From positions 248,001 through 312,000 of the forward strand of contig JAHBWZ010000002.1 of the NCBI GenBank assembly GCA_019636755.1: a DNA stretch of 64,000 bases. Direction: 5' to 3'. Of this stretch, positions 1-64,000 are shown piece by piece. The translations under genes were made by a program, and so were the position numbers. Every line of letters begins with the position of its first letter. Positions within the stretch are counted from its first letter, which is position 1. Source of the DNA: Phycisphaeraceae bacterium. Lineage in GTDB: Bacteria > Planctomycetota > Phycisphaerae > Phycisphaerales > SM1A02. The notes below the pieces were generated by a model. It was not told the DNA's origin. It searched no databases and saw only the letters and a list, made by a program, of their open reading frames with translations.

Positions 1-14
1 TTCGAACTCGTGGC

Positions 15-875
15 TCAGCATGCGCAAGACGCAACGAGACGCACCCATCGCCCGCCGGCGGCTGCTCTCCTGCTGTAGAAGAGGAAGTGATCGCACCTTA
101 TCGGGCGGAGCACCATGCCCGCGCGCTCCAGGATCCGGTCCGCCTCTGCACGGACGGTGTCCACCGCGTCGGCGCGCTCACGCTCGGAGAGGAGCGGCCA
201 CGGGGTTGCCGTCCACGGCCCGGCCTCGGGTGAGACCGTCCGCAGGCGCTGGCGCTCCGCCTCCGCCTCCAGCGCCTCGCGGCGCGCCCGCTCCTGCGCC
301 ACCGTGTCCCGCGCCGCATCGATGTGTTCCTGCACGGCCGGGTCCAGGCGATGCGCCCGCCGGAAGGCGGTCTCGGCGGACACGGCCGCCCGCGGCTGAT
401 CCAGCGAGAGCCGCAGGAGTCGATGCCCGAGCGCGACCCACGCCTGGGCGGAGTCGGCATCCATGAGCCGCCGGCCCAGCGCCCAGACATCCTCGTGGTG
501 AATCTCCGCCCATCGATAGGTGCCGAAGGCGCCGGTCAGACCTTCCTCATCCCAGCCCTCCAGCGCGCCGGAGATCAGCCGAAGCCCCTCCAGCAGCCGG
601 AAACTCACGCGGGCCGGTGGCCCCGGTCGTTCCACGGGCGCGGGAGGCGCCGGGGGCGAGTCCGTCCGCTCGTCGCCCTCCTGGGGCAGCGCGACCTGCG
701 CCACGCCGTCGTCCCCGAAGGCGGCCGGCATCGCCCATCGCAACGGCGGATCCACCCCGGCGGGCCCGCCCGGGGGCCCAGAATCAGCGCGGACGGCCGT
801 CGCACCGACGGCGAGTGACGGGAGGAGGAGCGCTGCCGTTCTGGCAGCGACGCGGCGCATCTGACGGATCGACAC
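15..875 (-). CDS. secreted TPR-like protein of unknown function, possibly frameshifted at its 3' end
   Basis: The 286-residue product starts with an Arg-rich, Ala/Leu-rich signal peptide (about residues 1-30). A Pro/Gly linker follows, then a helical segment that looks like one or two TPR repeats (about residues 130-185), a charged coiled-coil stretch, and the motif CDHFLFYS near the C-terminus. I know the last motif from planctomycete secreted proteins, where more sequence normally follows. Here the frame ends about 18 residues later at a TGA at 15-17. The +2 frame stays open from there to the window edge and reads VLRMLSHEFE, so a frameshift or sequencing indel near position 40 is possible. 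No function can be assigned. Confidence 0.6.
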   Translation of the reverse strand: MSIRQMRRVAARTAALLLPSLAVGATAVRADSGPPGGPAGVDPPLRWAMPAAFGDDGVAQVALPQEGDERTDSPPAPPAPVERPGPPARVSFRLLEGLRLISGALEGWDEEGLTGAFGTYRWAEIHHEDVWALGRRLMDADSAQAWVALGHRLLRLSLDQPRAAVSAETAFRRAHRLDPAVQEHIDAARDTVAQERARREALEAEAERQRLRTVSPEAGPWTATPWPLLSERERADAVDTVRAEADRILERAGMVLRPIRCDHFLFYSRRAAAGGRWVRLVASCAC

Positions 876-1053
876 ACCCCATTATGACCGCGCATCGTCG
901 AAGATCCGTCACCGAATCCCGACGCCGACCCGCAGGGCTTCTCCAGATCGGGCACATCCGTTGCTTCACTTCGGAGGGGGTCGGCCGATATTGAATACCC
1001 CGGACGGTCCGGCCGATCCGGAAGGCGGGCCCAAACCCAACCGGAGATGCTCC

Positions 1054-3603
1054 ATGTTTGAACGACTGACAGACCGAGCCCGCAAGGTGATGGCGCTGGC
1101 GAATCAGGAAGCCCAGCGCTTCAACCACGAGTACATCGGAACCGAGCACATCCTGCTCGGCCTGGTCAAGGAAGGCTCCGGTGTCGGTGCGAATGTCCTC
1201 AAGAATCTCGACATCGATCTGCGCAAGGTCCGGCTCGAGGTCGAGAAGCTCGTCAAGAGCGGGCCCGACATGGTCACGATGGGGAAGCTCCCGCAGACCC
1301 CGCGGGCCAAGAAGGTCATCGAGTACGCGATCGAGGAAGCCCGCAGCCTGAACCACAACTACGTCGGCACCGAGCACCTGCTCCTGGGGCTCCTCCGGGA
1401 GCAGGACGGCGTCGCCGCGCAGGTGCTCATGAACCTCGGGCTCAAACTGGAAGAGGTCCGCGAAGAGGTGCTGAACCTTCTCGGCGCGGGCGTCGAACCG
1501 GAGGAGGGCCCGGAAGCCGTCGAACCCGGTCGCCAGGGCGGTGACCCCGAGGCCGGCGGGGGCGGTACCGCGACGCGGAACCGCAAGAGCAAGACGCCGG
1601 CCCTGGACTCCTTCGGTCGGGATCTCACCGAACTCGCCAAGGCGGGTGAACTCGATCCGGTCATCGGCCGCGAGAACGAGATCGAGCGGCTGGTGCAGGT
1701 ACTCTGCCGTCGGACGAAGAACAACCCGGTGCTGCTGGGCGAAGCCGGCGTCGGCAAGACGGCGATCGTCGAGGGTCTGGCACAGCGCATCATCGCGCAG
1801 GAGGTCCCCGACCTGCTGCACGATCGGCGCCTCGTGGTGCTCGACCTCGCGATGATGGTCGCGGGCACGAAGTACCGCGGCCAGTTCGAAGAGCGCATCA
1901 AGGCGGTCATGAACGAGGTCCGTCGCGCCCGGAACGTCATCCTGTTCATCGATGAACTGCACACGCTGGTCGGTGCGGGCGGCGCCGAGGGCGCGATCGA
2001 CGCGTCCAACGTGCTCAAGCCAGCGCTTTCCCGCGGCGAGATCCAGTGCATCGGCGCGACCACGTTCGACGAGTACCGCAAGTACATCGAGAAGGACTCC
2101 GCGCTGGAACGGCGCTTCCAGTCCATCCCCGTCGAGCCGCCGTCGGCGGATCAGACGATCGAGATCCTCAAGGGCCTGCGCCCCAGGTACGAGGAGCATC
2201 ACCGCGTCCGAATCACCGACGAGGCGCTGCGCAGCGCGGTTGAACTCTCCGGTCGCTACATCACCGGCCGCGTCCAGCCCGACAAGTCGATCGACGTGAT
2301 TGACGAGTCCGGCGCGCGCGTCCGGCTCAAGAGCATGACCAAGCCGCCGGATCTCGCCGAACTGGAGTCGCAGATCGAGCTGCTGTCCATCCAGAAGGAT
2401 GAGGCGGTCAAGGCCGCGGACTACGAGAAGGCCGCGGAACTGCGCGATCGCGCGGAGAAGCTGCGCAAGGAGAAGGAGTCCAAGCAGCAGCAGTGGCGCG
2501 AGCGGATCAACGAGATCGGCGGCGTCGTGGACGAAGAGGTCATCGCCGAGGTCGTCAGCAAGATGACCGGCGTCCCGTTGACACGCCTGGAGAAGGAGGA
2601 GTCCGAACGGCTGCTCCAGCTCGAGAAGGAACTGCACAAGTCCGTCGTCAGCCAGGCGGACGCGGTCAAGGCGGTCGCGCGGGCGATCCGCAAGGCGCGG
2701 TCGGGCCTCAAGGACCCGAAGCGCCCGATGGGCTCGTTCATCTTCGTCGGCCCGTCCGGCGTCGGAAAGACGCTGCTCGCCAAGGCGCTTGCCGAGTTCC
2801 TCTTCGGCGACCCCGATGCGCTCGTGTATCTCGACATGAGCGAGTACATGGAGAAGCACAACGTCTCCCGGCTCATCGGTGCGCCGCCCGGATACGTCGG
2901 ATACGAGGAGGGCGGCCAGCTCACCGAGCGGATCCGCCGTCGGCCGTACGCCGTTGTCCTGCTCGACGAGGTTGAGAAGGCGCACCCGGACGTCTTCAAC
3001 ATGCTGCTGCAGATCATGGAGGAAGGGCGGCTGACCGACTCGTTCGGCCGGCACGTCGACTTCAAGAACACCATCCTGATCATGACCAGCAACATCGGCG
3101 CCGACATCATCAAGGGCGGACAGTCCTTCGGATTCGGAAAGCGCGAGGAGGTCCAGGACTACGAGCAGATGAAGCGATCGCTCTCCGGAGAGATCGAGAA
3201 GTACTTCCGGCCGGAGTTCATCAACCGGCTGGACGAGGTCATCGTCTTCCGCCCGCTGGTCAAGGACGATCTGTACGAGATCATCGAGATCGAACTCAAG
3301 AAGGTCCGCGAGCGCCTCGCCGCCAAGGGCATGCAGATGGAGCTCGACAAGGCCGCGAAGGATTTCCTGATCGACAAGGGCTACAACCCGGACTTCGGCG
3401 CCCGCCCGCTCCGCCGTGCGATCGGGACCTACATCGAGGACCCGCTCGCCGAGGCGCTGCTCTCAGGCGAGTACCACGCGGGTCAGCGGATCCTGGTGAC
3501 GCGCAAGGAGGAGGCGGAGAACCTCTTCTTCACCTCCGAATCGCTCCCCGAGAAGCCGGCACCGGCGGAGCCTGCGAAGGAAACCGCGACCACGGAGAAA
3601 TGA
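1054..3603 (+). CDS. clpC: ATP-dependent Clp protease ATPase subunit ClpC
   Basis: This is an 849-residue Hsp100 unfoldase that feeds substrates to the ClpP peptidase in the cytoplasm. Two Clp N-terminal repeats occupy about residues 1-145. The first AAA+ domain has Walker A GEAGVGKT at 229-236 and Walker B FIDELH. A UVR-type middle segment ([18 protein letters not shown]) lies near 440-476, which separates ClpC from ClpA and ClpB. The second AAA+ domain has Walker A GPSGVGKT at 566-573. The C-terminal tail is acidic and variable. An in-frame ATG exists 31 codons upstream, but [11 protein letters not shown] is the family start and has GGAG at 1043-1046. No clpP or mcsAB lies nearby, so it looks monocistronic. 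Confidence 0.97.
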
Positions 3604-3650
3604 ACCGCGCCGCGAGGCGCGGCCGCATCCTCACACGTCCTCCTGCAGAC

Positions 3651-3697
3651 CGAGGGCGGATCCTTCGCGAGTCCGATTCGCGCTGGATCCGCCCTCG
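3651..3697. terminator. perfect 13-bp inverted repeat between convergent genes
   Basis: CGAGGGCGGATCC (3651-3663) pairs with GGATCCGCCCTCG (3685-3697). The loop contains a further 5-bp stem (3666-3670 with 3678-3682). It lies about 50 nt after the clpC stop and about 95 nt beyond the end of the convergent lipoprotein gene. Only a short TTT follows, so it is better called a hairpin terminator candidate, possibly acting in both directions. Confidence 0.6.
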
Positions 3698-3792
3698 CCG
3701 TTTCGCGGCGCGTCGCGATCGGCAGCGTCGGTCACGGCCAGGTGAGGCATGCCCGGCCTCAGGAGGGCGGATGCCACGGCGCGATGAAGCGC

Positions 3793-4500
3793 TCAGTAGA
3801 TCGAGCGCAGCTTCAGGGTCATGTTCTGCCGGATGATCTCGATGTGGTTGAACCTGAGAAGCCGCTTCTTGGGGTCGGCGAGGAAGTGCGGCTGGAGCTG
3901 GTACCGGGTGATCGGCCCGTCGACGACCCAGGTCGTGTCGTAGGTCCGCAGGCCGAGCAGGAGCCGGTTGACGGTGCGGCCGAGCTGGATGCGGTTGTCC
4001 CGGCAGAACGACTCGAAGTCCTCGTAGCCGAGGCCCGCGTGTTCGTAGGCGAGCCGCGTCTCCTCAGCGACCAGTTCATCCCAGAGGAGCCGGTACTCCT
4101 CCGCCTGCAGGCACGCGAGCGTGTGCCCCATGACGTGCTCCGGCGTCTCGGCGATCAGCCGGACGCGACCATCCGCGTCGGTGCGGCGCAGCGAGCGCGG
4201 CTGGGAGTCCGAGGGCGCCCTGCCGCCGCTGAGCGCGCGCTCGCGATCCGAGTGGTTGTAGACGACGATCGTGCCGTCCTCCAGCACGATCCGCTCCGGC
4301 AGTTCTCCGCCCGCCGCCCACCCCGCGTAGTAGTCGGGCCGCTTGTGGTACTCGATCCGGTAGGGCTCGCAGCCACCGAGTCCCGCCAGGACCGCGCCGG
4401 CCGCGAGGAGCCGTGGACCGCGCAGGCGCGCGGACCGCGCACCACCATGCCGTCCCTTCCCGCGTTGGACGTGTCCGGCCGACCGGATCATCCGGATCAT
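3793..4500 (-). CDS. predicted lipoprotein of unknown function
   Basis: The 235-residue product has a basic N-region, a hydrophobic core (LLAAGAVLAG) and a lipobox LGGC with Cys44 as the likely lipidated residue. The mature part begins EPYRIEYHKRPDYYAGW and contains no domain I recognise. It ends in a well-conserved-looking tail rich in basic and aromatic residues. A TAGCAT hexamer sits 6 nt before the ATG and no Shine-Dalgarno sequence is visible, so the message may be leaderless. It is transcribed toward the clpC hairpin. Confidence 0.7.
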   Translation of the reverse strand: MIRMIRSAGHVQRGKGRHGGARSARLRGPRLLAAGAVLAGLGGCEPYRIEYHKRPDYYAGWAAGGELPERIVLEDGTIVVYNHSDRERALSGGRAPSDSQPRSLRRTDADGRVRLIAETPEHVMGHTLACLQAEEYRLLWDELVAEETRLAYEHAGLGYEDFESFCRDNRIQLGRTVNRLLLGLRTYDTTWVVDGPITRYQLQPHFLADPKKRLLRFNHIEIIRQNMTLKLRSIY

Positions 4501-4506
4501 GCTGCC

Positions 4507-4512
4507 ATGCTA
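4507..4512 (-). promoter_or_regulatory. -10-like TAGCAT box directly before a start codon
   Basis: TAGCAT on the minus strand lies 6 nt upstream of the lipoprotein ATG. The spacing puts the transcription start at or next to the start codon. The same hexamer occurs before nadB and before the glycosyltransferase gene. Confidence 0.4.
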
Positions 4513-4647
4513 CGCATCTCTCCCCGGCGACCGCCCGCGGCCGCAGGCCGACCGTCGGGCACACGCGCCGACGCGTCACGGCGCGGATACACGATCGTGT
4601 GAATCCCGTCGGAATCCCCGGCCGCACGGGGACGCCCCGCGCCGTGA

Positions 4648-6324
4648 TCAGCCGCCGGTCGAGTCCGACCGGACCGGGACGATGTCGGGATCCGGGCGGC
4701 CGCGACACCATCGCGCATGCACGCGGAACGCGGGGGCGGCCTCCGGATGATCCAGCCGCCGGTGCGCCCCGCGCGATTCGCACCGCCAGAGTCCCGCCCG
4801 GACCATCACGGCACCGACTTCCAGCATGTTCTGCGTTTCCCAGCCGTCGGGGTCATCGAACACGACACCGAGCGTGTACCGGGACCAGAACGCGATCATG
4901 TCCAGGATGTCCGCGAGCCGCGGACCGCTGCGCTCGATGCCGACATGCCGCCACATGGCGCTGCGCAGGCTGGAGCGGACATCGACGATGTCGAGGTCGG
5001 CTCGATCGGTCTCGGCGACTTCGCTGTTGATCCGGGCGGGGGCCACCGGTCCGTTGCCGTGTGCGGCGAGCGCCGCGGCGGCACCGGTGCGCCGCCCGAA
5101 GACCAGGCCTTCCAGCAGGCTGTTGCTCGCCAGCCTGTTGGCGCCGTGAAGTCCCATGCATGACGCCTCGCCACACGCCATCAGCCCCGGCACGGACGTC
5201 TGCCCCGACAGGTCGGTCCACACGCCGCCCAGGGCGTAGTGTGCGGATGGATGCACGGGGATCAGGTCGCGGCGGGACTCCAGTCCGAAGGAGCGCAGGC
5301 CGGCGTCGAGATCCGGGAACTGCCGGGCGAACGCGTCCCCGAGATGTCGCACATCCAGGTATACCGACCCGCCCTGCGTTCGACGTCGCTCCTGCAGGAT
5401 CGCGCGGCTGACGACATCGCGCGGCGCCAGGTCCGCCATCTCGTGGCAGCGCGCCATGAACCGCTCGCCCTCCTCGTTGACCAGGACCGCGCCCGCGCCA
5501 CGGACCGCCTCGCTGATGAGCATGCGCGTCGCACCGGCGACGTAGAGCGTCGTCGGATGGAACTGCACGAACTCCAGGTCACCGACGAGCGCGCCGGCGC
5601 GCCACGCCATCGCTACGCCGTCACCGGTGGCGACGCGCGGATTCGTCGTCTCGCGGTAGAGCTGGCCCAGGCCGCCGGTCGCCAGGATCGTCGTCCGTGC
5701 CCAGATGACCTGGAGCCCGTACCGCGGATGGTGCGTGATCGCCCCGACGACCCGGCCAGGCGTGGTCCCGTTGCCCGGCAGGCTGAGCAGGTCCAGCGCG
5801 AAGCACGCATCGAACAGGCGGACGGAGGGCATCCGGTCGAGCCACGCCGACAGGCAGCGCACCAGTTCGCGGCCGGTCGAGGCACCGTCGGTGTGCACGA
5901 TCCGGGCGCGGTGATGGCCGCCCTCGCGCCCGAGGTGCACCCGGCCGCCGGGCTCGCGATCGACGCGCATGCCCTCGGCCAGGAGCGCCCTGATGGCGTC
6001 AGGCGCCTCGTCCACCAGCACGCGGACCGCGGGCTCATCGCAGAGATCCGCGCCGGCGGCAAGCGTGTCGCCGAAGTGCAGGTCGGGTGAGTCGTCCTCG
6101 TCGATCGCGACCGCGACGCCGCCCTGCGCCCACGCGGTATTCGACTGGTCGAGCGCGGACTTCGCCAGGACGATGACGTCCGCGCCGGCGGCGGCCGCTT
6201 CGATGGCAGCGCGCATCCCGGCAACGCCCGCCCCGATCACCAGCACGTCCGTGAAGAGGTGGGGCAGAAGTTGCGAACGGAACGGGATGAGGTACCGGCG
6301 CTCCGGCGGGGCCGTGATCGGCAT
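4648..6324 (-). CDS. nadB: L-aspartate oxidase
   Basis: This 558-residue FAD enzyme oxidises L-aspartate to iminoaspartate, the first step of de novo NAD synthesis. The FAD-binding motif GAGVAG is at residues 31-36, after the typical RRYLIPF N-terminus. The succinate dehydrogenase/fumarate reductase-type flavoprotein motifs follow: AWAQGGVAVA, GGHHRARIVH, FHPT, RGAGA and SAHYALGGV, with the family's conserved HGANRLASNSLLE near residue 385. The length matches the family. No nadA or nadC is adjacent. The start codon lies 23 nt from the divergent hydratase gene, so the two share one short promoter region. Confidence 0.95.
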   Translation of the reverse strand: MPITAPPERRYLIPFRSQLLPHLFTDVLVIGAGVAGMRAAIEAAAAGADVIVLAKSALDQSNTAWAQGGVAVAIDEDDSPDLHFGDTLAAGADLCDEPAVRVLVDEAPDAIRALLAEGMRVDREPGGRVHLGREGGHHRARIVHTDGASTGRELVRCLSAWLDRMPSVRLFDACFALDLLSLPGNGTTPGRVVGAITHHPRYGLQVIWARTTILATGGLGQLYRETTNPRVATGDGVAMAWRAGALVGDLEFVQFHPTTLYVAGATRMLISEAVRGAGAVLVNEEGERFMARCHEMADLAPRDVVSRAILQERRRTQGGSVYLDVRHLGDAFARQFPDLDAGLRSFGLESRRDLIPVHPSAHYALGGVWTDLSGQTSVPGLMACGEASCMGLHGANRLASNSLLEGLVFGRRTGAAAALAAHGNGPVAPARINSEVAETDRADLDIVDVRSSLRSAMWRHVGIERSGPRLADILDMIAFWSRYTLGVVFDDPDGWETQNMLEVGAVMVRAGLWRCESRGAHRRLDHPEAAPAFRVHARWCRGRPDPDIVPVRSDSTGG

Positions 6325-6330
6325 GGCCAG

Positions 6331-6337
6331 TATGCTA
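6331..6337. promoter_or_regulatory. shared bidirectional -10 element TATGCTA
   Basis: The heptamer reads TATGCT on the plus strand, 11 nt before the hydratase ATG, and TAGCAT on the minus strand, 7 nt before the nadB ATG. The gap between the two ATGs is only 23 nt and holds no Shine-Dalgarno sequence for either gene. One AT-rich melting element could therefore serve both genes and give leaderless or near-leaderless mRNAs. This is inferred from sequence. Confidence 0.45.
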
Positions 6338-6347
6338 CCGCCACGCC

Positions 6348-7142
6348 ATGCCTGACCTCGTCCACAGCACGCTCGATGACGGCGTCCTGACCATCAGGAT
6401 CGACCGTCCCGATGTCCACAACGCATTCGACGAAACCGTCATCGCGGAGTTGACCGCCGCATTCCGGGCCGCGGGGAGCGGCGGGTCAGCCCGCTGCGTC
6501 GTCCTCGCCTCCACCGGGCGGTCGTTCAGCGCGGGCGCAGACGTTCACTGGATGAAGCGCATGGTTGCGTACTCCTACGAGGAGAACATCGCCGATGCGA
6601 TGGCGATGGCAGAGATGCTCCGGAGCATCCGCGAGTGCCCGCGGCCCGTCATCGCGCGCGTTCACGGCGCCGCGCTCGGCGGGGGGGTCGGCCTGGTCGC
6701 CGCCTGCGATGTCGCCGTGGCCGTCGAGAGCGCGCTCTTCGGCCTGACCGAGGTCCGCCTCGGCATTCTGCCCGCGGTGATCTCGCCCTACGTCTCGGAG
6801 CGCATCGGCGTGGGCGCCATGCGCCGCTATGCCCTGACGGCAGAGCGGTTCAGCGCGGCCGAGGCGCATCGACTCGGCCTGGTGAGCGAGGTCGTCCCGG
6901 ATGTCCCGGCGCTCGACGCGGCAGTCGCGCGCTTCGCAGGCTGCTTCGCGGCGAACGGGCCGGAAGCCATGGCCGAATGCAAGCGCGTCCTGCGCGACAT
7001 CCATCCCGTCGACTGGGATGCCGCCACCGAGGCCACCGTGCACCACATCGCCAGCCGCCGGGTCTCTGCAGAAGGGCAGGAGGGGCTGCACGCCTTCCTG
7101 GAGAAACGGGAGCCGCGCTGGGTGCATGATCGTCCTCGCTGA
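6348..7142 (+). CDS. liuC: methylglutaconyl-CoA hydratase-like enoyl-CoA hydratase
   Basis: This is a 264-residue crotonase-fold enzyme. The oxyanion-hole segments are visible as GRSFSAGADVHWMKRM and HGAALGGGVGL, and the catalytic-loop region reads EVRLGILPAVISPYV. That last stretch is typical of methylglutaconyl-CoA hydratases of leucine catabolism rather than of generic FadB-type hydratases. The context supports this: a biotin carboxylase, a carrier protein and HMG-CoA lyase follow on the same strand, forming the later part of the leucine pathway. The precise substrate is inferred from motif and neighbours. Confidence 0.85.
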   Translation: MPDLVHSTLDDGVLTIRIDRPDVHNAFDETVIAELTAAFRAAGSGGSARCVVLASTGRSFSAGADVHWMKRMVAYSYEENIADAMAMAEMLRSIRECPRPVIARVHGAALGGGVGLVAACDVAVAVESALFGLTEVRLGILPAVISPYVSERIGVGAMRRYALTAERFSAAEAHRLGLVSEVVPDVPALDAAVARFAGCFAANGPEAMAECKRVLRDIHPVDWDAATEATVHHIASRRVSAEGQEGLHAFLEKREPRWVHDRPR

Positions 7143-7157
7143 GGCGGGGCCGGGTCG

Positions 7158-7221
7158 CCCCCCTGCGCACGCGCACCCATGCGGAAGTCGGAGTGATCCC
7201 GAAGACGCGAAATCAACCGCG
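7158..7221. repeat. degenerate interspersed repeat, copy 1
   Basis: About 64 bp beginning CCCCCCTGCGC and containing GGAAG and GTGATC align with 20461-20525 at roughly three identical bases in four, with one gap. Both copies sit just 3' of a gene. The rest of the interval up to 7352 shows nothing I recognise. Confidence 0.5.
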
Positions 7222-7352
7222 ACCAGGGATGCGGTCAGTCAGACGTCTACGGCCGCGGCACCATCGCCGAGGACGGCGATGCCACGATCAGCGATGTCGC
7301 GTCGCCCGAGGACGATCACCCGTGTGCCCGGAATCCACTCCCACCGTCCCGG

Positions 7353-7358
7353 TATCAT
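7353..7358 (+). promoter_or_regulatory. -10-like TATCAT box before the biotin carboxylase gene
   Basis: TATCAT lies 9 nt upstream of the ATG at 7368, and no Shine-Dalgarno sequence lies between them. It fits the leaderless pattern seen elsewhere in the window. No convincing -35 hexamer is visible. Confidence 0.35.
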
Positions 7359-7367
7359 CCGTCCCCG

Positions 7368-8918
7368 ATGTTCTCGAAGATCCTGATCGCCAACCGCGGC
7401 GAGATCGCCGTCCGCATCGCCCGCACCGCGCGCGAGATGGGCGTCCGCGTTGTCGCGGTGCACTCGCGTCCCGACGCCGGCGCGCCGCACACCGAGGCCG
7501 CGGACGAGGTCCACGGACTTCCCGGCGACACGTCGCAGGAGACCTATCTTCGCGGTGACCGGATCATCGAGATCGCGAAGGCGTGCGGCGCCCAGGCGAT
7601 CCATCCCGGCTACGGGTTCCTCTCGGAGAATGCCGGGTTCGCGCGGGCGTGCGCGGATGCAGGCCTGGTCTTCATCGGACCGCCGCCCGCCGCCATCGAA
7701 CGCATGGGCGACAAGATTCTCGCCAAGCGCGTCATGGAGGCGGCGGGGGTGCCGGTCGTCCCCGGCTGGTCCAGCGGTGCCGGCGCCGGCGGAGATGCCG
7801 CAGGAGACGCGCCGGATGACGGCATCGATGCGATCCGCGCCGCGGCGGACCGTGTCGGCTACCCGCTCCTGGTGAAGGCGGCGGCCGGCGGCGGCGGCAA
7901 GGGGATGCGCATCGTCGAGCGCGACCACGATCTCCCGGCCGCCGTGGCGGCGGCCCGGCGCGAGGCCGGCAGTGCCTTCGGCGACTCGCGCGTCTTCCTG
8001 GAGCGATACATCCCGCGCGCGCGGCATGTCGAGATCCAGGTCTTCGGCGACCTGCACGGCACGGTCATTCATCTCTGCGAGCGCGAGTGCTCGATCCAGC
8101 GCCGACACCAGAAGATCATCGAAGAAGCACCCGCGCCGGGACTCGATCCAGCGATGCGCCGGGCCATGGGCGAAGCCGCAGTGCGCGGCGCAAAGGCGAT
8201 CGGGTATGTCAACGCCGGCACCTTCGAATTCATCGTCGATGATGCAGGCACCTACTTCTTCCTGGAAGTCAACACGCGTCTCCAGGTGGAACACCCGGTC
8301 ACGGAGTGCGTGCTCGGCCTGGACCTCGTCCGGCTCCAGCTCGAGGTCGCCGCCGGCCTTCCGCTGTCGATCCGGCAGGAGGATGCCGTGCCGCGCGGCA
8401 GTGCGATCGAGTGCCGGATCTATGCCGAGGATCCCGCGCGCGGGTTCCTTCCCTCCACCGGTCGGATCCAGCTCTTCGAGCCGCCCGTCGGACCGGGCAT
8501 CCGCATGGATGCCGGTGTCCGCAGCGGCTCGGAGGTCACGGTCCACTACGACCCGATGCTCGGCAAACTGATCGCGTGGGCACCGACGCGGGACGCGGCC
8601 ATCGATCGCATGCATCGCGCGCTGACGGAGACGGTGGTCCTCGGTCCCGTCACCAACACCCTCTTCATGCGCGATGTTCTGGATCATCCGGAGTTCCGCG
8701 CCGGAAGGACACACACGAAGTTCCTCGAGGAACACGGCATCGTCGCCCGGGCACCGGTGCCGGACGCGCGGGCACTCATCGCCGCGGGCATCGCCGCGCT
8801 GGAAACCTCCGCCGACGGCCGGGGGGGCGGCGCCGACCGCGCCCCGGGTCGCCGCGCCTCCGGTGGCCGGACGGTCGATGCACCATGGGCGCAGCTCGGC
8901 GCCTGGAGGATGCTCTGA
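7368..8918 (+). CDS. liuD: biotin carboxylase subunit of an acyl-CoA carboxylase (methylcrotonyl-CoA type inferred)
   Basis: This 516-residue ATP-grasp enzyme carboxylates biotin on the separate carrier protein encoded next. The N-terminus FSKILIANRGEIAVRI, the glycine-rich ATP loop AAAGGGGKGMR and the active-site segment EVNTRLQVEHPVTE are all present. An unusual Ala/Gly/Asp-rich insertion lies near residues 138-155. In most leucine-pathway carboxylases the biotin domain is fused to this subunit; here it is split off, 2 nt downstream. Assignment to methylcrotonyl-CoA carboxylase comes from the neighbours. The protein alone could equally serve propionyl-CoA or acetyl-CoA carboxylase. Confidence 0.88.
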   Translation: MFSKILIANRGEIAVRIARTAREMGVRVVAVHSRPDAGAPHTEAADEVHGLPGDTSQETYLRGDRIIEIAKACGAQAIHPGYGFLSENAGFARACADAGLVFIGPPPAAIERMGDKILAKRVMEAAGVPVVPGWSSGAGAGGDAAGDAPDDGIDAIRAAADRVGYPLLVKAAAGGGGKGMRIVERDHDLPAAVAAARREAGSAFGDSRVFLERYIPRARHVEIQVFGDLHGTVIHLCERECSIQRRHQKIIEEAPAPGLDPAMRRAMGEAAVRGAKAIGYVNAGTFEFIVDDAGTYFFLEVNTRLQVEHPVTECVLGLDLVRLQLEVAAGLPLSIRQEDAVPRGSAIECRIYAEDPARGFLPSTGRIQLFEPPVGPGIRMDAGVRSGSEVTVHYDPMLGKLIAWAPTRDAAIDRMHRALTETVVLGPVTNTLFMRDVLDHPEFRAGRTHTKFLEEHGIVARAPVPDARALIAAGIAALETSADGRGGGADRAPGRRASGGRTVDAPWAQLGAWRML

Positions 8919-8920
8919 CC

Positions 8921-9457
8921 ATGCCGACGATCCGCCTCGATCCCGGCCGACCTGGAGAGCCCGCCGTGGATGTCGTGATCACCGCGCGCGACCGCTCGGG
9001 CCCGTCCCGCGAAGGAACCGCGTCGGTGGCCGGCACCACGAGCGACTTCTGCTTCGAACCCGCCGCACCCGGCGCCACCGGCGGCGGGACGCTGACGATC
9101 GACGGGCACCGCTATCGCACGCGGTTCGTCCGCGACGGAGACCGGCTGCTGGTGTGGATCGACGGCGCGGTGCATCGCTTCACGGTCGCGTCTCGAACCG
9201 CCCGCCGCAGCGGGCACAGCGACGCGGATGCGGCGCGCGACGAACTCGTCGCGCCGATGCCGGGCACGATCCTGCGCATCCTTGTCCGCGCGGGCGACGT
9301 CCATGAAGCGAACGCGCCGCTCATCATCATGGAGTCGATGAAGATGGAGATGACCATCTCCGCCCCGAAGGCCGGCCGCGTCTCGGCCATCGCCTGCCGG
9401 GAGGGCGAGATGGTCGCGATCGACCAGGTCCTCCTCCGGCGCGAGGACGTACCGTGA
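8921..9457 (+). CDS. biotin carboxyl carrier protein of the acyl-CoA carboxylase
   Basis: This 178-residue protein ends in a biotinyl-lipoyl domain. The motif ESMKME carries the biotin-accepting Lys141, and APMPGTI marks the start of the hammerhead fold. The N-terminal about 95 residues resemble the linker domain that precedes the biotin domain in fused subunits (HRYRTRF...DGAVHRFTV). The frame is open far upstream, but the ATG at 8921 has GGAGGA at 8905-8910, inside the end of the carboxylase gene, and lies 2 nt after its stop. Its stop overlaps the lyase GTG start, so the three genes are translationally coupled. Confidence 0.88.
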   Translation: MPTIRLDPGRPGEPAVDVVITARDRSGPSREGTASVAGTTSDFCFEPAAPGATGGGTLTIDGHRYRTRFVRDGDRLLVWIDGAVHRFTVASRTARRSGHSDADAARDELVAPMPGTILRILVRAGDVHEANAPLIIMESMKMEMTISAPKAGRVSAIACREGEMVAIDQVLLRREDVP

Positions 9458-10374
9458 CCGCCGCGCGGGGCGAGCGCGTCCGGATCGTGGAGGTCGGCCC
9501 GCGCGACGGTCTGCAGAACGAGTCGCGCCCGGTCCCGACGGACCGGAAGATCGCGTTCATCCGGGCGCTCGCCGCCGCGGGCCTCCGGGAGATCGAGGCG
9601 GCCAGCTTCGTGCACCCGAAGGCGGTGCCGCAGCTTGCTGACGCCGCCGACGTGCTCCGCGGCCTCGACGACCTGCCGGAGGTCCGGATCTCCGCCCTGG
9701 TCCCGAACGAGCGCGGCCTCGATCGTGCGCTCGCCGCGGGCGTGCGACGCATCGCCGTCTTCACCGCGGCGAGCGAGACGTTCGTCCAGCGCAACATCGG
9801 CATGTCGATCGAGGCATCGCTGCAGACGTTCAGGGCGGTTCTCCGCCGCGCCGTCGACGCGGGCGTGACGGCGCGCGGCTATGTCTCCACCGCGTTCGTC
9901 TGTCCCTACGAGGGCGAAGTCGCACCGGCGGACGTGGCCCTGGTGACCGAGCGCCTGCTCGAACTCGGCTGCGATGAAGTGGCCATCAGCGACACGATCG
10001 GCGTCGCGGCACCCACCGATGTCACGCGCGTCTGCGCGCCGCTCCTGCGCACGATCGCCCCCGGGCGCATCGCCCTGCACCTGCACGACACGTGCGGAAC
10101 GGCACTCGCGAACGTGGTGCGGGGCCTCGATCTCGGGATCAGGACGTTCGATGCGAGCGCGGGTGGACTCGGCGGCTGTCCGTTCGCGCCCGGCGCGGCC
10201 GGGAACCTGGCCACCGAGGACCTGGTCTACCTGCTTGACCGGATGGGCTTCGATCACGGCGTCCGCCTGGCCGCCGTGCTGGAGGCGGCGGCGCTGATCG
10301 CCGACGTCCTTGACCGCGCGCCGACCAGCCGCCAGTGGCGCCGCCTGCGCGGACCGGGATGTGGTGCCGCCTGA
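9454..10374 (+). CDS. liuE: hydroxymethylglutaryl-CoA lyase
   Basis: This 306-residue TIM-barrel lyase cleaves HMG-CoA to acetyl-CoA and acetoacetate, the last step of leucine breakdown. It opens with the family motif EVGPRDGLQNE and has the metal-binding and catalytic region HLHDTCGTALAN. It also has the signature GLGGCPFAPGA, whose Cys is the conserved active-site residue. The GTG start at 9454 overlaps the carrier-protein stop as GTGA. Confidence 0.95.
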   Translation: MTAARGERVRIVEVGPRDGLQNESRPVPTDRKIAFIRALAAAGLREIEAASFVHPKAVPQLADAADVLRGLDDLPEVRISALVPNERGLDRALAAGVRRIAVFTAASETFVQRNIGMSIEASLQTFRAVLRRAVDAGVTARGYVSTAFVCPYEGEVAPADVALVTERLLELGCDEVAISDTIGVAAPTDVTRVCAPLLRTIAPGRIALHLHDTCGTALANVVRGLDLGIRTFDASAGGLGGCPFAPGAAGNLATEDLVYLLDRMGFDHGVRLAAVLEAAALIADVLDRAPTSRQWRRLRGPGCGAA

Positions 10375-10383
10375 GTCGCCTGC

Positions 10384-11106
10384 ATGCGCGAGTCCGCATC
10401 ACCCGTGTTCGTGCACCTCGACCGCGTCGACTCGACCAACGACGAGGCGAAGCGGCGGCTGGCGTCGGGAGAGATCGGGACACGGACGGTCATCGTCGCC
10501 CGCGAGCAGGTGCGCGGTCGGGGCACGCAGGGGCGCTCCTGGACGTCCCCGCGCGATGCCGGCCTGTATCTCACGCTCGTGGACACCGGTTCGAACGGCA
10601 ATCGCCCCCGGCGATCGCACCGCGCCGCGCCCCCGCCCGCGCTGCTCGCGCCGCTCATCACGCTCGCCGCGGGCGTGGCCGTCGCGGAAGCGCTGGAGGA
10701 GACCTGTGGCGTGACGGTCTCCCTGAAGCCGGTGAACGATGTCTACGCGACCACGCAGGATGACCGTGGTGCACGGGCGACCGGCAAACTCGGCGGCATC
10801 CTGACGGAGTCGACTCTGCGCGACGGCGCGCTTCGGGACATCGTGGTGGGGATCGGCATCAACGTGCGCCGTGCGCCGCGACCGGTCGACGCGGGCGCCG
10901 CGCCCGCGATCGCGCTGGAAGCGCTGGGCTGGCATGGCACGCCCCTGGACCTGGTCGACCCCGTCGCATGCGCGCTCTCGCGCCGGCTCGATCGTGCCCT
11001 GGAAGGGGACGTCGGTGCGATCCTGGACCCATGGAACGCGCGGCGACTGGCGGGCACCGCCGCCCTGACCGAGCGGGCGCTCCACGGGAACCCGACGGGG
11101 ACCTGA
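10384..11106 (+). CDS. birA: biotin--[acetyl-CoA-carboxylase] ligase (class I, no DNA-binding domain)
   Basis: This 240-residue enzyme joins biotin to the target lysine through biotinyl-5'-AMP. Motifs in order are VDSTNDEAKR, the adenylate-loop variant RGRGTQGRSW, LKPVNDVY in place of the common KWPND, KLGGILTES and VVGIGINV. It lacks the N-terminal winged helix of E. coli BirA, so it should not act as a repressor. It starts 9 nt after the HMG-CoA lyase gene, so the ligase is made together with its probable substrate, the carrier protein two genes upstream. Confidence 0.9.
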   Translation: MRESASPVFVHLDRVDSTNDEAKRRLASGEIGTRTVIVAREQVRGRGTQGRSWTSPRDAGLYLTLVDTGSNGNRPRRSHRAAPPPALLAPLITLAAGVAVAEALEETCGVTVSLKPVNDVYATTQDDRGARATGKLGGILTESTLRDGALRDIVVGIGINVRRAPRPVDAGAAPAIALEALGWHGTPLDLVDPVACALSRRLDRALEGDVGAILDPWNARRLAGTAALTERALHGNPTGT

Positions 11107-11209
11107 TCTGCGCGGGACCGCCCGATCCCGCGTCCGGGTGACCGAGGGCCGCGGGTATCCTGCGCACCTGGCGGCGGCCGGAGCGCCGCACCGCGGAGTC
11201 GCATGCATC

Positions 11210-11605
11210 ATGGCCGCCGACCGATCGGGCATCAGCAGGCTGGAGGATCTTCCCAACGTCGGCCCGGCGACGGCGGACGATCTTCGGCGGCTGGGGATCA
11301 CGCGTCCCGCGCAACTCCGGAGGCGGAATCCCATCCGGCTCTACCAGTCACTCTGCCGCATCACGAAGACGCGGCAGGATCCCTGCGTCGCCGACGTCTT
11401 CATCGCGATCGTCCGGTACATGAACGGTGACCCGCCCGCGCCGTGGTGGGCGTACACCGCGGAGCGGAAGCGGCTGTATCCATGGATCGGCGCCTCCGCC
11501 GCGCCGCGTTCCGGGGCCCGCGCCGGCGGTCGAGTCGATGACGGTCACCGTGCGCGGGCCGCGCGTCCTGCACGCCGGCGGCGCGCCGGCGGTCTCCCGC
11601 CGTGA
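11210..11605 (+). CDS. Cdd1-like helix-hairpin-helix protein
   Basis: The first about 90 residues match the Cdd1 ('pathogenicity locus') family: LEDLPNVGPATADDLRRLGI is a helix-hairpin-helix, followed by LYQSLCRITKTRQDPCV and a WWAY tail. Such folds usually bind DNA non-specifically, but the cellular role is unknown. I start at ATG 11210, which has GGAG at 11195-11198; an in-frame GTG 24 codons upstream adds unrelated sequence. The last about 40 residues are Arg/Ala/Gly low complexity without family counterpart, which suggests the original stop was lost. The gene overlaps the upstream GTG of the next frame. Confidence 0.75.
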   Translation: MAADRSGISRLEDLPNVGPATADDLRRLGITRPAQLRRRNPIRLYQSLCRITKTRQDPCVADVFIAIVRYMNGDPPAPWWAYTAERKRLYPWIGASAAPRSGARAGGRVDDGHRARAARPARRRRAGGLPP

Positions 11606-11625
11606 CACCAGCAGATGGAGTTCGC

Positions 11626-13674
11626 ATGCGCCTGAACCGCATGCCTCGTTCACCCGGCCGATCCATCCGTCTCAGCGGCGTGGCACAGCGGCGCTGCGCG
11701 ACGTTCCTGGTCACGGCCGCGCTCGTACCGTGGAGCGGAAGCACCGTCGGCACCGCGGTCGCCGCAGCGGCGGCGCCCGCGCCGGCAGCCGGGACCGCCC
11801 GGGACGCGTGGGTCTCGCTGCTCGCGCCCGAGCGCCGGGCATCGTGGATTCCGAAGTTCGCCGGGTCTCCCCCGGGCGAGGATCCGATGGGGACCTTCCG
11901 GTTCGGTGACGACACGCTCCGCGTCGAGTACGACGGCGTATCGCCCTTCGAGGGACGCTTCGGACACCTCTTTCACGAACTCCCCGACGTGCGGTACGAC
12001 CTCGTGATCGAGTATCGGTTCCTCGATGCACAGGCGCCCGGGGCACCGGGCTGGGCCTGGCGGAACAGCGGCGTCATGCTCCTCTGCCAGCCGCCGGACA
12101 CCATGGCGCAGGATCAGCCCTTCCCGGTCTCGGTGGAGGTCCAGTTCCTCGGCGGCGACGGACGGGGCCCCCGGGCCACCGGCAATCTCTGTACGCCCGG
12201 CACCCATGTGGACATCCATGGAGAACGCGCGACCGCGCACCTCATTCCGTCGACCGCGCCGACGTTCGACGGTGACACCTGGGTCACGATGCACATCGAG
12301 GTCCGGGGCGCCGAGGGGATCCGGGTGTTGATCGACGGGACGGTCGTCAACGCGTGCGCCGGCGCCGTGCTGGACAGCGGCGACGCGTCGGCCCGCCGAC
12401 TCATGGACGCCGGATCCGCGCCGGGGCCGTGGACGTCGCCCTGGATCGCGCTCCAGGCGGAGAGCCATGCCATCGAGTTCCGCCGCGTGGACGTCCGGCC
12501 GGTCGCGGCGCCGGCGCCGGAGCAGCGCGACGGCGGCGCGGCAGGGGACCCGGACCGGACGGCCGTGTCGACCACGCCCGACGCGGCGACCGACCTGGTG
12601 TTCACCTTCGAGGCCGCCGATGGCACGCCCCTGGAGGCGAAACTGACGCTTCCCGCGGGGCGGCGCGGACCGGCGCCGGTGGTGTTCTACCTGCATGGAG
12701 CCGGACCGCGGAGTTATGACAATCCCTACCGGTACGTGGACGCGGACGGCGAGCGGCGGATCGCACGGTACCTGGACTTCCACGCCGCGCACCTGGCGCA
12801 GCGCGGCATCGCGTTCTGCCGGATGAGCAAGCGCGGCTGCACGGCGCTTCCCGAAGCGCCCTGGATGCGGCTGGATCGAGCCGTGTTCTCCACGGCGACG
12901 CTCTCGGTCCTGCTGGAGGACTACGCGACGGGCCTGCGCATGCTCCGAGCGCGGCCCGAGGTCGATCCGTCGCGCATCGTGCTGCTGAGTTCCAGCGAGG
13001 GCACGCGCCTCGCCCCGCGTCTCGCCGCGAAGATGCCGGAGGGCATCGCGGGCATCGCCATGGTGGGCTACGCCCAGGACAACGCCCGGGACACGATCGT
13101 CTGGCAGACAAGCGATGGTCCCTGGCGCAATGTCATGCATCTCGTGCCTGCCGCGCGCGACGGCGTCCTGACGCGGGCCGAGTTCGACGCGGCCGTCCTT
13201 GACCGGCCGGCACTCGCCTCGACGCTTCCGTTCGATGCACTCGATGCGGACGGCGACGGCGCCCTGACCGCCGACGATCTCCGGGCCATCAACCGACCGC
13301 GAATGGACGCGATCCTCAGCGCGGTCGAGCGCGGTGATGATGACTTCCTCTGGCGCCACCTGATGAACCTGACATCCGTCCACCTGCGCGAGTGGTGGCA
13401 GGATGAGCCGAATCACGCCGCGCTGCACCGACTGGCCCCGGATCTGCCGCTTGCGATCTTCCATGGGGCGCTTGACGGCACCTGTCGCATCGAGGGTGTC
13501 ACGGAGGCCGAGGCCGCGCTTCGCGATGCGGGCCGGACGAACCTGCGCGTCTTCATCGATCCCGAGGGCGACCACGACCTCGACTGGAGCCATGAGGCCG
13601 CGAGCGCGGGTGGACCGGCGACGTACCGCACGGTGTTCGAGGTCATTCGCGGGTGGCTGGTCGATCGCGACTGA
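11626..13674 (+). CDS. secreted DUF1080-like/alpha-beta hydrolase fusion with an EF-hand loop
   Basis: This is a 682-residue exported protein. After a signal peptide (about residues 1-50), residues about 60-290 form a jelly-roll resembling DUF1080 (3-keto-disaccharide hydrolase/LamG-like), recognised by WAWRNSGVMLL, PVSVEVQFLGGDGRG, TWVTMHIEVRG and IEFRRVDVRP. Residues about 320-680 are an alpha/beta hydrolase. The nucleophile elbow is SSSEG (Ser457), with Asp617 in HGALDG and His650 in GDHD. A canonical EF-hand calcium loop starts at Asp540 (DADGDGALTADD), between the elbow and the Asp. ATG 11626 is chosen because GGAG at 11617-11620 precedes it. A role in polysaccharide or ester breakdown is inferred. 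Confidence 0.75.
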   Translation: MRLNRMPRSPGRSIRLSGVAQRRCATFLVTAALVPWSGSTVGTAVAAAAAPAPAAGTARDAWVSLLAPERRASWIPKFAGSPPGEDPMGTFRFGDDTLRVEYDGVSPFEGRFGHLFHELPDVRYDLVIEYRFLDAQAPGAPGWAWRNSGVMLLCQPPDTMAQDQPFPVSVEVQFLGGDGRGPRATGNLCTPGTHVDIHGERATAHLIPSTAPTFDGDTWVTMHIEVRGAEGIRVLIDGTVVNACAGAVLDSGDASARRLMDAGSAPGPWTSPWIALQAESHAIEFRRVDVRPVAAPAPEQRDGGAAGDPDRTAVSTTPDAATDLVFTFEAADGTPLEAKLTLPAGRRGPAPVVFYLHGAGPRSYDNPYRYVDADGERRIARYLDFHAAHLAQRGIAFCRMSKRGCTALPEAPWMRLDRAVFSTATLSVLLEDYATGLRMLRARPEVDPSRIVLLSSSEGTRLAPRLAAKMPEGIAGIAMVGYAQDNARDTIVWQTSDGPWRNVMHLVPAARDGVLTRAEFDAAVLDRPALASTLPFDALDADGDGALTADDLRAINRPRMDAILSAVERGDDDFLWRHLMNLTSVHLREWWQDEPNHAALHRLAPDLPLAIFHGALDGTCRIEGVTEAEAALRDAGRTNLRVFIDPEGDHDLDWSHEAASAGGPATYRTVFEVIRGWLVDRD

Positions 13675-13816
13675 CCCGGTCATCGGCCGAGGGTGGCGGC
13701 GGGGGGGCGGGGCCGGCCCGCGCCCCGCCGGAGTCCGTGTCCGGAACATCCTCCCGGGGCGCCCGGAACCGTGATCGACCGCCGTGACCGGTCCGCCGAA
13801 AGGCATCGGTAACCCG

Positions 13817-13844
13817 TTGCCTTTGCACACCTTATCGATATGCT
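13817..13844 (+). promoter_or_regulatory. sigma70-type promoter for the secreted protein gene
   Basis: TTGCCT (13817-13822) and TATGCT (13839-13844) are separated by 16 bp. They lie about 57 nt before the ATG at 13901, which has its own GGGAGA. The flanking bases are less GC-rich than the surroundings. Confidence 0.4.
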
Positions 13845-13900
13845 GGCGCCGACCCGATCCCGGCCGCCGAGCCGGAGACGGCGTCAGGGAGAAGCCGTCG

Positions 13901-15562
13901 ATGGTTGGGTTCAGGATATCGGGCGTCGCGGTGGCACTCGCCGTCATGGCGGCCTCAGCCGGGTCGTTTGCGCAGCAGGATCGGGTCAGCGCCTCTGAGA
14001 AGGGGTCGCTGCTGGTCTGGTCGAAGGTGGAGGTGGTGTACCAGGTCCCGCCGCAGACGTACGACCCCGCGCTGGACTACCCGTACGACCTTCAGTCGTT
14101 CTCGCTCGAGGGCGCCCCAGGCGGGCCGGTTGATGTCTTCTCCGCCTTCTACGTCGCCGATGGCACCGAGGTCGGGTTCTCGTTCGCGGGCATGTACTCC
14201 GAGACGGCCGGCGCAAGCTGGGCCTCCGACACCCGGCTGCGGATCTTCCGCAACGGCGACCTGGTGAACATGATCGGAGGATTCAACGATCCCGGGGCTC
14301 CGTGGGACTTCCAGGGCTCGTTCTCAACCCCGCCGGGGCCGTATGCGCATGGCGTGAACGGGGTCGGGCCGTTCGCCAACGGCCAGCCGGACTGGAGTTT
14401 CGGAACGCTTGTCCAGCCCGGAGACGTGTGGCTCTTCGAGTTCTCGAATGGATGGGACTCTGCGCAGACGATCACCTGGTCCGACGCGATCCTCACCATG
14501 CACAAGGCGTCACCCTCGAGTACGGCCCTCGTCCAGGACACGATCATCACCCTGACGAACGACTACCCGGAAGACGTCGCGTTCCAGATGTACTTCATCC
14601 AGGGGGACAACACGAACCCGCTGGGCTACTGGCAGGTGTCCGACGTCGGCATCGAACTGACGCGTGACCAGCCGGTCTCCTGGTCGGCCGCGACCGGACA
14701 GGGAACGGTGAACGTGACCCCGTGGTCCGTGCTGGGTCCCGGCATCCAGGACGGCACCCGCACGATCTACCGCGGCATGATCGTCGGGTGGGCGGTCGAC
14801 CGCGTAACGAACCGACCGATCCGTCACAACCACCTGGCGGGCCAGGGCACCGTGGTCAACTACGGTGACGCGAGCGCGTACGAGTACAGCACGTGGGCGT
14901 TCGCATCGAACCAGGCCAGCCATGGTCAGCCGCTTCCGATCGCACCGAATGCCGACGGCTCGATCACGATGTCGCTGGGGACCAGTTACGCCCCGTCGTA
15001 TGCGCAGCTGCTGCTCAACTTCCAGTCAACCGGCTCCAGCGCGTGGAGTTCGAACAGTGCGATGGTGGTCAGCGACACGGACCTGACGCTGCACCCGATG
15101 GACTGGGACCTGCGCGAGAACACCAGCGCGCGTCCCGTCGTGACGAAGGCGCAGTTCGACGTCTGGAACGAGAACGAGACGAAGTTCTCCGGTGCCTATC
15201 GCTGCATCCTGTGCTGGGATCAGACGCTCCTGAGCAGTTACGGTGTCCCGAATCACTTCAGCGTCGGATCGCTGCAGACGAACCACGGCAAGGCGCGGAT
15301 CGACGGCGTGGCGAGCCCGCTGTGCGACGGGATCCCTTCGTCGGGCGACCTGTCGGTCGCTGCGTCCCTGCTGGGAATCTCGGCGCGGTTCCTGTCGATC
15401 GACAGTGAATCCGCATCGGCGGCCGCAAGCCTGGTCGGCATGGGCCAGGAGAACGCGACGATCACATACTTCCCGGGCAGCGGTCCGCCGGACGAGGCAC
15501 CCGCCATGAACGTCCCGGCAGTCTCGTTCGATCGGATGATGAAGTCGATCCTGCGGAGGTAA
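13901..15562 (+). CDS. secreted protein of unknown function
   Basis: This 553-residue product has a clear signal peptide (VALAVMAASAGSFAQ). ATG 13901 is chosen over an upstream in-frame ATG because of AGGGAGA at 13887-13893 and because it places the signal peptide at the N-terminus. The mature protein is rich in Ser, Trp, Asn and aromatic residues, which suggests beta-sandwich or surface-layer folds. Two segments (residues about 60-200 and 210-380) look alike in composition. A Cys pair occurs in CILCW. No PEP-CTERM, dockerin repeat or catalytic motif was found. It has its own promoter and terminator, so it is probably monocistronic. Confidence 0.75.
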   Translation: MVGFRISGVAVALAVMAASAGSFAQQDRVSASEKGSLLVWSKVEVVYQVPPQTYDPALDYPYDLQSFSLEGAPGGPVDVFSAFYVADGTEVGFSFAGMYSETAGASWASDTRLRIFRNGDLVNMIGGFNDPGAPWDFQGSFSTPPGPYAHGVNGVGPFANGQPDWSFGTLVQPGDVWLFEFSNGWDSAQTITWSDAILTMHKASPSSTALVQDTIITLTNDYPEDVAFQMYFIQGDNTNPLGYWQVSDVGIELTRDQPVSWSAATGQGTVNVTPWSVLGPGIQDGTRTIYRGMIVGWAVDRVTNRPIRHNHLAGQGTVVNYGDASAYEYSTWAFASNQASHGQPLPIAPNADGSITMSLGTSYAPSYAQLLLNFQSTGSSAWSSNSAMVVSDTDLTLHPMDWDLRENTSARPVVTKAQFDVWNENETKFSGAYRCILCWDQTLLSSYGVPNHFSVGSLQTNHGKARIDGVASPLCDGIPSSGDLSVAASLLGISARFLSIDSESASAAASLVGMGQENATITYFPGSGPPDEAPAMNVPAVSFDRMMKSILRR

Positions 15563-15604
15563 GAACCGCCGGGACCGGCCCCGCCGCATCAACGCAACAG
15601 ACGG

Positions 15605-15637
15605 ACCGCCCCCAGGCATGACCTGCCCGGGGGCGGT
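15605..15637 (+). terminator. GC-rich hairpin terminator
   Basis: ACCGCCCCC pairs with GGGGGCGGT, and the stem continues after one mismatch with GGCA/TGCC around a 5-nt loop. It begins 42 nt after the stop at 15562. No T-tract follows. Confidence 0.55.
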
Positions 15638-15763
15638 GTCGCCTCATCATCCGCCGGGGGCCGACGCTGCCCTGTCTGCGGTCGTGCGGGGCCTGGCGGA
15701 AGCGCTCGCAGCGGTCGACACATGGCCTGTCCACTCGCAGGTATCGCACGGAGGACCGGGAAG

Positions 15764-15769
15764 TAGAAT
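15764..15769 (+). promoter_or_regulatory. -10-like TAGAAT box for sigma/kinase pair 1
   Basis: TAGAAT matches the -10 consensus at five of six positions and lies 27 nt before the sigma factor ATG. No strong -35 is visible, which could reflect an alternative sigma factor. Confidence 0.35.
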
Positions 15770-15796
15770 GGCCGAGGCCGCAGGCCGGCCGCTGCC

Positions 15797-16405
15797 ATGC
15801 CTCCTCCCGCGGATCAACCTTCGGCGCCTTCGCCCGCCGCGGCACCGTGCCCGGAACCTGCCACCGACAACTGGATTGAGTGTGCCCTTGCTGAACACGG
15901 GCCCGCCATCGCCGCGTCACTCCGCATCGGTGCGGAGTGGGCGGGCGCGATCGAGGTGGAGGACATCATGCAGGTGACGTACCTGGAGGCGTACGTTGCG
16001 CTGCGCGAAGCGCGAGCGGAGGTCCGGAGCCTGAAGGCGTGGCTTCAGCGTGTGGCGGAGAACAACCTGCGCGATGCGATCGCCGCGCTTCGCGCGGCGC
16101 GACGACCGCCGCCGGAACTGCGGCTCCAGCCCGGCCCGGACGAGGATCCTGTGCTCTGGCTGCACCGGCAGGCGACGAGCGGAGGGACCACGCCGTCGAA
16201 CTCCGCGTCACGGTCGGAGATGGTTGCGGTTCTCCGCGCCGAGATGGCGAACCTGCCGCCCATCTACGCCGACGTCCTGGACCTCGTCATCATGCGGGGG
16301 CTCGGACATGTCGAGGCCGGTGCGAAGCTCGGCCGCACGCGCGGCGCCGTCTACCTGCTCCAGCAGCGCGCCGTCGAGATGCTGAGACGGAGAATGGGCG
16401 GATGA
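15797..16405 (+). CDS. ECF RNA polymerase sigma factor
   Basis: This is a 202-residue sigma-70 family protein. Region 2 is visible at residues about 50-110 (EVEDIMQVTYLEAYVALRE, then SLKAWLQRVAENNLRDAIAALRAARR). Region 4 follows a Ser/Thr-rich linker at about 140-200 (MANLPPIYADVLDLVIMRGL, then AGAKLGRTRGAVYLLQQRA). The first about 25 residues are Pro/Ala-rich and not part of the fold. Its stop overlaps the kinase start as ATGA, a planctomycete arrangement in which the kinase probably controls the sigma factor. The target regulon is unknown. Confidence 0.9.
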   Translation: MPPPADQPSAPSPAAAPCPEPATDNWIECALAEHGPAIAASLRIGAEWAGAIEVEDIMQVTYLEAYVALREARAEVRSLKAWLQRVAENNLRDAIAALRAARRPPPELRLQPGPDEDPVLWLHRQATSGGTTPSNSASRSEMVAVLRAEMANLPPIYADVLDLVIMRGLGHVEAGAKLGRTRGAVYLLQQRAVEMLRRRMGG

Positions 16406-18609
16406 CCTCCGCGGCCGGCGCGACGCCGGATCCCGCACGAAGCGCTGAGGCGCACCGTGCCATGATCCGCTTCGCCCGCGCGCAGGCGGAGGCCATTCCC
16501 GAGGATGCGCGCCACCCGGAGCGCATCGGGCGCTACCGGATTCTCGGGCTGATCGGGCGCGGCGGCATGGGCCTCGTGTATCGCGCCACGCTCGATCATC
16601 CGCAGCGGGAAGTCGCGCTCAAACTCCTGGCCGGCGGCACGCTCGGCAGCCGGCGCTGGACGCGGTTCCGTACCGAGGTGGAGTGTCTGGCGCAGCTCGA
16701 CGATCCGCGCATCGTCCGGATCCTGGACGCCGGCACCGCGCGGGTCGGCGGGGAGACACGGCCCTTCCTGGTGATGGAACTCGTGCCCGGTGCCGTTCCG
16801 ATCACGGCCTGGGTCGAGCGGTCATCGCCGTCGATCCCGGTCCGGATCGCCGTGCTCGCGGAGATCGCCGAGGCTGTCGGACACGCGCATCAGCGCGGCG
16901 TCATCCACCGCGACATCAAGCCTGCGAACGTCCTGATCGATGACCTCGGCCGCCCGCGGATCGTCGACTTCGGCGTCGCGCGCGGAAGGGAACACCTCGA
17001 CCCGCAGGATGTCACCCGCGACGGTGATCTCGTCGGCACGCTGGAGTGGATGAGCCCGGAGCAGCTCGTCGACGGCGCTGCCGTCGACACGCGCAGTGAC
17101 GTCTATGCACTCGGACTGCTGGCGCACCGCGTGCTGACCGGACGTCCGTCGTTCGCGGCCGCATCCAGCGTGGAGACCATGGTCCGTGCCATCCGTTGCG
17201 GATCGATCCCGGCGCTGCGCGCCGTCGACCGGCATCTTGATCGCGATCTCGACCTCGTGATCCGCACCGCGACCGACCCGGACCGCGAGCGCCGCTATGG
17301 CACGGCCGGCGAGTTCGCCGCCGACCTGCGCGCCGTGCATGAGCATCGCCCCATCGCCGCCAGGCGACCGACGCTCGCCTACGTCGCGTCACGCCTGATC
17401 CGCCGCCATCCGTCGCGCTCGATCATCGCACTGCTCACGGTGACCGGCGTTGTTTCCGGCGCGGTGATGCTCTGGTCCGCGGAGACGGCACGGCGAAGCG
17501 AAGCGGGTCGCGCCGACACGGGCCTGCAGTTCCTCCACGCCGTTCTTCGGAAGTTCGATCCGGCCGTACTGTCCCACGCGGACCAGGCAGGCATCGCGCG
17601 GATCATGGATGAACTCGAGTCTCACGCCCGTGCCGTGTCCTCTCCGCATCCGACGGCGATGGCAAATGCCATGGTCCTGATCGGCCTGGCGCGACATCGT
17701 TTCGGGCTGCATGAGGACGCGGGACGCGCACTGGAGGTTGCCGTCGCCGCCAACCGCAGCGCGCTGCCGCCGGCCCACCACCAGGTTCTTCACTCGACAC
17801 TGCTCCTGATCGATCAGCGCATGACGGTCGGCCGACACGATGACGCGGAGCGCCTGGCTCGAGAGGCGCTTGCCGCAATCGCGCAGTCCCGCCTGCGACA
17901 GGAGCCTGACATGCCGCTCCAGCTCCGGGCACGTCTGGCCCGCCTGGCCGCATTGCGCGGCGCGCTGGACCATGCCGCCGCCGGCATGAACGCGATCATC
18001 GCGGAGATCGACGCCCGTCCGCATCCGACCAACTCTCTGCGCATCGAGCTGCTCGGCGACCTCGGCGTCATTGAGCGGCAACGCGGCGATGACGATCGCT
18101 CCGCCGCGCTCCTGGCCGAGGCGCTCCGACTGCGCACGGCCAACGATCCGGCCGGACAGGATCCGGAGACCCATCGCACCGCGGCGCAGTGTGCGCACAC
18201 GCTGGCTCGCCTCGGCCGGTGCACGGAGGCGATGTCGCTCCTGCTGGATGCGCTCGCCCCGGCGCTCACCTCAGCCGGTCCTCAGAGCGCGATCGTCGCG
18301 CGGATTGCCGGCCTTCTCGCCCTGCTGGACGAGAGTGCCGCGGCCGGTGAACCGTCGATCCCGGCCGTGTTCGAGCCCGGTCCGTTCGATCGCGCCCGCG
18401 TACACGCGGTCGCCGTGCGCGCGGGGCGGACAGCGCTCGCGCGCCGGCTGCGGGAGCCGAGCGACGCGCCCATGGTGTCCTCGGATCCGGTCGTCGCACT
18501 CCGCATGATCCGTGATGCGGAGGGCGACGATGCCGCCGCGGCCGCGGCCGATCGGCTGCGCGCCGAATGGACCCGGATCGACGCAGCGATCCGCGCGCTC
18601 CTGCGCTGA
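16402..18609 (+). CDS. transmembrane Ser/Thr protein kinase with TPR-like output domain
   Basis: This is a 735-residue Hanks-type kinase. The glycine loop GRGGMGLVY begins at 52, the ATP-binding Lys is Lys74, the catalytic HRD is 169-171 (HRDIKPANV) and DFG starts at Asp189. All catalytic residues are intact. One transmembrane helix (IIALLTVTGVVSGAVMLW) lies near residues 345-362. The remaining about 370 residues are helical and TPR-like. The start is fixed by the ATGA overlap with the sigma gene; the frame is open further upstream but lies inside that gene. It likely senses an extracytoplasmic signal and regulates the cognate sigma factor (inference). Confidence 0.9.
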   Translation: MTSAAGATPDPARSAEAHRAMIRFARAQAEAIPEDARHPERIGRYRILGLIGRGGMGLVYRATLDHPQREVALKLLAGGTLGSRRWTRFRTEVECLAQLDDPRIVRILDAGTARVGGETRPFLVMELVPGAVPITAWVERSSPSIPVRIAVLAEIAEAVGHAHQRGVIHRDIKPANVLIDDLGRPRIVDFGVARGREHLDPQDVTRDGDLVGTLEWMSPEQLVDGAAVDTRSDVYALGLLAHRVLTGRPSFAAASSVETMVRAIRCGSIPALRAVDRHLDRDLDLVIRTATDPDRERRYGTAGEFAADLRAVHEHRPIAARRPTLAYVASRLIRRHPSRSIIALLTVTGVVSGAVMLWSAETARRSEAGRADTGLQFLHAVLRKFDPAVLSHADQAGIARIMDELESHARAVSSPHPTAMANAMVLIGLARHRFGLHEDAGRALEVAVAANRSALPPAHHQVLHSTLLLIDQRMTVGRHDDAERLAREALAAIAQSRLRQEPDMPLQLRARLARLAALRGALDHAAAGMNAIIAEIDARPHPTNSLRIELLGDLGVIERQRGDDDRSAALLAEALRLRTANDPAGQDPETHRTAAQCAHTLARLGRCTEAMSLLLDALAPALTSAGPQSAIVARIAGLLALLDESAAAGEPSIPAVFEPGPFDRARVHAVAVRAGRTALARRLREPSDAPMVSSDPVVALRMIRDAEGDDAAAAAADRLRAEWTRIDAAIRALLR

Positions 18610-19259
18610 TCCCGCGGGCCGATGCAGCGCGCGCGGGGCGCCCGAGGGCGCGACCGCACGACGACCTCGGGGTGCCTGGCCCACCCCCGCCCGGGACATC
18701 GCCCGCTCGATCCGTCGCCCCCCCCGGTGGGGGAGGGCGCAGGGCGCGGGCATGGGTACGAGCACACGCCACGGGTTCCGCGTGCGCTTCGCCGGAGTTC
18801 CCCGTCTCTCTCCAGGGCCGCGGTCCTCCGAGCGACCGCGGACCCGAGGCATCGCCACACCGGGTCGTGGGAGGGGGACCCCGCCGCGGGACCGCCGCTG
18901 GTCCCGCGCCGATCGACGCACAGGACCACACGGGCTCGTCCTCCGGGACCGAGCCCTGCCGGCACGGTGGACTGGATGGGGATCGGGAGGTGCCCGCACG
19001 GGCGCCTCCCTCATTCCCTGGACGCAACGCGCGCGCGCGCCGGCGCGCGAACGGTCGGCGGTGCCGCGACCGCCGGGCGTCATCGTGGACGTTGACGGGC
19101 AGGGGTGTCGGCGGACGGGATCCGCCGCTTCCGGGTAGCCTGAAGGGACGTGGTCCGCGGAACCCGGGAAGGGGCCACGGCGCGCCGACGCGCGCACCCG
19201 CCCGTCATTCCGCGGCCTGCGCGGCTGATGTGCCCGGCCCACCGGGCAGGGAGGCGTCC
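18610..19259. other. 650-bp interval without a recognised gene
   Basis: Frames stay open here on both strands only because the DNA is extremely GC-rich; the translations are Arg/Pro/Gly-rich with no family resemblance. The interval holds a homopolymer C tract near 18718, an alternating CG run near 19029-19049 and a strong hairpin at 18985-19010. I see no RNA gene. Confidence 0.5.
18985..19010. terminator. 12-bp near-perfect hairpin downstream of the kinase gene
   Basis: GGGAGGTGCCCG pairs with CGGGCGCCTCCC, with a single G-T wobble and a minimal loop. It lies 375 nt after the kinase stop and is followed by TCATTCC rather than a T-tract. Confidence 0.4.
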
Positions 19260-20375
19260 ATGCTCGGCGCGCTGACGATTCCGCGGCTGCTCCAGAAGAT
19301 GCGGGAAGTGGAGGCGTCCGACCTTCACCTCAAGTCGGGATCCCCGCCGGTCCTGCGCGTCGCCGGTGAACTGCGGCGCGTGGACTGCCCTGCGCTCGAG
19401 GCAGAGGACGTCCGGCAGCTCCTGGCGCCGATCATCCCGGACCATCTCCGGCCGGCCCTGGAGTCGCGCGGCGGCATCGACTTCTCCCACCACGAAACGC
19501 AGGAGCACCGCTTCCGGTGCAGCGTCTTCCACGCCGGGCACGCGCTGCACGCCGCCATCCGGCGCGTCAATCCGAAGATCCCGTCGTTCGAGGAACTTCA
19601 CCTGCCGCCCATCTACGAGCGCCTGATGGAGACGACGCACGAGGGACTTGTCGTCGTCTGCGGCGTGACCGGATCCGGCAAGTCATCGACGCTGGCGGCG
19701 ATGATCGATCACATCAACCGGACGCAGGCGTGCAACATCATCACGGTGGAGGATCCGGTGGAGTACCTCTTCCGTCCCGCGAGTTCCTACGTGTCGCAGC
19801 GCGAGATCGGCATCGACATCCCCGACTTCGCCAGCGCGCTCCGCGCGGCCGTCCGGCAGGACCCGGATGTCATCATGATCGGCGAGATGCGCGACCGGGA
19901 GACGATGCTCGCGGGCATCCAGGCCGCGGAGACCGGGCACCTGGTCTTCGCGACGCTGCATACCGCGGACACGATGCAGTCCTTCGCCCGCATCCTGGAG
20001 TTCTTCGACACCAAGGATCACGGGTTCATCCGGTCCAGTCTCGCCGCCGGGCTCCAGGGGGTGCTCGCGCAGCGCCTGCTCCCGTCGGTCAAGCCCGGTG
20101 CGCAGCGCGTGCCCGCCACCGAGGTGCTGCTCAACAACTCGACGGTCAGCGAGAAGATCCGTGAAGGCGAGGATGATGACCTGCCTGCCGTCATGGCCGG
20201 GTCGCTCCACGAGGGCATGCATGACTTCACGACCAGTCTGGCACAACTGGTGGAGAAAGACTGGGTGGACCTCAAGGTCGCCGAGCGCTTCGCACCGAAT
20301 GCAGAGGCACTGCGCTCCCGCGTGCGCGGCATCTCCGTCAAGGCAGACACGCTGATCTCTCGAGTCAAGCACTGA
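19260..20375 (+). CDS. pilT: PilT-family twitching ATPase
   Basis: This 371-residue ATPase of the secretion superfamily retracts type IV pili. The N-terminus LLQKMREVEASDLHLKSGSPP is the PilT signature. Walker A GVTGSGKS is at residues 135-142, and the Asp box, Walker B and His box read AVRQDPDVIMIGEMRD and ATLHTADT. The start ATG 19260 has AGGGAGG at 19248-19254. The frame is open 231 codons further upstream, but that part is Arg/Pro-rich and not homologous. The C-terminal portion is diverged from the usual AIRNLIREGK region. No other pil gene is adjacent. Confidence 0.93.
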   Translation: MLGALTIPRLLQKMREVEASDLHLKSGSPPVLRVAGELRRVDCPALEAEDVRQLLAPIIPDHLRPALESRGGIDFSHHETQEHRFRCSVFHAGHALHAAIRRVNPKIPSFEELHLPPIYERLMETTHEGLVVVCGVTGSGKSSTLAAMIDHINRTQACNIITVEDPVEYLFRPASSYVSQREIGIDIPDFASALRAAVRQDPDVIMIGEMRDRETMLAGIQAAETGHLVFATLHTADTMQSFARILEFFDTKDHGFIRSSLAAGLQGVLAQRLLPSVKPGAQRVPATEVLLNNSTVSEKIREGEDDDLPAVMAGSLHEGMHDFTTSLAQLVEKDWVDLKVAERFAPNAEALRSRVRGISVKADTLISRVKH

Positions 20376-20444
20376 CGCACACGGCGCCGGGGACATGGCC
20401 GCGCGCCGGCCCATCCCGACAACCCTCCTGCGCGCAAGGGGGTT

Positions 20445-20469
20445 GCAGGGGGGGCCTCAGCCCCCCTGC
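20445..20469 (+). terminator. G-rich hairpin after pilT
   Basis: GCAGGGGGG pairs perfectly with CCCCCCTGC around a 7-nt loop, 69 nt after the pilT stop. It merges with repeat copy 2. Confidence 0.5.
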
Positions 20470-20525
20470 GCTCGCGCACCCGTACCGGAAGCCGAGTGAT
20501 CAAGGAGACCCGAGGTCAGCCGGGA
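20461..20525. repeat. degenerate interspersed repeat, copy 2
   Basis: It aligns with 7158-7221, sharing CCCCCCTGCGC, the GGAAG core, GTGATC and a GAGAC-to-CCG tail. Both copies follow a plus-strand gene in the same orientation. Confidence 0.5.
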
Positions 20526-20552
20526 TCATGGACAGACACAGCGGCGGACCAC

Positions 20553-20587
20553 AAAAAAGGCCCGGCGAGCATCGCTGCTCGCCGGGC
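20553..20587 (-). terminator. strong intrinsic terminator, minus strand
   Basis: On the minus strand GCCCGGCGAGCA and TGCTCGCCGGGC form a perfect 12-bp stem around a 4-nt loop, followed two bases later by six T residues. This is the only textbook Rho-independent terminator in the window. It points away from the minus-strand unit at 20588-20872 toward pilT. Confidence 0.85.
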
Positions 20588-20638
20588 GGATGTCGTCCAG
20601 GACTGCACCCCCGTGTCAATCCCGTCGGTGCACGGGTG

Positions 20639-20680
20639 TTACGCGTGCAGTCCCTTCACACAGTCACGAAAATAGGTCAC
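20639..20680 (-). CDS. 13-residue micro-ORF behind a near-maximal Shine-Dalgarno sequence
   Basis: A GTG start at 20680 opens a 14-codon frame ending in TAA and encoding MTYFRDCVKGLHA. Seven bases before the GTG lies GGAGG, within AAGGAGGTGATCCAG, which is the exact complement of the last 15 bases of typical bacterial 16S rRNA. Few genes have such extended pairing. The last coding codons (GGA CTG CAC) sit in a stem with sequence downstream of the stop. I do not recognise the peptide. It may be a real micropeptide, a leader peptide or a ribosome-binding RNA element. Confidence 0.45.
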   Translation of the reverse strand: MTYFRDCVKGLHA

Positions 20681-20878
20681 TGGATCACCTCCTTCTCAAG
20701 AAGAGCCTTCCGGCGGTCGCACGGGTGACGCCGTGCCGCCGGCTGTCTTCCCCTCGGGCGTCCCCAAGGGCTCATCGCCCGCGTCCCTGAGGAACGGGAC
20801 GCGCTCGACCGTCGCCTCAGCCCGTCGGATGGCCCGGGTTCTCCGGGGTTCCGCCGGACTGCGTGCGGCGATACGGTG

Positions 20879-20906
20879 ATCATCGCCCGGATCGGGCTGA
20901 AGTCAA
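20879..20906 (-). promoter_or_regulatory. promoter for the small RNA/micro-ORF unit
   Basis: On the minus strand TTGACT (20901-20906) and GATGAT (20879-20884) are separated by 16 bp. TTGACT matches the -35 consensus at five of six positions and GATGAT the -10 at four of six. The predicted start is near 20872. Confidence 0.4.
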
Positions 20907-21019
20907 CACGATCCGTGCGCGAATTCCTCGTGGCGCCGCCCACGTCGCAGGTCCTCACGGCGTCCCCGGACGCCCGACCGCACGAGCGTCCGCCGGGCGG
21001 CCGGCGGTACGCGCCGGTG

Positions 21020-22519
21020 TCAGCCCGAGGCAGCGAGGTCGCGTCCGTTCCCGGTGTGTCCGCGCGGGCGCAGCGGACCCGGGGCGACGTCCGCCAGCCC
21101 GGGCCACGGCGGTGAATCCGGCACGGCGCTCGCCGGATCGACCGGGACCGCGGGAAGGTGCGCATGCACTGCGTTCAGCGCCGCACGCAGGGACGCATCG
21201 AGTGCCTCGCACGCCATCGCCGACGTCAATGCCCTGGCCAGGTCTCCTCCCGCCTCCGCCATCGCCGCGCAGAGTTCGCGCATCCGCGTGACATGCGCGT
21301 CGTACTCGTGCGGGTAGTACAGGATGTCCTCCTCGAAGGCGCGTACCCAGCGGCGCCGTTCACGGACGGCGACTGCACGGACATCCTGCCTCCGGGTGAC
21401 CGCGTCGGTCAGTGCCCGCAGCGCGTGCGTGCAGGGTGGTTCATCGTCCCGGTCCCGAGGGGTCTGCGCGTCGGCGCTCTCCGCGTCGCCCAGCAGCGCG
21501 GTGATCCGTCGCTCCGCCGCGTCCTCCAGGAATCCCGCGACCCAGAGCGACTGATGCCTGTGCATGTTCCAGAGGCGGCGAACGTGCTCGGCCTCGGCGT
21601 CCGGAAGGAGGTCGCAGATTTCCAGCAGGACGGACTCCTCTCGATCCACGGCCTCCCGGAGTGGATGGACGCACCCGCGATGGCGTTCGCGTCGCTCACG
21701 GAGAAGCCGCACGTTCGCCTCCGCGTCGCGCGCCTCCCTGGCCGCGGTCAATGCCGCCGAGAACTCCAGGCCGCGTTGCGCCTGGAGGCGGGTCCGGGAC
21801 AGGGCAGCCGCGATCACCGGATCCGTCTCCGATCGCAGGGCCTGGAGGCGATCGAGGATGGCCGGTCGGATGCGACGCAGTGCGTTGCGTGCATCCGGAC
21901 TCTCCTGGCTCGCCACCGTCAGGATCGCGCCGATCGCCGGCACCGCGCGCGCGCAGACCAGCCCCATGCGACTCCCACGCTGGACCCGCTCCGCCTCCCG
22001 GAGGGCGATCTCGAGGTCTCCGATCTGCTCCTGCGTCAGGAACACGGAAAACTCCGCGAACAGGACCTCGCGCATGATGCCGAGCGGCAGATCGTCGCCC
22101 CGGTCCCGGATGGATGCCTCCTGCCGCGCCGCCTGGATCATCCATCCATCGCCCCAGCGCCCGCTCCCGACCGCTTCCAGCATGCGGGCACCCCAGCGAT
22201 CCTCCCATGCGCGCGCCTCCCGACGGAGTCGCGCATCCAGGTCCTGGAACCGCGCGCGCAGGCGATCCTCGAACGTGGTCCGCAGCAGTTCCGCCTGCGC
22301 ATCGCTCAGGGGAACGAGCAGTTCGACGATCGCGCAGATCGTCCGTGCATCAGGCGGCGGATTCCAGCCCACCGCGATACCGGCGGACTGCGCACCCGCG
22401 GGCCGCATCGGAAGCAGGAGTGCCGCGAGAAGAGCGATGCTCAGAACCGCCGCGTGCGATCGAAGCGGAGGCATCCGGCGCGAGGCACGCGCCGAGCCGC
22501 GAGCGTCGCCAGGTCTCAT
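21020..22519 (-). CDS. secreted, helix-rich protein of unknown function
   Basis: The product is about 499 residues with a signal peptide (SIALLAALLLPMRPAGAQ). The mature part is almost entirely helical and charged, with many Arg/Glu and Ala/Glu stretches (residues about 60-470) that suggest long helical bundles or coiled coils. The segment YYPHEYDAHVTRMRELC is distinctive, but I know no family. The start is placed at 22519 because it forms an ATGA overlap with the stop of the upstream small secreted protein gene, so the two are translationally coupled. Its 3' end faces the small RNA unit. Confidence 0.65.
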   Translation of the reverse strand: MRPGDARGSARASRRMPPLRSHAAVLSIALLAALLLPMRPAGAQSAGIAVGWNPPPDARTICAIVELLVPLSDAQAELLRTTFEDRLRARFQDLDARLRREARAWEDRWGARMLEAVGSGRWGDGWMIQAARQEASIRDRGDDLPLGIMREVLFAEFSVFLTQEQIGDLEIALREAERVQRGSRMGLVCARAVPAIGAILTVASQESPDARNALRRIRPAILDRLQALRSETDPVIAAALSRTRLQAQRGLEFSAALTAAREARDAEANVRLLRERRERHRGCVHPLREAVDREESVLLEICDLLPDAEAEHVRRLWNMHRHQSLWVAGFLEDAAERRITALLGDAESADAQTPRDRDDEPPCTHALRALTDAVTRRQDVRAVAVRERRRWVRAFEEDILYYPHEYDAHVTRMRELCAAMAEAGGDLARALTSAMACEALDASLRAALNAVHAHLPAVPVDPASAVPDSPPWPGLADVAPGPLRPRGHTGNGRDLAASG

Positions 22520-22977
22520 AGCGGTCCGCCTGGACAGGTCTGCCAGTTCGCCGGCGGCGGCGACGCACACCCGCTGCCACAGTACCTGAAGGTGAACTGG
22601 TTGGGATCACGGACGCAGGGATTCGGATCGGTCGGTCCACCGCAGGTGAGGAACTCGAAGCGGCACCGGATGTCCACCGCATCGCAGGGCGTATTCACAT
22701 CCCACGCAGGTCCATCGGCCCATGCCGACTGAATGTACTTCGTCGTCGCGAACGGCTGCGGCGGCGCGAGGATCCCCACGCACTTGACGCCATTGCACCA
22801 CAGGGTGAGCCCGCCTTCGCAGCAGTCTTCCAGGAACTCCCACGTGACACACATGGTCTGCCCGGGCCCGCCACCAACGGCTGTCGCCGGCGATGTGAAA
22901 GCACCCGGCGCGGGACAGAGTCCGACGACCACCGCCAGCGCCGCCGTGGACATGCGCATGTCGCAAGGTCGCAGCAT
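22516..22977 (-). CDS. small Cys-rich secreted protein
   Basis: This is a 153-residue product. ATG 22977 is preceded by GGGAGG; the frame is open upstream, but that part lies antisense to the metallopeptidase gene and is not used. A signal peptide (MRMSTAALAVVVGLCPAPGA) leads to a mature chain of about 120 residues with 12 Cys, including DCCEGG, WCNGVKC and YCGSGC. These are probably disulfide-bonded in the periplasm or outside the cell. No known domain. It is the first gene of a two-gene unit with the downstream helix-rich protein and diverges from the metallopeptidase gene. Confidence 0.65.
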   Translation of the reverse strand: MLRPCDMRMSTAALAVVVGLCPAPGAFTSPATAVGGGPGQTMCVTWEFLEDCCEGGLTLWCNGVKCVGILAPPQPFATTKYIQSAWADGPAWDVNTPCDAVDIRCRFEFLTCGGPTDPNPCVRDPNQFTFRYCGSGCASPPPANWQTCPGGPL

Positions 22978-23224
22978 GGATGTACCTCCCGTAGCGTCTA
23001 CCCCGGCGCGGACATCAGCGGAGTCCGACCGGCCCCACAGGCCAACGCGCCTGCACCACCGAGCAACCCGCAATTTACCGCCACCCCTGCGGGGGTCAAC
23101 CCGGAATCCTGTTGCGTTGCCCATGGCTCGCAGCCAGACTGTGTCGGTCGGCAGCCGGGCCGCGCACGGCCCCCGGCCACCGACACACACCCACACCCAG
23201 AGCCGATCCTCGAGTACCCGACCC

Positions 23225-25501
23225 ATGGCCCACCGCGCCGCCCTCGCCGCACTGCTCGCGCTGACTGCGTCACCTGCGTTCGCAGACCCGCCATCACCGA
23301 TGTTTCCGGACGGTGCGGCGCCTGCGGCACAGGCGGCACCCCGCGCGGTGCACCGACCGGGCCATGACTGGAACCGCCCGGACCTTGCCGACGTGCTGAC
23401 CGGGCAGCCGATCGGCGCGGCGCTGACCCTGACCGGCCTTCCCGTCGCCGCCGATGGCCTGCCGCGCCGTGCCGGGGAGACTGGCGCGGACGCCACGCTG
23501 GTCCGTTTCGAGATCCTGGCCGAGGACGCGGTCGTGCTCGTCGTCGGCGCCGACGGCGTCGCCCGTCCGATCACGCCGGAGGTCGCGCTCTTCCGCGGAC
23601 ACCTGGGCGCCGATCCGGAGCACCGCATCGTGTTCGCCGTGAGCGACGCCGGCGTGCACGGGCTCATCTTCGGTCCGGGCCGGGAGACGGTCTCCATCTC
23701 GAGCGGGCCGTTCGCCGCAGCCGAAGGGAAGCGGGACATGGCCGGCGCCGTCGCGTCGCTCCTCGCCGACGTTCCCGGCACGATGCCGGCGTGCGGCGTC
23801 ACCGCGGACGACCCGCGGCTCCAGCCGAACGGACCGACCCGACCCGCGCAGGCCGGCGAGGACGGCGAGGGCGGAGATCACGGCGGCGGTGCCGCACTCG
23901 GCGCGCCGTGCCGGCGCGTGCGCGTCGCCGTGGACACCGACTGGCAGTTCACCGGCAATCTCTTCGGCGGCAACACCGCCGCCTCGGCCGGCTATGCGCT
24001 CTCGCTCATGGGCGCGGTCAGCGAGATCTACCAGTCGCACATCAACGTGCGGCTCCAGGTGCCGTTCCTCCGTGTCTGGGCGGCGGACGTGGATCCCTAC
24101 AGCGCCGCGGACATGTTCCAGATGCTCGACCAGTTCCGCGACCACTGGAACGCGAACATGGATGCGGTGCCGCGCGACCTCGCGCACCTGCTGAGCGGAG
24201 ACGGTCTCGGCGGGGGCGTGGCGTACCTGAACGTGATCTGCACGCCGTGGTGGCATTACGGCGTCTCCGCCAACCTGGGCGGTTCATTCCCCTATCCCGT
24301 CATCCACAACGACCACGGCAACTGGGATCCGTTCGTCACCGCGCACGAACTCGGCCACAACTTCGGCACACTGCATACCCACGACGGCTATGAGCCGCCG
24401 ATCGACGGCTGCGGCAACGGCGACTGCTCGGTCACGCCGAACGGGACGATCATGTCGTACTGCCACGGCTGCCCGGGCGGCATGAGCAACATCCGCCTGG
24501 AGTTCCATCCGCGCGTCGTCGACCGGATGCTGGAATACATCGCGAACGACGTCACCTGTTCCCTCGCACTCGCCGGCACCGGCGCCCTGCCGGACAGCGC
24601 GCTCACGTGGGCGACGATCCCGGTGCGCATCGACGTGCTCCAGAACGACCAGGCCGTCAGTTGCGGCACGCCGATCCTGGCGTGGTACGAGCCGACGACC
24701 GCGCAGGGCGGCGCGGTCCTGGTCGTTCCGCCCGACGCCTCGTTCCCGCGCGCCCGGCTGGAGTACACGCCGCCCGCCGGCGGCTCGGGAACGGACACGT
24801 TCCTGTACGGCATCGTCGGCGGGGCGGTGGCGCAGGTGAGCATCGAACTCATGCCGCTGCGCGCCCCGGACGGGCCGGCGGCCACGCTGGTCGGCCTGCC
24901 CGTGCGCTACTACGCGCTCAGCCAGCCGTCGATGCTCCCGGACTTCGATGCGCTGACGCCGTACCTCGAGGGGCTTGTCACCTGGATCAACTACCCGTCC
25001 ACCGGCGGCAACTTCGCCGGCAGCGGGCGCGCGGATGAGGTCGGTGCGGTGTTCGAGGGATACATCCAGGTGCCGGCGCCGGGCCTCTGGACGTTCTTCC
25101 TGGAATCGGATGACGGCTCGCGGCTCCGGATCGGTGACACGACCGTCGTGGACAACGACGGACTGCACGGCATGGTAGAGCGCTCGGGCCAGATCGGTCT
25201 GCAGGCCGGGCGGCATTCGATCCGCGTGGAGTTCTTCGAGAACTTCGGCGGCGCCGGCCTGATCGCGCGGTGGCAGGGACCGGGCGTGAGCCGGCAGGTG
25301 ATTCCTGCCGGAACGTGGCTTCGCGCCGCACCGTGCCCAGCGGACCTGGATGGCGGCGGAGCCGTGGAGTTCTCCGACCTCCTGATCCTGCTGGGCGCCT
25401 GGGGTCCATGCGGCGCGCCCTGTCCTGCGGACCTGGACGGATCGGGCACCGTGGACTTCAGCGACCTGCTGATGCTGCTCAGCGACTGGGGGCCGTGCTG
25501 A
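23225..25501 (+). CDS. secreted zinc metallopeptidase (M12-like) with PA14 and dockerin-like repeats
   Basis: This is a 758-residue exported protein. The signal peptide is MAHRAALAALLALTASPAFA; an in-frame ATG 34 codons upstream would bury it. The peptidase domain (about residues 235-440) carries the metzincin zinc site HELGHNFGTLH at 374-384 and a Met-turn in TIMSYC. An Ig-like or cadherin-like domain follows, then a PA14-type domain (about 560-690; GLWTFFLESDDGSRLRIGD and LIARWQGPG). Two EF-hand dockerin-like repeats end the protein (CPADLDGGGAVEFSDLL and CPADLDGSGTVDFSDLL). It probably degrades extracellular proteins while attached to glycan or cell surface (inference). Confidence 0.88.
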   Translation: MAHRAALAALLALTASPAFADPPSPMFPDGAAPAAQAAPRAVHRPGHDWNRPDLADVLTGQPIGAALTLTGLPVAADGLPRRAGETGADATLVRFEILAEDAVVLVVGADGVARPITPEVALFRGHLGADPEHRIVFAVSDAGVHGLIFGPGRETVSISSGPFAAAEGKRDMAGAVASLLADVPGTMPACGVTADDPRLQPNGPTRPAQAGEDGEGGDHGGGAALGAPCRRVRVAVDTDWQFTGNLFGGNTAASAGYALSLMGAVSEIYQSHINVRLQVPFLRVWAADVDPYSAADMFQMLDQFRDHWNANMDAVPRDLAHLLSGDGLGGGVAYLNVICTPWWHYGVSANLGGSFPYPVIHNDHGNWDPFVTAHELGHNFGTLHTHDGYEPPIDGCGNGDCSVTPNGTIMSYCHGCPGGMSNIRLEFHPRVVDRMLEYIANDVTCSLALAGTGALPDSALTWATIPVRIDVLQNDQAVSCGTPILAWYEPTTAQGGAVLVVPPDASFPRARLEYTPPAGGSGTDTFLYGIVGGAVAQVSIELMPLRAPDGPAATLVGLPVRYYALSQPSMLPDFDALTPYLEGLVTWINYPSTGGNFAGSGRADEVGAVFEGYIQVPAPGLWTFFLESDDGSRLRIGDTTVVDNDGLHGMVERSGQIGLQAGRHSIRVEFFENFGGAGLIARWQGPGVSRQVIPAGTWLRAAPCPADLDGGGAVEFSDLLILLGAWGPCGAPCPADLDGSGTVDFSDLLMLLSDWGPC

Positions 25502-25546
25502 GCGTGCAGCGCGCGGGCCGATCCGGCGGCGCGCCCGGCGGGCGGT

Positions 25547-25945
25547 TCACGCATCGTTGAGCGCGGTCGCGATCGCGCGGCCGAGCGGGAGCCCGAGCGC
25601 GGCGGCGGCCACGCCGATCGCGGCACCGCCGAGCAGGTGCACCAGCGCGGCGCGTCGATCACCGCGCTCGACCATCTCCAGTGCCTCGTTCGTCCACGTC
25701 GAGAACGTGGTGTACGCGCCAAGGAACCCGGTGGAGAGCACCCGCGCGACCGCCGGATCGACGGCCGACACCGCCGCGGCGCCGACGAGCCCGCCGAGCA
25801 GCAGGGACCCCGTCACGTTGACGATGAAGGTGCCGGGACCGGATCGGCCACGCGTGACACCGCGGCAGCAGAGATCGACGGCGTAGCGCAGCACTGCGCC
25901 GAGGCCGCCGCAGAGCAGGATGCCGAGCGCGGTCCCGACGCTCAT
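25547..25945 (-). CDS. fluC: FluC/CrcB fluoride channel subunit, second of a pair
   Basis: This 132-residue protein has four transmembrane helices. Family motifs are GGLGAVLRY, GTFIVNVTGSLLLG (with the conserved Asn) and TGFLGAYTTFSTWTNE, whose Phe/Thr residues line the fluoride pore. Its ATG at 25945 overlaps the stop of the other FluC gene as ATGA, so equal synthesis of both chains is likely. Paired genes usually form a heterodimeric channel that exports fluoride passively. A long in-frame upstream extension lies within the first FluC gene and is ignored. Confidence 0.93.
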   Translation of the reverse strand: MSVGTALGILLCGGLGAVLRYAVDLCCRGVTRGRSGPGTFIVNVTGSLLLGGLVGAAAVSAVDPAVARVLSTGFLGAYTTFSTWTNEALEMVERGDRRAALVHLLGGAAIGVAAAALGLPLGRAIATALNDA

Positions 25946-26397
25946 GCCCGATCGCTCCCGCTCCTGGCCCGTCGCGTCATGGCGCCGCGCCGGCGCCCGA
26001 GCCGTCGACCGGCGACGGCGCCCGCCAGCCCGCCCGCGATGCTGAGCAGCACCAGCAGGGCCGCGGTCATGCGCGATGTCTCTTCTGCAAGAAGCACGGC
26101 CTCCACCGCCAGGTTGGAGAAGGTGGTGAATGAGCCGAGAAAGCCGGTCGCGACCAGGAGCCTGACGCGGCGCGACGGCGTCGCCCGGCCCGCCCAGTGC
26201 ATGAGCAGGTAGCCCAGCAGAAAGGCCCCGGCGCCATTGACGACACTGGTGACGAGCAGCGCGCCGGTGTGGGTTGCCGGCGCGCCGGACGAGATCCACG
26301 CCCGAAGCATCGCGCCCGCCGCGCCACCGGTGAAGACGGCGCCGGGTGCCGCCACGGCGGCGAATGGCGACCCGGCGTGCTCACTCGACGCATCCAT
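25942..26397 (-). CDS. fluC: FluC/CrcB fluoride channel subunit, first of a pair
   Basis: This 151-residue four-helix membrane protein is a paralogue of the next gene. GGAAGAMLRAW corresponds to the first helix signature, VVNGAGAFLLG to the Asn-containing helix and TGFLGSFTTFSNLAVE to the pore helix. It has a hydrophilic N-terminal extension of about 20 residues and a basic C-terminal tail. The divergence from its partner suggests inverted-topology heterodimer subunits. I see no fluoride riboswitch in the 152-bp gap to the divergent tsaB gene. Confidence 0.9.
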   Translation of the reverse strand: MDASSEHAGSPFAAVAAPGAVFTGGAAGAMLRAWISSGAPATHTGALLVTSVVNGAGAFLLGYLLMHWAGRATPSRRVRLLVATGFLGSFTTFSNLAVEAVLLAEETSRMTAALLVLLSIAGGLAGAVAGRRLGRRRGAMTRRARSGSDRA

Positions 26398-26549
26398 CGC
26401 GGGAGGAACAGTACCAGACCACGCACGACCGCCACTGTCGGATACCGTTCGCCTTCAAACGCCCGCGCCGTCCGCGGACGGCGCCGTCCACCGCACCGCG
26501 CCCGCGGCATTCCTTCGACCGGCCTCTCCCGCTCCGCTCACGCTCCCCG

Positions 26550-27290
26550 ATGCCGTACACCCTTGCCATCGAGATCAGCCAGCGCGAAGGCGGCGTCGCG
26601 ATCCGCCCCGCCGACCTGGGCGCCGACGGCGCCCACACCGCCGGGGACATCCTGACCGAACCGATTCTCTCGGGACCCGGCGGCGACGGCCTGGCGCCGG
26701 CGGTGGAGCGGCTCTGTCTCCGCGCCGGGCAGTCGCCCGCCGACTGTGCGCTCATCGGTGTCTCGATCGGTCCCGGCGGATTCACGGGGCTGCGCACCGC
26801 GGTGACGTTCGCGCAGATCCTGGCGCGTGTGACCGGCGCGCCGGTGGCCGCGATTCCATCCGCCCACGTCGCGGCCGCATCCATCGATTCCGCCACGGTT
26901 CCGGCCGGGACACTGCTGGTCGTGCTCGGTGTGAAGCGCGAGCAGTTCTGGGCGACGCGCTTCGAACGCGGTGCCGACGGTCACTGGCAGCAGGCCTCCG
27001 CGGCCGGCCTGGCCGACGCGTCGGCCGTGGCGCTGGAGGGACTGGCGGCCATCGCCGTCGATGCCCATGCCCCGGCGCTGCTGCGGGAGCGCGCCCGCGC
27101 GCCCGGCGTGCCATGCGTCGCGTTCCGGCACGATCCCGCCGACTGCCTGCGCCTGGCTGAGCGCGCCCGCGCCGCCGGCGCCACCATCGCGCCCGAGGCG
27201 CTGCGCCCGATCTACGGCCGCGAACCCGAAGCCGTCACGCTGTGGAACGCACGGCACGGCAACGGGGGTGCGCACCATCGAGAGGCGTGA
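26550..27290 (+). CDS. tsaB: tRNA threonylcarbamoyladenosine biosynthesis protein TsaB
   Basis: This 246-residue protein partners TsaD in making the t6A37 modification of ANN-decoding tRNAs. The N-terminus PYTLAIEISQREGGVAI fits the ASKHA fold, and VSIGPGGFTGLRTAVTFAQ is the family signature. ATG 26550 is chosen; 68 further upstream in-frame codons are Arg/Pro-rich and overlap the divergent promoter region. The C-terminal half carries Ala-rich diverged sequence, as usual for TsaB. No tsaD, tsaE or rimI is adjacent. Confidence 0.88.
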   Translation: MPYTLAIEISQREGGVAIRPADLGADGAHTAGDILTEPILSGPGGDGLAPAVERLCLRAGQSPADCALIGVSIGPGGFTGLRTAVTFAQILARVTGAPVAAIPSAHVAAASIDSATVPAGTLLVVLGVKREQFWATRFERGADGHWQQASAAGLADASAVALEGLAAIAVDAHAPALLRERARAPGVPCVAFRHDPADCLRLAERARAAGATIAPEALRPIYGREPEAVTLWNARHGNGGAHHREA

Positions 27291-27615
27291 TCGTCGTGCG
27301 TCCGTCGGCGCGTCGGCGGCGGCCTCTGCACGCGCTCGGATCGCGAACATCCGCCCCGCCCCACCCCCGATATCCCGGTCCCGGACGGTTTCCGGATGCT
27401 GCGCGGCACCGGACGCGGACCCGCGCGTCCGCAAATCACCACCGGCCGCCCGCCCAACCGGAACGATCGCGCCCGCGCGACTTCCTGCGGGTCGTGCGGC
27501 TCCGGCACCCCGGGCAGTCTCGTGAAGAGAGGCGGTCCGGCGTCCGATGAACGGGCCGGCCCCCCCGTCGCTGGACGGGAGGCGCAACCGGGACGCCAAG
27601 GAGGAGGGAATCGGG

Positions 27616-28212
27616 ATGAGCGATCGCAACGGCACCGCACAGTGGGCCCGCAAGCAGGTGTTCACGACGGGCGAGGCGGCGGAGATCTGCAATGTCTCGC
27701 AGCAGACCATCATCCGCTGCTTCGACAGCGGCCGCCTGCAGGGGTTCCGGGTTCCCGGCTCCCGGTTCCGGCGCATCCCGAGACTGGAACTCCTGCGGTT
27801 CATGCGATCGAATGACATCCCCACCGATTCGCTCGAAGCCCTCACCCATCGGCTCCTCGTCGTGGATGACGATCCGAGCATCGTGCAGCTCTTCGAGGAT
27901 GTCTTCGGCGCCGACGATCGCTTCTCGCTGCGGACCGCCTCGACCGGGTACGAGGCAGGCATGCTCACCCGGGAGTTCAGGCCGAACATCATCCTGCTTG
28001 ACTACATGCTTCCGGACGTCAACGGCAATGTCGTCTGCACCCGCATCAGGAGCGATCCGGAACTGAGCGACACGAAGATCCTGATCGTCTCCGGCGTCGT
28101 CAACCAGGCGGAGATCGATGATCTCCTGAGACAGGGGGCGGACGGATTCATCAAGAAGCCGTTCGACCTGGAGGAACTCCGCCGCCGGATGCTGTCGCTG
28201 CTGGAGGCCTGA
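27616..28212 (+). CDS. response regulator with N-terminal excisionase-type HTH
   Basis: This is a 198-residue protein. Residues about 14-65 form a MerR/excisionase-like helix-turn-helix (VFTTGEAAEICNVSQQTI, then RRIPRLELLRFM). Residues about 76-198 form a receiver domain: LLVVDDDPS acidic pocket, Asp129 in ILLDYM as the phosphoacceptor, and Lys in FIKKPF. DNA-binding before receiver is the reverse of the common order. ATG 27616 has GAGGAGGGA at 27601-27609; an earlier in-frame ATG adds Pro-rich sequence. It heads a three-gene signalling set and is probably phosphorylated by the histidine kinase encoded next. Confidence 0.88.
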   Translation: MSDRNGTAQWARKQVFTTGEAAEICNVSQQTIIRCFDSGRLQGFRVPGSRFRRIPRLELLRFMRSNDIPTDSLEALTHRLLVVDDDPSIVQLFEDVFGADDRFSLRTASTGYEAGMLTREFRPNIILLDYMLPDVNGNVVCTRIRSDPELSDTKILIVSGVVNQAEIDDLLRQGADGFIKKPFDLEELRRRMLSLLEA

Positions 28213-28307
28213 GACCACGGCGCGTCGCGGCGGCCGGCGCTGCGCCGGGCGCCGGACACCGCCCACGGACGGGTCGATGGCCCGTCGACCCGCCGACCCG
28301 CATCGCC

Positions 28308-30719
28308 ATGGACCGACCGGATCCTTCTTCGCTGCGGGCCAAGGCCCGTCGGATCGAGCTCATCCTCGGAGAGCTCGAGTCGCTGCCCACGCTCAGCGCG
28401 GTCGCCGTCCGGCTCCTCGAACTCACGACCGACCCCGACGCCGACGCCGACGAGATCATCGGACTCGTCGCCTCCGATCCGTCGCTGGCCGCGCGCGTGC
28501 TCTCGCTCTGCCGGTGCCATGAGCGCGGCCGCGCGAGCGATGTCACCACCGTGGATCGCGCCGTCCTGCTGCTGGGATTCGAGGCCGTGCGCAGCGCGGT
28601 CCTCGCCGTGCAGGTCTTCGACATCCTGGATCATCACGTCACACCGCTCGGCGAGCGGGCCGGAACCCAGCCGACGTTCGACCGCGAGGCCTTCTGGCTG
28701 CACTCGATCGCCGTCGCCGTCCTCAGCCAGGCGATCGCGGAACGCGCCACGAACAGCGGAAAGGTCAGCCCCGGCGATGCGTTCATCGCCGGGCTGCTGC
28801 ACGACATCGGGCAACTGGTGCTGCACGTGCTGCTCCCGGAGAGCTTCGACCGGGTCTGCCGGATCGCCGAGACGCACAGCGCGTCGCTGGACCTTGCCTG
28901 CCAGCGCATCATCGGGATCGACACGCACACCGCCGGACGACGCCTCGCCGAGCACTGGGCGCTGCCCGCGGCGCTCTCCGATGTGATCTGGCTCAACGGC
29001 CAGCCCTATGAGGCCCTGCCCCGGACGCCGCAGCGGAGTCTCATCGCCATCGTCACGCTCGCCGACGCGGTCGTGCGGAGTCACTACATCTCCGCCGGGG
29101 CGCACTGGACGCGCGGCGAGGAGATCCCCCGGCTCGCGCTCCCGCTGGGAATCGACGTCGATGACCTGGTCTCGCTCGCCCGCGACCTGCACACGGAGGT
29201 CGGGCGCCGCGCCGAGGCGCTCGGGCTGACGGTCACGCACGACGCCGGCATCCTGCTCCGCGCACTGGCGCGGGCCAACAAGTCGCTCGCCCGCGTCAAT
29301 GCCGGCATGCGGCAGCGCGAACAGGTCGCACGGCAGAGCATGCGCCTGCTGAGCGAGGTCAACGCGTTTCTCCGCGACATCCATCCGGGCATGCCGACGA
29401 TCGACGTGCTCTCCGCGATCGCGCGATCGCTGCACCGGACGTTCAACGCGCATGTCCGCGCCGCCCTTTTCGAGTCGCCCTCCGATCCCGGCTGGCAGTT
29501 CCTCCCGTTCACGGAGGATGGACGCGGCTTCGGCCTGCGTTCCATCGCCGCACCACCGGGCGCCATCCCGCTCGCGTCGATCCTGCGGGACATCCGCACG
29601 TGCGCGCCGCTCCCGGCGGTGGCGGAATGGCTGCTGCCGTACCTGGACCGGCCGGAGCGCGGCGCGGGGCGCAGCGGAACGGATCGGCGGGCCGCAGACG
29701 CACCCGGCGGAGTGGCCACCGAGGCGCCCCCGGCCGACACCGTGCCGGACGGGACCGCGTGCATCTTCTCGCTCCCCGCGCCGCCCGCGGGGGTCATCTT
29801 CGTGATCGAGGGGGCGACGGACCCGCTGGTGCAGCGCGACGACAACGACTGCCTGCTCCGCTGCTGGGCATCCGCCCTCGCCGCCGGCGCGCGGCACGAC
29901 GAGACCGGGCTGGTGACCGACCAGCTTGCCGAGGCGAACCGGGCCCTCAAGGACATGAACGAGATCATCGCCCGCTCCCGCACGATGGCGACGCTGGGAG
30001 AGGTCGCCGCCGGTGCGGCGCACGAGATGAACAACCCCCTGACGATCATCTCCGGCCGCGCCCAGGTGATCGCCGCCCGCGCCACCGAGAACGACTCGCG
30101 GAAGGCGGCGATGGAGATCGCCGAGCAGGCGGGCCGCCTGAGCGACATGATCACCGCCCTCCGCTCGTTCGCGGAACCGGTGATCGCGAATCCCCGGCCG
30201 ACGGACCTGACGGACCTCGTCGTCCGCGCGGTCCAGCAGCACGGACCCGGTGAACGACGGCAACCCGCGGTCAGCACGAAGTTTGGCGAAGCACTGCCGA
30301 CCGCGTTCGTCGATCCGGATCTCATCGGATCGGCGCTGGGCGAACTGGTGCGCAACGCCTGCGAGTCCAAGGGCGCGCGTCACATCGAACTTCGCGTCCA
30401 AGTCGATCCGCTCGATGACCGATTGAGGATCGAGGTCAGGGACGATGGTTCCGGACTGACCGAGCACGCCCTCCGCCATGCCTTCGACCCGTTCTACAGC
30501 GAGAAGCCGGCCGGCCGGCAGCCGGGCCTCGGCCTTCCGCGGGCGGTCCGTGCCATCGAGGCACATGGCGGTCGGATCACGCTCGGCAATGCGCCCGCCG
30601 GCGGTGCGGTCGCCGCGATCTGGCTCGATGACTGGCGCCTGAAGGCGTCCGGTCCGGAGAAGAAGACCGCTGAGGTCGAGGAAGCCCATGCAGAAGGCAA
30701 CGCACCACGATCGGGATGA
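28308..30719 (+). CDS. HDOD-domain histidine kinase
   Basis: This is an 803-residue cytoplasmic protein. Residues about 15-230 are an HDOD domain (LPTLSAVAVRLLELTTD; FIAGLLHDIGQLVLHVL). A GAF-like sensor region spans about 360-520. A HisKA domain carries the phospho-acceptor His572 in AAHEMNNPLTIISGRAQ. The HATPase domain (about 630-790) has the N box ELVRNACES, G1 box DDGSGL and LGLPRAVRAIEAHGG. No transmembrane segment is evident, so the signal is intracellular. It overlaps the next gene by 32 bp. HDOD proteins often link to motility, biofilm or stress control; the signal here is unknown. Confidence 0.9.
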   Translation: MDRPDPSSLRAKARRIELILGELESLPTLSAVAVRLLELTTDPDADADEIIGLVASDPSLAARVLSLCRCHERGRASDVTTVDRAVLLLGFEAVRSAVLAVQVFDILDHHVTPLGERAGTQPTFDREAFWLHSIAVAVLSQAIAERATNSGKVSPGDAFIAGLLHDIGQLVLHVLLPESFDRVCRIAETHSASLDLACQRIIGIDTHTAGRRLAEHWALPAALSDVIWLNGQPYEALPRTPQRSLIAIVTLADAVVRSHYISAGAHWTRGEEIPRLALPLGIDVDDLVSLARDLHTEVGRRAEALGLTVTHDAGILLRALARANKSLARVNAGMRQREQVARQSMRLLSEVNAFLRDIHPGMPTIDVLSAIARSLHRTFNAHVRAALFESPSDPGWQFLPFTEDGRGFGLRSIAAPPGAIPLASILRDIRTCAPLPAVAEWLLPYLDRPERGAGRSGTDRRAADAPGGVATEAPPADTVPDGTACIFSLPAPPAGVIFVIEGATDPLVQRDDNDCLLRCWASALAAGARHDETGLVTDQLAEANRALKDMNEIIARSRTMATLGEVAAGAAHEMNNPLTIISGRAQVIAARATENDSRKAAMEIAEQAGRLSDMITALRSFAEPVIANPRPTDLTDLVVRAVQQHGPGERRQPAVSTKFGEALPTAFVDPDLIGSALGELVRNACESKGARHIELRVQVDPLDDRLRIEVRDDGSGLTEHALRHAFDPFYSEKPAGRQPGLGLPRAVRAIEAHGGRITLGNAPAGGAVAAIWLDDWRLKASGPEKKTAEVEEAHAEGNAPRSG

Positions 30720-31884
30720 CCGCGAGGAACGCGACGAGTCCCACCACGGGATCCCCGACACCGGTCTTCCCGCCGCCGCTGCGGCGACGGTCGCGCCCGC
30801 CCGCATCCTGGTCATCGGCGGTGAACCGGAGCGCCGCGCGGCCCTGGTCGAACGGCTGCGCCGCGAGCGCCACCGCTGCACCCACCTCGCGCACTTCGCC
30901 GACGCCCGCACGGCGATCGCCCGGCATCGCTATGACCTGCTGATCGTGGATCCGGACCTGCCGGACGGCAACGGCCTGGAACTGATCCGCGCCGCACGAC
31001 GCCTCAACCGGGCCACCCGAGCGATCGTCGTCTCCGAATCCGGTTCCGTCGCGCACGCCGTCTCGGCGCTGCGCAGCGGTGCGGTCGACTTCATCCTGGA
31101 CCCGCTGGACTTCGAGGAGATCGTGGTGCGCGTCGACGCGGCACTGCGGCGCAGCCGGAGCGAGGTGGACCGGGAGCGCCGGATCCAGAACCTCCGCCGG
31201 ATCTGCCGGGACCTCGGCACGGCGCGCGAGGACATCGCCCGCCAGATCGACCAGCTCTGCGACGACGTGGTCAGCGCCTACCGCGACATCAACGAGCGCA
31301 TGGACGAGGTGGCCGTCGCCAGCGAGTTCCGCGCGCTGCTGTCGCAGGAACTGGACATCGAGGACGTGCTCCGGACGATGCTGGAGTACCTGCTCACCAA
31401 GACCGGACCCACCAATGCCGCGGTCTTCCTGCCCGATGAGCAGAAGCACTACGCGCTGGGCGCCTACGTCAACTACGACTGTCCGCGCGAGTCCATCGAC
31501 ACGCTGATCTCGCAGTTCGCCTCGGTCCTCTGCCCGCAGATGGCCCGCGAGCCGGAACTGGTCGCGTTCGACGACTCGGCGGAGTTCGCCGAGTGGATCG
31601 GACTGGACGACGGCTTCTTCGCCGATTCGAACGTGGTCGCATTCTCGTGCCTGGACGAGGGTCGCTGCCTGGCCGTCGTGATCCTGTTCCGACGGGGCGC
31701 GGACCCGTTCCCGCCGCAGCTTGCCGGCACGCTGGACACGCTGCGCACCATCTTCGCCCGCCACCTCGGTCGACTCATCCGCGTCCACCACCGCGCGAAG
31801 CCCTCCTGGCCCGCCGAGGCCCCGGACGTCTTCGAGGACTACGACGACGACTTCGGCTTCGGCCCGGGCGGCCTGGCGGCGTGA
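30688..31884 (+). CDS. response regulator with receiver, coiled coil and GAF-like domain
   Basis: This is a 398-residue protein. The receiver domain lies at about residues 38-155, with Asp88 in LIVDPDL as the phosphoacceptor and Ser/Lys-box features (VVSESGS), although the usual Lys-Pro is Asp-Pro (ILDPLD). A coiled coil follows (about 160-215), then a GAF-like domain (about 220-360; LDIEDVLRTMLEYLL, AAVFLPDE). The C-terminus is acidic. The missing Lys suggests altered phosphorylation or switching. It overlaps the kinase gene and is therefore co-translated with it. With no output DNA-binding domain it probably acts by protein contact. Confidence 0.82.
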   Translation: MQKATHHDRDDREERDESHHGIPDTGLPAAAAATVAPARILVIGGEPERRAALVERLRRERHRCTHLAHFADARTAIARHRYDLLIVDPDLPDGNGLELIRAARRLNRATRAIVVSESGSVAHAVSALRSGAVDFILDPLDFEEIVVRVDAALRRSRSEVDRERRIQNLRRICRDLGTAREDIARQIDQLCDDVVSAYRDINERMDEVAVASEFRALLSQELDIEDVLRTMLEYLLTKTGPTNAAVFLPDEQKHYALGAYVNYDCPRESIDTLISQFASVLCPQMAREPELVAFDDSAEFAEWIGLDDGFFADSNVVAFSCLDEGRCLAVVILFRRGADPFPPQLAGTLDTLRTIFARHLGRLIRVHHRAKPSWPAEAPDVFEDYDDDFGFGPGGLAA

Positions 31885-31940
31885 CCGGTCGGGCAGGCAT
31901 GACGGCCCGGGACGGTGGCGCGGACCCGGCCGCGGCCGCG

Positions 31941-31946
31941 CATACT
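31941..31946 (+). promoter_or_regulatory. -10-like CATACT box before a GTG start
   Basis: CATACT lies 8 nt before the GTG at 31955. There is no Shine-Dalgarno sequence, which again fits a leaderless mRNA. Confidence 0.3.
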
Positions 31947-31954
31947 GGCGCATC

Positions 31955-32389
31955 GTGCCGCCACCGTTCCCCATCGTCCTCCTGCGCCACGATGAGCCCT
32001 CGGGCGGCCACCACTTCGACTGGATGCTCGCGGTGCTCCGGGGGGACCCGGCGCGCTCGCTGCTGACGCTGCGCACGCCGGTCCGGATCGACCTGCTGAC
32101 CGAGGGCGCGTCGACGGAGGCGATCCTGCTGCCGCCGCATCGAACGATCTACCTGGCGCACGAGGGACCACTCGGCGGCGGCCGCGGCTCCGTCACGCGC
32201 GTGGCGTCCGGCGTCCTGCACGACATTCCGGCCGGTGGATGCCTTCCGCCGGAGGGCACCGCCATCGATCTCTCGCCGACCTGGCACGCCTCGGGCGATC
32301 AGCCGCCGCACGGACAGCACCTGCGGATCCGCCGCCTCGACGCGGACAGGCTGGAGGTCCGCTGCCTTTCCCTGCGCGCCGGCGGGTGA
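31955..32389 (+). CDS. stand-alone LigD 3'-phosphoesterase-like protein
   Basis: This 144-residue protein resembles the N-terminal phosphoesterase domain of DNA ligase D. The pattern LLRHDEPSGGHHFDWML corresponds to the His/Asp active-site strand, and RTIYLAHEGPLGGGRG matches the family YLDYEGP segment. In LigD this domain trims 3' ends during non-homologous end joining. Stand-alone versions of unknown role are known in planctomycetes. Some key residues differ, so activity is uncertain. The GTG start is inferred because the family begins here; the frame upstream belongs to the previous gene's shadow. Confidence 0.7.
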   Translation: MPPPFPIVLLRHDEPSGGHHFDWMLAVLRGDPARSLLTLRTPVRIDLLTEGASTEAILLPPHRTIYLAHEGPLGGGRGSVTRVASGVLHDIPAGGCLPPEGTAIDLSPTWHASGDQPPHGQHLRIRRLDADRLEVRCLSLRAGG

Positions 32390-32435
32390 ACACCTGTAGA
32401 GTGGACAGTGCCCCCACGGCCGAAGGAGATCCGGC

Positions 32436-32873
32436 ATGGACCATGAACGACGCGACCAGGACGGCCCCGGACACCCGAGCCGCATCCGGCACACGGCGCC
32501 AGGTATCGGGGGGGGCATCGGCGGGGGCGGCGGCTTCGGAACACGCAGCGCGGGCGACGCCGACACGCCGCCGGAGGTGCCCGTCGCCGCGGGCCCGCCG
32601 ACGGGACTCGGCCGCGGCATCTCGCCGATCGAGCGCAAGGCGAAACACGAGGAGACCTGGTCGCGCACACCGAACACCACCGGCGCCGGCGCGATTCACG
32701 TCAAGACCTTCAACTGCAAGCTGACCGAGGACGCGCTGCGCTACATGGACCAGCACATCAACGAGTGGCTGGACGCGCATCCGCAGTACGAGGTCAAGTT
32801 CGTGACGTCGACCGTCGGCATCCTGACCGGCAAGCTGAAGGAGCCGCATCTCATCTGCCAGGTGTGGGTCTAG
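32436..32873 (+). CDS. small conserved-looking protein of unknown function
   Basis: This is a 145-residue protein with AAGGAG at 32420-32425 before the ATG. The N-terminal about 75 residues are Gly/Pro-rich and probably disordered. The C-terminal about 60 residues look folded and conserved (HVKTFNCKLTEDALRYMDQ, EVKFVTSTVGILTGKLKE, HLICQVWV). I recall similar tails in other planctomycete proteins but no function. A TAGAGT hexamer at 32397-32402 may be its -10 box. Confidence 0.65.
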   Translation: MDHERRDQDGPGHPSRIRHTAPGIGGGIGGGGGFGTRSAGDADTPPEVPVAAGPPTGLGRGISPIERKAKHEETWSRTPNTTGAGAIHVKTFNCKLTEDALRYMDQHINEWLDAHPQYEVKFVTSTVGILTGKLKEPHLICQVWV

Positions 32874-33016
32874 TGACCAGCCGAATCCGCTCAGGCACGA
32901 CAGTGACTTCCTTCCAGGGCATGCCGCCGATGGTCCGCGACCAGGCCTGATCTGTCATCCATGGGCGCGGAATGTACCCCCCCTGGCGTAGGGGTGGCTT
33001 TCATGCAGTCGAGTCC

Positions 33017-33126
33017 GGCGGATCGTCGCCTCCGCCACCCCGCCACCCCGGCGCCTGCGCGCCCGCAGCACGACGTGCCGCGGGGCGCAGGCGCCGGGGA
33101 ATGGGTTGGTGACAGGACCAATCATC
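33017..33126. repeat. palindromic intergenic repeat, copy A (3' of cassette 3)
   Basis: The core at 33049-33096 is a 48-bp imperfect palindrome: CGGCGCCTGCGC at one end and GCGCAGGCGCCG at the other, with an inner CCGCAGCACG/CGTGCCGCGG pair. Conserved flanks follow (GGGTTGGTGACAGGACC). It lies 15 nt beyond the stop of the pseudogene on the minus strand. Confidence 0.8.
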
Positions 33127-33140
33127 GCCCTTCCCGGCGT

Positions 33141-34634
33141 TCATCTGCACGGTCCCCATGCCGCCAGCAGGAGCAGCAGGTCCATGAAGTCGACCGCGCC
33201 GTTTCCATCGAAGTCCGCGGGACACGGCGCCGCACAGGCGCCGAACACGCTCAGAAGACTCAGCAGGTCGGCGAACTCGACATGACCCGATCCATCCAGG
33301 TCCGCCGGGCACGCAAGCGCTTCGCACGCGTCCACGAGGCCGTTGGTGTCAAGGTCGCCCGTGCCCTCGCTCTGCCAGGTCGCCGTCCACCGCAGGAAGC
33401 CGTCCGGACACTGCGCGCCGTTGACCGCGCCGGACGGCTTCAGCCAGATCCATGCACGGTCCCAGCCGTCATTCTCCACCGTGTCGTTCCACGTGTCACG
33501 CGGAATCACGAACGTGTCCGTCACCTCCAGTAGTCGGCTTGACCAGTCGGTGAACGCCCGGCCCAGCAGCACCGTGTTCAGGTGGACGCCCCAGCCACCC
33601 AGCGGCGTGTCCAGTCGCTATGCGGTGAACGTGAGCGTCACGTCTGGGTCCCCGCCCGGCCCACGTCCCAGAGCGTGTGCACGCTCTGAGCCTCGCCGCC
33701 GGCGGACCCCACACGGGGACTCGCCGATGCGGGTAGGAGGATTCATTTTGTCCAAACACCGTTCCTGTCGCAGGTCCGCGCTCCACCCCGCCCGCGATGT
33801 CGCACCGGTCGGGGATCCCGTTCCCGTTGCAGTCCGCCGCCGGTGTCCCGCCATGAGTTGTCCATCCAAACCATCTGGCCGCTGCCGGCAGGTGCTCGTT
33901 GCACTCGTCCGGCACGCCGTCGCCGTCCCGGTCCAGCTCACACCGGAGGCGATGTCGCATTCCGTCCGCATCCTGCTCCTGCATTGCAGTCCGGCGTTAT
34001 CCTTCGCCCACCTCCGGCCGCGTCGGGGATGCCGTTGCCGTTGCAGTCGGTGGGGACGGTGGCGAAGTGGATGTTAAAGTTTCACCGCGACCAGGGTCCA
34101 ACTCGTTCTCGATCCTGACGGTGTCGAACAGCTCGTCCGCAATGACCCTGAATCCCATCATCAGGCTCCGCTGCTCAACTGACTCATTGTCGACACAACG
34201 AGTTGCCCGTCACGATAGCACCGGAATCTGATCCGCTGCTTCGAATGCACAGCGATCGCGTTGATCGGCGCGTCGAATGTAAGCCAGACGTACCCTCCAT
34301 AGCTCCGCATGCTGCCGTCGTCCGGACCATGGCCGTAGTCAATCAGCCATCCATAGGCGACCTGGACAGTGTCCGGCGCGACAAAATCCACGCCGAGGTG
34401 CTGGTACTGGTCTGACAGGTACGTCGCGAACGGCAGTTCAGTGAACCAGATGCTGCTCACGTACCTGACGGCCTCCGACCATGCATGGAACAGCGACATG
34501 TACGCGCCGCCGTAGTACGCGGTGTATCCATCCCATCGCTCGATCCACTCGCCGCCGGCGCGCGCAGACGATGCTGGCCCCATGAGCAGCACTGCCACGA
34601 CCGCCGCGATGGCACCTGAATGCTGCCTGTTCAT
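33141..34634 (-). pseudogene. degraded exported Y-type protein with calcium-binding and dockerin-like repeats (cassette 3)
   Basis: Fragments of one ancestral gene lie in order in different frames. 34634-34161 encodes a signal peptide and the Y-type domain (FTELPFATYLSDQYQHLGV; FDAPINAIAVHSKQRIRFR), ending at a premature TGA. A shifted frame continues GFRVIADELFDTVRIENEL. Then come thrombospondin type 3-like pieces in alternating frames (DCNGNGIPDA, DRDGDGVPDECNEHLP, DCNGNGIPDRCDIAGG). A frame ending DVTLTFTA stops at TAG (33618-33620), and the same frame resumes RLDTPLGGWGVHL. Two intact dockerin-like repeats close it (ACPADLDGSGHVEFADLL, PCPADFDGNGAVDF). At least three frame breaks make it non-functional unless recoded. 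Confidence 0.8.
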
Positions 34635-36378
34635 TCCGGCACCTCCATGCTGAGCTCATTGAACAGGGCGATCACGCCGTCGATGAGGGGCTCGGTGGCG
34701 AGCAGGTGCTCCATGACGCAGATCCATGAATCGACCTGACTCGATGGCCTGCATGCCCAAAAACGCCAGAGTCCCATCGCTGCGTCCTCCACGGGCATGC
34801 CGCTCAATGCCGACTCTTCCTCGTCGCATGCCCCACATGAGAAGTTCGGATGAGATCGGGCATTGCCCACCGTGCAGTCACCATCGAGGTCCGGCCCAGC
34901 AGATCGTGTTGGCCGGGCAGTCGCCCCACCTGCCGAGCAGGACCGTAGTCTCCGAAACCCAGAGTCCCGTCCAGTCCGCGTCGCACGGGCGCGATCGGGA
35001 CCAGACGAACTCGCTATGGAAGTTCAGATGCACCGCGACGTCCGTACCCGACGATCCACGGCAGCGACTCGTCGACGCCGCTGTTGACATCGAACGCCCG
35101 ATCAGTTGGATCCAGTCGCACGCTGGTGTTCGTGAACCTGGACGTTTAGATCGAGGTACGTCAGCGACGGTCCGGAACGGACGATCTCCCAGAGGACCGC
35201 GGCATTCCCGGTCATGTCCTTTTGCCGACGATACTTGGCTCACTCAGGTCGTTGATCGCGTTGCCGTATCCCCGGGTTCGGCACGTCGTGATGCTACGGC
35301 GTGGGGAGGATGACCGCATTGCCGTCAGCGGGCTCAGTAGAGCGGGAGGATCAGGCATGACAGTTCCTCGGGTCGGTCACCGATTCGTGCCGGCCCCGGT
35401 GGCCATGAGCAGATCACTGATCCCGCGCCCCGTGGTCCAGAGGTTCTCCTCTGGGATCAAACGCCTCCGGCACGTCCATCGTCCTCAGCGTCCACGTCGG
35501 TTCCCACCAGGGCGCTGCGGAACGACACGCGGGACAGACGTGGTCCACGGCGGGTCACTCGGATCGTGGTCTCTGCCGACGGGACTCTCCAGCGGAACTG
35601 CGGTAACAGAACACTCGGCACCGGTTGCTCATTTACCTGACGATCCGGTCCTGCGACGACGACGTCAGCGCGGCGCGATCGACATAATATCGAGCCTCAG
35701 TGCTGATCCGGTCGGGAGCGACGTCGATGCGCGCACGCGCGCTGTCCCGTGCGAAACCGATCGTCGCCCCGCTCGCTCTGGCTGCACTTCGACCACATGT
35801 GGGCGCCGCCCACCGACGAGACGCGGGATCTCGTCGCCCGTCATCTCTGTGAGGTCCCACGCGTCCGACCAGATGCCCGCATCGTTAACCGGCAGCTCGT
35901 GCGGCAGCACGGTCTGTCGGCGGGCCAGAGGTCATGCGCGCATCTTCCGGGCGCTGCCTCCTGGAATCACAGGAACGCGAGCCCACGTCGATCGCCCAGC
36001 GTCGTCGATCGTGCCACGGCGCCGGCAATCTGCATGTCCTCGTTGATCGCCCGGCCGACACTGGGGCGCGGATCGAGTTCCTCGATCGACTCGCCCGGGT
36101 GGAGCAGGATGATCAGCACGCCCGTCGGATAGACCACGCTGTCGATCGTCACCTCGTGCGGCACCCACAGGAACGCACGCGGGACGAGTTGCGAGTCGAT
36201 CTCGAGGTGCACGAACCCCGTGACCTGCCCCTTGTTGTTGATGCCAAGGACGCGACACTGCGCGCCCTGATCCGAGAGTCCACTGTCCAGCCGCACGATC
36301 CGGTACCTCGGCGGATCGGCTTCGCGCCGGTTGGCACATGTCACGCAGCCCCGGCAGAAGACATGCCAGCGCCATCAA
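34631..36378 (-). pseudogene. degraded HAF-repeat/dockerin X-type protein (cassette 3)
   Basis: This is a broken paralogue of the intact gene at 38963-40582. The start MALACLLPGLRDM is kept but shifts frame before ADPPRYRIVRL. An intact stretch (36344-35967) carries HAF-like repeats (VLGINNKGQVTGFVHLE, PRAFLWVP). Downstream pieces in several frames retain LPVNDAGIWSDAWDLTEMTG, then CDADWTG...VLLGRWGDCPANTICWA, which aligns with the dockerin segment CDADLNGDGT...CPVGEICWADL of the intact copy. The last fragment, ending IALFNELSMEVPE, matches its C-terminus ending LFALIGQSMEEEE. Many stops intervene. Its end overlaps the following pseudogene start as ATGA. Confidence 0.78.
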
Positions 36379-36572
36379 GCGCGCAAGAACCGCGAACCGC
36401 GAACGGGAATCGTGCCGGGCCGACGCCGGGCGCCGGGCGGGAGATGTGATGTCGTCGAGTGTTTGTTGCGGATGGTGGTATTTGGGAGGTTTTGCGTCAT
36501 GGACGGGAACGGCGGATCCAGTGAACGAGGGCGGGGAGGCAATGAGGTCGGCCGGGCCGGCTGCAGATCCCC

Positions 36573-36617
36573 GGGGGTCCGGGGGTCCGGGGGGTCCGGG
36601 GGTCCGGGGGTCCGGGG
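36573..36617 (+). repeat. GGGGGTCC tandem repeat, G-quadruplex-forming
   Basis: Six G-runs of 4-6 bases are spaced by TCC. The array occupies part of the 5' region of cassette 3 and is absent from the corresponding place upstream of cassette 1. Confidence 0.85.
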
Positions 36618-36873
36618 CCGAGCACGGGCCAGACCGTCCTCTTCTTCAGGTACGCCATCCTGCACGGGATCCTGCGGCATCGGGCGCGAAATCAGAAAAT
36701 TTGTCTTCGACGGTGGGAGCCGCTGGGCCTCGAGCACGCATAGGGCCAGCCTTGCCCGGCAGGGGGCAGGCACCGCCTGACCGACGCCTGTCGATGAGGC
36801 CGACGAGCCCGACGGGCAGACGCCAGTCGAGGAAACGCCGAATCCGAGCCAGAACAACCGAGCGCGCACCTTC

Positions 36874-36905
36874 GCCAATGGCGGGGTTATTGAGCCCCCA
36901 TTGGC
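36874..36905. terminator. hairpin GCCAATGG/CCATTGGC
   Basis: GCCAATGG and the following GGGG pair with CCCC and CCATTGGC, with one bulged C and a loop of about 8 nt (TTATTGAG). It may be a relic of the GCCAATGGGGG element found at the edge of repeats B and C. Confidence 0.4.
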
Positions 36906-37070
36906 CTGCGCTTTCAGGCCGTGTTGATGACGGTGAGGATCGACCGCGTCTGATCGGGGACATGCCCCTGTCCGACAGGAGCGAGAGCGCTCAGCCACGC
37001 CATATCACGCTCGCGCCTGATGCACGTCGTTTCGTGTCGAAGTCCACTCCGGCACACCCTGATCGCGCAC

Positions 37071-37244
37071 GCCAATGGGGGCTGTCGCCCCCCTTGAACC
37101 CCCTTGGCGGATGCACGGTTTCCGTCGCGTCTCCGCCAGCGGATCGACGCCTCCGGCGCCAACCACTCGGCACCTGCGCGTCCGCAGCACGACGTGCCGC
37201 GGGGCGCAGGCGCCGGGGGAGGGGTTGGTGACAGGACCGATCAT
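37071..37244. repeat. palindromic intergenic repeat, copy B (3' of cassette 2)
   Basis: It starts with a GCCAATGGGGGCTGTCGCCCCC hairpin region and ends in the 48-bp imperfect palindrome (37168-37215) plus the GGGTTGGTGACAGGACCG flank. Its last bases include the stop codon of the Y2 gene. Confidence 0.85.
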
Positions 37245-37888
37245 GGCCCGGCGCGACGACGGCGCGACCCGCGCGCCGTCAGGGCACCCAGTGCGACCAC
37301 CAGCAGTACCGCAGGGGCGGGCACGGGCACGATCCGCTGGAAGTGGAAGTCGTCGATGTGCAGTGGGGGGAAGCCCATGGAGTCCTGCCAGTTGTACATC
37401 TCGATCGCGTCGAACTCGAAGTCCATGACGAGCCCGAGGAACCGGTCCTGGCTCGTTCCCCCATAGAGCGGGGTCACGTACAACAACTGGCCTTCACGGA
37501 AGAAGCGGAAGTGCGAGTCCTGCGGCCAATGCACCCCGATCGCCCTGATCGGCTCATCGAACTCCACGCGCATCTCGGCGCTGCTGCGAAGACCGTATCC
37601 GTCGTTCGGGTAGCCCACAGGGTCGCTCTGGGCCTGCGAACCCAGGCTGGAGTTGAACGTCACGCCCAGGTGCGTGTAGTGATCCGTCACCCACGTCCCG
37701 ACCGGGACCTCATAGAACCCGATCGTCTCCCGTTCAGCGCCCAGGTGCACGTCCATCCACGTGTTCCACGCGTCGAAGGAATGGAATCCCACGCCATGCG
37801 GGATCGGGTACTCCGGACCGGCCGTGCTCACGCGCGTACATGCGATGGCCAGCACCATGCTGACCAGACCTGCTGTCGTATGTCTCAT
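37241..37888 (-). CDS. PEP-CTERM-type exported protein Y2 (cassette 2)
   Basis: This is a 215-residue protein. It has an N-terminal signal peptide, a beta-rich domain containing GTWVTDHYTHLGVTFNSSL, VEFDEPIRAIGVHWP and LHIDDFHFQRI, and a C-terminal sorting tail. The tail is VPVPAP, a hydrophobic helix (VLLVVALGAL) and an Arg cluster (RGSRRRR), as in PEP-CTERM proteins processed by exosortase. The D-x-Y-x-x-LGV-x-F pattern recurs in many such secreted proteins. Its ATG overlaps the X2 stop as TGATG. It is a close paralogue of Y1 at 38316-38963, differing mainly in one loop. Function unknown; no exosortase gene lies in the window. Confidence 0.8.
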   Translation of the reverse strand: MRHTTAGLVSMVLAIACTRVSTAGPEYPIPHGVGFHSFDAWNTWMDVHLGAERETIGFYEVPVGTWVTDHYTHLGVTFNSSLGSQAQSDPVGYPNDGYGLRSSAEMRVEFDEPIRAIGVHWPQDSHFRFFREGQLLYVTPLYGGTSQDRFLGLVMDFEFDAIEMYNWQDSMGFPPLHIDDFHFQRIVPVPAPAVLLVVALGALTARGSRRRRAGP

Positions 37889-38109
37889 CACTCCTCCTCC
37901 TCCATCGACTGACCGATCAGCGCGAACAGGCTCACCAGCCCGACGGCGGGTTCCGCGTGGTGCAGGCATGCCGAGACTGCCGCCTCGCTGATCTCGTTCG
38001 CGATCAGCGCATTCACGCCGCCCAGCGCCAGCCAGAGTTCGATGTACTCCAGCGGGCGCTCTTCGCCATCTCGAGTCCGTCCTTGCGTCACCATGGTGAC
38101 CATCTGCAT
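37888..38109 (-). CDS. short X2 protein: stand-alone X C-terminal domain (cassette 2)
   Basis: This is a 73-residue product. ATG 38109 has AGGAGAGAG directly upstream (38112-38120). After about 20 residues it matches the last about 53 residues of the long X1 protein almost exactly (LEYIELWLALGG, EISEAAVSACLHHAEPA, SLFALIGQSMEEEE). The domain is helical with an acidic end and no signal peptide, so here it would stay in the cytoplasm. Either it is a truncated X whose 5' part was replaced by a new start, or the ancestral free-standing form. The TGATG overlap couples it to Y2. Confidence 0.7.
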   Translation of the reverse strand: MQMVTMVTQGRTRDGEERPLEYIELWLALGGVNALIANEISEAAVSACLHHAEPAVGLVSLFALIGQSMEEEE

Positions 38110-38145
38110 GGCTCTCTCCTTCACTCGTTCGCTCTCCGAACACAT

Positions 38146-38319
38146 GCCAATGGGGGCTTTCGCCCCCCTTGAACCCCCCTGGCGCATGCGCGGTTTCCGT
38201 CGCGCCTGCGCCAGCGGATCGACGCCTCCGGCGCCAGCCACCCGGCGCCTGCGCGCCCGCAGCGCGACGTGCCGCGGGGCGCAGGCGCCGGGGGAGGGGT
38301 TGGTGACAGGACCGATCAT
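38146..38319. repeat. palindromic intergenic repeat, copy C (3' of cassette 1)
   Basis: It is nearly identical to copy B over its whole length: a GCCAATGGGGGC hairpin, TTGAACCCCCCTGGCG, and the 48-bp palindrome at 38243-38290. It ends inside the stop codon of the Y1 gene. Confidence 0.85.
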
Positions 38320-38963
38320 GGCCCTGCGCGACGACGACGCGAGCCTCGCGCCGTCAGAACACCCAGTGCGATCACCAGCAGTACCGGCGGGGCGGGCACG
38401 GAAACGATCCGCTGGAAGTGGAAGTCGTCGATGTGCAGTGGGGGATCCCCGTGGGAGTCCTGCCAGTTGTACATTTCGATCGCGTCGAACTCGAAGTCCA
38501 TGACGAGACCGAGGAAGTCAGCGGCACCACCTCCATACGTAGTGGTCTCATGGAGCAGGACACCATGCAGATAGAATCGGAAGCGTGACCCCTGCGGCCA
38601 ATGCACCCCGATCGCCCTGATCGGCTCATCGAACTCCACGCGCATCTCGGCGCTGCTGCGAAGACCGTATCCGTCGTTCGGGTAGGCCGATTCACTCACA
38701 CCCCAGACCTGTGAACCCAGGCTCGAGTTGAACGTCACGCCCAGGTGCGTGTAGTGATCCGTCACCCACGTCCCGACCGGGACCTCGTAGAACCCGATCG
38801 CCTCCCGTTCAGCACCGAGGTGCACCGCCATCCACGTGTTCCACGCGTCGAAGGAGTGGAATCCCACGCCATGCGGGATCGGGTACTCCGGACCGGCCAT
38901 GCTTACGCGGACGAGCAGAAGCGCGATCATCGCCCCGATGAATCCCACTGTCGCCTGTCTCAT
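38316..38963 (-). CDS. PEP-CTERM-type exported protein Y1 (cassette 1)
   Basis: This 215-residue protein is a near twin of Y2. A signal peptide (TVGFIGAMIALLLVRVSMAG) leads into the same GPEYPIPHGVGFHSFDAWNT start and beta-rich domain, ending in VPAPPVLLVIALGVLTARGSRRRR, a PEP-CTERM-like tail. Differences cluster around residues 85-95 and 130-145. ATG 38963 shares its A with the X1 stop (TGATG), so it is translated by re-initiation after X1. Exosortase processing is inferred from the tail. Confidence 0.8.
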   Translation of the reverse strand: MRQATVGFIGAMIALLLVRVSMAGPEYPIPHGVGFHSFDAWNTWMAVHLGAEREAIGFYEVPVGTWVTDHYTHLGVTFNSSLGSQVWGVSESAYPNDGYGLRSSAEMRVEFDEPIRAIGVHWPQGSRFRFYLHGVLLHETTTYGGGAADFLGLVMDFEFDAIEMYNWQDSHGDPPLHIDDFHFQRIVSVPAPPVLLVIALGVLTARGSRRRRAGP

Positions 38964-40582
38964 CACTCTTCCTCCTCCATCGACTGCCCGATCAGCGCGA
39001 ACAGGCTCACCAGCCCGAGGGCAGGCTCGGCATGGTGAAGGCACGCAACGACAGAAGCCTCGCTGATCTCGTCCGAGATCAGCGCCTCAGCGCCGCCCAG
39101 CGCCAGCCAGAGTTCGATGTACTCCAAGGGGATCGACGACTGAGCGAAGCCCTCCGTCGGCGGATCGCCCGAACAGTCCAGCGAGAGCAGCGATGTCGCG
39201 ATCGTCCGATCGGCGTTATCGACCACGCAGTCGCCGTTGAGATCCGCCCAGCAGATCTCGCCGACCGGGCAGGAGCCGTATGCCTGTTGCAGCAGCGCCA
39301 GGTCCGCGGACGTCACGGTCCCGTCGCCGTTCAGGTCTGCGTCGCAGGGGAGGATGGGGATTAGGAGGAAGGCACGCTCACGCTCTGCGACGCCCTCCAG
39401 GAAGACGCCATATCCCGCAATCCACCCCTCCGGCCCATGATCGCTGATCGAGGCAGCATCGCGTAACTCATCCCAGCCGCACGCGGAAGTGTTCACCAGG
39501 TTCTCGAGCGCCTGGTACGCCCACGCCGACGAACTGTACGGATCTGATGTTTCCCAGAGCACGGCACTGACCGCCGTCAGGTTCTGCCCCACGATCTGCC
39601 AGTGACGGTTCACCGAGCGTCCGACCCCTTCGTGGAGTTCATCGATCGGCAACTCATCCACCGATGAGATCCCCGGTCGCCATGCCAGCGGGATCTTCGG
39701 GCAGATCTGCTCCTGGCCGTCATACCCACCCCCACCACCGGTCATCAGGCCGTCATCGTTGACGCCGAAGATCCGGTGGCCGCGCTCGTCGCGATCCAGG
39801 GATGCGTACGCCGCAAGCAGCGGCTGCACCTGCGGCGCGAACACGCTGGAGTCCTCCTGCCAGAGGACGGGGTCGTAGGAGAGTGGGGCCTGTCCAGCCG
39901 CGCACGTCGTCGAAACGACCACCGGGCACACCGAGGATGATCCTCCACCGATCCGGGCACTCGCATCGTCCGTGCCTTCGCGGTTGATCGCAAAGGCCTC
40001 CGACCACGAGTCACTCCCGGACGGCGCCAGCGCAGTCCAGTCCCGCTCTGCGCTGCGCCACTCGTACCCGCGCCTGCATGTCAACGGCGGACTCCCGCTC
40101 GTCACGTTCTTCTCCCCCACGATCCGGAAGTGCCCGTCGATCGAGTCCGCCACGTCCCAGGCGCCGTCGAGGAATACCTCGGACGGCGAATCCTCGAAGA
40201 ACAGGAAGATCTCCTGGACAGGCAGATCGTCGTACGGTGACACCGACGGTCCTTCGACCGGCAGCCAGAGGTACGAATGCGCGAGCGTGGTGGGGCCCTG
40301 CTGCGGATCGCGCTCCTCGCCCGCCGGCAGGCCCCACATCGGCTCCGGAAGCCAGAGCACGGGGCGGCGGACCGTGACGGACAGTTCACCCACCGGGATC
40401 GGCACGTCGCACCAGCCGACGACCTGGCCCATGTGATTGATCCCGAGCGCCCGGCTCCGCGCATCCGCCAGTCCGGATGCCTGCGGCGCAACGCCGAGGT
40501 TGGTGATCCTGTACCTGGGCGGATCGGCCTGCGCCGAGCGCGTCATGTCACGCAGCCCCGGAAGCAGACATGCCAGCGCCAT
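38963..40582 (-). CDS. HAF-repeat protein with dockerin-like module and small C-terminal domain X1 (cassette 1)
   Basis: This is a 539-residue product. A short hydrophobic start (MALACLLPGL) may be an imperfect signal peptide. Repeats of the HAF type follow: ALGINHMGQVVGW...RPVLWLP, AFAINREG, IFGVNDDGLMTGG and SVNRHWQIVGQ. These probably form a beta-propeller. A dockerin-like pair lies near residues 420-465 (CDADLNGDGTVTSADLALL; CWADLNGDCVVDNADRTI). The last about 55 residues form the helical X domain ending SMEEEE. No Shine-Dalgarno precedes ATG 40582; the ATG instead overlaps the stop of a leader ORF. Function unknown; exported location inferred. Confidence 0.78.
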   Translation of the reverse strand: MALACLLPGLRDMTRSAQADPPRYRITNLGVAPQASGLADARSRALGINHMGQVVGWCDVPIPVGELSVTVRRPVLWLPEPMWGLPAGEERDPQQGPTTLAHSYLWLPVEGPSVSPYDDLPVQEIFLFFEDSPSEVFLDGAWDVADSIDGHFRIVGEKNVTSGSPPLTCRRGYEWRSAERDWTALAPSGSDSWSEAFAINREGTDDASARIGGGSSSVCPVVVSTTCAAGQAPLSYDPVLWQEDSSVFAPQVQPLLAAYASLDRDERGHRIFGVNDDGLMTGGGGGYDGQEQICPKIPLAWRPGISSVDELPIDELHEGVGRSVNRHWQIVGQNLTAVSAVLWETSDPYSSSAWAYQALENLVNTSACGWDELRDAASISDHGPEGWIAGYGVFLEGVAERERAFLLIPILPCDADLNGDGTVTSADLALLQQAYGSCPVGEICWADLNGDCVVDNADRTIATSLLSLDCSGDPPTEGFAQSSIPLEYIELWLALGGAEALISDEISEASVVACLHHAEPALGLVSLFALIGQSMEEEE

Positions 40583-40680
40583 CAGCGCGCAAGAACCGCG
40601 AACCGCGAACCGCGAACGGGAATCGTGCCGGCCGACGCGCCGACGTCAAGGGAGATGGGATGTCGTCGAGTGTTCGTCAT
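40582..40680 (-). CDS. 32-codon leader ORF coupled to X1
   Basis: ATG 40680 follows AAAGGAG (11-nt spacing) and opens 32 codons beginning MTNTRRHPISLDVGAS and ending VLAR. Its TGA overlaps the X1 ATG as TGATG. The degraded cassette 3 keeps a related leader (GTIPVRGSRF) with the same TGATG junction, although its heptamer copy number differs. It could serve as a translational on-ramp for X1, which lacks its own ribosome-binding site. Whether the peptide itself matters is unknown. Confidence 0.45.
   Translation of the reverse strand: MTNTRRHPISLDVGASAGTIPVRGSRFAVLAR
40597..40617. repeat. heptanucleotide tandem repeat (CGCGAAC)x3
   Basis: Three perfect CGCGAAC units lie inside the leader ORF. 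The corresponding place in cassette 3 (about 36391-36404) has two. Seven is not a multiple of three, so a change of copy number shifts the leader frame relative to X1. Confidence 0.8.
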
Positions 40681-40682
40681 GA

Positions 40683-41059
40683 CGATGGGTACTCCTTTGC
40701 TCAGGTCTGGTGTCATGGACGGGAACGGCGGATCCAGGAAGCGAGGGCGGGAGGCGCGAGCCGGGCCGGGCCGTCCTCTTCTTCTTCAGGTACGCCATCC
40801 TGCACGGGATCCTGCGGGCTGCTGGGGCGGAATCTGAAAATTCTTCCGGGCGGGCTGAGGCACGCGCGGAGTGGGGCGGCATGCATGTGCCGCCGGCCAC
40901 CGCGCAGCCGCGGCTGGCGTCGGTCGCCGGACCAGCGCCGGGGGCGACGTTGCCACGGGCTGCGACGCCGCGGGCCGTCCCTGGCGCCGGCCTGGCGATC
41001 ACCGATGCGAACGCAGCCTTCGACCGGACCGCGACGGACCATCGGCAGGGTCCTCCGCG
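40683..41059. other. cassette 1 upstream region and spacer to the glycosyltransferase gene
   Basis: 40683-40850 shares ordered blocks with 36498-36720. 40875-40894 is a GGCGGCA/TGCCGCC hairpin with a TGCATG loop, 166 nt beyond the glycosyltransferase stop on the minus strand. I see no gene and no clear promoter. Confidence 0.45.
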
Positions 41060-42130
41060 TCACGCACCGCGCGCGGCGGCGCGGCCCTCGGCCTCGACCA
41101 CCAGCGCCGCCGGCCGGACGTCGTGCCCATCCGCTCCATCCACCTCGGCCAGCAGACCCTCGCGCCAGGCAAGGCGCCGAGCAGGCAGGAGCGCATCGGC
41201 GATGGCCTGCAGCACATCGTCGGCGGGATCCGGACCGAGGATCTCCACACTCGCCGCGCCCAGGCGCAGGAAGCGGGCCGCGGCGCGCTGCGCCGCGGCC
41301 TGCTCCCGGCGGCACCATGCGCGGCACCACGCGAGGTACGGTGCCGCCAGGATGTCTTCGCCGAAGAGATCACGCGTGAAGCCAGGTTCCACCGCCGCGT
41401 ATCGGGCGGCCGCGACGCCCAGGGAGCGCTCTCGCGTCACGAGATCGCCCGGCTCGTATCGGTGGTCATGCGGCGCCCGCGCCTCCGGCAGGAAGCGCAG
41501 CGCAGCGCCGTCGCGCAGCAGGTGCCAGGCGAGGAGCAGATCGTCATAGCCGTACGTCCCGACGAGCCGTGGTACCGCGCGGGCGGCGCGGACGAGTGCC
41601 AGCGGCGCGGAGAGGTTGAGGCCATACGCATGCCGGAAGCCCGGCGCATGACCGTCCCCGGTGCCGAGCAGGTCGTGCCAGAAGAAGACGACGCCCGTGC
41701 GCGCTACCAGCAGGTCCACCACGCGGGGCGCGGGCACCGGGAGAAAGCGCGAGTCGCCCACGACGACCCGCGGTCCCGGCGCCGCACGATGCGCCGCTGC
41801 ATGGGCGCGCAGGAACCCGGGCTCCGGCAGCACGTCATCGTTGAGCGAGAGATAGATCTCGCCCTCCAGCACCTCCGCCACCGCGCGGGCGCGCACGGCG
41901 ATGTACCCCTCGCGCGGATACTCGACCACGCGCAGTCGCCCCGGATCGCCGCCGGCGCCGCGCCAGACCTCGCCGGCCCGTGCCGCACCCTCCGGATCCG
42001 GACCATCGAATCCCACCACCACCTCGGCACCGCCCGGCAGATCCATCTGCGGCGCCAGGCACGCCAGGCACGCGGCGAGTTCCCGCGGGCGGCCGCGCGT
42101 CGGAATCAGGATGGAGAGCCGCGGCCGCAC
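41060..42130 (-). CDS. family 2 glycosyltransferase
   Basis: This 356-residue GT-A fold enzyme starts with RPRLSILIPTRGRP, the nucleotide-sugar binding strand. The metal-binding motif appears as LSLNDDVLPEPGF, and a downstream acceptor-site segment reads YGYDDLLLAWHLL. No transmembrane helix is seen, so it is soluble or peripherally attached. The last about 90 residues (from about 265) are Ala/Arg-rich and variable. The GTG start at 42130 follows a TAGCAT box by 9 nt. Donor and acceptor sugars cannot be named, and no other glycan genes are adjacent. Confidence 0.85.
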   Translation of the reverse strand: MRPRLSILIPTRGRPRELAACLACLAPQMDLPGGAEVVVGFDGPDPEGAARAGEVWRGAGGDPGRLRVVEYPREGYIAVRARAVAEVLEGEIYLSLNDDVLPEPGFLRAHAAAHRAAPGPRVVVGDSRFLPVPAPRVVDLLVARTGVVFFWHDLLGTGDGHAPGFRHAYGLNLSAPLALVRAARAVPRLVGTYGYDDLLLAWHLLRDGAALRFLPEARAPHDHRYEPGDLVTRERSLGVAAARYAAVEPGFTRDLFGEDILAAPYLAWCRAWCRREQAAAQRAAARFLRLGAASVEILGPDPADDVLQAIADALLPARRLAWREGLLAEVDGADGHDVRPAALVVEAEGRAAARGA

Positions 42131-42139
42131 GGTGGGGCG

Positions 42140-42145
42140 ATGCTA
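42140..42145 (-). promoter_or_regulatory. -10-like TAGCAT box before the glycosyltransferase gene
   Basis: TAGCAT on the minus strand lies 9 nt before the GTG start, with no Shine-Dalgarno sequence between them. It is the same hexamer as before nadB and the lipoprotein gene. Confidence 0.4.
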
Positions 42146-42474
42146 CCGCGACCGCGGCGGCCGCGCGATCCGGGTATCGCCGCCCGGGCGGTGCCACGGG
42201 GCCGGGGCGCCGCGGCGTTCCCGGGCGCGGCGGACCGCGGCGCGCTCACGGAACCTGAACAGTGCGGGCGTACACTCGACCCGTGAACAGCGTGCCCGCG
42301 GTGAACGACGCCCTGACGGTTCTTCCGCCCCCGGATCAGCAGCGCGCCCGGCCGCGCCGCCCCGTCGGCGCCACGCACACGGACCTTGCCGGGACGCCGC
42401 AGGAATCCGGCTGGACACGGCCGGCGCGGGCGGCCGTGCCGGTCTCTATTCTGCAGCAGAGAGGACACAGATCC

Positions 42475-43200
42475 GTGCCGAAGCAGCGTGTGCTGGTCGT
42501 CGAGGACGAAGGCGAGATCGCTGATCTCATCCGCTTTCATCTCGAGCGGGAGGGATTCGAGGCCGCGGTGATCGCGTCCGGTCGCCTGGCGCTGGACGCC
42601 GTCGCCCGGCGCAAGCCGGATCTCATCCTGCTGGACCTCATGCTGCCGGACCTGGACGGGCTGGAGGTCTGCCGTCAACTCAAGTGGCACGAGGATCATC
42701 GCACCATCCCGATCGTCATGGTCTCGGCGAAGGGCGAGGAAGCCGACGTGGTCACCGGCATCGAACTCGGCGCCGACGACTACGTGACCAAGCCGTTCAG
42801 TCCGAAAGTCCTGATGGCGCGGGTGAGAAGCGTCCTGCGACGCAGCACGACGCGCCCGGCGCCGGACCGACTCTCACCGAACCGCATCGAGTTCGCCGGG
42901 GGCCTGCTGACGATCGATCCGGATCGCCACGTCGTCCGCGCGGCGAATCGAGCGGTGGAACTGACCGTGACCGAGTTCGGCATTCTCCAGTACCTGGCCG
43001 CGCGTCCGGGCTTCGTCCGCACGCGCGACCAGATCATCGCCGCGGTCCACGGCGGCAACACCGTGCTCTCCAGCCGCACGATCGACGTGCACGTCACCGC
43101 CCTCCGCCGCAAGCTCGGCGACCTCGGCTCCATGATCGAGACCGTCCGGGGTGTCGGGTACCGGCTCTCCGAACCGCAGGCGGCGAACGCGGACGACTGA
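42475..43200 (+). CDS. PhoB/OmpR-family response regulator
   Basis: This is a 241-residue protein. The receiver domain (residues 1-122) has the acidic pair in VVEDEGE, phosphoacceptor Asp54 in ILLDLMLPD, and Lys in DYVTKPFSP. A winged-helix domain (about 140-235) ends with RTIDVHVTALRRKLG and IETVRGVGYRL, the OmpR/PhoB recognition helix and wing. GTG 42475 is preceded by AGAGAGGA. The frame is open back to a GTG at 42283 just after a TACACT hexamer, so a 64-residue extended form cannot be excluded. No histidine kinase is adjacent; PhoR- or WalK-type partners are possible. Confidence 0.9.
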   Translation: MPKQRVLVVEDEGEIADLIRFHLEREGFEAAVIASGRLALDAVARRKPDLILLDLMLPDLDGLEVCRQLKWHEDHRTIPIVMVSAKGEEADVVTGIELGADDYVTKPFSPKVLMARVRSVLRRSTTRPAPDRLSPNRIEFAGGLLTIDPDRHVVRAANRAVELTVTEFGILQYLAARPGFVRTRDQIIAAVHGGNTVLSSRTIDVHVTALRRKLGDLGSMIETVRGVGYRLSEPQAANADD

Positions 43201-43233
43201 CCGCCCGCTCCGACGGCCGATCGGTCCGTCGGA

Positions 43234-43239
43234 CATAAT
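43234..43239 (+). promoter_or_regulatory. -10-like CATAAT box before the satD-like gene
   Basis: CATAAT (five of six consensus) lies 9 nt before the GTG at 43249. This implies an mRNA with almost no leader. Confidence 0.35.
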
Positions 43240-43248
43240 CCGGGCGGC

Positions 43249-43947
43249 GTGGACACGGACACCGACGGCCATGACGACACCCGCGGGGGCAGCGCGGGGC
43301 TGATCTGCGGGGTGATCACCGGCGACATCGTCGGGTCCAGCGCACTCCGCGCCGACGATCGGCCGCGCCTCCTCGACCTGATGAAGTCGGCGGGCAACGA
43401 GGTGCAGGGCCACTTCGGCGACAGCATTCCGTACCCGGTGGACATCTTCAGCGGGGACAGCTGGCAGTTCCTGGTCAGGAAGCCCGCACTGACGTTGCGG
43501 GCAGCCCTTCTTTATCGAGCCCTCATCCGCGCGGACGAGACCATCGACCGGCTCGACACCCGGTTCATGGTCGCGGTCGGACCGATCGACTCGCTGGCCA
43601 TGGAGCGCGTCTCGGAGGGCAACGGCTGGGCGTTTCGAGCGTCGGGACGGGGGCTCAGCGCGCTGGACCGGAGCGTCCGCATGGGCTTCCGAGGCGAGGA
43701 TGCCGGCACCTGGCCGCCATGGGACGCCGTCTCCAGGCTGATCGATGCGATCGTGGTGCGCCAGTGGACGCCCGCGCGCGCGCGTGCCGTCGCCGGCGCG
43801 CTCTGCGATCGGACGCAGGCGGAGATCGCCTCTCGATGGCACCCGCCGATCCGACAGGCATCCGTATCCATCCATCTCCGCGGTGCGGCGTGGCACGCGA
43901 TCGAGCACGCCCTCCGGTGCTTCGAGGCGTCACCCGGTCAACCATAG
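43249..43947 (+). CDS. SatD-family protein with C-terminal HTH-like segment
   Basis: This is a 232-residue protein. ICGVITGDIVGSSAL near the start is the SatD family signature and recalls nucleotide cyclase folds; FSGDSWQFLV is a second conserved patch. Residues about 180-215 (RARAVAGALCDRTQAEIAS, then RQASVSIHLRG) look like a helix-turn-helix. It is followed by a DUF3307 membrane protein gene, the usual SatD partner. Inverted ATAGGC-type sites lie right after its stop, over the promoter of that partner, so it may be a DNA-binding regulator of it (inference). The biochemical function of SatD is not established. Confidence 0.75.
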   Translation: MDTDTDGHDDTRGGSAGLICGVITGDIVGSSALRADDRPRLLDLMKSAGNEVQGHFGDSIPYPVDIFSGDSWQFLVRKPALTLRAALLYRALIRADETIDRLDTRFMVAVGPIDSLAMERVSEGNGWAFRASGRGLSALDRSVRMGFRGEDAGTWPPWDAVSRLIDAIVVRQWTPARARAVAGALCDRTQAEIASRWHPPIRQASVSIHLRGAAWHAIEHALRCFEASPGQP

Positions 43948-43993
43948 GCCCGCGAGCCTATTCTGTCGTTCTATGTCCTCAATAGGCTATACT
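43944..43993 (+). promoter_or_regulatory. candidate operator-promoter for the DUF3307 gene
   Basis: ATAGGC (43944-43949) and GCCTAT (43956-43961) form an inverted repeat with a 6-nt spacer. AGCCTATT (43955-43962) forms a second perfect one with AATAGGCT (43981-43988). The last copy runs straight into TATACT (43988-43993), a good -10 box 44 nt before the ATG at 44038. A protein bound to these sites would block RNA polymerase. Confidence 0.5.
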
Positions 43994-44037
43994 CAGAGCG
44001 CGCCGTCCACGCCGCCGGACACCCGGGACGCGGCCGC

Positions 44038-44853
44038 ATGATCGCCGGCTTGCTCACCGACCCGCTCGTGCTGCTGCTGATCCTGGCGCACCTGCTGGGC
44101 GATTTCGTGCTCCAGCGGGATGGCACCGTCGCCGCGCGGCGGCGCGGCGCGTGGCGTCCGTGTGCCCTGCACGCGTGTGTCCACGGGCTGGTGGCGTACG
44201 TCATCGCAGGACTCTGGACCTGCTGGCTGCTGCCGCTCGCCGTCCTGGCCACCCATGGACTGATCGACCTGGTCAAGGACCGGATCCGCGGGTGCCTCAT
44301 CACAGCGGAGACCGCGCCGGCCATCGAATCCCGCCGCGGCCTGCTCATCCTGTCGCTGGATCAGACCTGCCATCTCGTCGTCGTGCTGCTGATCGTCCAC
44401 TGGCTGCTTCCGGCCGCGGGCTGGACCACCGGGTCGGCATGGCCGGCGATGGTCGGCGGTGCGGTCACGCCGACGGCCATCCTCCTCATCGGGCTCATCA
44501 CGACGACATGCGCCGGCGGCGTGGTCGTCGGCATGGCCACCCAGCCGTATCTCATGCAACTGACCTCGGCGGACGCCGGTGCACCGCACGGGAGTCCGGC
44601 CCGCGGATTCGAGAAGGGCGGACGGATGATCGGCTGGCTCGAGCGAAGCCTTGCGTTCCTGTTCGTCCTCTCCGGAAGTCTCGCGGGTGTCGGATTCCTC
44701 GTCGGCGCGAAGTCGATCTTCCGCTTCGGCGAGATCTCCAACCCGCAGCAGCGGCGCGAAGCGGAGTACATCCTGATCGGGACACTCATGAGCTTCACGT
44801 GGGCGCTCTTCATCGCGTCACTGACGCGGTATGCCATCGATCGGACCGGATAG
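44038..44853 (+). CDS. DUF3307 family membrane protein
   Basis: This is a 271-residue protein. The N-terminal about 125 residues match DUF3307: LILAHLLGDFVLQRD, then HACVHGLVAY and THGLIDLVKD. Conserved His/Asp residues lie on the membrane segments and may bind metal. About seven hydrophobic helices are visible overall, with the C-terminal half (residues about 195-265, RMIGWLERSLAFLFVLSG) also seen in longer DUF3307 proteins. It sits downstream of the SatD-like gene behind a candidate operator. Function unknown. Confidence 0.82.
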   Translation: MIAGLLTDPLVLLLILAHLLGDFVLQRDGTVAARRRGAWRPCALHACVHGLVAYVIAGLWTCWLLPLAVLATHGLIDLVKDRIRGCLITAETAPAIESRRGLLILSLDQTCHLVVVLLIVHWLLPAAGWTTGSAWPAMVGGAVTPTAILLIGLITTTCAGGVVVGMATQPYLMQLTSADAGAPHGSPARGFEKGGRMIGWLERSLAFLFVLSGSLAGVGFLVGAKSIFRFGEISNPQQRREAEYILIGTLMSFTWALFIASLTRYAIDRTG

Positions 44854-44910
44854 CGGCATGCGGCGGCGCGGCCGATCCCATCGCACCGGGCCCCTGACCG
44901 GACACCGCCT

Positions 44911-45999
44911 GTGATCAAGTACATCGGATCCAAGCGCGCGCTCGTTCCGCGGATCCTCGAAGTCATCCGCGCGGCGGAGGGGGCCCGTTCCGTCGTCGAC
45001 CTCTTCTCCGGCACCTCGCGCGTCGGGCACGCCCTCAAGGCCGCGGGGTACCGCGTGCTGGCGAACGACCACAACCGGTACGCCGCGACCCTGGCGCGCT
45101 GCTACGTGCAGGCCGATGCGGAGGACGTCCGGGCGGATGCCGAGCGGCTCATCCGGGAGTTCAACGGGCTGCCCGGCGCGCCGGGCTACTTCACGCAGAC
45201 GTTCTGCGAGCGGTCCCGGTACGTGCAGCCGAAGAACGGCGCCCGGGTCGACGCCATCCGCGAGGCGATCGCGCGCAGGGGACTGGATCCGGACCTCGAG
45301 TCCGTGCTGCTCGTCTCCCTCATGGAAGCCGCGGACCGGGTCGATTCGACCACGGGGCTCCAGATGGCGTACCTCAAGTCCTGGTCACCGCGCTCGTTCA
45401 ACGACCTGGAACTGCGCCTGCCCGCGGTCCTTCCCCGCGCGGCGGCCGGCAAGGGCGTCGCGACGTGCATGGATGCAATCGAGGCTGCTGAGACCCTGGA
45501 GGCGGACGTCGCGTACATCGATCCGCCGTACAACCAGCACTCGTACCTGGGCAACTACCACGTCTGGGAGACGCTCGTCCGCTGGGACAGGCCCGAGGTC
45601 TACGGCGTCGCGTGCAAGCGCATCGACGTCCGCGAGCGCCGCAGCGCCTTCAACTCGCGACCGGCCTTCCCGATCGTGATGGAACGCCTGCTTCGATCGG
45701 TGCGCGCACGCGTGCGCATCGTGTCGTTCAGCAGCGAGGGCTATCTGGCACGACCGGAGATGGAACGGCTGCTCGCCGCGCTTCCCGGCAGCAGCGGCGA
45801 GGTCATCACCATCGCCCAGGACTTCCGGCGCTACGTCGGCGCGCAGATCGGGATCTACAGCCCCGGCGGCCGGAAGGTCGGCCGGGTCAGTCACCTGCGC
45901 AACCGCGAGTACCTCTTCGTCGTCGCCGACGCAGAGACGATCGACCGGCTGCGCCCGCTCCAGGCGTGCGCGGAGCCGGCCGGATCAGCGCCCGGCTGA
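44911..45999 (+). CDS. D12-class N6-adenine DNA methyltransferase
   Basis: This is a 362-residue enzyme. VIKYIGSKRALVPRIL is the typical Dam/D12 N-terminus, FSGTSRVG corresponds to the S-adenosylmethionine motif FxGxG, and DPPY (204-207) is the catalytic motif. No restriction endonuclease or specificity gene is adjacent, so it is probably a solitary methylase; the target site cannot be read from sequence. The GTG start is favoured by homology. Its TGA abuts the stop of the convergent helicase gene with no base between. Confidence 0.85.
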   Translation: MIKYIGSKRALVPRILEVIRAAEGARSVVDLFSGTSRVGHALKAAGYRVLANDHNRYAATLARCYVQADAEDVRADAERLIREFNGLPGAPGYFTQTFCERSRYVQPKNGARVDAIREAIARRGLDPDLESVLLVSLMEAADRVDSTTGLQMAYLKSWSPRSFNDLELRLPAVLPRAAAGKGVATCMDAIEAAETLEADVAYIDPPYNQHSYLGNYHVWETLVRWDRPEVYGVACKRIDVRERRSAFNSRPAFPIVMERLLRSVRARVRIVSFSSEGYLARPEMERLLAALPGSSGEVITIAQDFRRYVGAQIGIYSPGGRKVGRVSHLRNREYLFVVADAETIDRLRPLQACAEPAGSAPG

Positions 46000-48900
46000 T
46001 CAGCGTGCCGGCATCGTTACGGGCGCGCTCCCGCACTCGACGGCGGCGATTTCCCGCTCCAGCCGCTGGATGGGGAGCGCTTCCCGGGAGGCCAGGGCCG
46101 GCGCGAACAGGAGGACGCGCGTCTCTTCCAGCATCCAGCGCAGCGCCTCCCGGCGCCGGGGGTCGACGTCGACGCGACCCTGCAGCGCGTCGATCCGGTC
46201 ACGGCACCGCGCGATCAGGCGCGCGTGTCCGGCATCGCGGACATGACCACCGCCGTGCAGTCGTTCCAGGCGGACCGCGATCGCCTGCAGGAGACGCGGG
46301 AAGCCGGCCAGCCGCGCCGGCGGCGTTTCCACCAGGAAGCCCGGATGCAGGAGGTCCCGGAGATGCGCGGCGATGTCCGCGACGGCCGCGGACCAGATGG
46401 GCTGCGCATGATCGGCCAGGCGCCCGGTCACCAGCGCCCACGCCTCGAGGATCGACTGCACGCGCTCCGCGACGGTGCATGTCGTCCGCCAGAGCCGCGG
46501 CCAGGCGTCGTCGAGCGCCGCTTCGAACGCCGCGCTGCTCCGGACCGCCGGGCGCCCGTCCAGGACCGCGCTGTCGACGATGAGCAGACCGACCTGCGAA
46601 TCGATGGACCCGTGTACCGGGAGCCCGACCGGCAGCGCCGCCGCGAGGCGCCGGATCGCCTCGACCGCCGGCACCAGCGAGAGCTGCTCAGTGATCTCCT
46701 CCTCCAGCCGGAGCCAGAGCAGTCGCCGGACACCGGCATGCGAAAGGCGCTGTGCCTCCGCCGCATCGGCGCGGAGCGAGAGCGAGACGCCGGTGCCCTC
46801 GTCCAGGATCGCCGGATAGCCCGTCACGCGCCCGCCGACCTCCGTCCGTTCCAGCACTTCCGGCAGGTCTCCGAAACTCCAGTCGCGGAACCGGCCGGTC
46901 GGCAGCACGGCCTCCGACATCGCCTCGATCGCGCGGCGCCGCGCGTCCTCGAGCTGGTCCCGCAGCGCCACGATGTCCCGCCCGGCGCCGAGGACGCGGC
47001 CCTCCGCGTCCTCCACGACGATCCGCAGTCGCAGGTGCGCCGGCAGCGCCGCGGGATTCCATGCATCCGGCGGAATCCGGACGCCGGTCTGCCGGTGCAC
47101 GACCTCCGTCAGCGCCGCCAGCAGGTTTCCGTCGCCGAACGGAAGCGCCGCCACCGCCTCGCGGGCCCGCTCCGGCAGCGGAACGAGTTCGCGGCGCAGA
47201 TCGCGCGGCAGCGCGCGAAGGAGCGCGACCACTTTCTCCGGCAGCAGCGACGGAACGATCCACTCCGGTCGCTCCGCGGGCAGATCCGCCAGGTGCGCCA
47301 GCGGAAGCGTCAGCGTCACGCCGTCATCGTCGGCCCCGGGATCCAGCCGGTAGGTCAGCCGCGCCGGCCGGCCGCCGACGAGCAGGAAGTCGGGGGACCC
47401 CGATGCATCGAGATCGCCGGCGGCGGGCTCGACGAGATCACCGCGCTGCATGAAGAGCGCCTCGGGGTCGCGGCGCCGGCGCGCCAGGCACCAGCGCTCC
47501 AGCGCGCCGCGGCTCGTCAGTCGCCGCGGCAGCCGCCGGTCATAGAACGCGAACTGCCGGGCAGGATCCACCAGGACATCCCGGCGCCGGCGCTTCGCCT
47601 CCATCGCGCGGATCTCTTCGACGAGCCTTCGGTTGTGCGCGAGGAACGGAAGGTCCGCGCCCAGTTCGCCCTGCACCAGCGCCTGCTGGATGAAGATCTC
47701 CCGCGCAATGGCGGGCTCGACCCGACCGTAGTCGACCCGCCGCCGTTCCACCACGTCCAGCCCGAGGATCGTCACGCGCTCCATGGCGATGACGCGGCCC
47801 CGCCGTGCGTCCCAGGCCGCATCCGTCCAGACCCGTTCGGCAAGATGTCGTCCGGCCAGTTCCACCCACTCCGGGTGGATCTGCGCCGCGCACCGCGCGT
47901 ACCGCCGCCGCGTCTCGACGATCTCCGCGGCCATCACCCAGCGCGGTCGAGCGCGGACGAGCGACGAGGATGGATGCAGGACGAAGTGCTGCCCCCGCGC
48001 CCCCTTGTACTCGTTCCGCTCGCCCTGGCGACCGACGTTGGAGAGCAGGCCGCGCAGGATCGAGCGGTGGATCGCGGCGTATCCCGCACGTCCGGTCGAT
48101 CGGCCGGGACCCTGCCCGCGGTCCGCGGTCCGGGCAGCCGCCTCGCCGACGCCGATGCGGCGCTCCGCCAGCAGGCCGTGCAGCTGCCCGTGCAGGTCCA
48201 CCCACTCGCGCATGCGGAGAAAGGAGAGGTACCGCTCCCGGCACCACGCCCGGAGCCTGTTCTGGGAGAGATGCGCCTTCACCTCGGTGTACGCCTCCCA
48301 GATGCGCAGCAGCGAGAGGAAATCGGATCGGTCGTGCGCGAACGCGCGATGCGCGGCATCGGCCGCATCGCGGGCATCGAGTGGTCGATCGCGCGGATCC
48401 GCCACGGCCAGCGCGCTGGCGATGATGAGGACCTCCGGGAGCGCGCCTTCCTGCTCGGCGGCAAGCAGCATGGCGCCCAGGCGCGGGTCGACGGGCAGGT
48501 CCGCGAGGCGGCGCCCGAGCGAGGTCAGCGACATCGATGCATCCAGGGCGCCGATCTCGTGCAGCGTCTCATAGCCCGCGCGAAGCAGCGCGCGCCCGGG
48601 CCGGTCGAGAAACGGGAACGCCTCCGGCCGACCGAGATCCAGCGCCAGCATCCGGAGGATCACGCTCGCGAGGTTCGTCCGGAGGATCTCCGGCGGTGTG
48701 AACGTCTCCCGCCGCTCGAACGACCGCTCGTCGTACAGGCGGACGCAGACGCCGGGGCCCACGCGCCCGCATCGCCCCGCGCGCTGTCGCGCGGAGGCCT
48801 GCGAGATCGGTTCGATGGGAAGCCGCTGGACCTTCGATCGACCGGAGTACCGGCTGATCCGCGCCAGCCCCGGATCGATCACCGTCCGGATGCGCGGAAC

Positions 48901-49908
48901 CGTCAGCGACGTCTCCGCGACGTTCGTCGCCAGCACGATCCGTCGCCGCCCGCCCGGAGAGAAGATGCGGGCCTGCTCGTCCAGCGAGAGTCGCGCGTAG
49001 AGCGGGACGATCTCCGCGCCGTGCAGCGGCCGCTTGCGCAGGGTCTCCGCGGTCGTCCGGATCTCGCGCTCGCCGCTGAGGAAGATCAGGATGTCTCCGG
49101 ACCCGCCCGGCGCCTCGCGCTCCAGCGCGCGCAGGACCTCGTCACCGATGACACCCTGCATCGCGGGATCCACCTCGTCGGGATCACCGGGCACGGGGCG
49201 CCACTCGATGTCCACCGGATAGGTCCGGCCGGGGATCTCGAAGACCGGTGCATCGTCGAACGCCGCAGAGAATCGCTTCGGATCGATCGTGGCCGACGTG
49301 ATGATGATCCGCAGGTCCGGGCGCCGGTCCACGATGCGCCGCAGACACCCCAGCAGGAAGTCGATGTTGAGGCTGCGCTCGTGCGCTTCGTCGATGATGA
49401 TCGTGTCGTACGCGAGCAGCTGCGGATCGTGCGCGAGTTCCGCCAGCAGGACGCCGTCCGTCATCACCTTGACGTAGGTCTCGCGTCGGGTCCGGTCGCC
49501 GAACCGGACCTTGTAGCCGACGTCCGCACCGAGCGGCGTGCCGAGTTCCTCGGCCACCCGCGCCGCCACGGCCCGCGCCGCGATCCGGCGCGGCTGCGTG
49601 TGCCCGATCCAGCCCTGTCGTCCGCGCCCGGCCGCAAGGCAGATCCGCGGGAGTTGCGTGCTCTTGCCGGACCCGGTCTCGCCGCAGACCACGATCACCG
49701 GATGCGTGCGGATCGCCGCCTCGAGCGCCGGCGCTGAAGCCGCGATCGGGAGGTCGGCCGCCGGTCCCGGGGCCGGCCCCGAGATCCGCCGCGCCTCGAC
49801 CAGCCGCCGCGACACCTCCGCGTCGGCGACGATGCGTTCGAAGGCGCGGGTCCGCTCCTCGCGGGGAAGCGTGCCGAGCCGGCGCAGCCGACCGCGCAGC
49901 CGGAGCAT
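46000..49908 (-). CDS. hrpA: ATP-dependent RNA helicase HrpA
   Basis: This 1302-residue DEAH-box helicase matches the about 1300-residue length of E. coli HrpA, which acts in mRNA processing and rescue of stalled ribosomes. Walker A GETGSGKS is at 76-83 and DEAH at 173-176 (IIIDEAHERS). Motif III is SATI, and motif VI reads QRAGRCGRVGPG. The helicase-associated and OB-fold domains follow, then the long HrpA-specific C-terminal region (DUF3418). An in-frame ATG 118 codons upstream is rejected, because ATG 49908 gives the family length and the extension is Arg-rich and antisense to the STAS-like gene region. Confidence 0.95.
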   Translation of the reverse strand: MLRLRGRLRRLGTLPREERTRAFERIVADAEVSRRLVEARRISGPAPGPAADLPIAASAPALEAAIRTHPVIVVCGETGSGKSTQLPRICLAAGRGRQGWIGHTQPRRIAARAVAARVAEELGTPLGADVGYKVRFGDRTRRETYVKVMTDGVLLAELAHDPQLLAYDTIIIDEAHERSLNIDFLLGCLRRIVDRRPDLRIIITSATIDPKRFSAAFDDAPVFEIPGRTYPVDIEWRPVPGDPDEVDPAMQGVIGDEVLRALEREAPGGSGDILIFLSGEREIRTTAETLRKRPLHGAEIVPLYARLSLDEQARIFSPGGRRRIVLATNVAETSLTVPRIRTVIDPGLARISRYSGRSKVQRLPIEPISQASARQRAGRCGRVGPGVCVRLYDERSFERRETFTPPEILRTNLASVILRMLALDLGRPEAFPFLDRPGRALLRAGYETLHEIGALDASMSLTSLGRRLADLPVDPRLGAMLLAAEQEGALPEVLIIASALAVADPRDRPLDARDAADAAHRAFAHDRSDFLSLLRIWEAYTEVKAHLSQNRLRAWCRERYLSFLRMREWVDLHGQLHGLLAERRIGVGEAAARTADRGQGPGRSTGRAGYAAIHRSILRGLLSNVGRQGERNEYKGARGQHFVLHPSSSLVRARPRWVMAAEIVETRRRYARCAAQIHPEWVELAGRHLAERVWTDAAWDARRGRVIAMERVTILGLDVVERRRVDYGRVEPAIAREIFIQQALVQGELGADLPFLAHNRRLVEEIRAMEAKRRRRDVLVDPARQFAFYDRRLPRRLTSRGALERWCLARRRRDPEALFMQRGDLVEPAAGDLDASGSPDFLLVGGRPARLTYRLDPGADDDGVTLTLPLAHLADLPAERPEWIVPSLLPEKVVALLRALPRDLRRELVPLPERAREAVAALPFGDGNLLAALTEVVHRQTGVRIPPDAWNPAALPAHLRLRIVVEDAEGRVLGAGRDIVALRDQLEDARRRAIEAMSEAVLPTGRFRDWSFGDLPEVLERTEVGGRVTGYPAILDEGTGVSLSLRADAAEAQRLSHAGVRRLLWLRLEEEITEQLSLVPAVEAIRRLAAALPVGLPVHGSIDSQVGLLIVDSAVLDGRPAVRSSAAFEAALDDAWPRLWRTTCTVAERVQSILEAWALVTGRLADHAQPIWSAAVADIAAHLRDLLHPGFLVETPPARLAGFPRLLQAIAVRLERLHGGGHVRDAGHARLIARCRDRIDALQGRVDVDPRRREALRWMLEETRVLLFAPALASREALPIQRLEREIAAVECGSAPVTMPAR

Positions 49909-50094
49909 GTCCGGCCCGAAGCAGCCATGCAGGACGGAGGCGGCGGAGCGCACGGCGGCGAGTCTACGCCGTCGGCGCACGCACCACCGCGGCCCCGGGG
50001 CCCGGCCGGCCATCCCGATGCTGCGGGCGACCCGCCGCGAATCGGGGCATTCTCCCGGTATGACCGGGCGCCGGACGCGCCGACACTTGCTGAC

Positions 50095-50520
50095 ATGTCT
50101 GCGGAGCGGCTGCGCCCGATGATCGTGCTCTCTGAAGTCCCGGGGGACGCCGTCGTCGGGATCCACGTTCTCGGCCCGATGACCCGCGAGGACGAGCGCC
50201 AGATCGCCGAGACGGCCGGGCGCATGATCGATCGCTGCGGCCGGATCCGCCTCCTGATCCAATTGGACGGCACCAACGGTTCACGGCGCGGCGACCTGGC
50301 CCGCTGTGCCCAGCCGACCTGGCGCATCGACCGGCTTGCCATCGTGGCGCCCGCCGCAGTGGTGGCCCACCTGTTCGGCGTCCTGCCGTCCCTGGCGACG
50401 ACATCCCGGACCTTCGACCCGTCGTGCATCGATGAGGCGTGGAGGTGGATCCGGGACGGCCGCCGGGAGGGCGCGCCCGGCGCGGAAAACGCCGGCGGAA
50501 CACCGCTGGCCGCCTGCTGA
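50095..50520 (+). CDS. STAS/SpoIIAA-like domain protein
   Basis: The product is about 141 residues, and its body fits the SpoIIAA-like (STAS superfamily) family. VVGIHVLGPMTREDERQIAE is the first strand and helix, CGRIRLLIQLDG the second strand, RIDRLAIVAP the third and FDPSCIDEAWRWIRDG the C-terminal helix. This fold usually mediates protein contacts or binds small hydrophobic ligands. The start is uncertain between 50095 and 50119. It diverges from hrpA across a 186-bp gap. Confidence 0.75.
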   Translation: MSAERLRPMIVLSEVPGDAVVGIHVLGPMTREDERQIAETAGRMIDRCGRIRLLIQLDGTNGSRRGDLARCAQPTWRIDRLAIVAPAAVVAHLFGVLPSLATTSRTFDPSCIDEAWRWIRDGRREGAPGAENAGGTPLAAC

Positions 50521-50612
50521 GGGACCGGCGCGGCGGCGGCGCGCACGCGATCCTCCTCGGACGGCTGCTCCCTTCGCTCGCGTCCGTCCGGGCATCGGGC
50601 CGGGCGACGAAG

Positions 50613-51190
50613 AGCATGTCGAACCTCCGACCGTGGGGCATCGCGACGATGATGCATGCGAACCTCTTCCAGGAGACCGTTCCCCGGGAGGGCACCAAGG
50701 AAGCGGACCTGATGTCATTCTGCTTCTATCGCAACGGCAACCCGTCGAATGGCATCGAGCGCGGGTGGTGGGCGAATGCGCTGCCCCGGTCGTCGGCGCA
50801 CAGCCCAGCGCGCCGTTGAACAACACGCTCCAGCAGCGCGCCATCGCCAGCGGCGGCCCGCCGCTGAAGGCGAGTCTCCGGAACCGCATCCGCCTCAGCC
50901 ACATCCGCGATTCGGAGACCGCGATCCTGATGGTCGAGATGCGGACCATCGCCGGGGAACTGAAGCGCCAGGATCCACACTTCGGCCGGACCCTGAACCG
51001 GCACCGGGCGGACTGGGAGCGGTTCGCTGCCCGTCACGTCGACGGCGGCCACATGCTCTTCGCGGACGGCAGTGCGCGGCACGTCACGAACGAGTCGGCG
51101 ATCACGAACCGCCAGGGCTCCCGCGATCCGGATACCCCGGGCGGCGACTGGAACACCGGGCGGCGACTGGAACTCCGCGCGGCTCACCTG
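50613..51190 (+). pseudogene. relic of an H-X9-DG (prepilin-like) protein gene
   Basis: The first part (frame through 50817) encodes MHANLFQETVPREG and FCFYRNGNPSNGIERGWW and then hits a stop. A different frame continues NTLQQRAIASGG, SHIRDSETAILMVEMRTI and AARHVDGGHMLFADGS, in which His and Asp-Gly are separated by exactly nine residues. This is the H-X9-DG motif of planctomycete type II secretion-like proteins. The 5' part with the prepilin cleavage site is missing, and a frameshift lies near 50780-50820. It was probably inactivated by truncation and indel. Confidence 0.6.
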
Positions 51191-51234
51191 GGATCCGCTC
51201 GGACCGGCGATCGACTGATCCCGCGTCGATCCCG

Positions 51235-51262
51235 TTGCGCCCCGCAATTCGCGCGGTACGAT
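51235..51262 (+). promoter_or_regulatory. promoter giving a leaderless mRNA for the sigma-like gene
   Basis: TTGCGC (51235-51240) and TACGAT (51257-51262) are separated by 16 bp. The GTG start at 51269 lies 6 nt after the -10 box, where transcription should begin. Confidence 0.45.
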
Positions 51263-51268
51263 GGCGGC

Positions 51269-51973
51269 GTGCTGCCCGCCCGGCCGGACCACTTTCCCAG
51301 GACGCTCTCGACCTGGATCGATGCCCAGCTCGACCGCGGTGAGGCGGGGCGCCAGGAGATCAACCATCACCTGATGGAGGCGTACCGCGTTCCGCTCCGG
51401 GCGTATGTCCTGGGGTCGCGCGTGCACTGGCTGGGTGAGGCGGATGACCTGGTCGCGGGCTTCTTCGCCAGTCGCCTGGCCCGTGCCGACTTCGTCAACC
51501 AGTGGCGCGAGAGCGGCATGCGCCTCAGGCGCTGGCTCATGAACGCCATGTCGTTCTACATGAAGGAGCAGATGCGGAGCCGGCGCCGCGATCAGCGCGT
51601 CGTGTCGGAGAACGTCTGCGCGGAAGGCGGAGGACCGCTCGACGGGTCGGCGGGCTCATCCGCCACCGGCGCGGAGACCGCGTTCGAGCAGGCGTACCGG
51701 ATCGGCCTGGTCGATCGTGCGCTGGAGATCGCGCGACATCGGCTGGAGGCGGGCGGCATGCTGCACCATTTCGAGATCTTCTACGCGCAGCACGCCCTCG
51801 GCCGGCCGCTGACCGAACTGGCGCAGTCGTACGGGACCACCGCCGACCGCGCCCACGTCATGTCGCGCACAGCCGCCCGCCACTTCGAGCGCGCCATCCG
51901 TGAACTCCTCATCCAGGACGGCATCGCCGAGGACGATGTGGAACATGAACTGGTCCGACTGCTGGAGGAGTGA
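51269..51973 (+). CDS. ECF-like RNA polymerase sigma factor
   Basis: This is a 234-residue protein. FPRTLSTWIDAQ followed by YRVPLRAYVLGSRVHWLGEADDLVAGFFASRLARADFV is the region 2 pattern of a planctomycete ECF group (FPxTxxS, then DLxQGFF). A region-4-like helix pair lies near residues 170-220 (LTELAQSYGTTADRAHVMSRTAARHFERAI). The frame is open far upstream through the pseudogene, but the fold starts here. It is followed 37 nt later by a small protein gene and then by a peptidase gene coupled to that one. No anti-sigma factor or kinase is recognisable next to it. Confidence 0.75.
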   Translation: MLPARPDHFPRTLSTWIDAQLDRGEAGRQEINHHLMEAYRVPLRAYVLGSRVHWLGEADDLVAGFFASRLARADFVNQWRESGMRLRRWLMNAMSFYMKEQMRSRRRDQRVVSENVCAEGGGPLDGSAGSSATGAETAFEQAYRIGLVDRALEIARHRLEAGGMLHHFEIFYAQHALGRPLTELAQSYGTTADRAHVMSRTAARHFERAIRELLIQDGIAEDDVEHELVRLLEE

Positions 51974-52010
51974 CCCGCATGATCGCGCGTCGAACCAGAG
52001 AGACCCTGCC

Positions 52011-52478
52011 ATGACAGACGAACTGCGGACCATGATCGGCGATGACGATCTGCGACGGGCGAAGAGCCTGCTGCGCGCGAGTCTCGGTTCCGGCCTCGGC
52101 TTCGTCGACCGACTGCTGGATCGGACGGGGCGGGAGGGCAATCGCACCTGGATCCTGCGTGACATCGACGCGCTCGTCCTGGCCGGCACCGGGCACGATC
52201 ACCGTGCGCTCTCGGATCCGTCGGCGCCGCTGGCAACTCTCCAGGTCATCAAGGAGGCGGCGAAGCGGCGGATGCGGGCCGAACGCGGATCGATGGAACG
52301 TACGATCGGTCTCGTGACGTACTACCTCGCCGTCGCGGCCGCGGCGCAGCGCTTCGGCGAACTCATCTCCTCGCAGAAGACCTCCGATCTGCTTCCCGCC
52401 CTGCGCGAACTGGCGCACGCGCTGCCGGCGCCGCTCGACAGGCTGGCGGCCGGCGGACTGGGGCCACTGGAGCGATGA
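52011..52478 (+). CDS. small protein of unknown function downstream of the sigma factor
   Basis: This is a 155-residue, mainly helical protein without signal peptide. A weakly hydrophobic stretch occurs (IGLVTYYLAVAAAAQ, residues about 102-116). Its ATG lies 37 nt after the sigma stop with AGAGAGA nearby, and its stop overlaps the peptidase ATG as ATGA. Position suggests a role with the sigma factor, perhaps as a regulator, but no anti-sigma motif is seen. Confidence 0.6.
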   Translation: MTDELRTMIGDDDLRRAKSLLRASLGSGLGFVDRLLDRTGREGNRTWILRDIDALVLAGTGHDHRALSDPSAPLATLQVIKEAAKRRMRAERGSMERTIGLVTYYLAVAAAAQRFGELISSQKTSDLLPALRELAHALPAPLDRLAAGGLGPLER

Positions 52479-53695
52479 CGACCACGGAGTCCACGGTCGC
52501 GGCGGCATCCACCATGCGCGAACAGCACGAGTCCTGGCTGCTCGCGCTCACCGGCACGCCGACCGCGGCCGGTCGCGAGGACCGCGTGATCGCGTGGATC
52601 GAGCGGTGGGCGGAGGAACGCCCGGCCGCGCTCCTGGAGCGGGACCGCGCGGGGAATCTCACGATCCGCCGGCGCACGACGGTGCCTGCGCCGGTGCCCG
52701 GGGCGGCGCACGAACTCGTCCTCGAAGCGCACCTGGATCATCCCGCGTTCGTCGTCGAGCGAGCCTCCGATGGCGCCGCCGGTCGAGAAGGCCTCGTGGA
52801 ACTCTCGTTCCGCGGATCCGTCCGCGATCCCTACTTCGTGGACGGCCGCATCGTGATCCATGCCGCGGACGGCGCTCCGCGCGGCGCAACCGTGCTGGAA
52901 GCGACGCCCGCGCAGCCGTTCCGCCGCTGCATCGCCCGCCTGGATGACGCCGGCCCCGGCGTGGCCGAGGGCGACATCGCGACGTGGGACGTCGGGCCGG
53001 CCCGGATCGAGGGCGGCCGGCTGCACGCGCCGGCCTGCGATGACCTGGCCGCGGTCGCCGCGGCGCTCTGTGCGTTCGATGTACTCCTGGAGGCGGACAT
53101 CGCCACGCCGGTCCGCCTGCTCTTCACCCGCGCCGAAGAGATCGGCTTCATCGGCGCCATCCGCGCCTGCCGGCTCGGCACGATTCCGGAGGGTGCGCGG
53201 ATCATCGCGCTGGAGAACTCCCGATCGTTCGCGGAGTCTCCGATCGGCGCCGGCCCCATCGTCCGCGTGGGCGACCGACTGAGCACGTTCGACCCTGAAC
53301 TGACCCGCGCCGTCGCGCAGACAGCGGCGGCGCTGGAAGCCGAGGATCCCACGTTCCGCTGGCAGCGCCGACTGATGCCCGGCGGCGCGTGCGAGGCGAC
53401 CGCATTCGGCGCGTTCGGTCACACCGCGACGTGCGTCTGCCTGCCCCTGGGCAACTACCACAACATGGGGGACCTGGAGCGCGTGGAATCGGAGCATCCC
53501 GCGAAGTCCGCGGTCGCCGCGGAGACGATCGCCATCGCCGACTTCCACGGGCTTGTCCGGCTCCTGGTCGCCTGCGGCACGCACCTCTCCATGGCCGAAC
53601 CGGTGATGGTGCTGCTGGACCGGCTGGAGCGGGAGCGTGCCTTCGTGCTCGGCGAACCGGTGCCCGGCGCCGGCGACCCGCCACCGCACGGATGA
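52475..53695 (+). CDS. M42-like (PepA/FrvX type) metallo-aminopeptidase
   Basis: This is a 406-residue protein. Metal-binding and catalytic patches of the M42/M28 clan are visible: EAHLDHPAFVV (first His-Asp), APACDDLAAVAAAL (bridging Asp), TRAEEIGFIGA (catalytic and metal Glu pair), IALENSRS and PLGNYHNM near the C-terminus (last His). Residues about 85-175 form the extra beta domain typical of M42 enzymes. Such enzymes are cytoplasmic, self-compartmentalising aminopeptidases. ATG 52475 overlaps the previous stop. Confidence 0.82.
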   Translation: MTTTESTVAAASTMREQHESWLLALTGTPTAAGREDRVIAWIERWAEERPAALLERDRAGNLTIRRRTTVPAPVPGAAHELVLEAHLDHPAFVVERASDGAAGREGLVELSFRGSVRDPYFVDGRIVIHAADGAPRGATVLEATPAQPFRRCIARLDDAGPGVAEGDIATWDVGPARIEGGRLHAPACDDLAAVAAALCAFDVLLEADIATPVRLLFTRAEEIGFIGAIRACRLGTIPEGARIIALENSRSFAESPIGAGPIVRVGDRLSTFDPELTRAVAQTAAALEAEDPTFRWQRRLMPGGACEATAFGAFGHTATCVCLPLGNYHNMGDLERVESEHPAKSAVAAETIAIADFHGLVRLLVACGTHLSMAEPVMVLLDRLERERAFVLGEPVPGAGDPPPHG

Positions 53696-53889
53696 CCGGC
53701 AGCGGACGGGCGCGCATCGCGCACGCGTTCCCGCGTGCGTGCACCGGCGGAATCGCGCCGACATGACGATGGTGCCGAACCGCAGACCGGCGCGGACGCC
53801 GCGGGCGGGGCGCGTATGCTGTGCGCTCGCACGCCCGTGCGGCGCGTCCGGATCGCGCCGCATCCGGACATGCCAGGGAGGATGGCGCG

Positions 53890-56181
53890 GTGACAGTGGA
53901 CTCGACGGCCCGGGGCCGGGCGGTTGCGGTGGCGAGGCCCGACGCCGGCGACACGGACGCCCGGATCGCGGGGATCCTGCGCGCGTACTGGGGTTTCGAG
54001 TCGCTCCGGCCGCTCCAGGCGGAGGCGATCCGTGCCGGCATCGACCATCGGGACGCGCTGGTCGTCCTTCCGACCGGCGGCGGCAAGTCCCTCTGCTACC
54101 AGGTGCCGCCGCTGCTCGTGGAAGGCCGCATGGACGTGGTCATCTCACCGCTCATCTCGCTCATGAAGGATCAGGTGGACGGCCTGCGGCAGAACGGCTA
54201 CCCCGCGGCCGCACTCCACAGCGGCCTGGACGCGGCCGAGCGTGCCGGGCTTCGCGAGGGCGTGCTCGCGGGCCGATACCGCCTGCTCTTCGTCTCACCG
54301 GAGCGGCTGGTGACCTCGGAGATGCAGAACCTCATCGCCCGGCTGGACGTCCGTGCCTTCGCCATCGACGAAGCGCACTGCATCAGCCAGTGGGGCCATG
54401 ACTTCCGTCCGGAGTACCGCCAGCTCGCCGTCCTGCGCGATCGCTTTCCCGCGGCGAGCGTCCACGCCTTCACGGCCACCGCCACGCCCCGCGTGCGCGA
54501 TGACATCATCGCGCAGCTCGACCTGCGTGATCCGTGCGTGCTGGTCGGCACGTTCGATCGGCCCAACCTGGTCTACCGCGTGCACGAGAAGGGCGATGTC
54601 CTGCAGCAGACGCTCGACGCGATCCGCCGGCACGACGGCGAGGCGGTCATCGTCTACTGCATCTCGCGCAAGGACACGGAGACGATGGCGGGTCACCTCG
54701 CCGCGGTCGGGGTCCGCGCTGCGGCCTATCACGCCGGGCTGGCGAAGGAGGTCCGGGCGCGGGTGCAGGAGGACTTCGCGGCGGAGCGGCTGGACGTTGT
54801 GGTGGCGACGGTCGCCTTCGGCATGGGCATCGACCGCAGCAACGTCCGTTGCGTCATCCACGCATCGATGCCGAAGTCGATCGAACACTTCCAGCAGGAG
54901 ACCGGCCGCGCCGGTCGCGACGGCCTGGAGGCGGAGTGCGTGCTCTTCTCGAGCTTCAGCGACGTCAGGCGATGGGAACGCCTCATCGAGCGGAGCGCCG
55001 CCGAGCAGTCGGAGGATCCCGACGGCGTCATCGAAGCGGGGAAGCAGCTCCTGCGCCAGATGAGCGCGTTCTGCCGGTCCGCCGAATGCCGGCACCGCGC
55101 GCTCTCCCGCTACTTCGGGCAGACGTACCCGCGCGAATCCTGCGACGCCTGCGACGTCTGCCTCGGCGAGGTGGAGGCCATGGAGGGTTCCCTGGAGATC
55201 GCGCAGAAGATCCTCTCGTGCGTCTACCGGACCGGCCAGCGCTACGGAGTCCGGTACGTCTGCGAGGTGCTGCACGGGGCGCGCACCGCGACGGTGATGG
55301 ATCGCGGTCACGACCGGCTGTCCGTCCACGGTCTCCTCCGGACGTATCCGCTGTCGACGCTTCAGCAGTTCGTGTATCAACTGGTGGAGCAGGGGTACCT
55401 GGCGCAGACGCCGGGCGACCGGCCGGTCGTGGAACTGACGGCGGACGCGCGCCCGGTGCTCCGCGGAGAGCGCCAGGTGCGCCTGGTCGATCCCGTACGG
55501 ACACACGCCCGGAGTCCGCACGCGACGGAGGACCAGTGGGCGGGCGTCGATCGCGACCTGTTCGAGCACCTGCGCGCCCTGCGACGCGAGTGCGCCGAAG
55601 CGCGCGGCGTACCGCCGTACGTCGTCTTCGCCGACACGGTCCTGCGCAGCCTCGCCGCGCGCCGGCCGTCGACGCTGGCCGCAATGCGCGCGGTGCACGG
55701 TATCGGCGAGCGGAAACTTGCCGAGTTCGGATCGCTCTTCGCCGAGGCGATCCACGCGTACTGCATCGAACACGACCTCGCATTCGACGTGCCGATCGAT
55801 CCCGCACTGCCCGTGCGTCCCGCCGCGCGTCCCGCCGCGAAGCGCCCGAACGAGACGCTCGCCCGCGCGATGGACGCGTTCGCGCGCGGCGCCTCCGTGG
55901 CCGAGGTCCGGGACGCGACCGGGCGCGCGGAATCCACCGCGTGGAACTACCTGGCGCAGTACATCGAGTCCGCCCGACCGGCGTCGATCGCCACGTGGGT
56001 GGATGCCGTCGCCCACGCGCGGGTGCTGGAGGCGGCACGGCGCGTCGATCGTCCCGGGCTCTCACCGATCTTCGAGGCACTGGAAGGCACCGTCCCGTAC
56101 AACGTCATCCGGATCGTGCTTGCCCATGCGCGGGCGATGGCCGTCGTTGACGCCGAGACCGCACGCGCCGGATCCGACTGA
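53890..56181 (+). CDS. recQ: ATP-dependent DNA helicase RecQ
   Basis: This 763-residue 3'-5' helicase acts in recombination and fork repair. Motif 0 is FESLRPLQ, Walker A TGGGKS is at 62-67 and DEAH at 160-163, followed by QWGHDFRP, the aromatic-rich loop of RecQ. The zinc-binding Cys set (CRSAECRHRALSRYFG; CDACDVCLG), winged helix and HRDC domain (about 555-630) are present. The C-terminal segment ARAMDAFARGASVAEVRD is an extra helix-turn-helix. GTG 53890 has GGGAGG nearby. A TATGCT at 53815-53820 may be the -10 box. Confidence 0.95.
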   Translation: MTVDSTARGRAVAVARPDAGDTDARIAGILRAYWGFESLRPLQAEAIRAGIDHRDALVVLPTGGGKSLCYQVPPLLVEGRMDVVISPLISLMKDQVDGLRQNGYPAAALHSGLDAAERAGLREGVLAGRYRLLFVSPERLVTSEMQNLIARLDVRAFAIDEAHCISQWGHDFRPEYRQLAVLRDRFPAASVHAFTATATPRVRDDIIAQLDLRDPCVLVGTFDRPNLVYRVHEKGDVLQQTLDAIRRHDGEAVIVYCISRKDTETMAGHLAAVGVRAAAYHAGLAKEVRARVQEDFAAERLDVVVATVAFGMGIDRSNVRCVIHASMPKSIEHFQQETGRAGRDGLEAECVLFSSFSDVRRWERLIERSAAEQSEDPDGVIEAGKQLLRQMSAFCRSAECRHRALSRYFGQTYPRESCDACDVCLGEVEAMEGSLEIAQKILSCVYRTGQRYGVRYVCEVLHGARTATVMDRGHDRLSVHGLLRTYPLSTLQQFVYQLVEQGYLAQTPGDRPVVELTADARPVLRGERQVRLVDPVRTHARSPHATEDQWAGVDRDLFEHLRALRRECAEARGVPPYVVFADTVLRSLAARRPSTLAAMRAVHGIGERKLAEFGSLFAEAIHAYCIEHDLAFDVPIDPALPVRPAARPAAKRPNETLARAMDAFARGASVAEVRDATGRAESTAWNYLAQYIESARPASIATWVDAVAHARVLEAARRVDRPGLSPIFEALEGTVPYNVIRIVLAHARAMAVVDAETARAGSD

Positions 56182-56350
56182 CGCACCGGGCGCCACGGGG
56201 CACTGCGCACACTTTCCGGACGTCGCGGTGCCGCGTGCCTCGCGGCTGACGTGCCCTGCCGCCGCACGAACGACGTCCGGCCGGACGCCGCACCGGTCCG
56301 GACCATGCGGGACGGCGCGCTTCCGGCCGGGTCGCGTCACAATACACGGC

Positions 56351-56845
56351 GTGGACCTGGATCCCGACGCCTACGACACCCTGCGGCGCATCGCCGCCTC
56401 GTACCTCGAGCGGGAACGGGCCGGTCACACCCTTCAGCCGACGGCGCTGGTGCATGAGGCATTCATCCGCCTGGCCGACGGCACCTATGCCGACGAGTCG
56501 CACTTCCGCGCGGCGGCGGCGACGGCGATGCGCCGGATCCTGGTCGATCATGCGCGGTCGCGCGGCGCGGACAAGCGCGGCGGCGGGCGCCTGCACATCA
56601 CGCTGGTGGACGGCGTCACCGCCGACGAACCGGACATCGACCTGCTGGCGCTCGATGAAGCCATCCAGGCGCTGGACGGACTCAGCGCCCGTCGCGCCCG
56701 CGTGGTCGAACTGCGCTTCTTCGGCGGGATGACCGCGGCGGAGATCGGCGCGACGCTCGGCATCGCGACGAAGACCGCCGATGCCGACTGGTACTTTGCG
56801 CGGGCATGGCTGCGGAAGCGCCTGGACGACGGGGACCGGACGTGA
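56351..56845 (+). CDS. ECF RNA polymerase sigma factor
   Basis: This is a 164-residue sigma factor of the group common in planctomycetes. Region 2 reads LRRIAASYLERERAGHTLQ, TALVHEAFIRLAD, FRAAAATAMRRILVDHARSR. Region 4 reads LSARRARVVELRFFGGMTAAEIGATLGIATKTADADWYFARAWL. The GTG start at 56351 has no Shine-Dalgarno sequence. Its stop overlaps the kinase start as GTGA, so the pair is co-translated, like pair 1 at 15.8-18.6 kb. Confidence 0.92.
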   Translation: MDLDPDAYDTLRRIAASYLERERAGHTLQPTALVHEAFIRLADGTYADESHFRAAAATAMRRILVDHARSRGADKRGGGRLHITLVDGVTADEPDIDLLALDEAIQALDGLSARRARVVELRFFGGMTAAEIGATLGIATKTADADWYFARAWLRKRLDDGDRT

Positions 56846-59800
56846 CCGCCGAGGACGATCCCCTCGACCGCCTTGCCGCGCTCTTCGAGGCGCTGCGCGA
56901 GGTGCCACCGGCCGACCGCGACAGCGCCATCGACCGCGCCTGCGGTGGTGATGCCGCGCTGGCCGGAGAACTGCGCGCGCTGCTGGCGCACCATGACGCG
57001 GACGCCGGCCCGCTTGCGGCACCGCTCGCGATCACCGTGTCGGACGCCGCCGCGCAGAGACGTCGCATCGAGCACGTCGGCCCGTACCGGATCATCCGGC
57101 CGCTCGGCGAAGGCGGCATGGGCGTCGTGCACCTGGCGGAACAGGACAGCCCCCGGCGCCTGGTGGCGCTGAAGATGCTCCGGCCGGGGCTCGTGAGCCG
57201 ATCGCTCGCCAGGCGCTTTGCGCAGGAGAGCGATCTGCTCGGCCGCCTCCAGCATCCCGGCATCGCCGCCGTCTACGAGGCGGGCACGGCGGACCTGGGC
57301 TTCGGTCCGCAGCCCTACTTCGCGATGGAGTACGTGGAAGGCATTCCGCTGACCGAGCATGCCGACCGCGCATCGCTGGACCGGGCGGCGCGGCTGCGCC
57401 TGGTCATGGAGATCGCCCAGGCGCTCCAGCACGCGCATGATCGCGGCATCGTCCACCGGGATCTCAAGCCTGCCAACATCCTCATCGATCCTGCGGGCCG
57501 ACCGCGCATCCTCGACTTCGGGGTCGCCCGCTCGCTGGATGCCGACGCGCGCTTCACCACGCTCCGCACCGACGTCGGCCAGCTCGTGGGCACGATCCCC
57601 TACATGAGCCCGGAGCAGCTGGACGGGCGACCCACGATCGATGCCAGGTCCGATGTCTACGCACTCGGCGTGCTTACCTATGAACTTCTGACGGGCCGGC
57701 TTCCCCACGAGGTCCGCGATCGATCGGTCGTCGATGCCATCGCCCGGCTCCGCCACGACGACCCGACGACCCTCGCCACCGCGAATCCCGACTGCCGCGG
57801 TGATCTCGACGTCATCGTCCGCAAGGCGCTGGAACGCGATCCGGATCGTCGATATCCGACGGCGACCGCGCTGGCCCGCGACCTGGATCGCTTCCTCCGC
57901 GACGAGCCCATCGAGGCCCGCCCACCGAGCGTCATCTACCGATCGCGCAAGTTCGTGCGCCGACATCGGACGCTCGTGATCGCCACCGCCGCGCTCATGC
58001 TTGTCCTGGCCGGCGCCGCGATCGTGGCCGCGCTGCTCGCCATCGAGGCGGAGTCGCGCCGCCGCGAGGCGATGGATCTCGCCGCCCGGCGCGCCCGCGA
58101 GGCCGTCGTCGGCCGGATCGGCGCGGCGGCCGCCGATCTCCAGTCCGCGGGGAGCCGTTCGACCGGCATCCGACTCCGGGCACTTCCCTCGGACGCGGAC
58201 GCGCGGTGGGAAGTCCGTCATCTCACCGCCATGCTGGACGGCAGTGCCCGCCAGGTCCCGTACGCGGGCGAGTCGATCCTGCGCGCCGTGGTCACGACAG
58301 AGGAAACGATCGTCACCGCCGAGCGCGACGGCACGATCCGCATCGGCCGGCCGGAGCCGCCCGCGCCGATGGGACCGTATGCGTGGCGGACCGCGGGCAC
58401 CGTCGGCGGCATGCCGGCGGACCTCGTCGCGGATGGGGAGACGCTGGCCGTCGCCGCCGCCGTGGACGGCACGGTGATCGCGTTCGATCCGCGCACCGCC
58501 TCGCCGCGGTGGCGCACCACGCTCGACATGCGTATCCGCACACTCGCGGCAAGCGAGGCCGCCGGCATCGTCGCCGTCGTCGTCGAGCACCAGGAGATGC
58601 GCATGCTCGAGGCGCGCGACGGGCGCGAGCGGACCCGGTTTCCGCACATCCCCATCCCCGAACGGATGGCGTTCGCGCCGGACGGCCGCACGCTGCTGAC
58701 ATGGTCTCCGCGCGGCGGACTGCGCCTCGTCGATGCATCGTCCGGAGCCCTCGTCCGTGACCTGCCCGGCCACCGCGCCCGGGTCTCGGCGCTGGCGTTC
58801 TCGCCCGGCGGCGACCGGGTGGCGACCGGGGATGCCGACGGCGCGGTGCTCGTGCGCTCCGCCGCGACCGGGGACCTGCTCGCCACGATGCACATCCCCG
58901 GCGGGCCGACCTTCGTCCACACGCTCGCGTTCGCGCCCGATGCGCGCACGCTGGTCGCCGGCACCGGGATCGGGACCGTCGTCGCCTGGGACCTGGACGA
59001 GGCCGCGCGCCTGCCGCGCGTCATCTACCTGCCGGTCGCACGGATCCAGGCACTCGCCTGGCATGCCTCCGCGTCGGACCGCGTCTCCGCGATCACGGTC
59101 CCGGCGGGCGTCTTCCAGATCGATGCGACGACGCTCGCGCCGCCGCCGTCGCTGCCGATGCTGACGAGGATCGCGGGCGTCCTGGACGGCAATGTCTCCG
59201 CGGTCGCGGCAGGAGACGGCGCCGTCGTGTTCATCTGCATGCACACGGGCGAGATCATCGCCGCGCCGCGCATCGCTCGAACGATGCACCGGTCCATCAC
59301 CACGGCGCCGGATGGACGGACCGTGCTCCTGACCGATCAGGAAGGCATCATTCATCGATGGACGCCGGGAGAGTCGACCGTCGATCGCTGGCCGACCGGT
59401 GACCGTACCGTGGGGTGGGGCAGCGCGTTCCTGCGCGCCGGCGATGGCGACGGACCGTCACGCTGGCGCATGGCGCTGGTCTCCGCGAAGGGCCATGTCC
59501 GGCTGCTCGATCATGACGGCGCCGAAGTCCGGACGCTGAGCGTCGATCCGCGGAATGTGAGCGCCCTCGCCGCCGACCCGTCCGCGGCGCGCTTCGTGAC
59601 TGCGGGCGCCGATGGCCGCATCCGCCTCTGGTCCGCCGACGGCGCTGATCTCGGGACGATCGCACGACTCCCGGACGGCGCCAGCGCGGTGGCCTGGATC
59701 GACGCCGGGCGGCTCGCCGCCGGCAGCGAGGACGGCACGCTGTATCTCATCCACCTGTCGACGGGCGAGGTGACGTGGAGCGCCGCCGCCCATCCCACGA

Positions 59801-60171
59801 TCATCAACGACATCGCGGTGTCTCCGGACCGGACGCGCCTCGCCACCGCCTCGACCGACCGCACCGTCCGCCTCTTCGACATCGAGACCGGCGACGAGGT
59901 GCTCGTGCTGCGCGACATCACCGCGGCGATGCACGGCATCCGCTTCTCGGCGGACGGTGCCACGCTGGCCGGGACCACCCTGGACGGCGCCCTGCGCTTC
60001 TGGCGCACGCATCCGGAGCGCACCGTCGCCGCCCTGCGCCGACTCCGCCGCGGCATCCTCGCCGGCACCGTGACCGCGGCAGACCTGGCCGCCGCCGACC
60101 CGGCGCTGGTGAGGACGTTCGAGGCGCAGGCCGCACTGGCCGGGGCACTTCGGACGAAGCCGCCGCAGTGA
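56842..60171 (+). CDS. transmembrane Ser/Thr protein kinase with WD40-like repeats
   Basis: This is an 1109-residue protein. The N-terminal about 70 residues form a small helical domain often found before planctomycete kinases. The kinase domain has GEGGMGVVH, Lys111, HRD at 205-207 (HRDLKPANI) and DFG at Asp225; all catalytic residues are intact. A transmembrane helix lies near 374-397. The rest (about 450-1095) is a series of WD40-like beta-propeller repeats (VSALAFSPGGDRVATGDADG; IAVSPDRTRLATASTDRTVRLFD). Topology puts the propeller outside the cytoplasm as a possible sensor (inference). It is paired with the upstream ECF factor. Confidence 0.93.
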   Translation: MTAEDDPLDRLAALFEALREVPPADRDSAIDRACGGDAALAGELRALLAHHDADAGPLAAPLAITVSDAAAQRRRIEHVGPYRIIRPLGEGGMGVVHLAEQDSPRRLVALKMLRPGLVSRSLARRFAQESDLLGRLQHPGIAAVYEAGTADLGFGPQPYFAMEYVEGIPLTEHADRASLDRAARLRLVMEIAQALQHAHDRGIVHRDLKPANILIDPAGRPRILDFGVARSLDADARFTTLRTDVGQLVGTIPYMSPEQLDGRPTIDARSDVYALGVLTYELLTGRLPHEVRDRSVVDAIARLRHDDPTTLATANPDCRGDLDVIVRKALERDPDRRYPTATALARDLDRFLRDEPIEARPPSVIYRSRKFVRRHRTLVIATAALMLVLAGAAIVAALLAIEAESRRREAMDLAARRAREAVVGRIGAAAADLQSAGSRSTGIRLRALPSDADARWEVRHLTAMLDGSARQVPYAGESILRAVVTTEETIVTAERDGTIRIGRPEPPAPMGPYAWRTAGTVGGMPADLVADGETLAVAAAVDGTVIAFDPRTASPRWRTTLDMRIRTLAASEAAGIVAVVVEHQEMRMLEARDGRERTRFPHIPIPERMAFAPDGRTLLTWSPRGGLRLVDASSGALVRDLPGHRARVSALAFSPGGDRVATGDADGAVLVRSAATGDLLATMHIPGGPTFVHTLAFAPDARTLVAGTGIGTVVAWDLDEAARLPRVIYLPVARIQALAWHASASDRVSAITVPAGVFQIDATTLAPPPSLPMLTRIAGVLDGNVSAVAAGDGAVVFICMHTGEIIAAPRIARTMHRSITTAPDGRTVLLTDQEGIIHRWTPGESTVDRWPTGDRTVGWGSAFLRAGDGDGPSRWRMALVSAKGHVRLLDHDGAEVRTLSVDPRNVSALAADPSAARFVTAGADGRIRLWSADGADLGTIARLPDGASAVAWIDAGRLAAGSEDGTLYLIHLSTGEVTWSAAAHPTIINDIAVSPDRTRLATASTDRTVRLFDIETGDEVLVLRDITAAMHGIRFSADGATLAGTTLDGALRFWRTHPERTVAALRRLRRGILAGTVTAADLAAADPALVRTFEAQAALAGALRTKPPQ

Positions 60172-60318
60172 CCGTGCCCGGTCGTCGACCGCGGCCGTCG
60201 ACGCCGCGCCTTCCCGACCCCTCGCGGACACCGACGCCGGCGGTCCCCGCGGAGTGGCGGCTCTGTACCATGGCGTGCACACACACGGAGCACCCCGGGG
60301 GCATCACAGGAGCATCGC

Positions 60319-60573
60319 ATGGCCATCGTCGCGTGGATCGTGCTGGGCCTGGTCGCCGGACTCCTGGCGAAACTCATCATGCCGGGCAATGACCCGGGGG
60401 GGCTCGTCATCACGATCGTGCTCGGCATCGCCGGCGCCCTCGTCGGCGGCTTTCTCGGCACGCAACTCGGGTTCGGCGGCATCTCCGGCTTCGACCTGCG
60501 CAGCCTGGCGCTGGCGGTGGGCGGCTCGATCCTGCTGCTGGCCGGCTATCGCGTCATGCGCGGGCGCCGATAG
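60319..60573 (+). CDS. GlsB/YeaQ/YmgE-family small membrane protein
   Basis: This 84-residue protein has three hydrophobic helices and the family pattern IVLGLVAGLLAKLIMPG, followed by GGLVITIVLGIAGALVGGFLG. Members are stress-associated inner-membrane proteins of unknown mechanism. The ATG has a clear CAGGAGC Shine-Dalgarno sequence, and TACCAT at 60266-60271 may be its -10 box. It is not coupled to the kinase gene. Confidence 0.9.
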   Translation: MAIVAWIVLGLVAGLLAKLIMPGNDPGGLVITIVLGIAGALVGGFLGTQLGFGGISGFDLRSLALAVGGSILLLAGYRVMRGRR

Positions 60574-60615
60574 CACGCGCCGCGAGCAGCACTCCGGGCG
60601 TCCGATGCCTTCGGT

Positions 60616-61104
60616 TCAGCGGGTCAGGCTGTCCGCCGCCGCGCACAGCATCGTGTAGTACGCGTCCACGTCCAGTCCCAGGAGCGCGGCGCCGAAGAGT
60701 TCCGCCTCGACGTGGCTGACGACGTCACCGTAATTGACCGACGGGATGTAGTACGCCACGAGCGCCGGGATCAGGTGGTCCACCGGTGCAAAGAGCGGGT
60801 GGATGAACAGGCAGTAGCCGTCGGACGGATGATCGCCCAGCGGCTCGAGGCATGCGAACTCGCCCTTCTTCAGTGGCGCGGCGTCGAAGCGGATGCCCAG
60901 CGGGTACCGCACGACCGTGCGGTCCTCCAGCATCCGCAGGAGCGCGGCGCGCCCGATCCCGCCGGCCGCGGTTCCGGACCCGTCGGCATAGTGCGCACGC
61001 GCGGCGCGGGCCTTCGCGACGACATGGTCCCGCAGCGACGCCCGTGCATCGGCCTCCGTCGGCACATCATCCGCCTGCGTGCATGGGGATCCGTCGCCGG
61101 TCAT
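60616..61104 (-). CDS. protein of unknown function at the end of a respiratory operon
   Basis: This is a 162-residue soluble protein without signal peptide or heme and FeS motifs. The C-terminal half looks folded (YCLFIHPLFAPVDHLIPALVAYYIPS, VEAELFGAALLGLD). Its ATG overlaps the stop of the NrfD-type gene as ATGA, so it belongs to that operon and may be an accessory or assembly factor. I know of no family name. Confidence 0.65.
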   Translation of the reverse strand: MTGDGSPCTQADDVPTEADARASLRDHVVAKARAARAHYADGSGTAAGGIGRAALLRMLEDRTVVRYPLGIRFDAAPLKKGEFACLEPLGDHPSDGYCLFIHPLFAPVDHLIPALVAYYIPSVNYGDVVSHVEAELFGAALLGLDVDAYYTMLCAAADSLTR

Positions 61105-62390
61105 GATGCGTGCGCTCCCGCGGCGCCGCCCGCCGCGTGCTGCCCCCGCACCGGACCGGCGGCACCGCCGCCGGATGCCGTCGCCGCGGAGAACGCCTGG
61201 TCATGCGTCAGCCGCCCGGCAAGAACGGGCACGGTGATCCGCACGAGGATCGTGTAGATCAGAAGTCCCAGCGCCCAGATGCCCAGCGTGACCAGGATCT
61301 CGTTGAGCGTCGGGACGTACTCCACGATCTCTCCCAGCGGCGTCGGGATGAAGGCGGGCACGATCAAGCCCATGCCCTTCTCGATCCAGATGCCGACGAT
61401 CAGCATGACGCACGCCACCTGGAGAACGGCCAGGCGCCGGCTGATCGGGAGATAGAGCAGCGCCATGGCCACCAGGTTCAGCGCGATCGCCGACCAGATC
61501 CACGGGACCAGCGCGCTGTGCCCGTGCAGCCCCAGAAAGAGGTAGTGCGCCGAGGCGCCGTGCGCGGAGTCCGTGTAGAACTCCGTGAACGCCTCCGAGC
61601 CCAGGAGGAACATGTTGATCGTCAGCGCGATCGCCACCGTGGTCCGGAGCGTCAGGAACGCCTTGCGGGGCACGTCGTACCCGGTGAAGCGCTGGAGCAC
61701 CGAGAGCGTCAGGATCAGGAAGGCCGGGCCCGCGGCGAAGGCGGAGGCGAGGAACCGCGGCGCCACGACCGCCGAGTTCCAGAACGGCCGGCCGCCCAGG
61801 CCGCTGTAGAGGAACGCGGTGACGGTGTGGATGCTGATCGCCCACACGATCGCCACGAAGACGAACGGGATGTAGAAGATCCGGCTGGGCGGACGGCGCC
61901 GGTAGGCGCAGTAGACCAGGTATCCGCAGATGTGCAGGTTGAGCAGGAGATAGCCGTTCAGCACGACCACGTCCCACGTGAGCATGGAGGTCGGGAAGTT
62001 GAATCGCAGCAGCAGGTGGTGGAATCGCTCGGGCCGGCCGAGGTCGGCGGTGACGAACAGCATCGCCATGATGATCGCGGCGACGGCGAAGAGTTCCCCG
62101 AAGATGACCAGGTCATGCAGTTCCCGGTTCCGGAAGATGTACACCGGGATGACAAGCATCACCGCGGCGGCGGCCATGCCGACCAGGAACGTGAAGTTGG
62201 CGATGTAGAAGCCCCACGAGACCTGGTCGGTCATGCCGGTCGTCGCGAGTCCCTGCACGAACTGCCGGCACCAGGCGTTGATGCCCAGCAGCACGAACAC
62301 GGTCAGCGCGAACATCCACGTGTAGTACCGCCGGTCACCGACGAAACTCAGCCGGAAGCAGCGTGCGAGGAAGACCAGGTACGTCCTCAT
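61101..62390 (-). CDS. NrfD/PsrC-family quinone-interacting membrane subunit (DsrP/HmcC-like)
   Basis: This is a 429-residue integral membrane protein with about ten helices. WGFYIANFTFLVGMAAAAVM, ELHDLVIFGE, VTADLGRPERFHHL, FPTSMLTWDVVVLNGYLLLN and SIHTVTAFLYSGLGGRPFW are hallmark NrfD-family segments close to DsrP and HmcC. It exchanges electrons with the quinone pool for the periplasmic FeS protein encoded upstream. ATG 62390 overlaps that gene's stop as ATGA; an in-frame extension upstream is inside that gene. The C-terminal about 35 residues are Gly/Ala-rich. Confidence 0.9.
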   Translation of the reverse strand: MRTYLVFLARCFRLSFVGDRRYYTWMFALTVFVLLGINAWCRQFVQGLATTGMTDQVSWGFYIANFTFLVGMAAAAVMLVIPVYIFRNRELHDLVIFGELFAVAAIIMAMLFVTADLGRPERFHHLLLRFNFPTSMLTWDVVVLNGYLLLNLHICGYLVYCAYRRRPPSRIFYIPFVFVAIVWAISIHTVTAFLYSGLGGRPFWNSAVVAPRFLASAFAAGPAFLILTLSVLQRFTGYDVPRKAFLTLRTTVAIALTINMFLLGSEAFTEFYTDSAHGASAHYLFLGLHGHSALVPWIWSAIALNLVAMALLYLPISRRLAVLQVACVMLIVGIWIEKGMGLIVPAFIPTPLGEIVEYVPTLNEILVTLGIWALGLLIYTILVRITVPVLAGRLTHDQAFSAATASGGGAAGPVRGQHAAGGAAGAHAS

Positions 62391-63589
62391 GCGCGGCGAC
62401 CATCCGATGCATCGGGCCTTCCATCGGGGCGCGGTCCGCCGGCGCCATCCGCCGACCACCACGCCGGCTGCACCGCCGCGATGGCCTCTCGGCGCGGTCC
62501 GTCCCGGCCGGGCAGGCATCCGTACGCCTCGCCCTCCTCGGCCCGGAGTCGCTCGGCGATCGCCAGCGCCTCCGGGTCCAGGGTGTTCGGATATCGCTCG
62601 TCGAAGTAGTAGAAGAACCGGGGAAGCGTGCCGACCTCTTCCTTCAGCACGAAGACGCGCTTCGTCCGAAGAATCTCTGAGACCTCGGACCTCGGGTCGA
62701 GCACGTTGCCGAACTTCCGGGCGCCGGTCGGACAGATCTCCACGCAGGCGGGCATGCGGCCTTCGCGCGTCCGGTGCAGACAGAAGTGGCACTTCTCCAT
62801 GACGCCCTTCTCGCGCGGACGGTTGGAGAGATACGCCATGTCCGGGTTGACCTGGTCGCGCGGCAGGTGCGGTGTCGTGAAGTTGAAGCGGCGCGCCCAG
62901 TACGGACACGCCGCCTCGCAGTACCGGCAGCCGATGCACCAGTCGTAGTCGATGACCGTGATGCCGTCGGCATCCTGCCAGGTCGCCTCGACGGGACAGA
63001 CCTTGACGCAGGGCGGATTCGCGCACTGGTGGCACTGCACCGGCATGTAGAAGTGGTTCGCATCCGGCACGGTCGGATGGTCGTAGTGGTGGTTGCCCTT
63101 CTCCACGTCCAGCGTGCCGCGCGGCATCTCGATCACGCGGATGTACTGGATCTCCGGGCTGCGGGACTGGTTGTTCTCGGCGACGCAGGCATGCACGCAC
63201 TTGCGGCACCCGATGCACCGGGAGAGGTTGAGCGCGTACACGAACTCCACGCCGTCCATCGGGCGGACATCGCGGAGATGGGGCCGGATCGCGTACCGCG
63301 CCTCCACCTTCTCGCGGATGCGCTCCAGCGCCTTCTCCATGTCCTGCGCGGTCATCTCCTTGTAGTGCTTCCGCAGGAAGTCCGCGAGATCAGGCAGGTC
63401 CTCCGACGACAGTTCGCGCAGGGGACTCAGCGCCGCGGCCAGGGCCGCCATGCCACCGAGCGCCGCCGCGCCGGTCCGCAGGAAACTCCGGCGCGACAGG
63501 TCATCGCCGCCGCCCGGACCGGATGCCGGCGCCGACGATGGGCCGTTCCAGATGCGCACATCACCGCTGCCGGCACCGCGGCTGTTCAT
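62387..63589 (-). CDS. Tat-exported 4Fe-4S ferredoxin subunit (DsrO/HmcB-like)
   Basis: This is a 400-residue protein. SRRSFLRTGAAALGG is a twin-arginine signal starting near residue 32. Four cysteine sets follow: CIGCRKCVHACVAEN, CHQCANPPCVKVCPVEA, CIGCRYCEAACPYW and CHFCLHRTREGRMPACVEICP, giving up to four cubane clusters. It would face the periplasm and pass electrons between the cytochrome c and the NrfD-type subunit. It overlaps both neighbours as ATGA, so the complex is made stoichiometrically. DsrO of sulfur metabolism is the closest named type, but no dsrAB, dsrM or dsrK is seen. Confidence 0.92.
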   Translation of the reverse strand: MNSRGAGSGDVRIWNGPSSAPASGPGGGDDLSRRSFLRTGAAALGGMAALAAALSPLRELSSEDLPDLADFLRKHYKEMTAQDMEKALERIREKVEARYAIRPHLRDVRPMDGVEFVYALNLSRCIGCRKCVHACVAENNQSRSPEIQYIRVIEMPRGTLDVEKGNHHYDHPTVPDANHFYMPVQCHQCANPPCVKVCPVEATWQDADGITVIDYDWCIGCRYCEAACPYWARRFNFTTPHLPRDQVNPDMAYLSNRPREKGVMEKCHFCLHRTREGRMPACVEICPTGARKFGNVLDPRSEVSEILRTKRVFVLKEEVGTLPRFFYYFDERYPNTLDPEALAIAERLRAEEGEAYGCLPGRDGPRREAIAAVQPAWWSADGAGGPRPDGRPDASDGRRA

Positions 63590-64000
63590 CGGGATCCTCC
63601 TGCCGCGGGATCGGCGCTGGCCTCGGATGGCCCCGGCTCCGGCGCGGGCACGTCCGCGCGCGCTCCTGCATCCGATGGATGGAGATCATGCAGCCATCGC
63701 TGCAGTGGACTCTGCCTGCCGGCTGCGCCCGGCGCCGCCGCGCCGTGCGCGTGGGCGGCACGGCGCGGATCGCCCATGCGCAGCGTCGCCGGTCCCGGGA
63801 GCGGGACCATGGCGTCGTAGCGCGGCGCATGCGGGTCATGGCACTCGCTGCACCCCAGGCGCGACTGGAACGCCGATCCGGTGATCCAGGAGCCCATCGT
63901 CCGTCCGTGCATGCCGCGCAGCCAGTCGCGATAGACGGTGCCGTGGCACTGCGCGCACAGCACGGGTGTGTCCGCGAACGGGACCGTTGAACCGTCCCGC
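63586..64000 (-). CDS. multiheme cytochrome c, 3' part (5' end outside window)
   Basis: The frame runs off the right edge. The visible 137 residues include two heme sites, CAQCH and CSECH, with extra His residues (GMHGRT, DPHAPRY) as possible sixth ligands. The last about 60 residues are Pro/Ala-rich. More hemes may lie upstream. Its TGA overlaps the start of the FeS subunit gene, which identifies it as the electron-entry or exit subunit of the same complex. Confidence 0.82.
   Translation of the reverse strand, partial: RDGSTVPFADTPVLCAQCHGTVYRDWLRGMHGRTMGSWITGSAFQSRLGCSECHDPHAPRYDAMVPLPGPATLRMGDPRRAAHAHGAAAPGAAGRQSPLQRWLHDLHPSDAGARADVPAPEPGPSEASADPAAGGSR

Follow-up and report, generated by a model that had tools for sequence, protein, structure and literature searches.

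A free-standing structured RNA of the Planctomycetota that carries a full-length Shine-Dalgarno sequence and a conserved micro-ORF

Can the output of a gene be translation itself, rather than the peptide that is made? The question is raised by a locus on the minus strand (20906-20553) of the window, the whole 64,000-nucleotide stretch of a Phycisphaeraceae genome that was analysed, which holds promoter-like boxes, a structured RNA, a GTG micro-ORF and a terminator (Table 1). Behind it stands an RNA that is mostly single-copy, is kept widely in the phylum, has a ribosome-binding sequence of full length and encodes a peptide that drifts. A first-pass annotation had described a self-contained unit that might be an unannotated small RNA, a micropeptide gene or an orphan attenuator. 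The promoter-like boxes and the terminator were found where it had placed them and recur in relatives, so that the self-contained unit was borne out. Folding of the minus-strand stretch gave -186 kcal/mol with a z-score of -5.4, none of 100 shuffled sequences being equally stable; together with covarying stems and the lack of an Rfam match at gathering score, this agreed with an unannotated structured RNA. The terminator had been called the only textbook intrinsic one of the window, a fair description given that scans of the remainder returned six terminator-like sites, all weaker. A chance origin of the locus was rejected because its sequence and frame, its stems and its promoter and terminator are found again in relatives. 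The locus is well supported as an RNA gene of about 320 nt, free-standing, with its own promoter and terminator, and part of a family present in much of the Planctomycetota.

Table 1. Features of the minus-strand locus, in positions of the window
Feature	Position	Strand	Remark
Promoter	20879..20906	-	-35 TTGACT 20906-20901, spacer 16, -10 GATGAT 20884-20879
Putative transcription start	near 20872	-	
Conserved 5' domain, CCGGAGAACCCGG at 20846-20834	20781..20872	-	by eye, upstream sequences of 29 loci
Hairpin A, GACG loop 20762-20759	20752..20770	-	98.6% of cells paired; 7 of 8 pairs changed on both sides
Hairpin B, lower and upper stem	20710..20742	-	99.1% and 84.9% of cells paired
Full-length Shine-Dalgarno sequence AAGGAGGTGATCC	20682..20694	-	complements the 3' tail of 16S rRNA
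Micro-ORF GTG...TAA, 13 codons, MTYFRDCVKGLHA	20639..20680	-	10-14 codons in 91 of 93 copies
Hairpin C	20599..20654	-	5' arm GGGACTGCAC 20654-20645 in the ORF; 3' arm 20608-20599
Hairpin C inner GACG loop	20626-20623	-	
Intrinsic terminator	20553..20587	-	12-bp stem, 10 G-C pairs, 4-nt loop, CTTTTTT (T6)

The most telling feature of the locus, missed by the first-pass annotation, is the full-length Shine-Dalgarno (SD) sequence AAGGAGGTGATCC (20694-20682) directly before the GTG. The 3' end of the genome's 16S gene is the exact complement of this 13-mer, and across the 4.1-Mb genome the exact 13-mer occurs at two places, the 16S antisense and the minus-strand locus, rising to 15 places when one mismatch is allowed. 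Extended SD sequences in general are not unheard of, as Staphylococcus aureus is reported to rely on them in a 2026 paper (PMC13009471). In another source, Planctomycetes are named among the phyla with species of small SD-gene fraction, one planctomycete genome being tabulated (PMC5397173), and to that extent a full-length SD in this phylum is the more striking.

To define the family, a DNA search of 101 related genomes was performed, which returned many chance matches at E values up to 1 plus a clear set. Two models were used, R1 describing the core of the RNA and R2 a shorter part from the SD to hairpin C, the latter built from 70 sequences (training alignment A3, 70 of 94 copies). Of 38 matches in one search, 23 were used, with six excluded as duplicate genomes and nine as scoring below 24 bits; L070 was excluded as a near copy of L071. 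R1 matched 77 of 392 genomes of the phylum (E 0.01). R2 matched 123 of 294 Planctomycetota genomes, 122 of them with a single match, and 87 of the 124 Planctomycetota matches scored at least 36 bits. An R2 match was absent from 171 of the 294 genomes, some of which belong to the same family and order as the window, and its absence may reflect either loss or divergence. Good matches were mostly labelled Phycisphaerales, Phycisphaeraceae, Phycisphaerae, Planctomycetota, Planctomycetia or Gemmataceae, with two exceptions, and one locus labelled Phycisphaerales (L156) scored 176.3 bits, as did L026 of a genome of the same family.

The two differing labels came from control genomes outside the Planctomycetota that had been chosen for their SD pattern, 23 of 39 of which matched R2. 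The loci labelled Deltaproteobacteria (L123) and Cyanobacteria (L179) are clear copies, at 77.6 and 78.7 bits, and possibly derive from mislabelled or contaminated assemblies; the other 21 control matches reached 35.2 bits at most. Within the phylum of an Azospirillum genome (G525), 10 of 150 genomes matched R2, the best at 33.7 bits, and the eight matches inspected were all super-SD ORFs of 14-25 codons. Because low-scoring matches outside the Planctomycetota are super-SD ORFs, R2 matches below about 36 bits may mix two kinds.

Conservation of the structure was assessed in an alignment (A1) of the window with 27 of 29 loci from relatives (L019-L047), L043 being excluded as a terminator match only and L034 as partial. 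By eye, these loci have in common, with single-locus exceptions, the place of the promoter, the 5' domain, hairpin A with its GACG loop, hairpin B, the SD, the ORF, hairpin C and the terminator. Pairing was present in 89.4% of cells over 34 pairs in six helices, while structures slid along the same alignment paired in 48.6% or less of cells. Changes on both sides were found in 25 of the 34 pairs, as in CCTT-GACG-AAGG (L046) versus AGCTC-GACG-GAGCT (L031). None of 500 shuffled controls reached the observed value on any of five covariation measures, a type of test that relatedness inflates, and more weight was given to pair types. The inner stem of hairpin C (helix 5, 169-173/188-192) is weak, with 60% of cells paired. 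The covariation check on related loci proposed in the first-pass annotation thus yielded covarying stems and a conserved ORF, the opposite of the lack of conservation that it had named as grounds for rejection.

Promoter-like matches of at least 9 of 12 positions were found in 16 of 28 loci versus 1 of 372 control windows, with the -35 box of relatives 212-277 nt 5' of the SD and two of the 28 loci without a site. Many of loci L019-L047 show, by eye, a -10 box GATAAT or GATACT followed within a few bases by TATCGCGG, possibly a constant transcript start. A terminator-like site within 170 nt 3' of the stop codon was present in 85 of 89 loci versus 69 of 316 control windows.

These boundaries bear on whether the RNA serves an adjacent gene. 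The earlier statement that no gene of normal size lies on the same strand before or after the unit is doubtful, as a 516-codon same-strand ORF (22570-21020), for which no Pfam match was found, ends 113 nt before the -35 box. The gene that follows the locus in the window is convergent, a T2SSE-family ORF on the plus strand (18567-20375). When ORFs of 70 aa or more were clustered (BLASTP, E 1e-10) over 21 loci, the window and 20 others of 8-10 kb, no cluster was common to more than 4 of them. Extended gene order was common only to the pairs L087/L096 and L093/L095, and partly to the window and L082. Two upstream same-strand ORFs recur in L079, L080 and L081, three loci of two families. The suggestion of an orphan attenuator, in which the ORF would encode a leader peptide for a gene downstream, draws on the placing of the 3' half of the ORF in a hairpin that is followed by a terminator, as in attenuators. 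It is very improbable in view of the lack of a shared neighbour and the convergent gene that follows, and hairpin C (20654-20599) and the terminator (20587-20560) do not overlap in the window. A leader-peptide attenuator was not supported by this gene context, no conserved downstream same-strand gene being found in the 21 loci. The lack of a shared neighbour, together with an own promoter and terminator, speaks against a conserved gene regulated in cis and favours a role in trans or one directed at the ribosome.

Whether the micro-ORF is real was judged by its frame. With a start required 8-19 nt from where the SD core begins and a length of 7-45 codons, an ORF was found in 93 of 94 copies, and was 10-14 codons long in 91 of the 93, 19 codons in one and 33 in another. 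In the other two frames the first stop fell at 10-14 codons in 0 of 93 (+1) and 1 of 93 (+2). The 93 copies are not independent, L073, L074, L075 and L130 for example being near-identical. Start codons were GTG in 70, TTG in 12 and ATG in 11 copies, and stop codons TAA in 37, TGA in 31 and TAG in 25. Among 20 R2 matches outside the training set, mostly weaker (25.1-42.7 bits), 18 had 10-16 codons and the others 18 and 33. Since frame and length are kept both across the copies and in matches outside the training set, the sequences indicate that the micro-ORF is very probably translated. A fortuitous ORF on an untranslated RNA that pairs with the 16S 3' tail, as a decoy or a 16S maturation factor, would account for a structured RNA that complements the full tail, but is hard to reconcile with a start codon at the usual spacing, an in-frame stop at near-constant distance, the use of three different stop codons and length changes by whole codons, and is considered improbable.

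The constraint on the peptide is weak. For 24 near pairs pN/pS was 0.69, with 0.61 in the 5' part of the ORF and 0.77 in the last four codons. A core DC[TMI][KR]GL[HR] is recurrent in the window's order, while peptides differ between families (MTNLCDCTKGLHT, MMIVRGSIRRWVR, MEYVCISRRGGSA, MCSGNQVRLA). The loci of family f23 (L060, L066, L069, L071 and others) start with TTG and encode peptides that do not resemble the window's (MMIVRGSIRRWVR, MFHHGDSARGSES), so that the ORF is kept and the peptide changed. One locus (L236) has a 33-codon ORF with a cysteine-rich insertion, in which the frame is kept and the extra codons precede the ending RIGLR-stop. The proposed micropeptide gene therefore held as regards the reading frame and not as regards the peptide, which diverges. 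As a full explanation, with the 10-14 aa peptide as gene product and the RNA serving as its small mRNA, well translated and structured in the 5' part, it has in its favour the kept frame and length, the recurrent core and a pN/pS below 1, a value that leaves room for peptide function. It is nevertheless rather unlikely, as there is little in common among the peptides of other families, the residues that are shared fall on the RNA arm and on fixed nucleotides (Cys being encoded by TGT 83 times and by TGC 16 times), and about 180 nt of covarying structure would be unneeded in a small mRNA.

The 3' half of the ORF is also part of the RNA structure. The first-pass annotation had noted its pairing beyond the stop, and this was seen in the window, where GGGACTGCAC pairs with GTGCAGTCCT downstream of the stop, and recurs in relatives. 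The 5' arm of hairpin C begins 13 nt before the stop codon in the window. A strong hairpin C stem was present in 68 of 93 copies, the other 25 having none by the score used, and among the 68 the distance from the start of the 5' arm to the stop is 12 or 13 nt in 48 copies and 9-16 nt in 62. The position of the arm had a spread of 2.6 nt relative to the stop versus 8.9 nt relative to the start, a figure raised by the two long ORFs. In 84 of 93 copies the best stem exceeded those of shuffled tails, and 88 of 93 have a motif G[AG]CGG or GACGA no more than 45 nt from the stop. These positions indicate that it is the stop codon that places hairpin C. In one genus (L030, L035, L036, L044 and L045), an additional stretch downstream, GTGCAGCCTTGATACA, could form an alternative to hairpin C by pairing with more of the ORF (TGTATCAAGGGGCTGCAC).

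Sequestration of the SD was examined by folding. Its predicted accessibility was ordinary, with a mean unpaired value of 0.36 versus 0.33 for the whole transcript in 25 loci, and no common lock was found by folding of these loci, the partners of the SD being scattered. The case for sequestration by the hairpin-B loop is weak, as the longest complement averages 5.4 versus 4.5 in shuffles; TCAC is present in the hairpin-B loop region in 13 of 28 rows. A pairing of GATGATCACC with the SD in the window was dropped, since GATGATCACC shares positions with the -10 box and would be absent from the transcript. As predictions, the calculations speak neither for nor against a lock.

Conservation, frame, geometry, 16S complementarity and the lack of a common neighbour are the basis on which about an even chance is given to the reading of a free-standing RNA used by being translated, in which the SD would capture ribosomes, a stop-placed hairpin would act as a switch, the RNA would act in trans and the peptide would be mostly a by-product. 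From sequence, we infer that the locus is transcribed, captures ribosomes and switches at the hairpin. The full-length SD would capture 30S subunits, and the ribosome would run the short ORF and terminate at a point where the 5' arm of hairpin C, which consists of the last four codons of the ORF, is held open. From the size of the ribosome footprint, a terminating ribosome is expected to cover this arm. The ribosome-engaged form would have hairpin C open and its 3' arm exposed, while the ribosome-free form would have it closed, displaying the GACG-capped stem, and the two states would be set by ribosome supply. Acting in trans, the RNA may be a gauge of, or a sink for, initiation-competent ribosomes, with the peptide largely incidental. 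A conventional trans-acting base-pairing sRNA, in which translation would be only stabilizing, would agree with a mostly single-copy RNA with its own terminator, and a translated mini-ORF may shield mRNA from endonuclease attack, as described for the axe-txe minigene (PMC8708949). Such protection has no need of a stop-placed hairpin, and little credence is given to this alternative. The Planctomycetota RNA looks like a real, undescribed RNA that is kept to engage ribosomes.

Known RNA families were searched for likenesses. No Rfam 15 match at gathering score was obtained over the window or over the loci of nine relatives, and the possibility raised at the outset that a known family covers the region was not realized at that score. 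A tmRNA was rejected, with no match in the window and the genome's tmRNA located on another contig at 162 bits. No paper on the Planctomycetota RNA was among the matches listed from open-licence PMC, and by the Rfam and literature searches made the RNA constitutes a new family. Among the best matches below threshold in the window were those to CC2171 (20.6 bits), anti-hemB (19.0 bits, terminator region) and Ms_IGR-5 (18.5 bits). The gathering score of CC2171 (RF01867) is 75, and was not reached by the window or by relatives, the best of which scored 31.6 bits; that of Ms_IGR-5 (RF02471) is 45, and was not reached by the window.

Ms_IGR-5 was sampled in the Actinomycetota, where 37 of 149 genomes matched at E 0.01, 14 of them above the cut-off, and 30 loci were examined. 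These loci (L303-L332), filed as sRNA, hold a recurrent super-SD ORF of 12-14 codons. An ORF follows the SD in 20 of the 30, with 12-14 codons in 18 of the 20; among the remainder, eight have no start in range and two no SD by the rule used. In the other frames, 3 and 3 fall within a wide range of 8-30 codons. The strongest ORFs end in EVAA-, EVAS- or EVAG-like sequences. In 8 of the 16 loci that were read, a stem arm GGTGRCTRC.. (for example GGTGGCTGC) begins 13 nt ahead of the stop, and its partner, for example GCAGTCACC, ends 57-82 nt after the stop. Like the Planctomycetota RNA, Ms_IGR-5 has a super-SD, an ORF of 12-14 codons and, in part of the loci, pairing of the 3' half of the ORF with downstream sequence, but its peptide is another one (of ..REVAA-stop type) and no counterpart of the Planctomycetota 5' domain is shown.

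For CC2171, 27 of 150 genomes matched, four above the cut-off, and 25 of 30 loci were examined. An ORF of 14-26 codons, starting with GTG or ATG, was found in 22 of the 25, and frame controls were less clean, with 14 and 6 of 22 in the same wide range. A super-SD before the micro-ORF and, in loci read by eye, terminator-like hairpins downstream are shared with the Planctomycetota RNA, whereas the ORF is longer and the peptides are others (MSHC.. among them). Recurring super-SD short ORFs, MSHC.., MSRKVLE.., MSSEIS.., MSSDFVF.. and MSYLKRCHLAGIAR, were also seen in Alphaproteobacteria (the loci of L107-L180 outside the Planctomycetota, and L333-L354). They are apparently wider kin of Rfam CC2171, and no Rfam match was found at the place of the super-SD in 12 loci of alphaproteobacterial type. 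In a study of Sinorhizobium, the 23-aa SEP1 has the top translation efficiency among novel sORFs, and 13 novel sORFs are reported inside annotated ncRNAs (PMC10117765). This is a possible outside hint, as SEP1 may or may not be the rhizobial super-SD ORF.

With R2, no Actinomycetota locus scored above 27.8 bits and no Pseudomonadota locus above 33.7 bits, scores that the SD may largely explain. The likeness between the Planctomycetota RNA, Ms_IGR-5 and CC2171 is one of architecture only, and homology is not established by these scores. A wider reading, held to be slightly short of an even chance, is that the three and their kin form an unrecognized bacterial class of ribosome-engagement RNAs, in which translation itself would be the function. 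All three, apparently free-standing, would offer the ribosome an anti-16S sequence and a throw-away ORF of 10-26 codons, and termination on the 5' arm of a hairpin would be common to those of Planctomycetota and Actinomycetota. If so, two members of the class are currently filed as sRNAs. The likeness makes the idea testable in Mycobacterium smegmatis and Caulobacter, for which genetics exist.

Among known systems, structured dual-function sRNAs such as SgrS and RNAIII encode a small protein, and functions of both peptide and pairing are known. The Planctomycetota RNA is likewise a structured RNA that has coding capacity for a small product, but differs in an SD that is the full 16S complement, a hairpin-placed stop and a drifting peptide. 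In a trpL-type leader, a short ORF overlaps a hairpin with a terminator downstream, an arrangement found in the Planctomycetota RNA as well; unlike such attenuators, it has no common downstream gene in the 21 loci. Bacterial minigenes, axe-txe and lambda bar among them, resemble it in having a very short translated ORF. Theirs, however, is a two-codon ORF that acts in cis on the following gene, whereas the Planctomycetota RNA has 10-14 codons and is free-standing.
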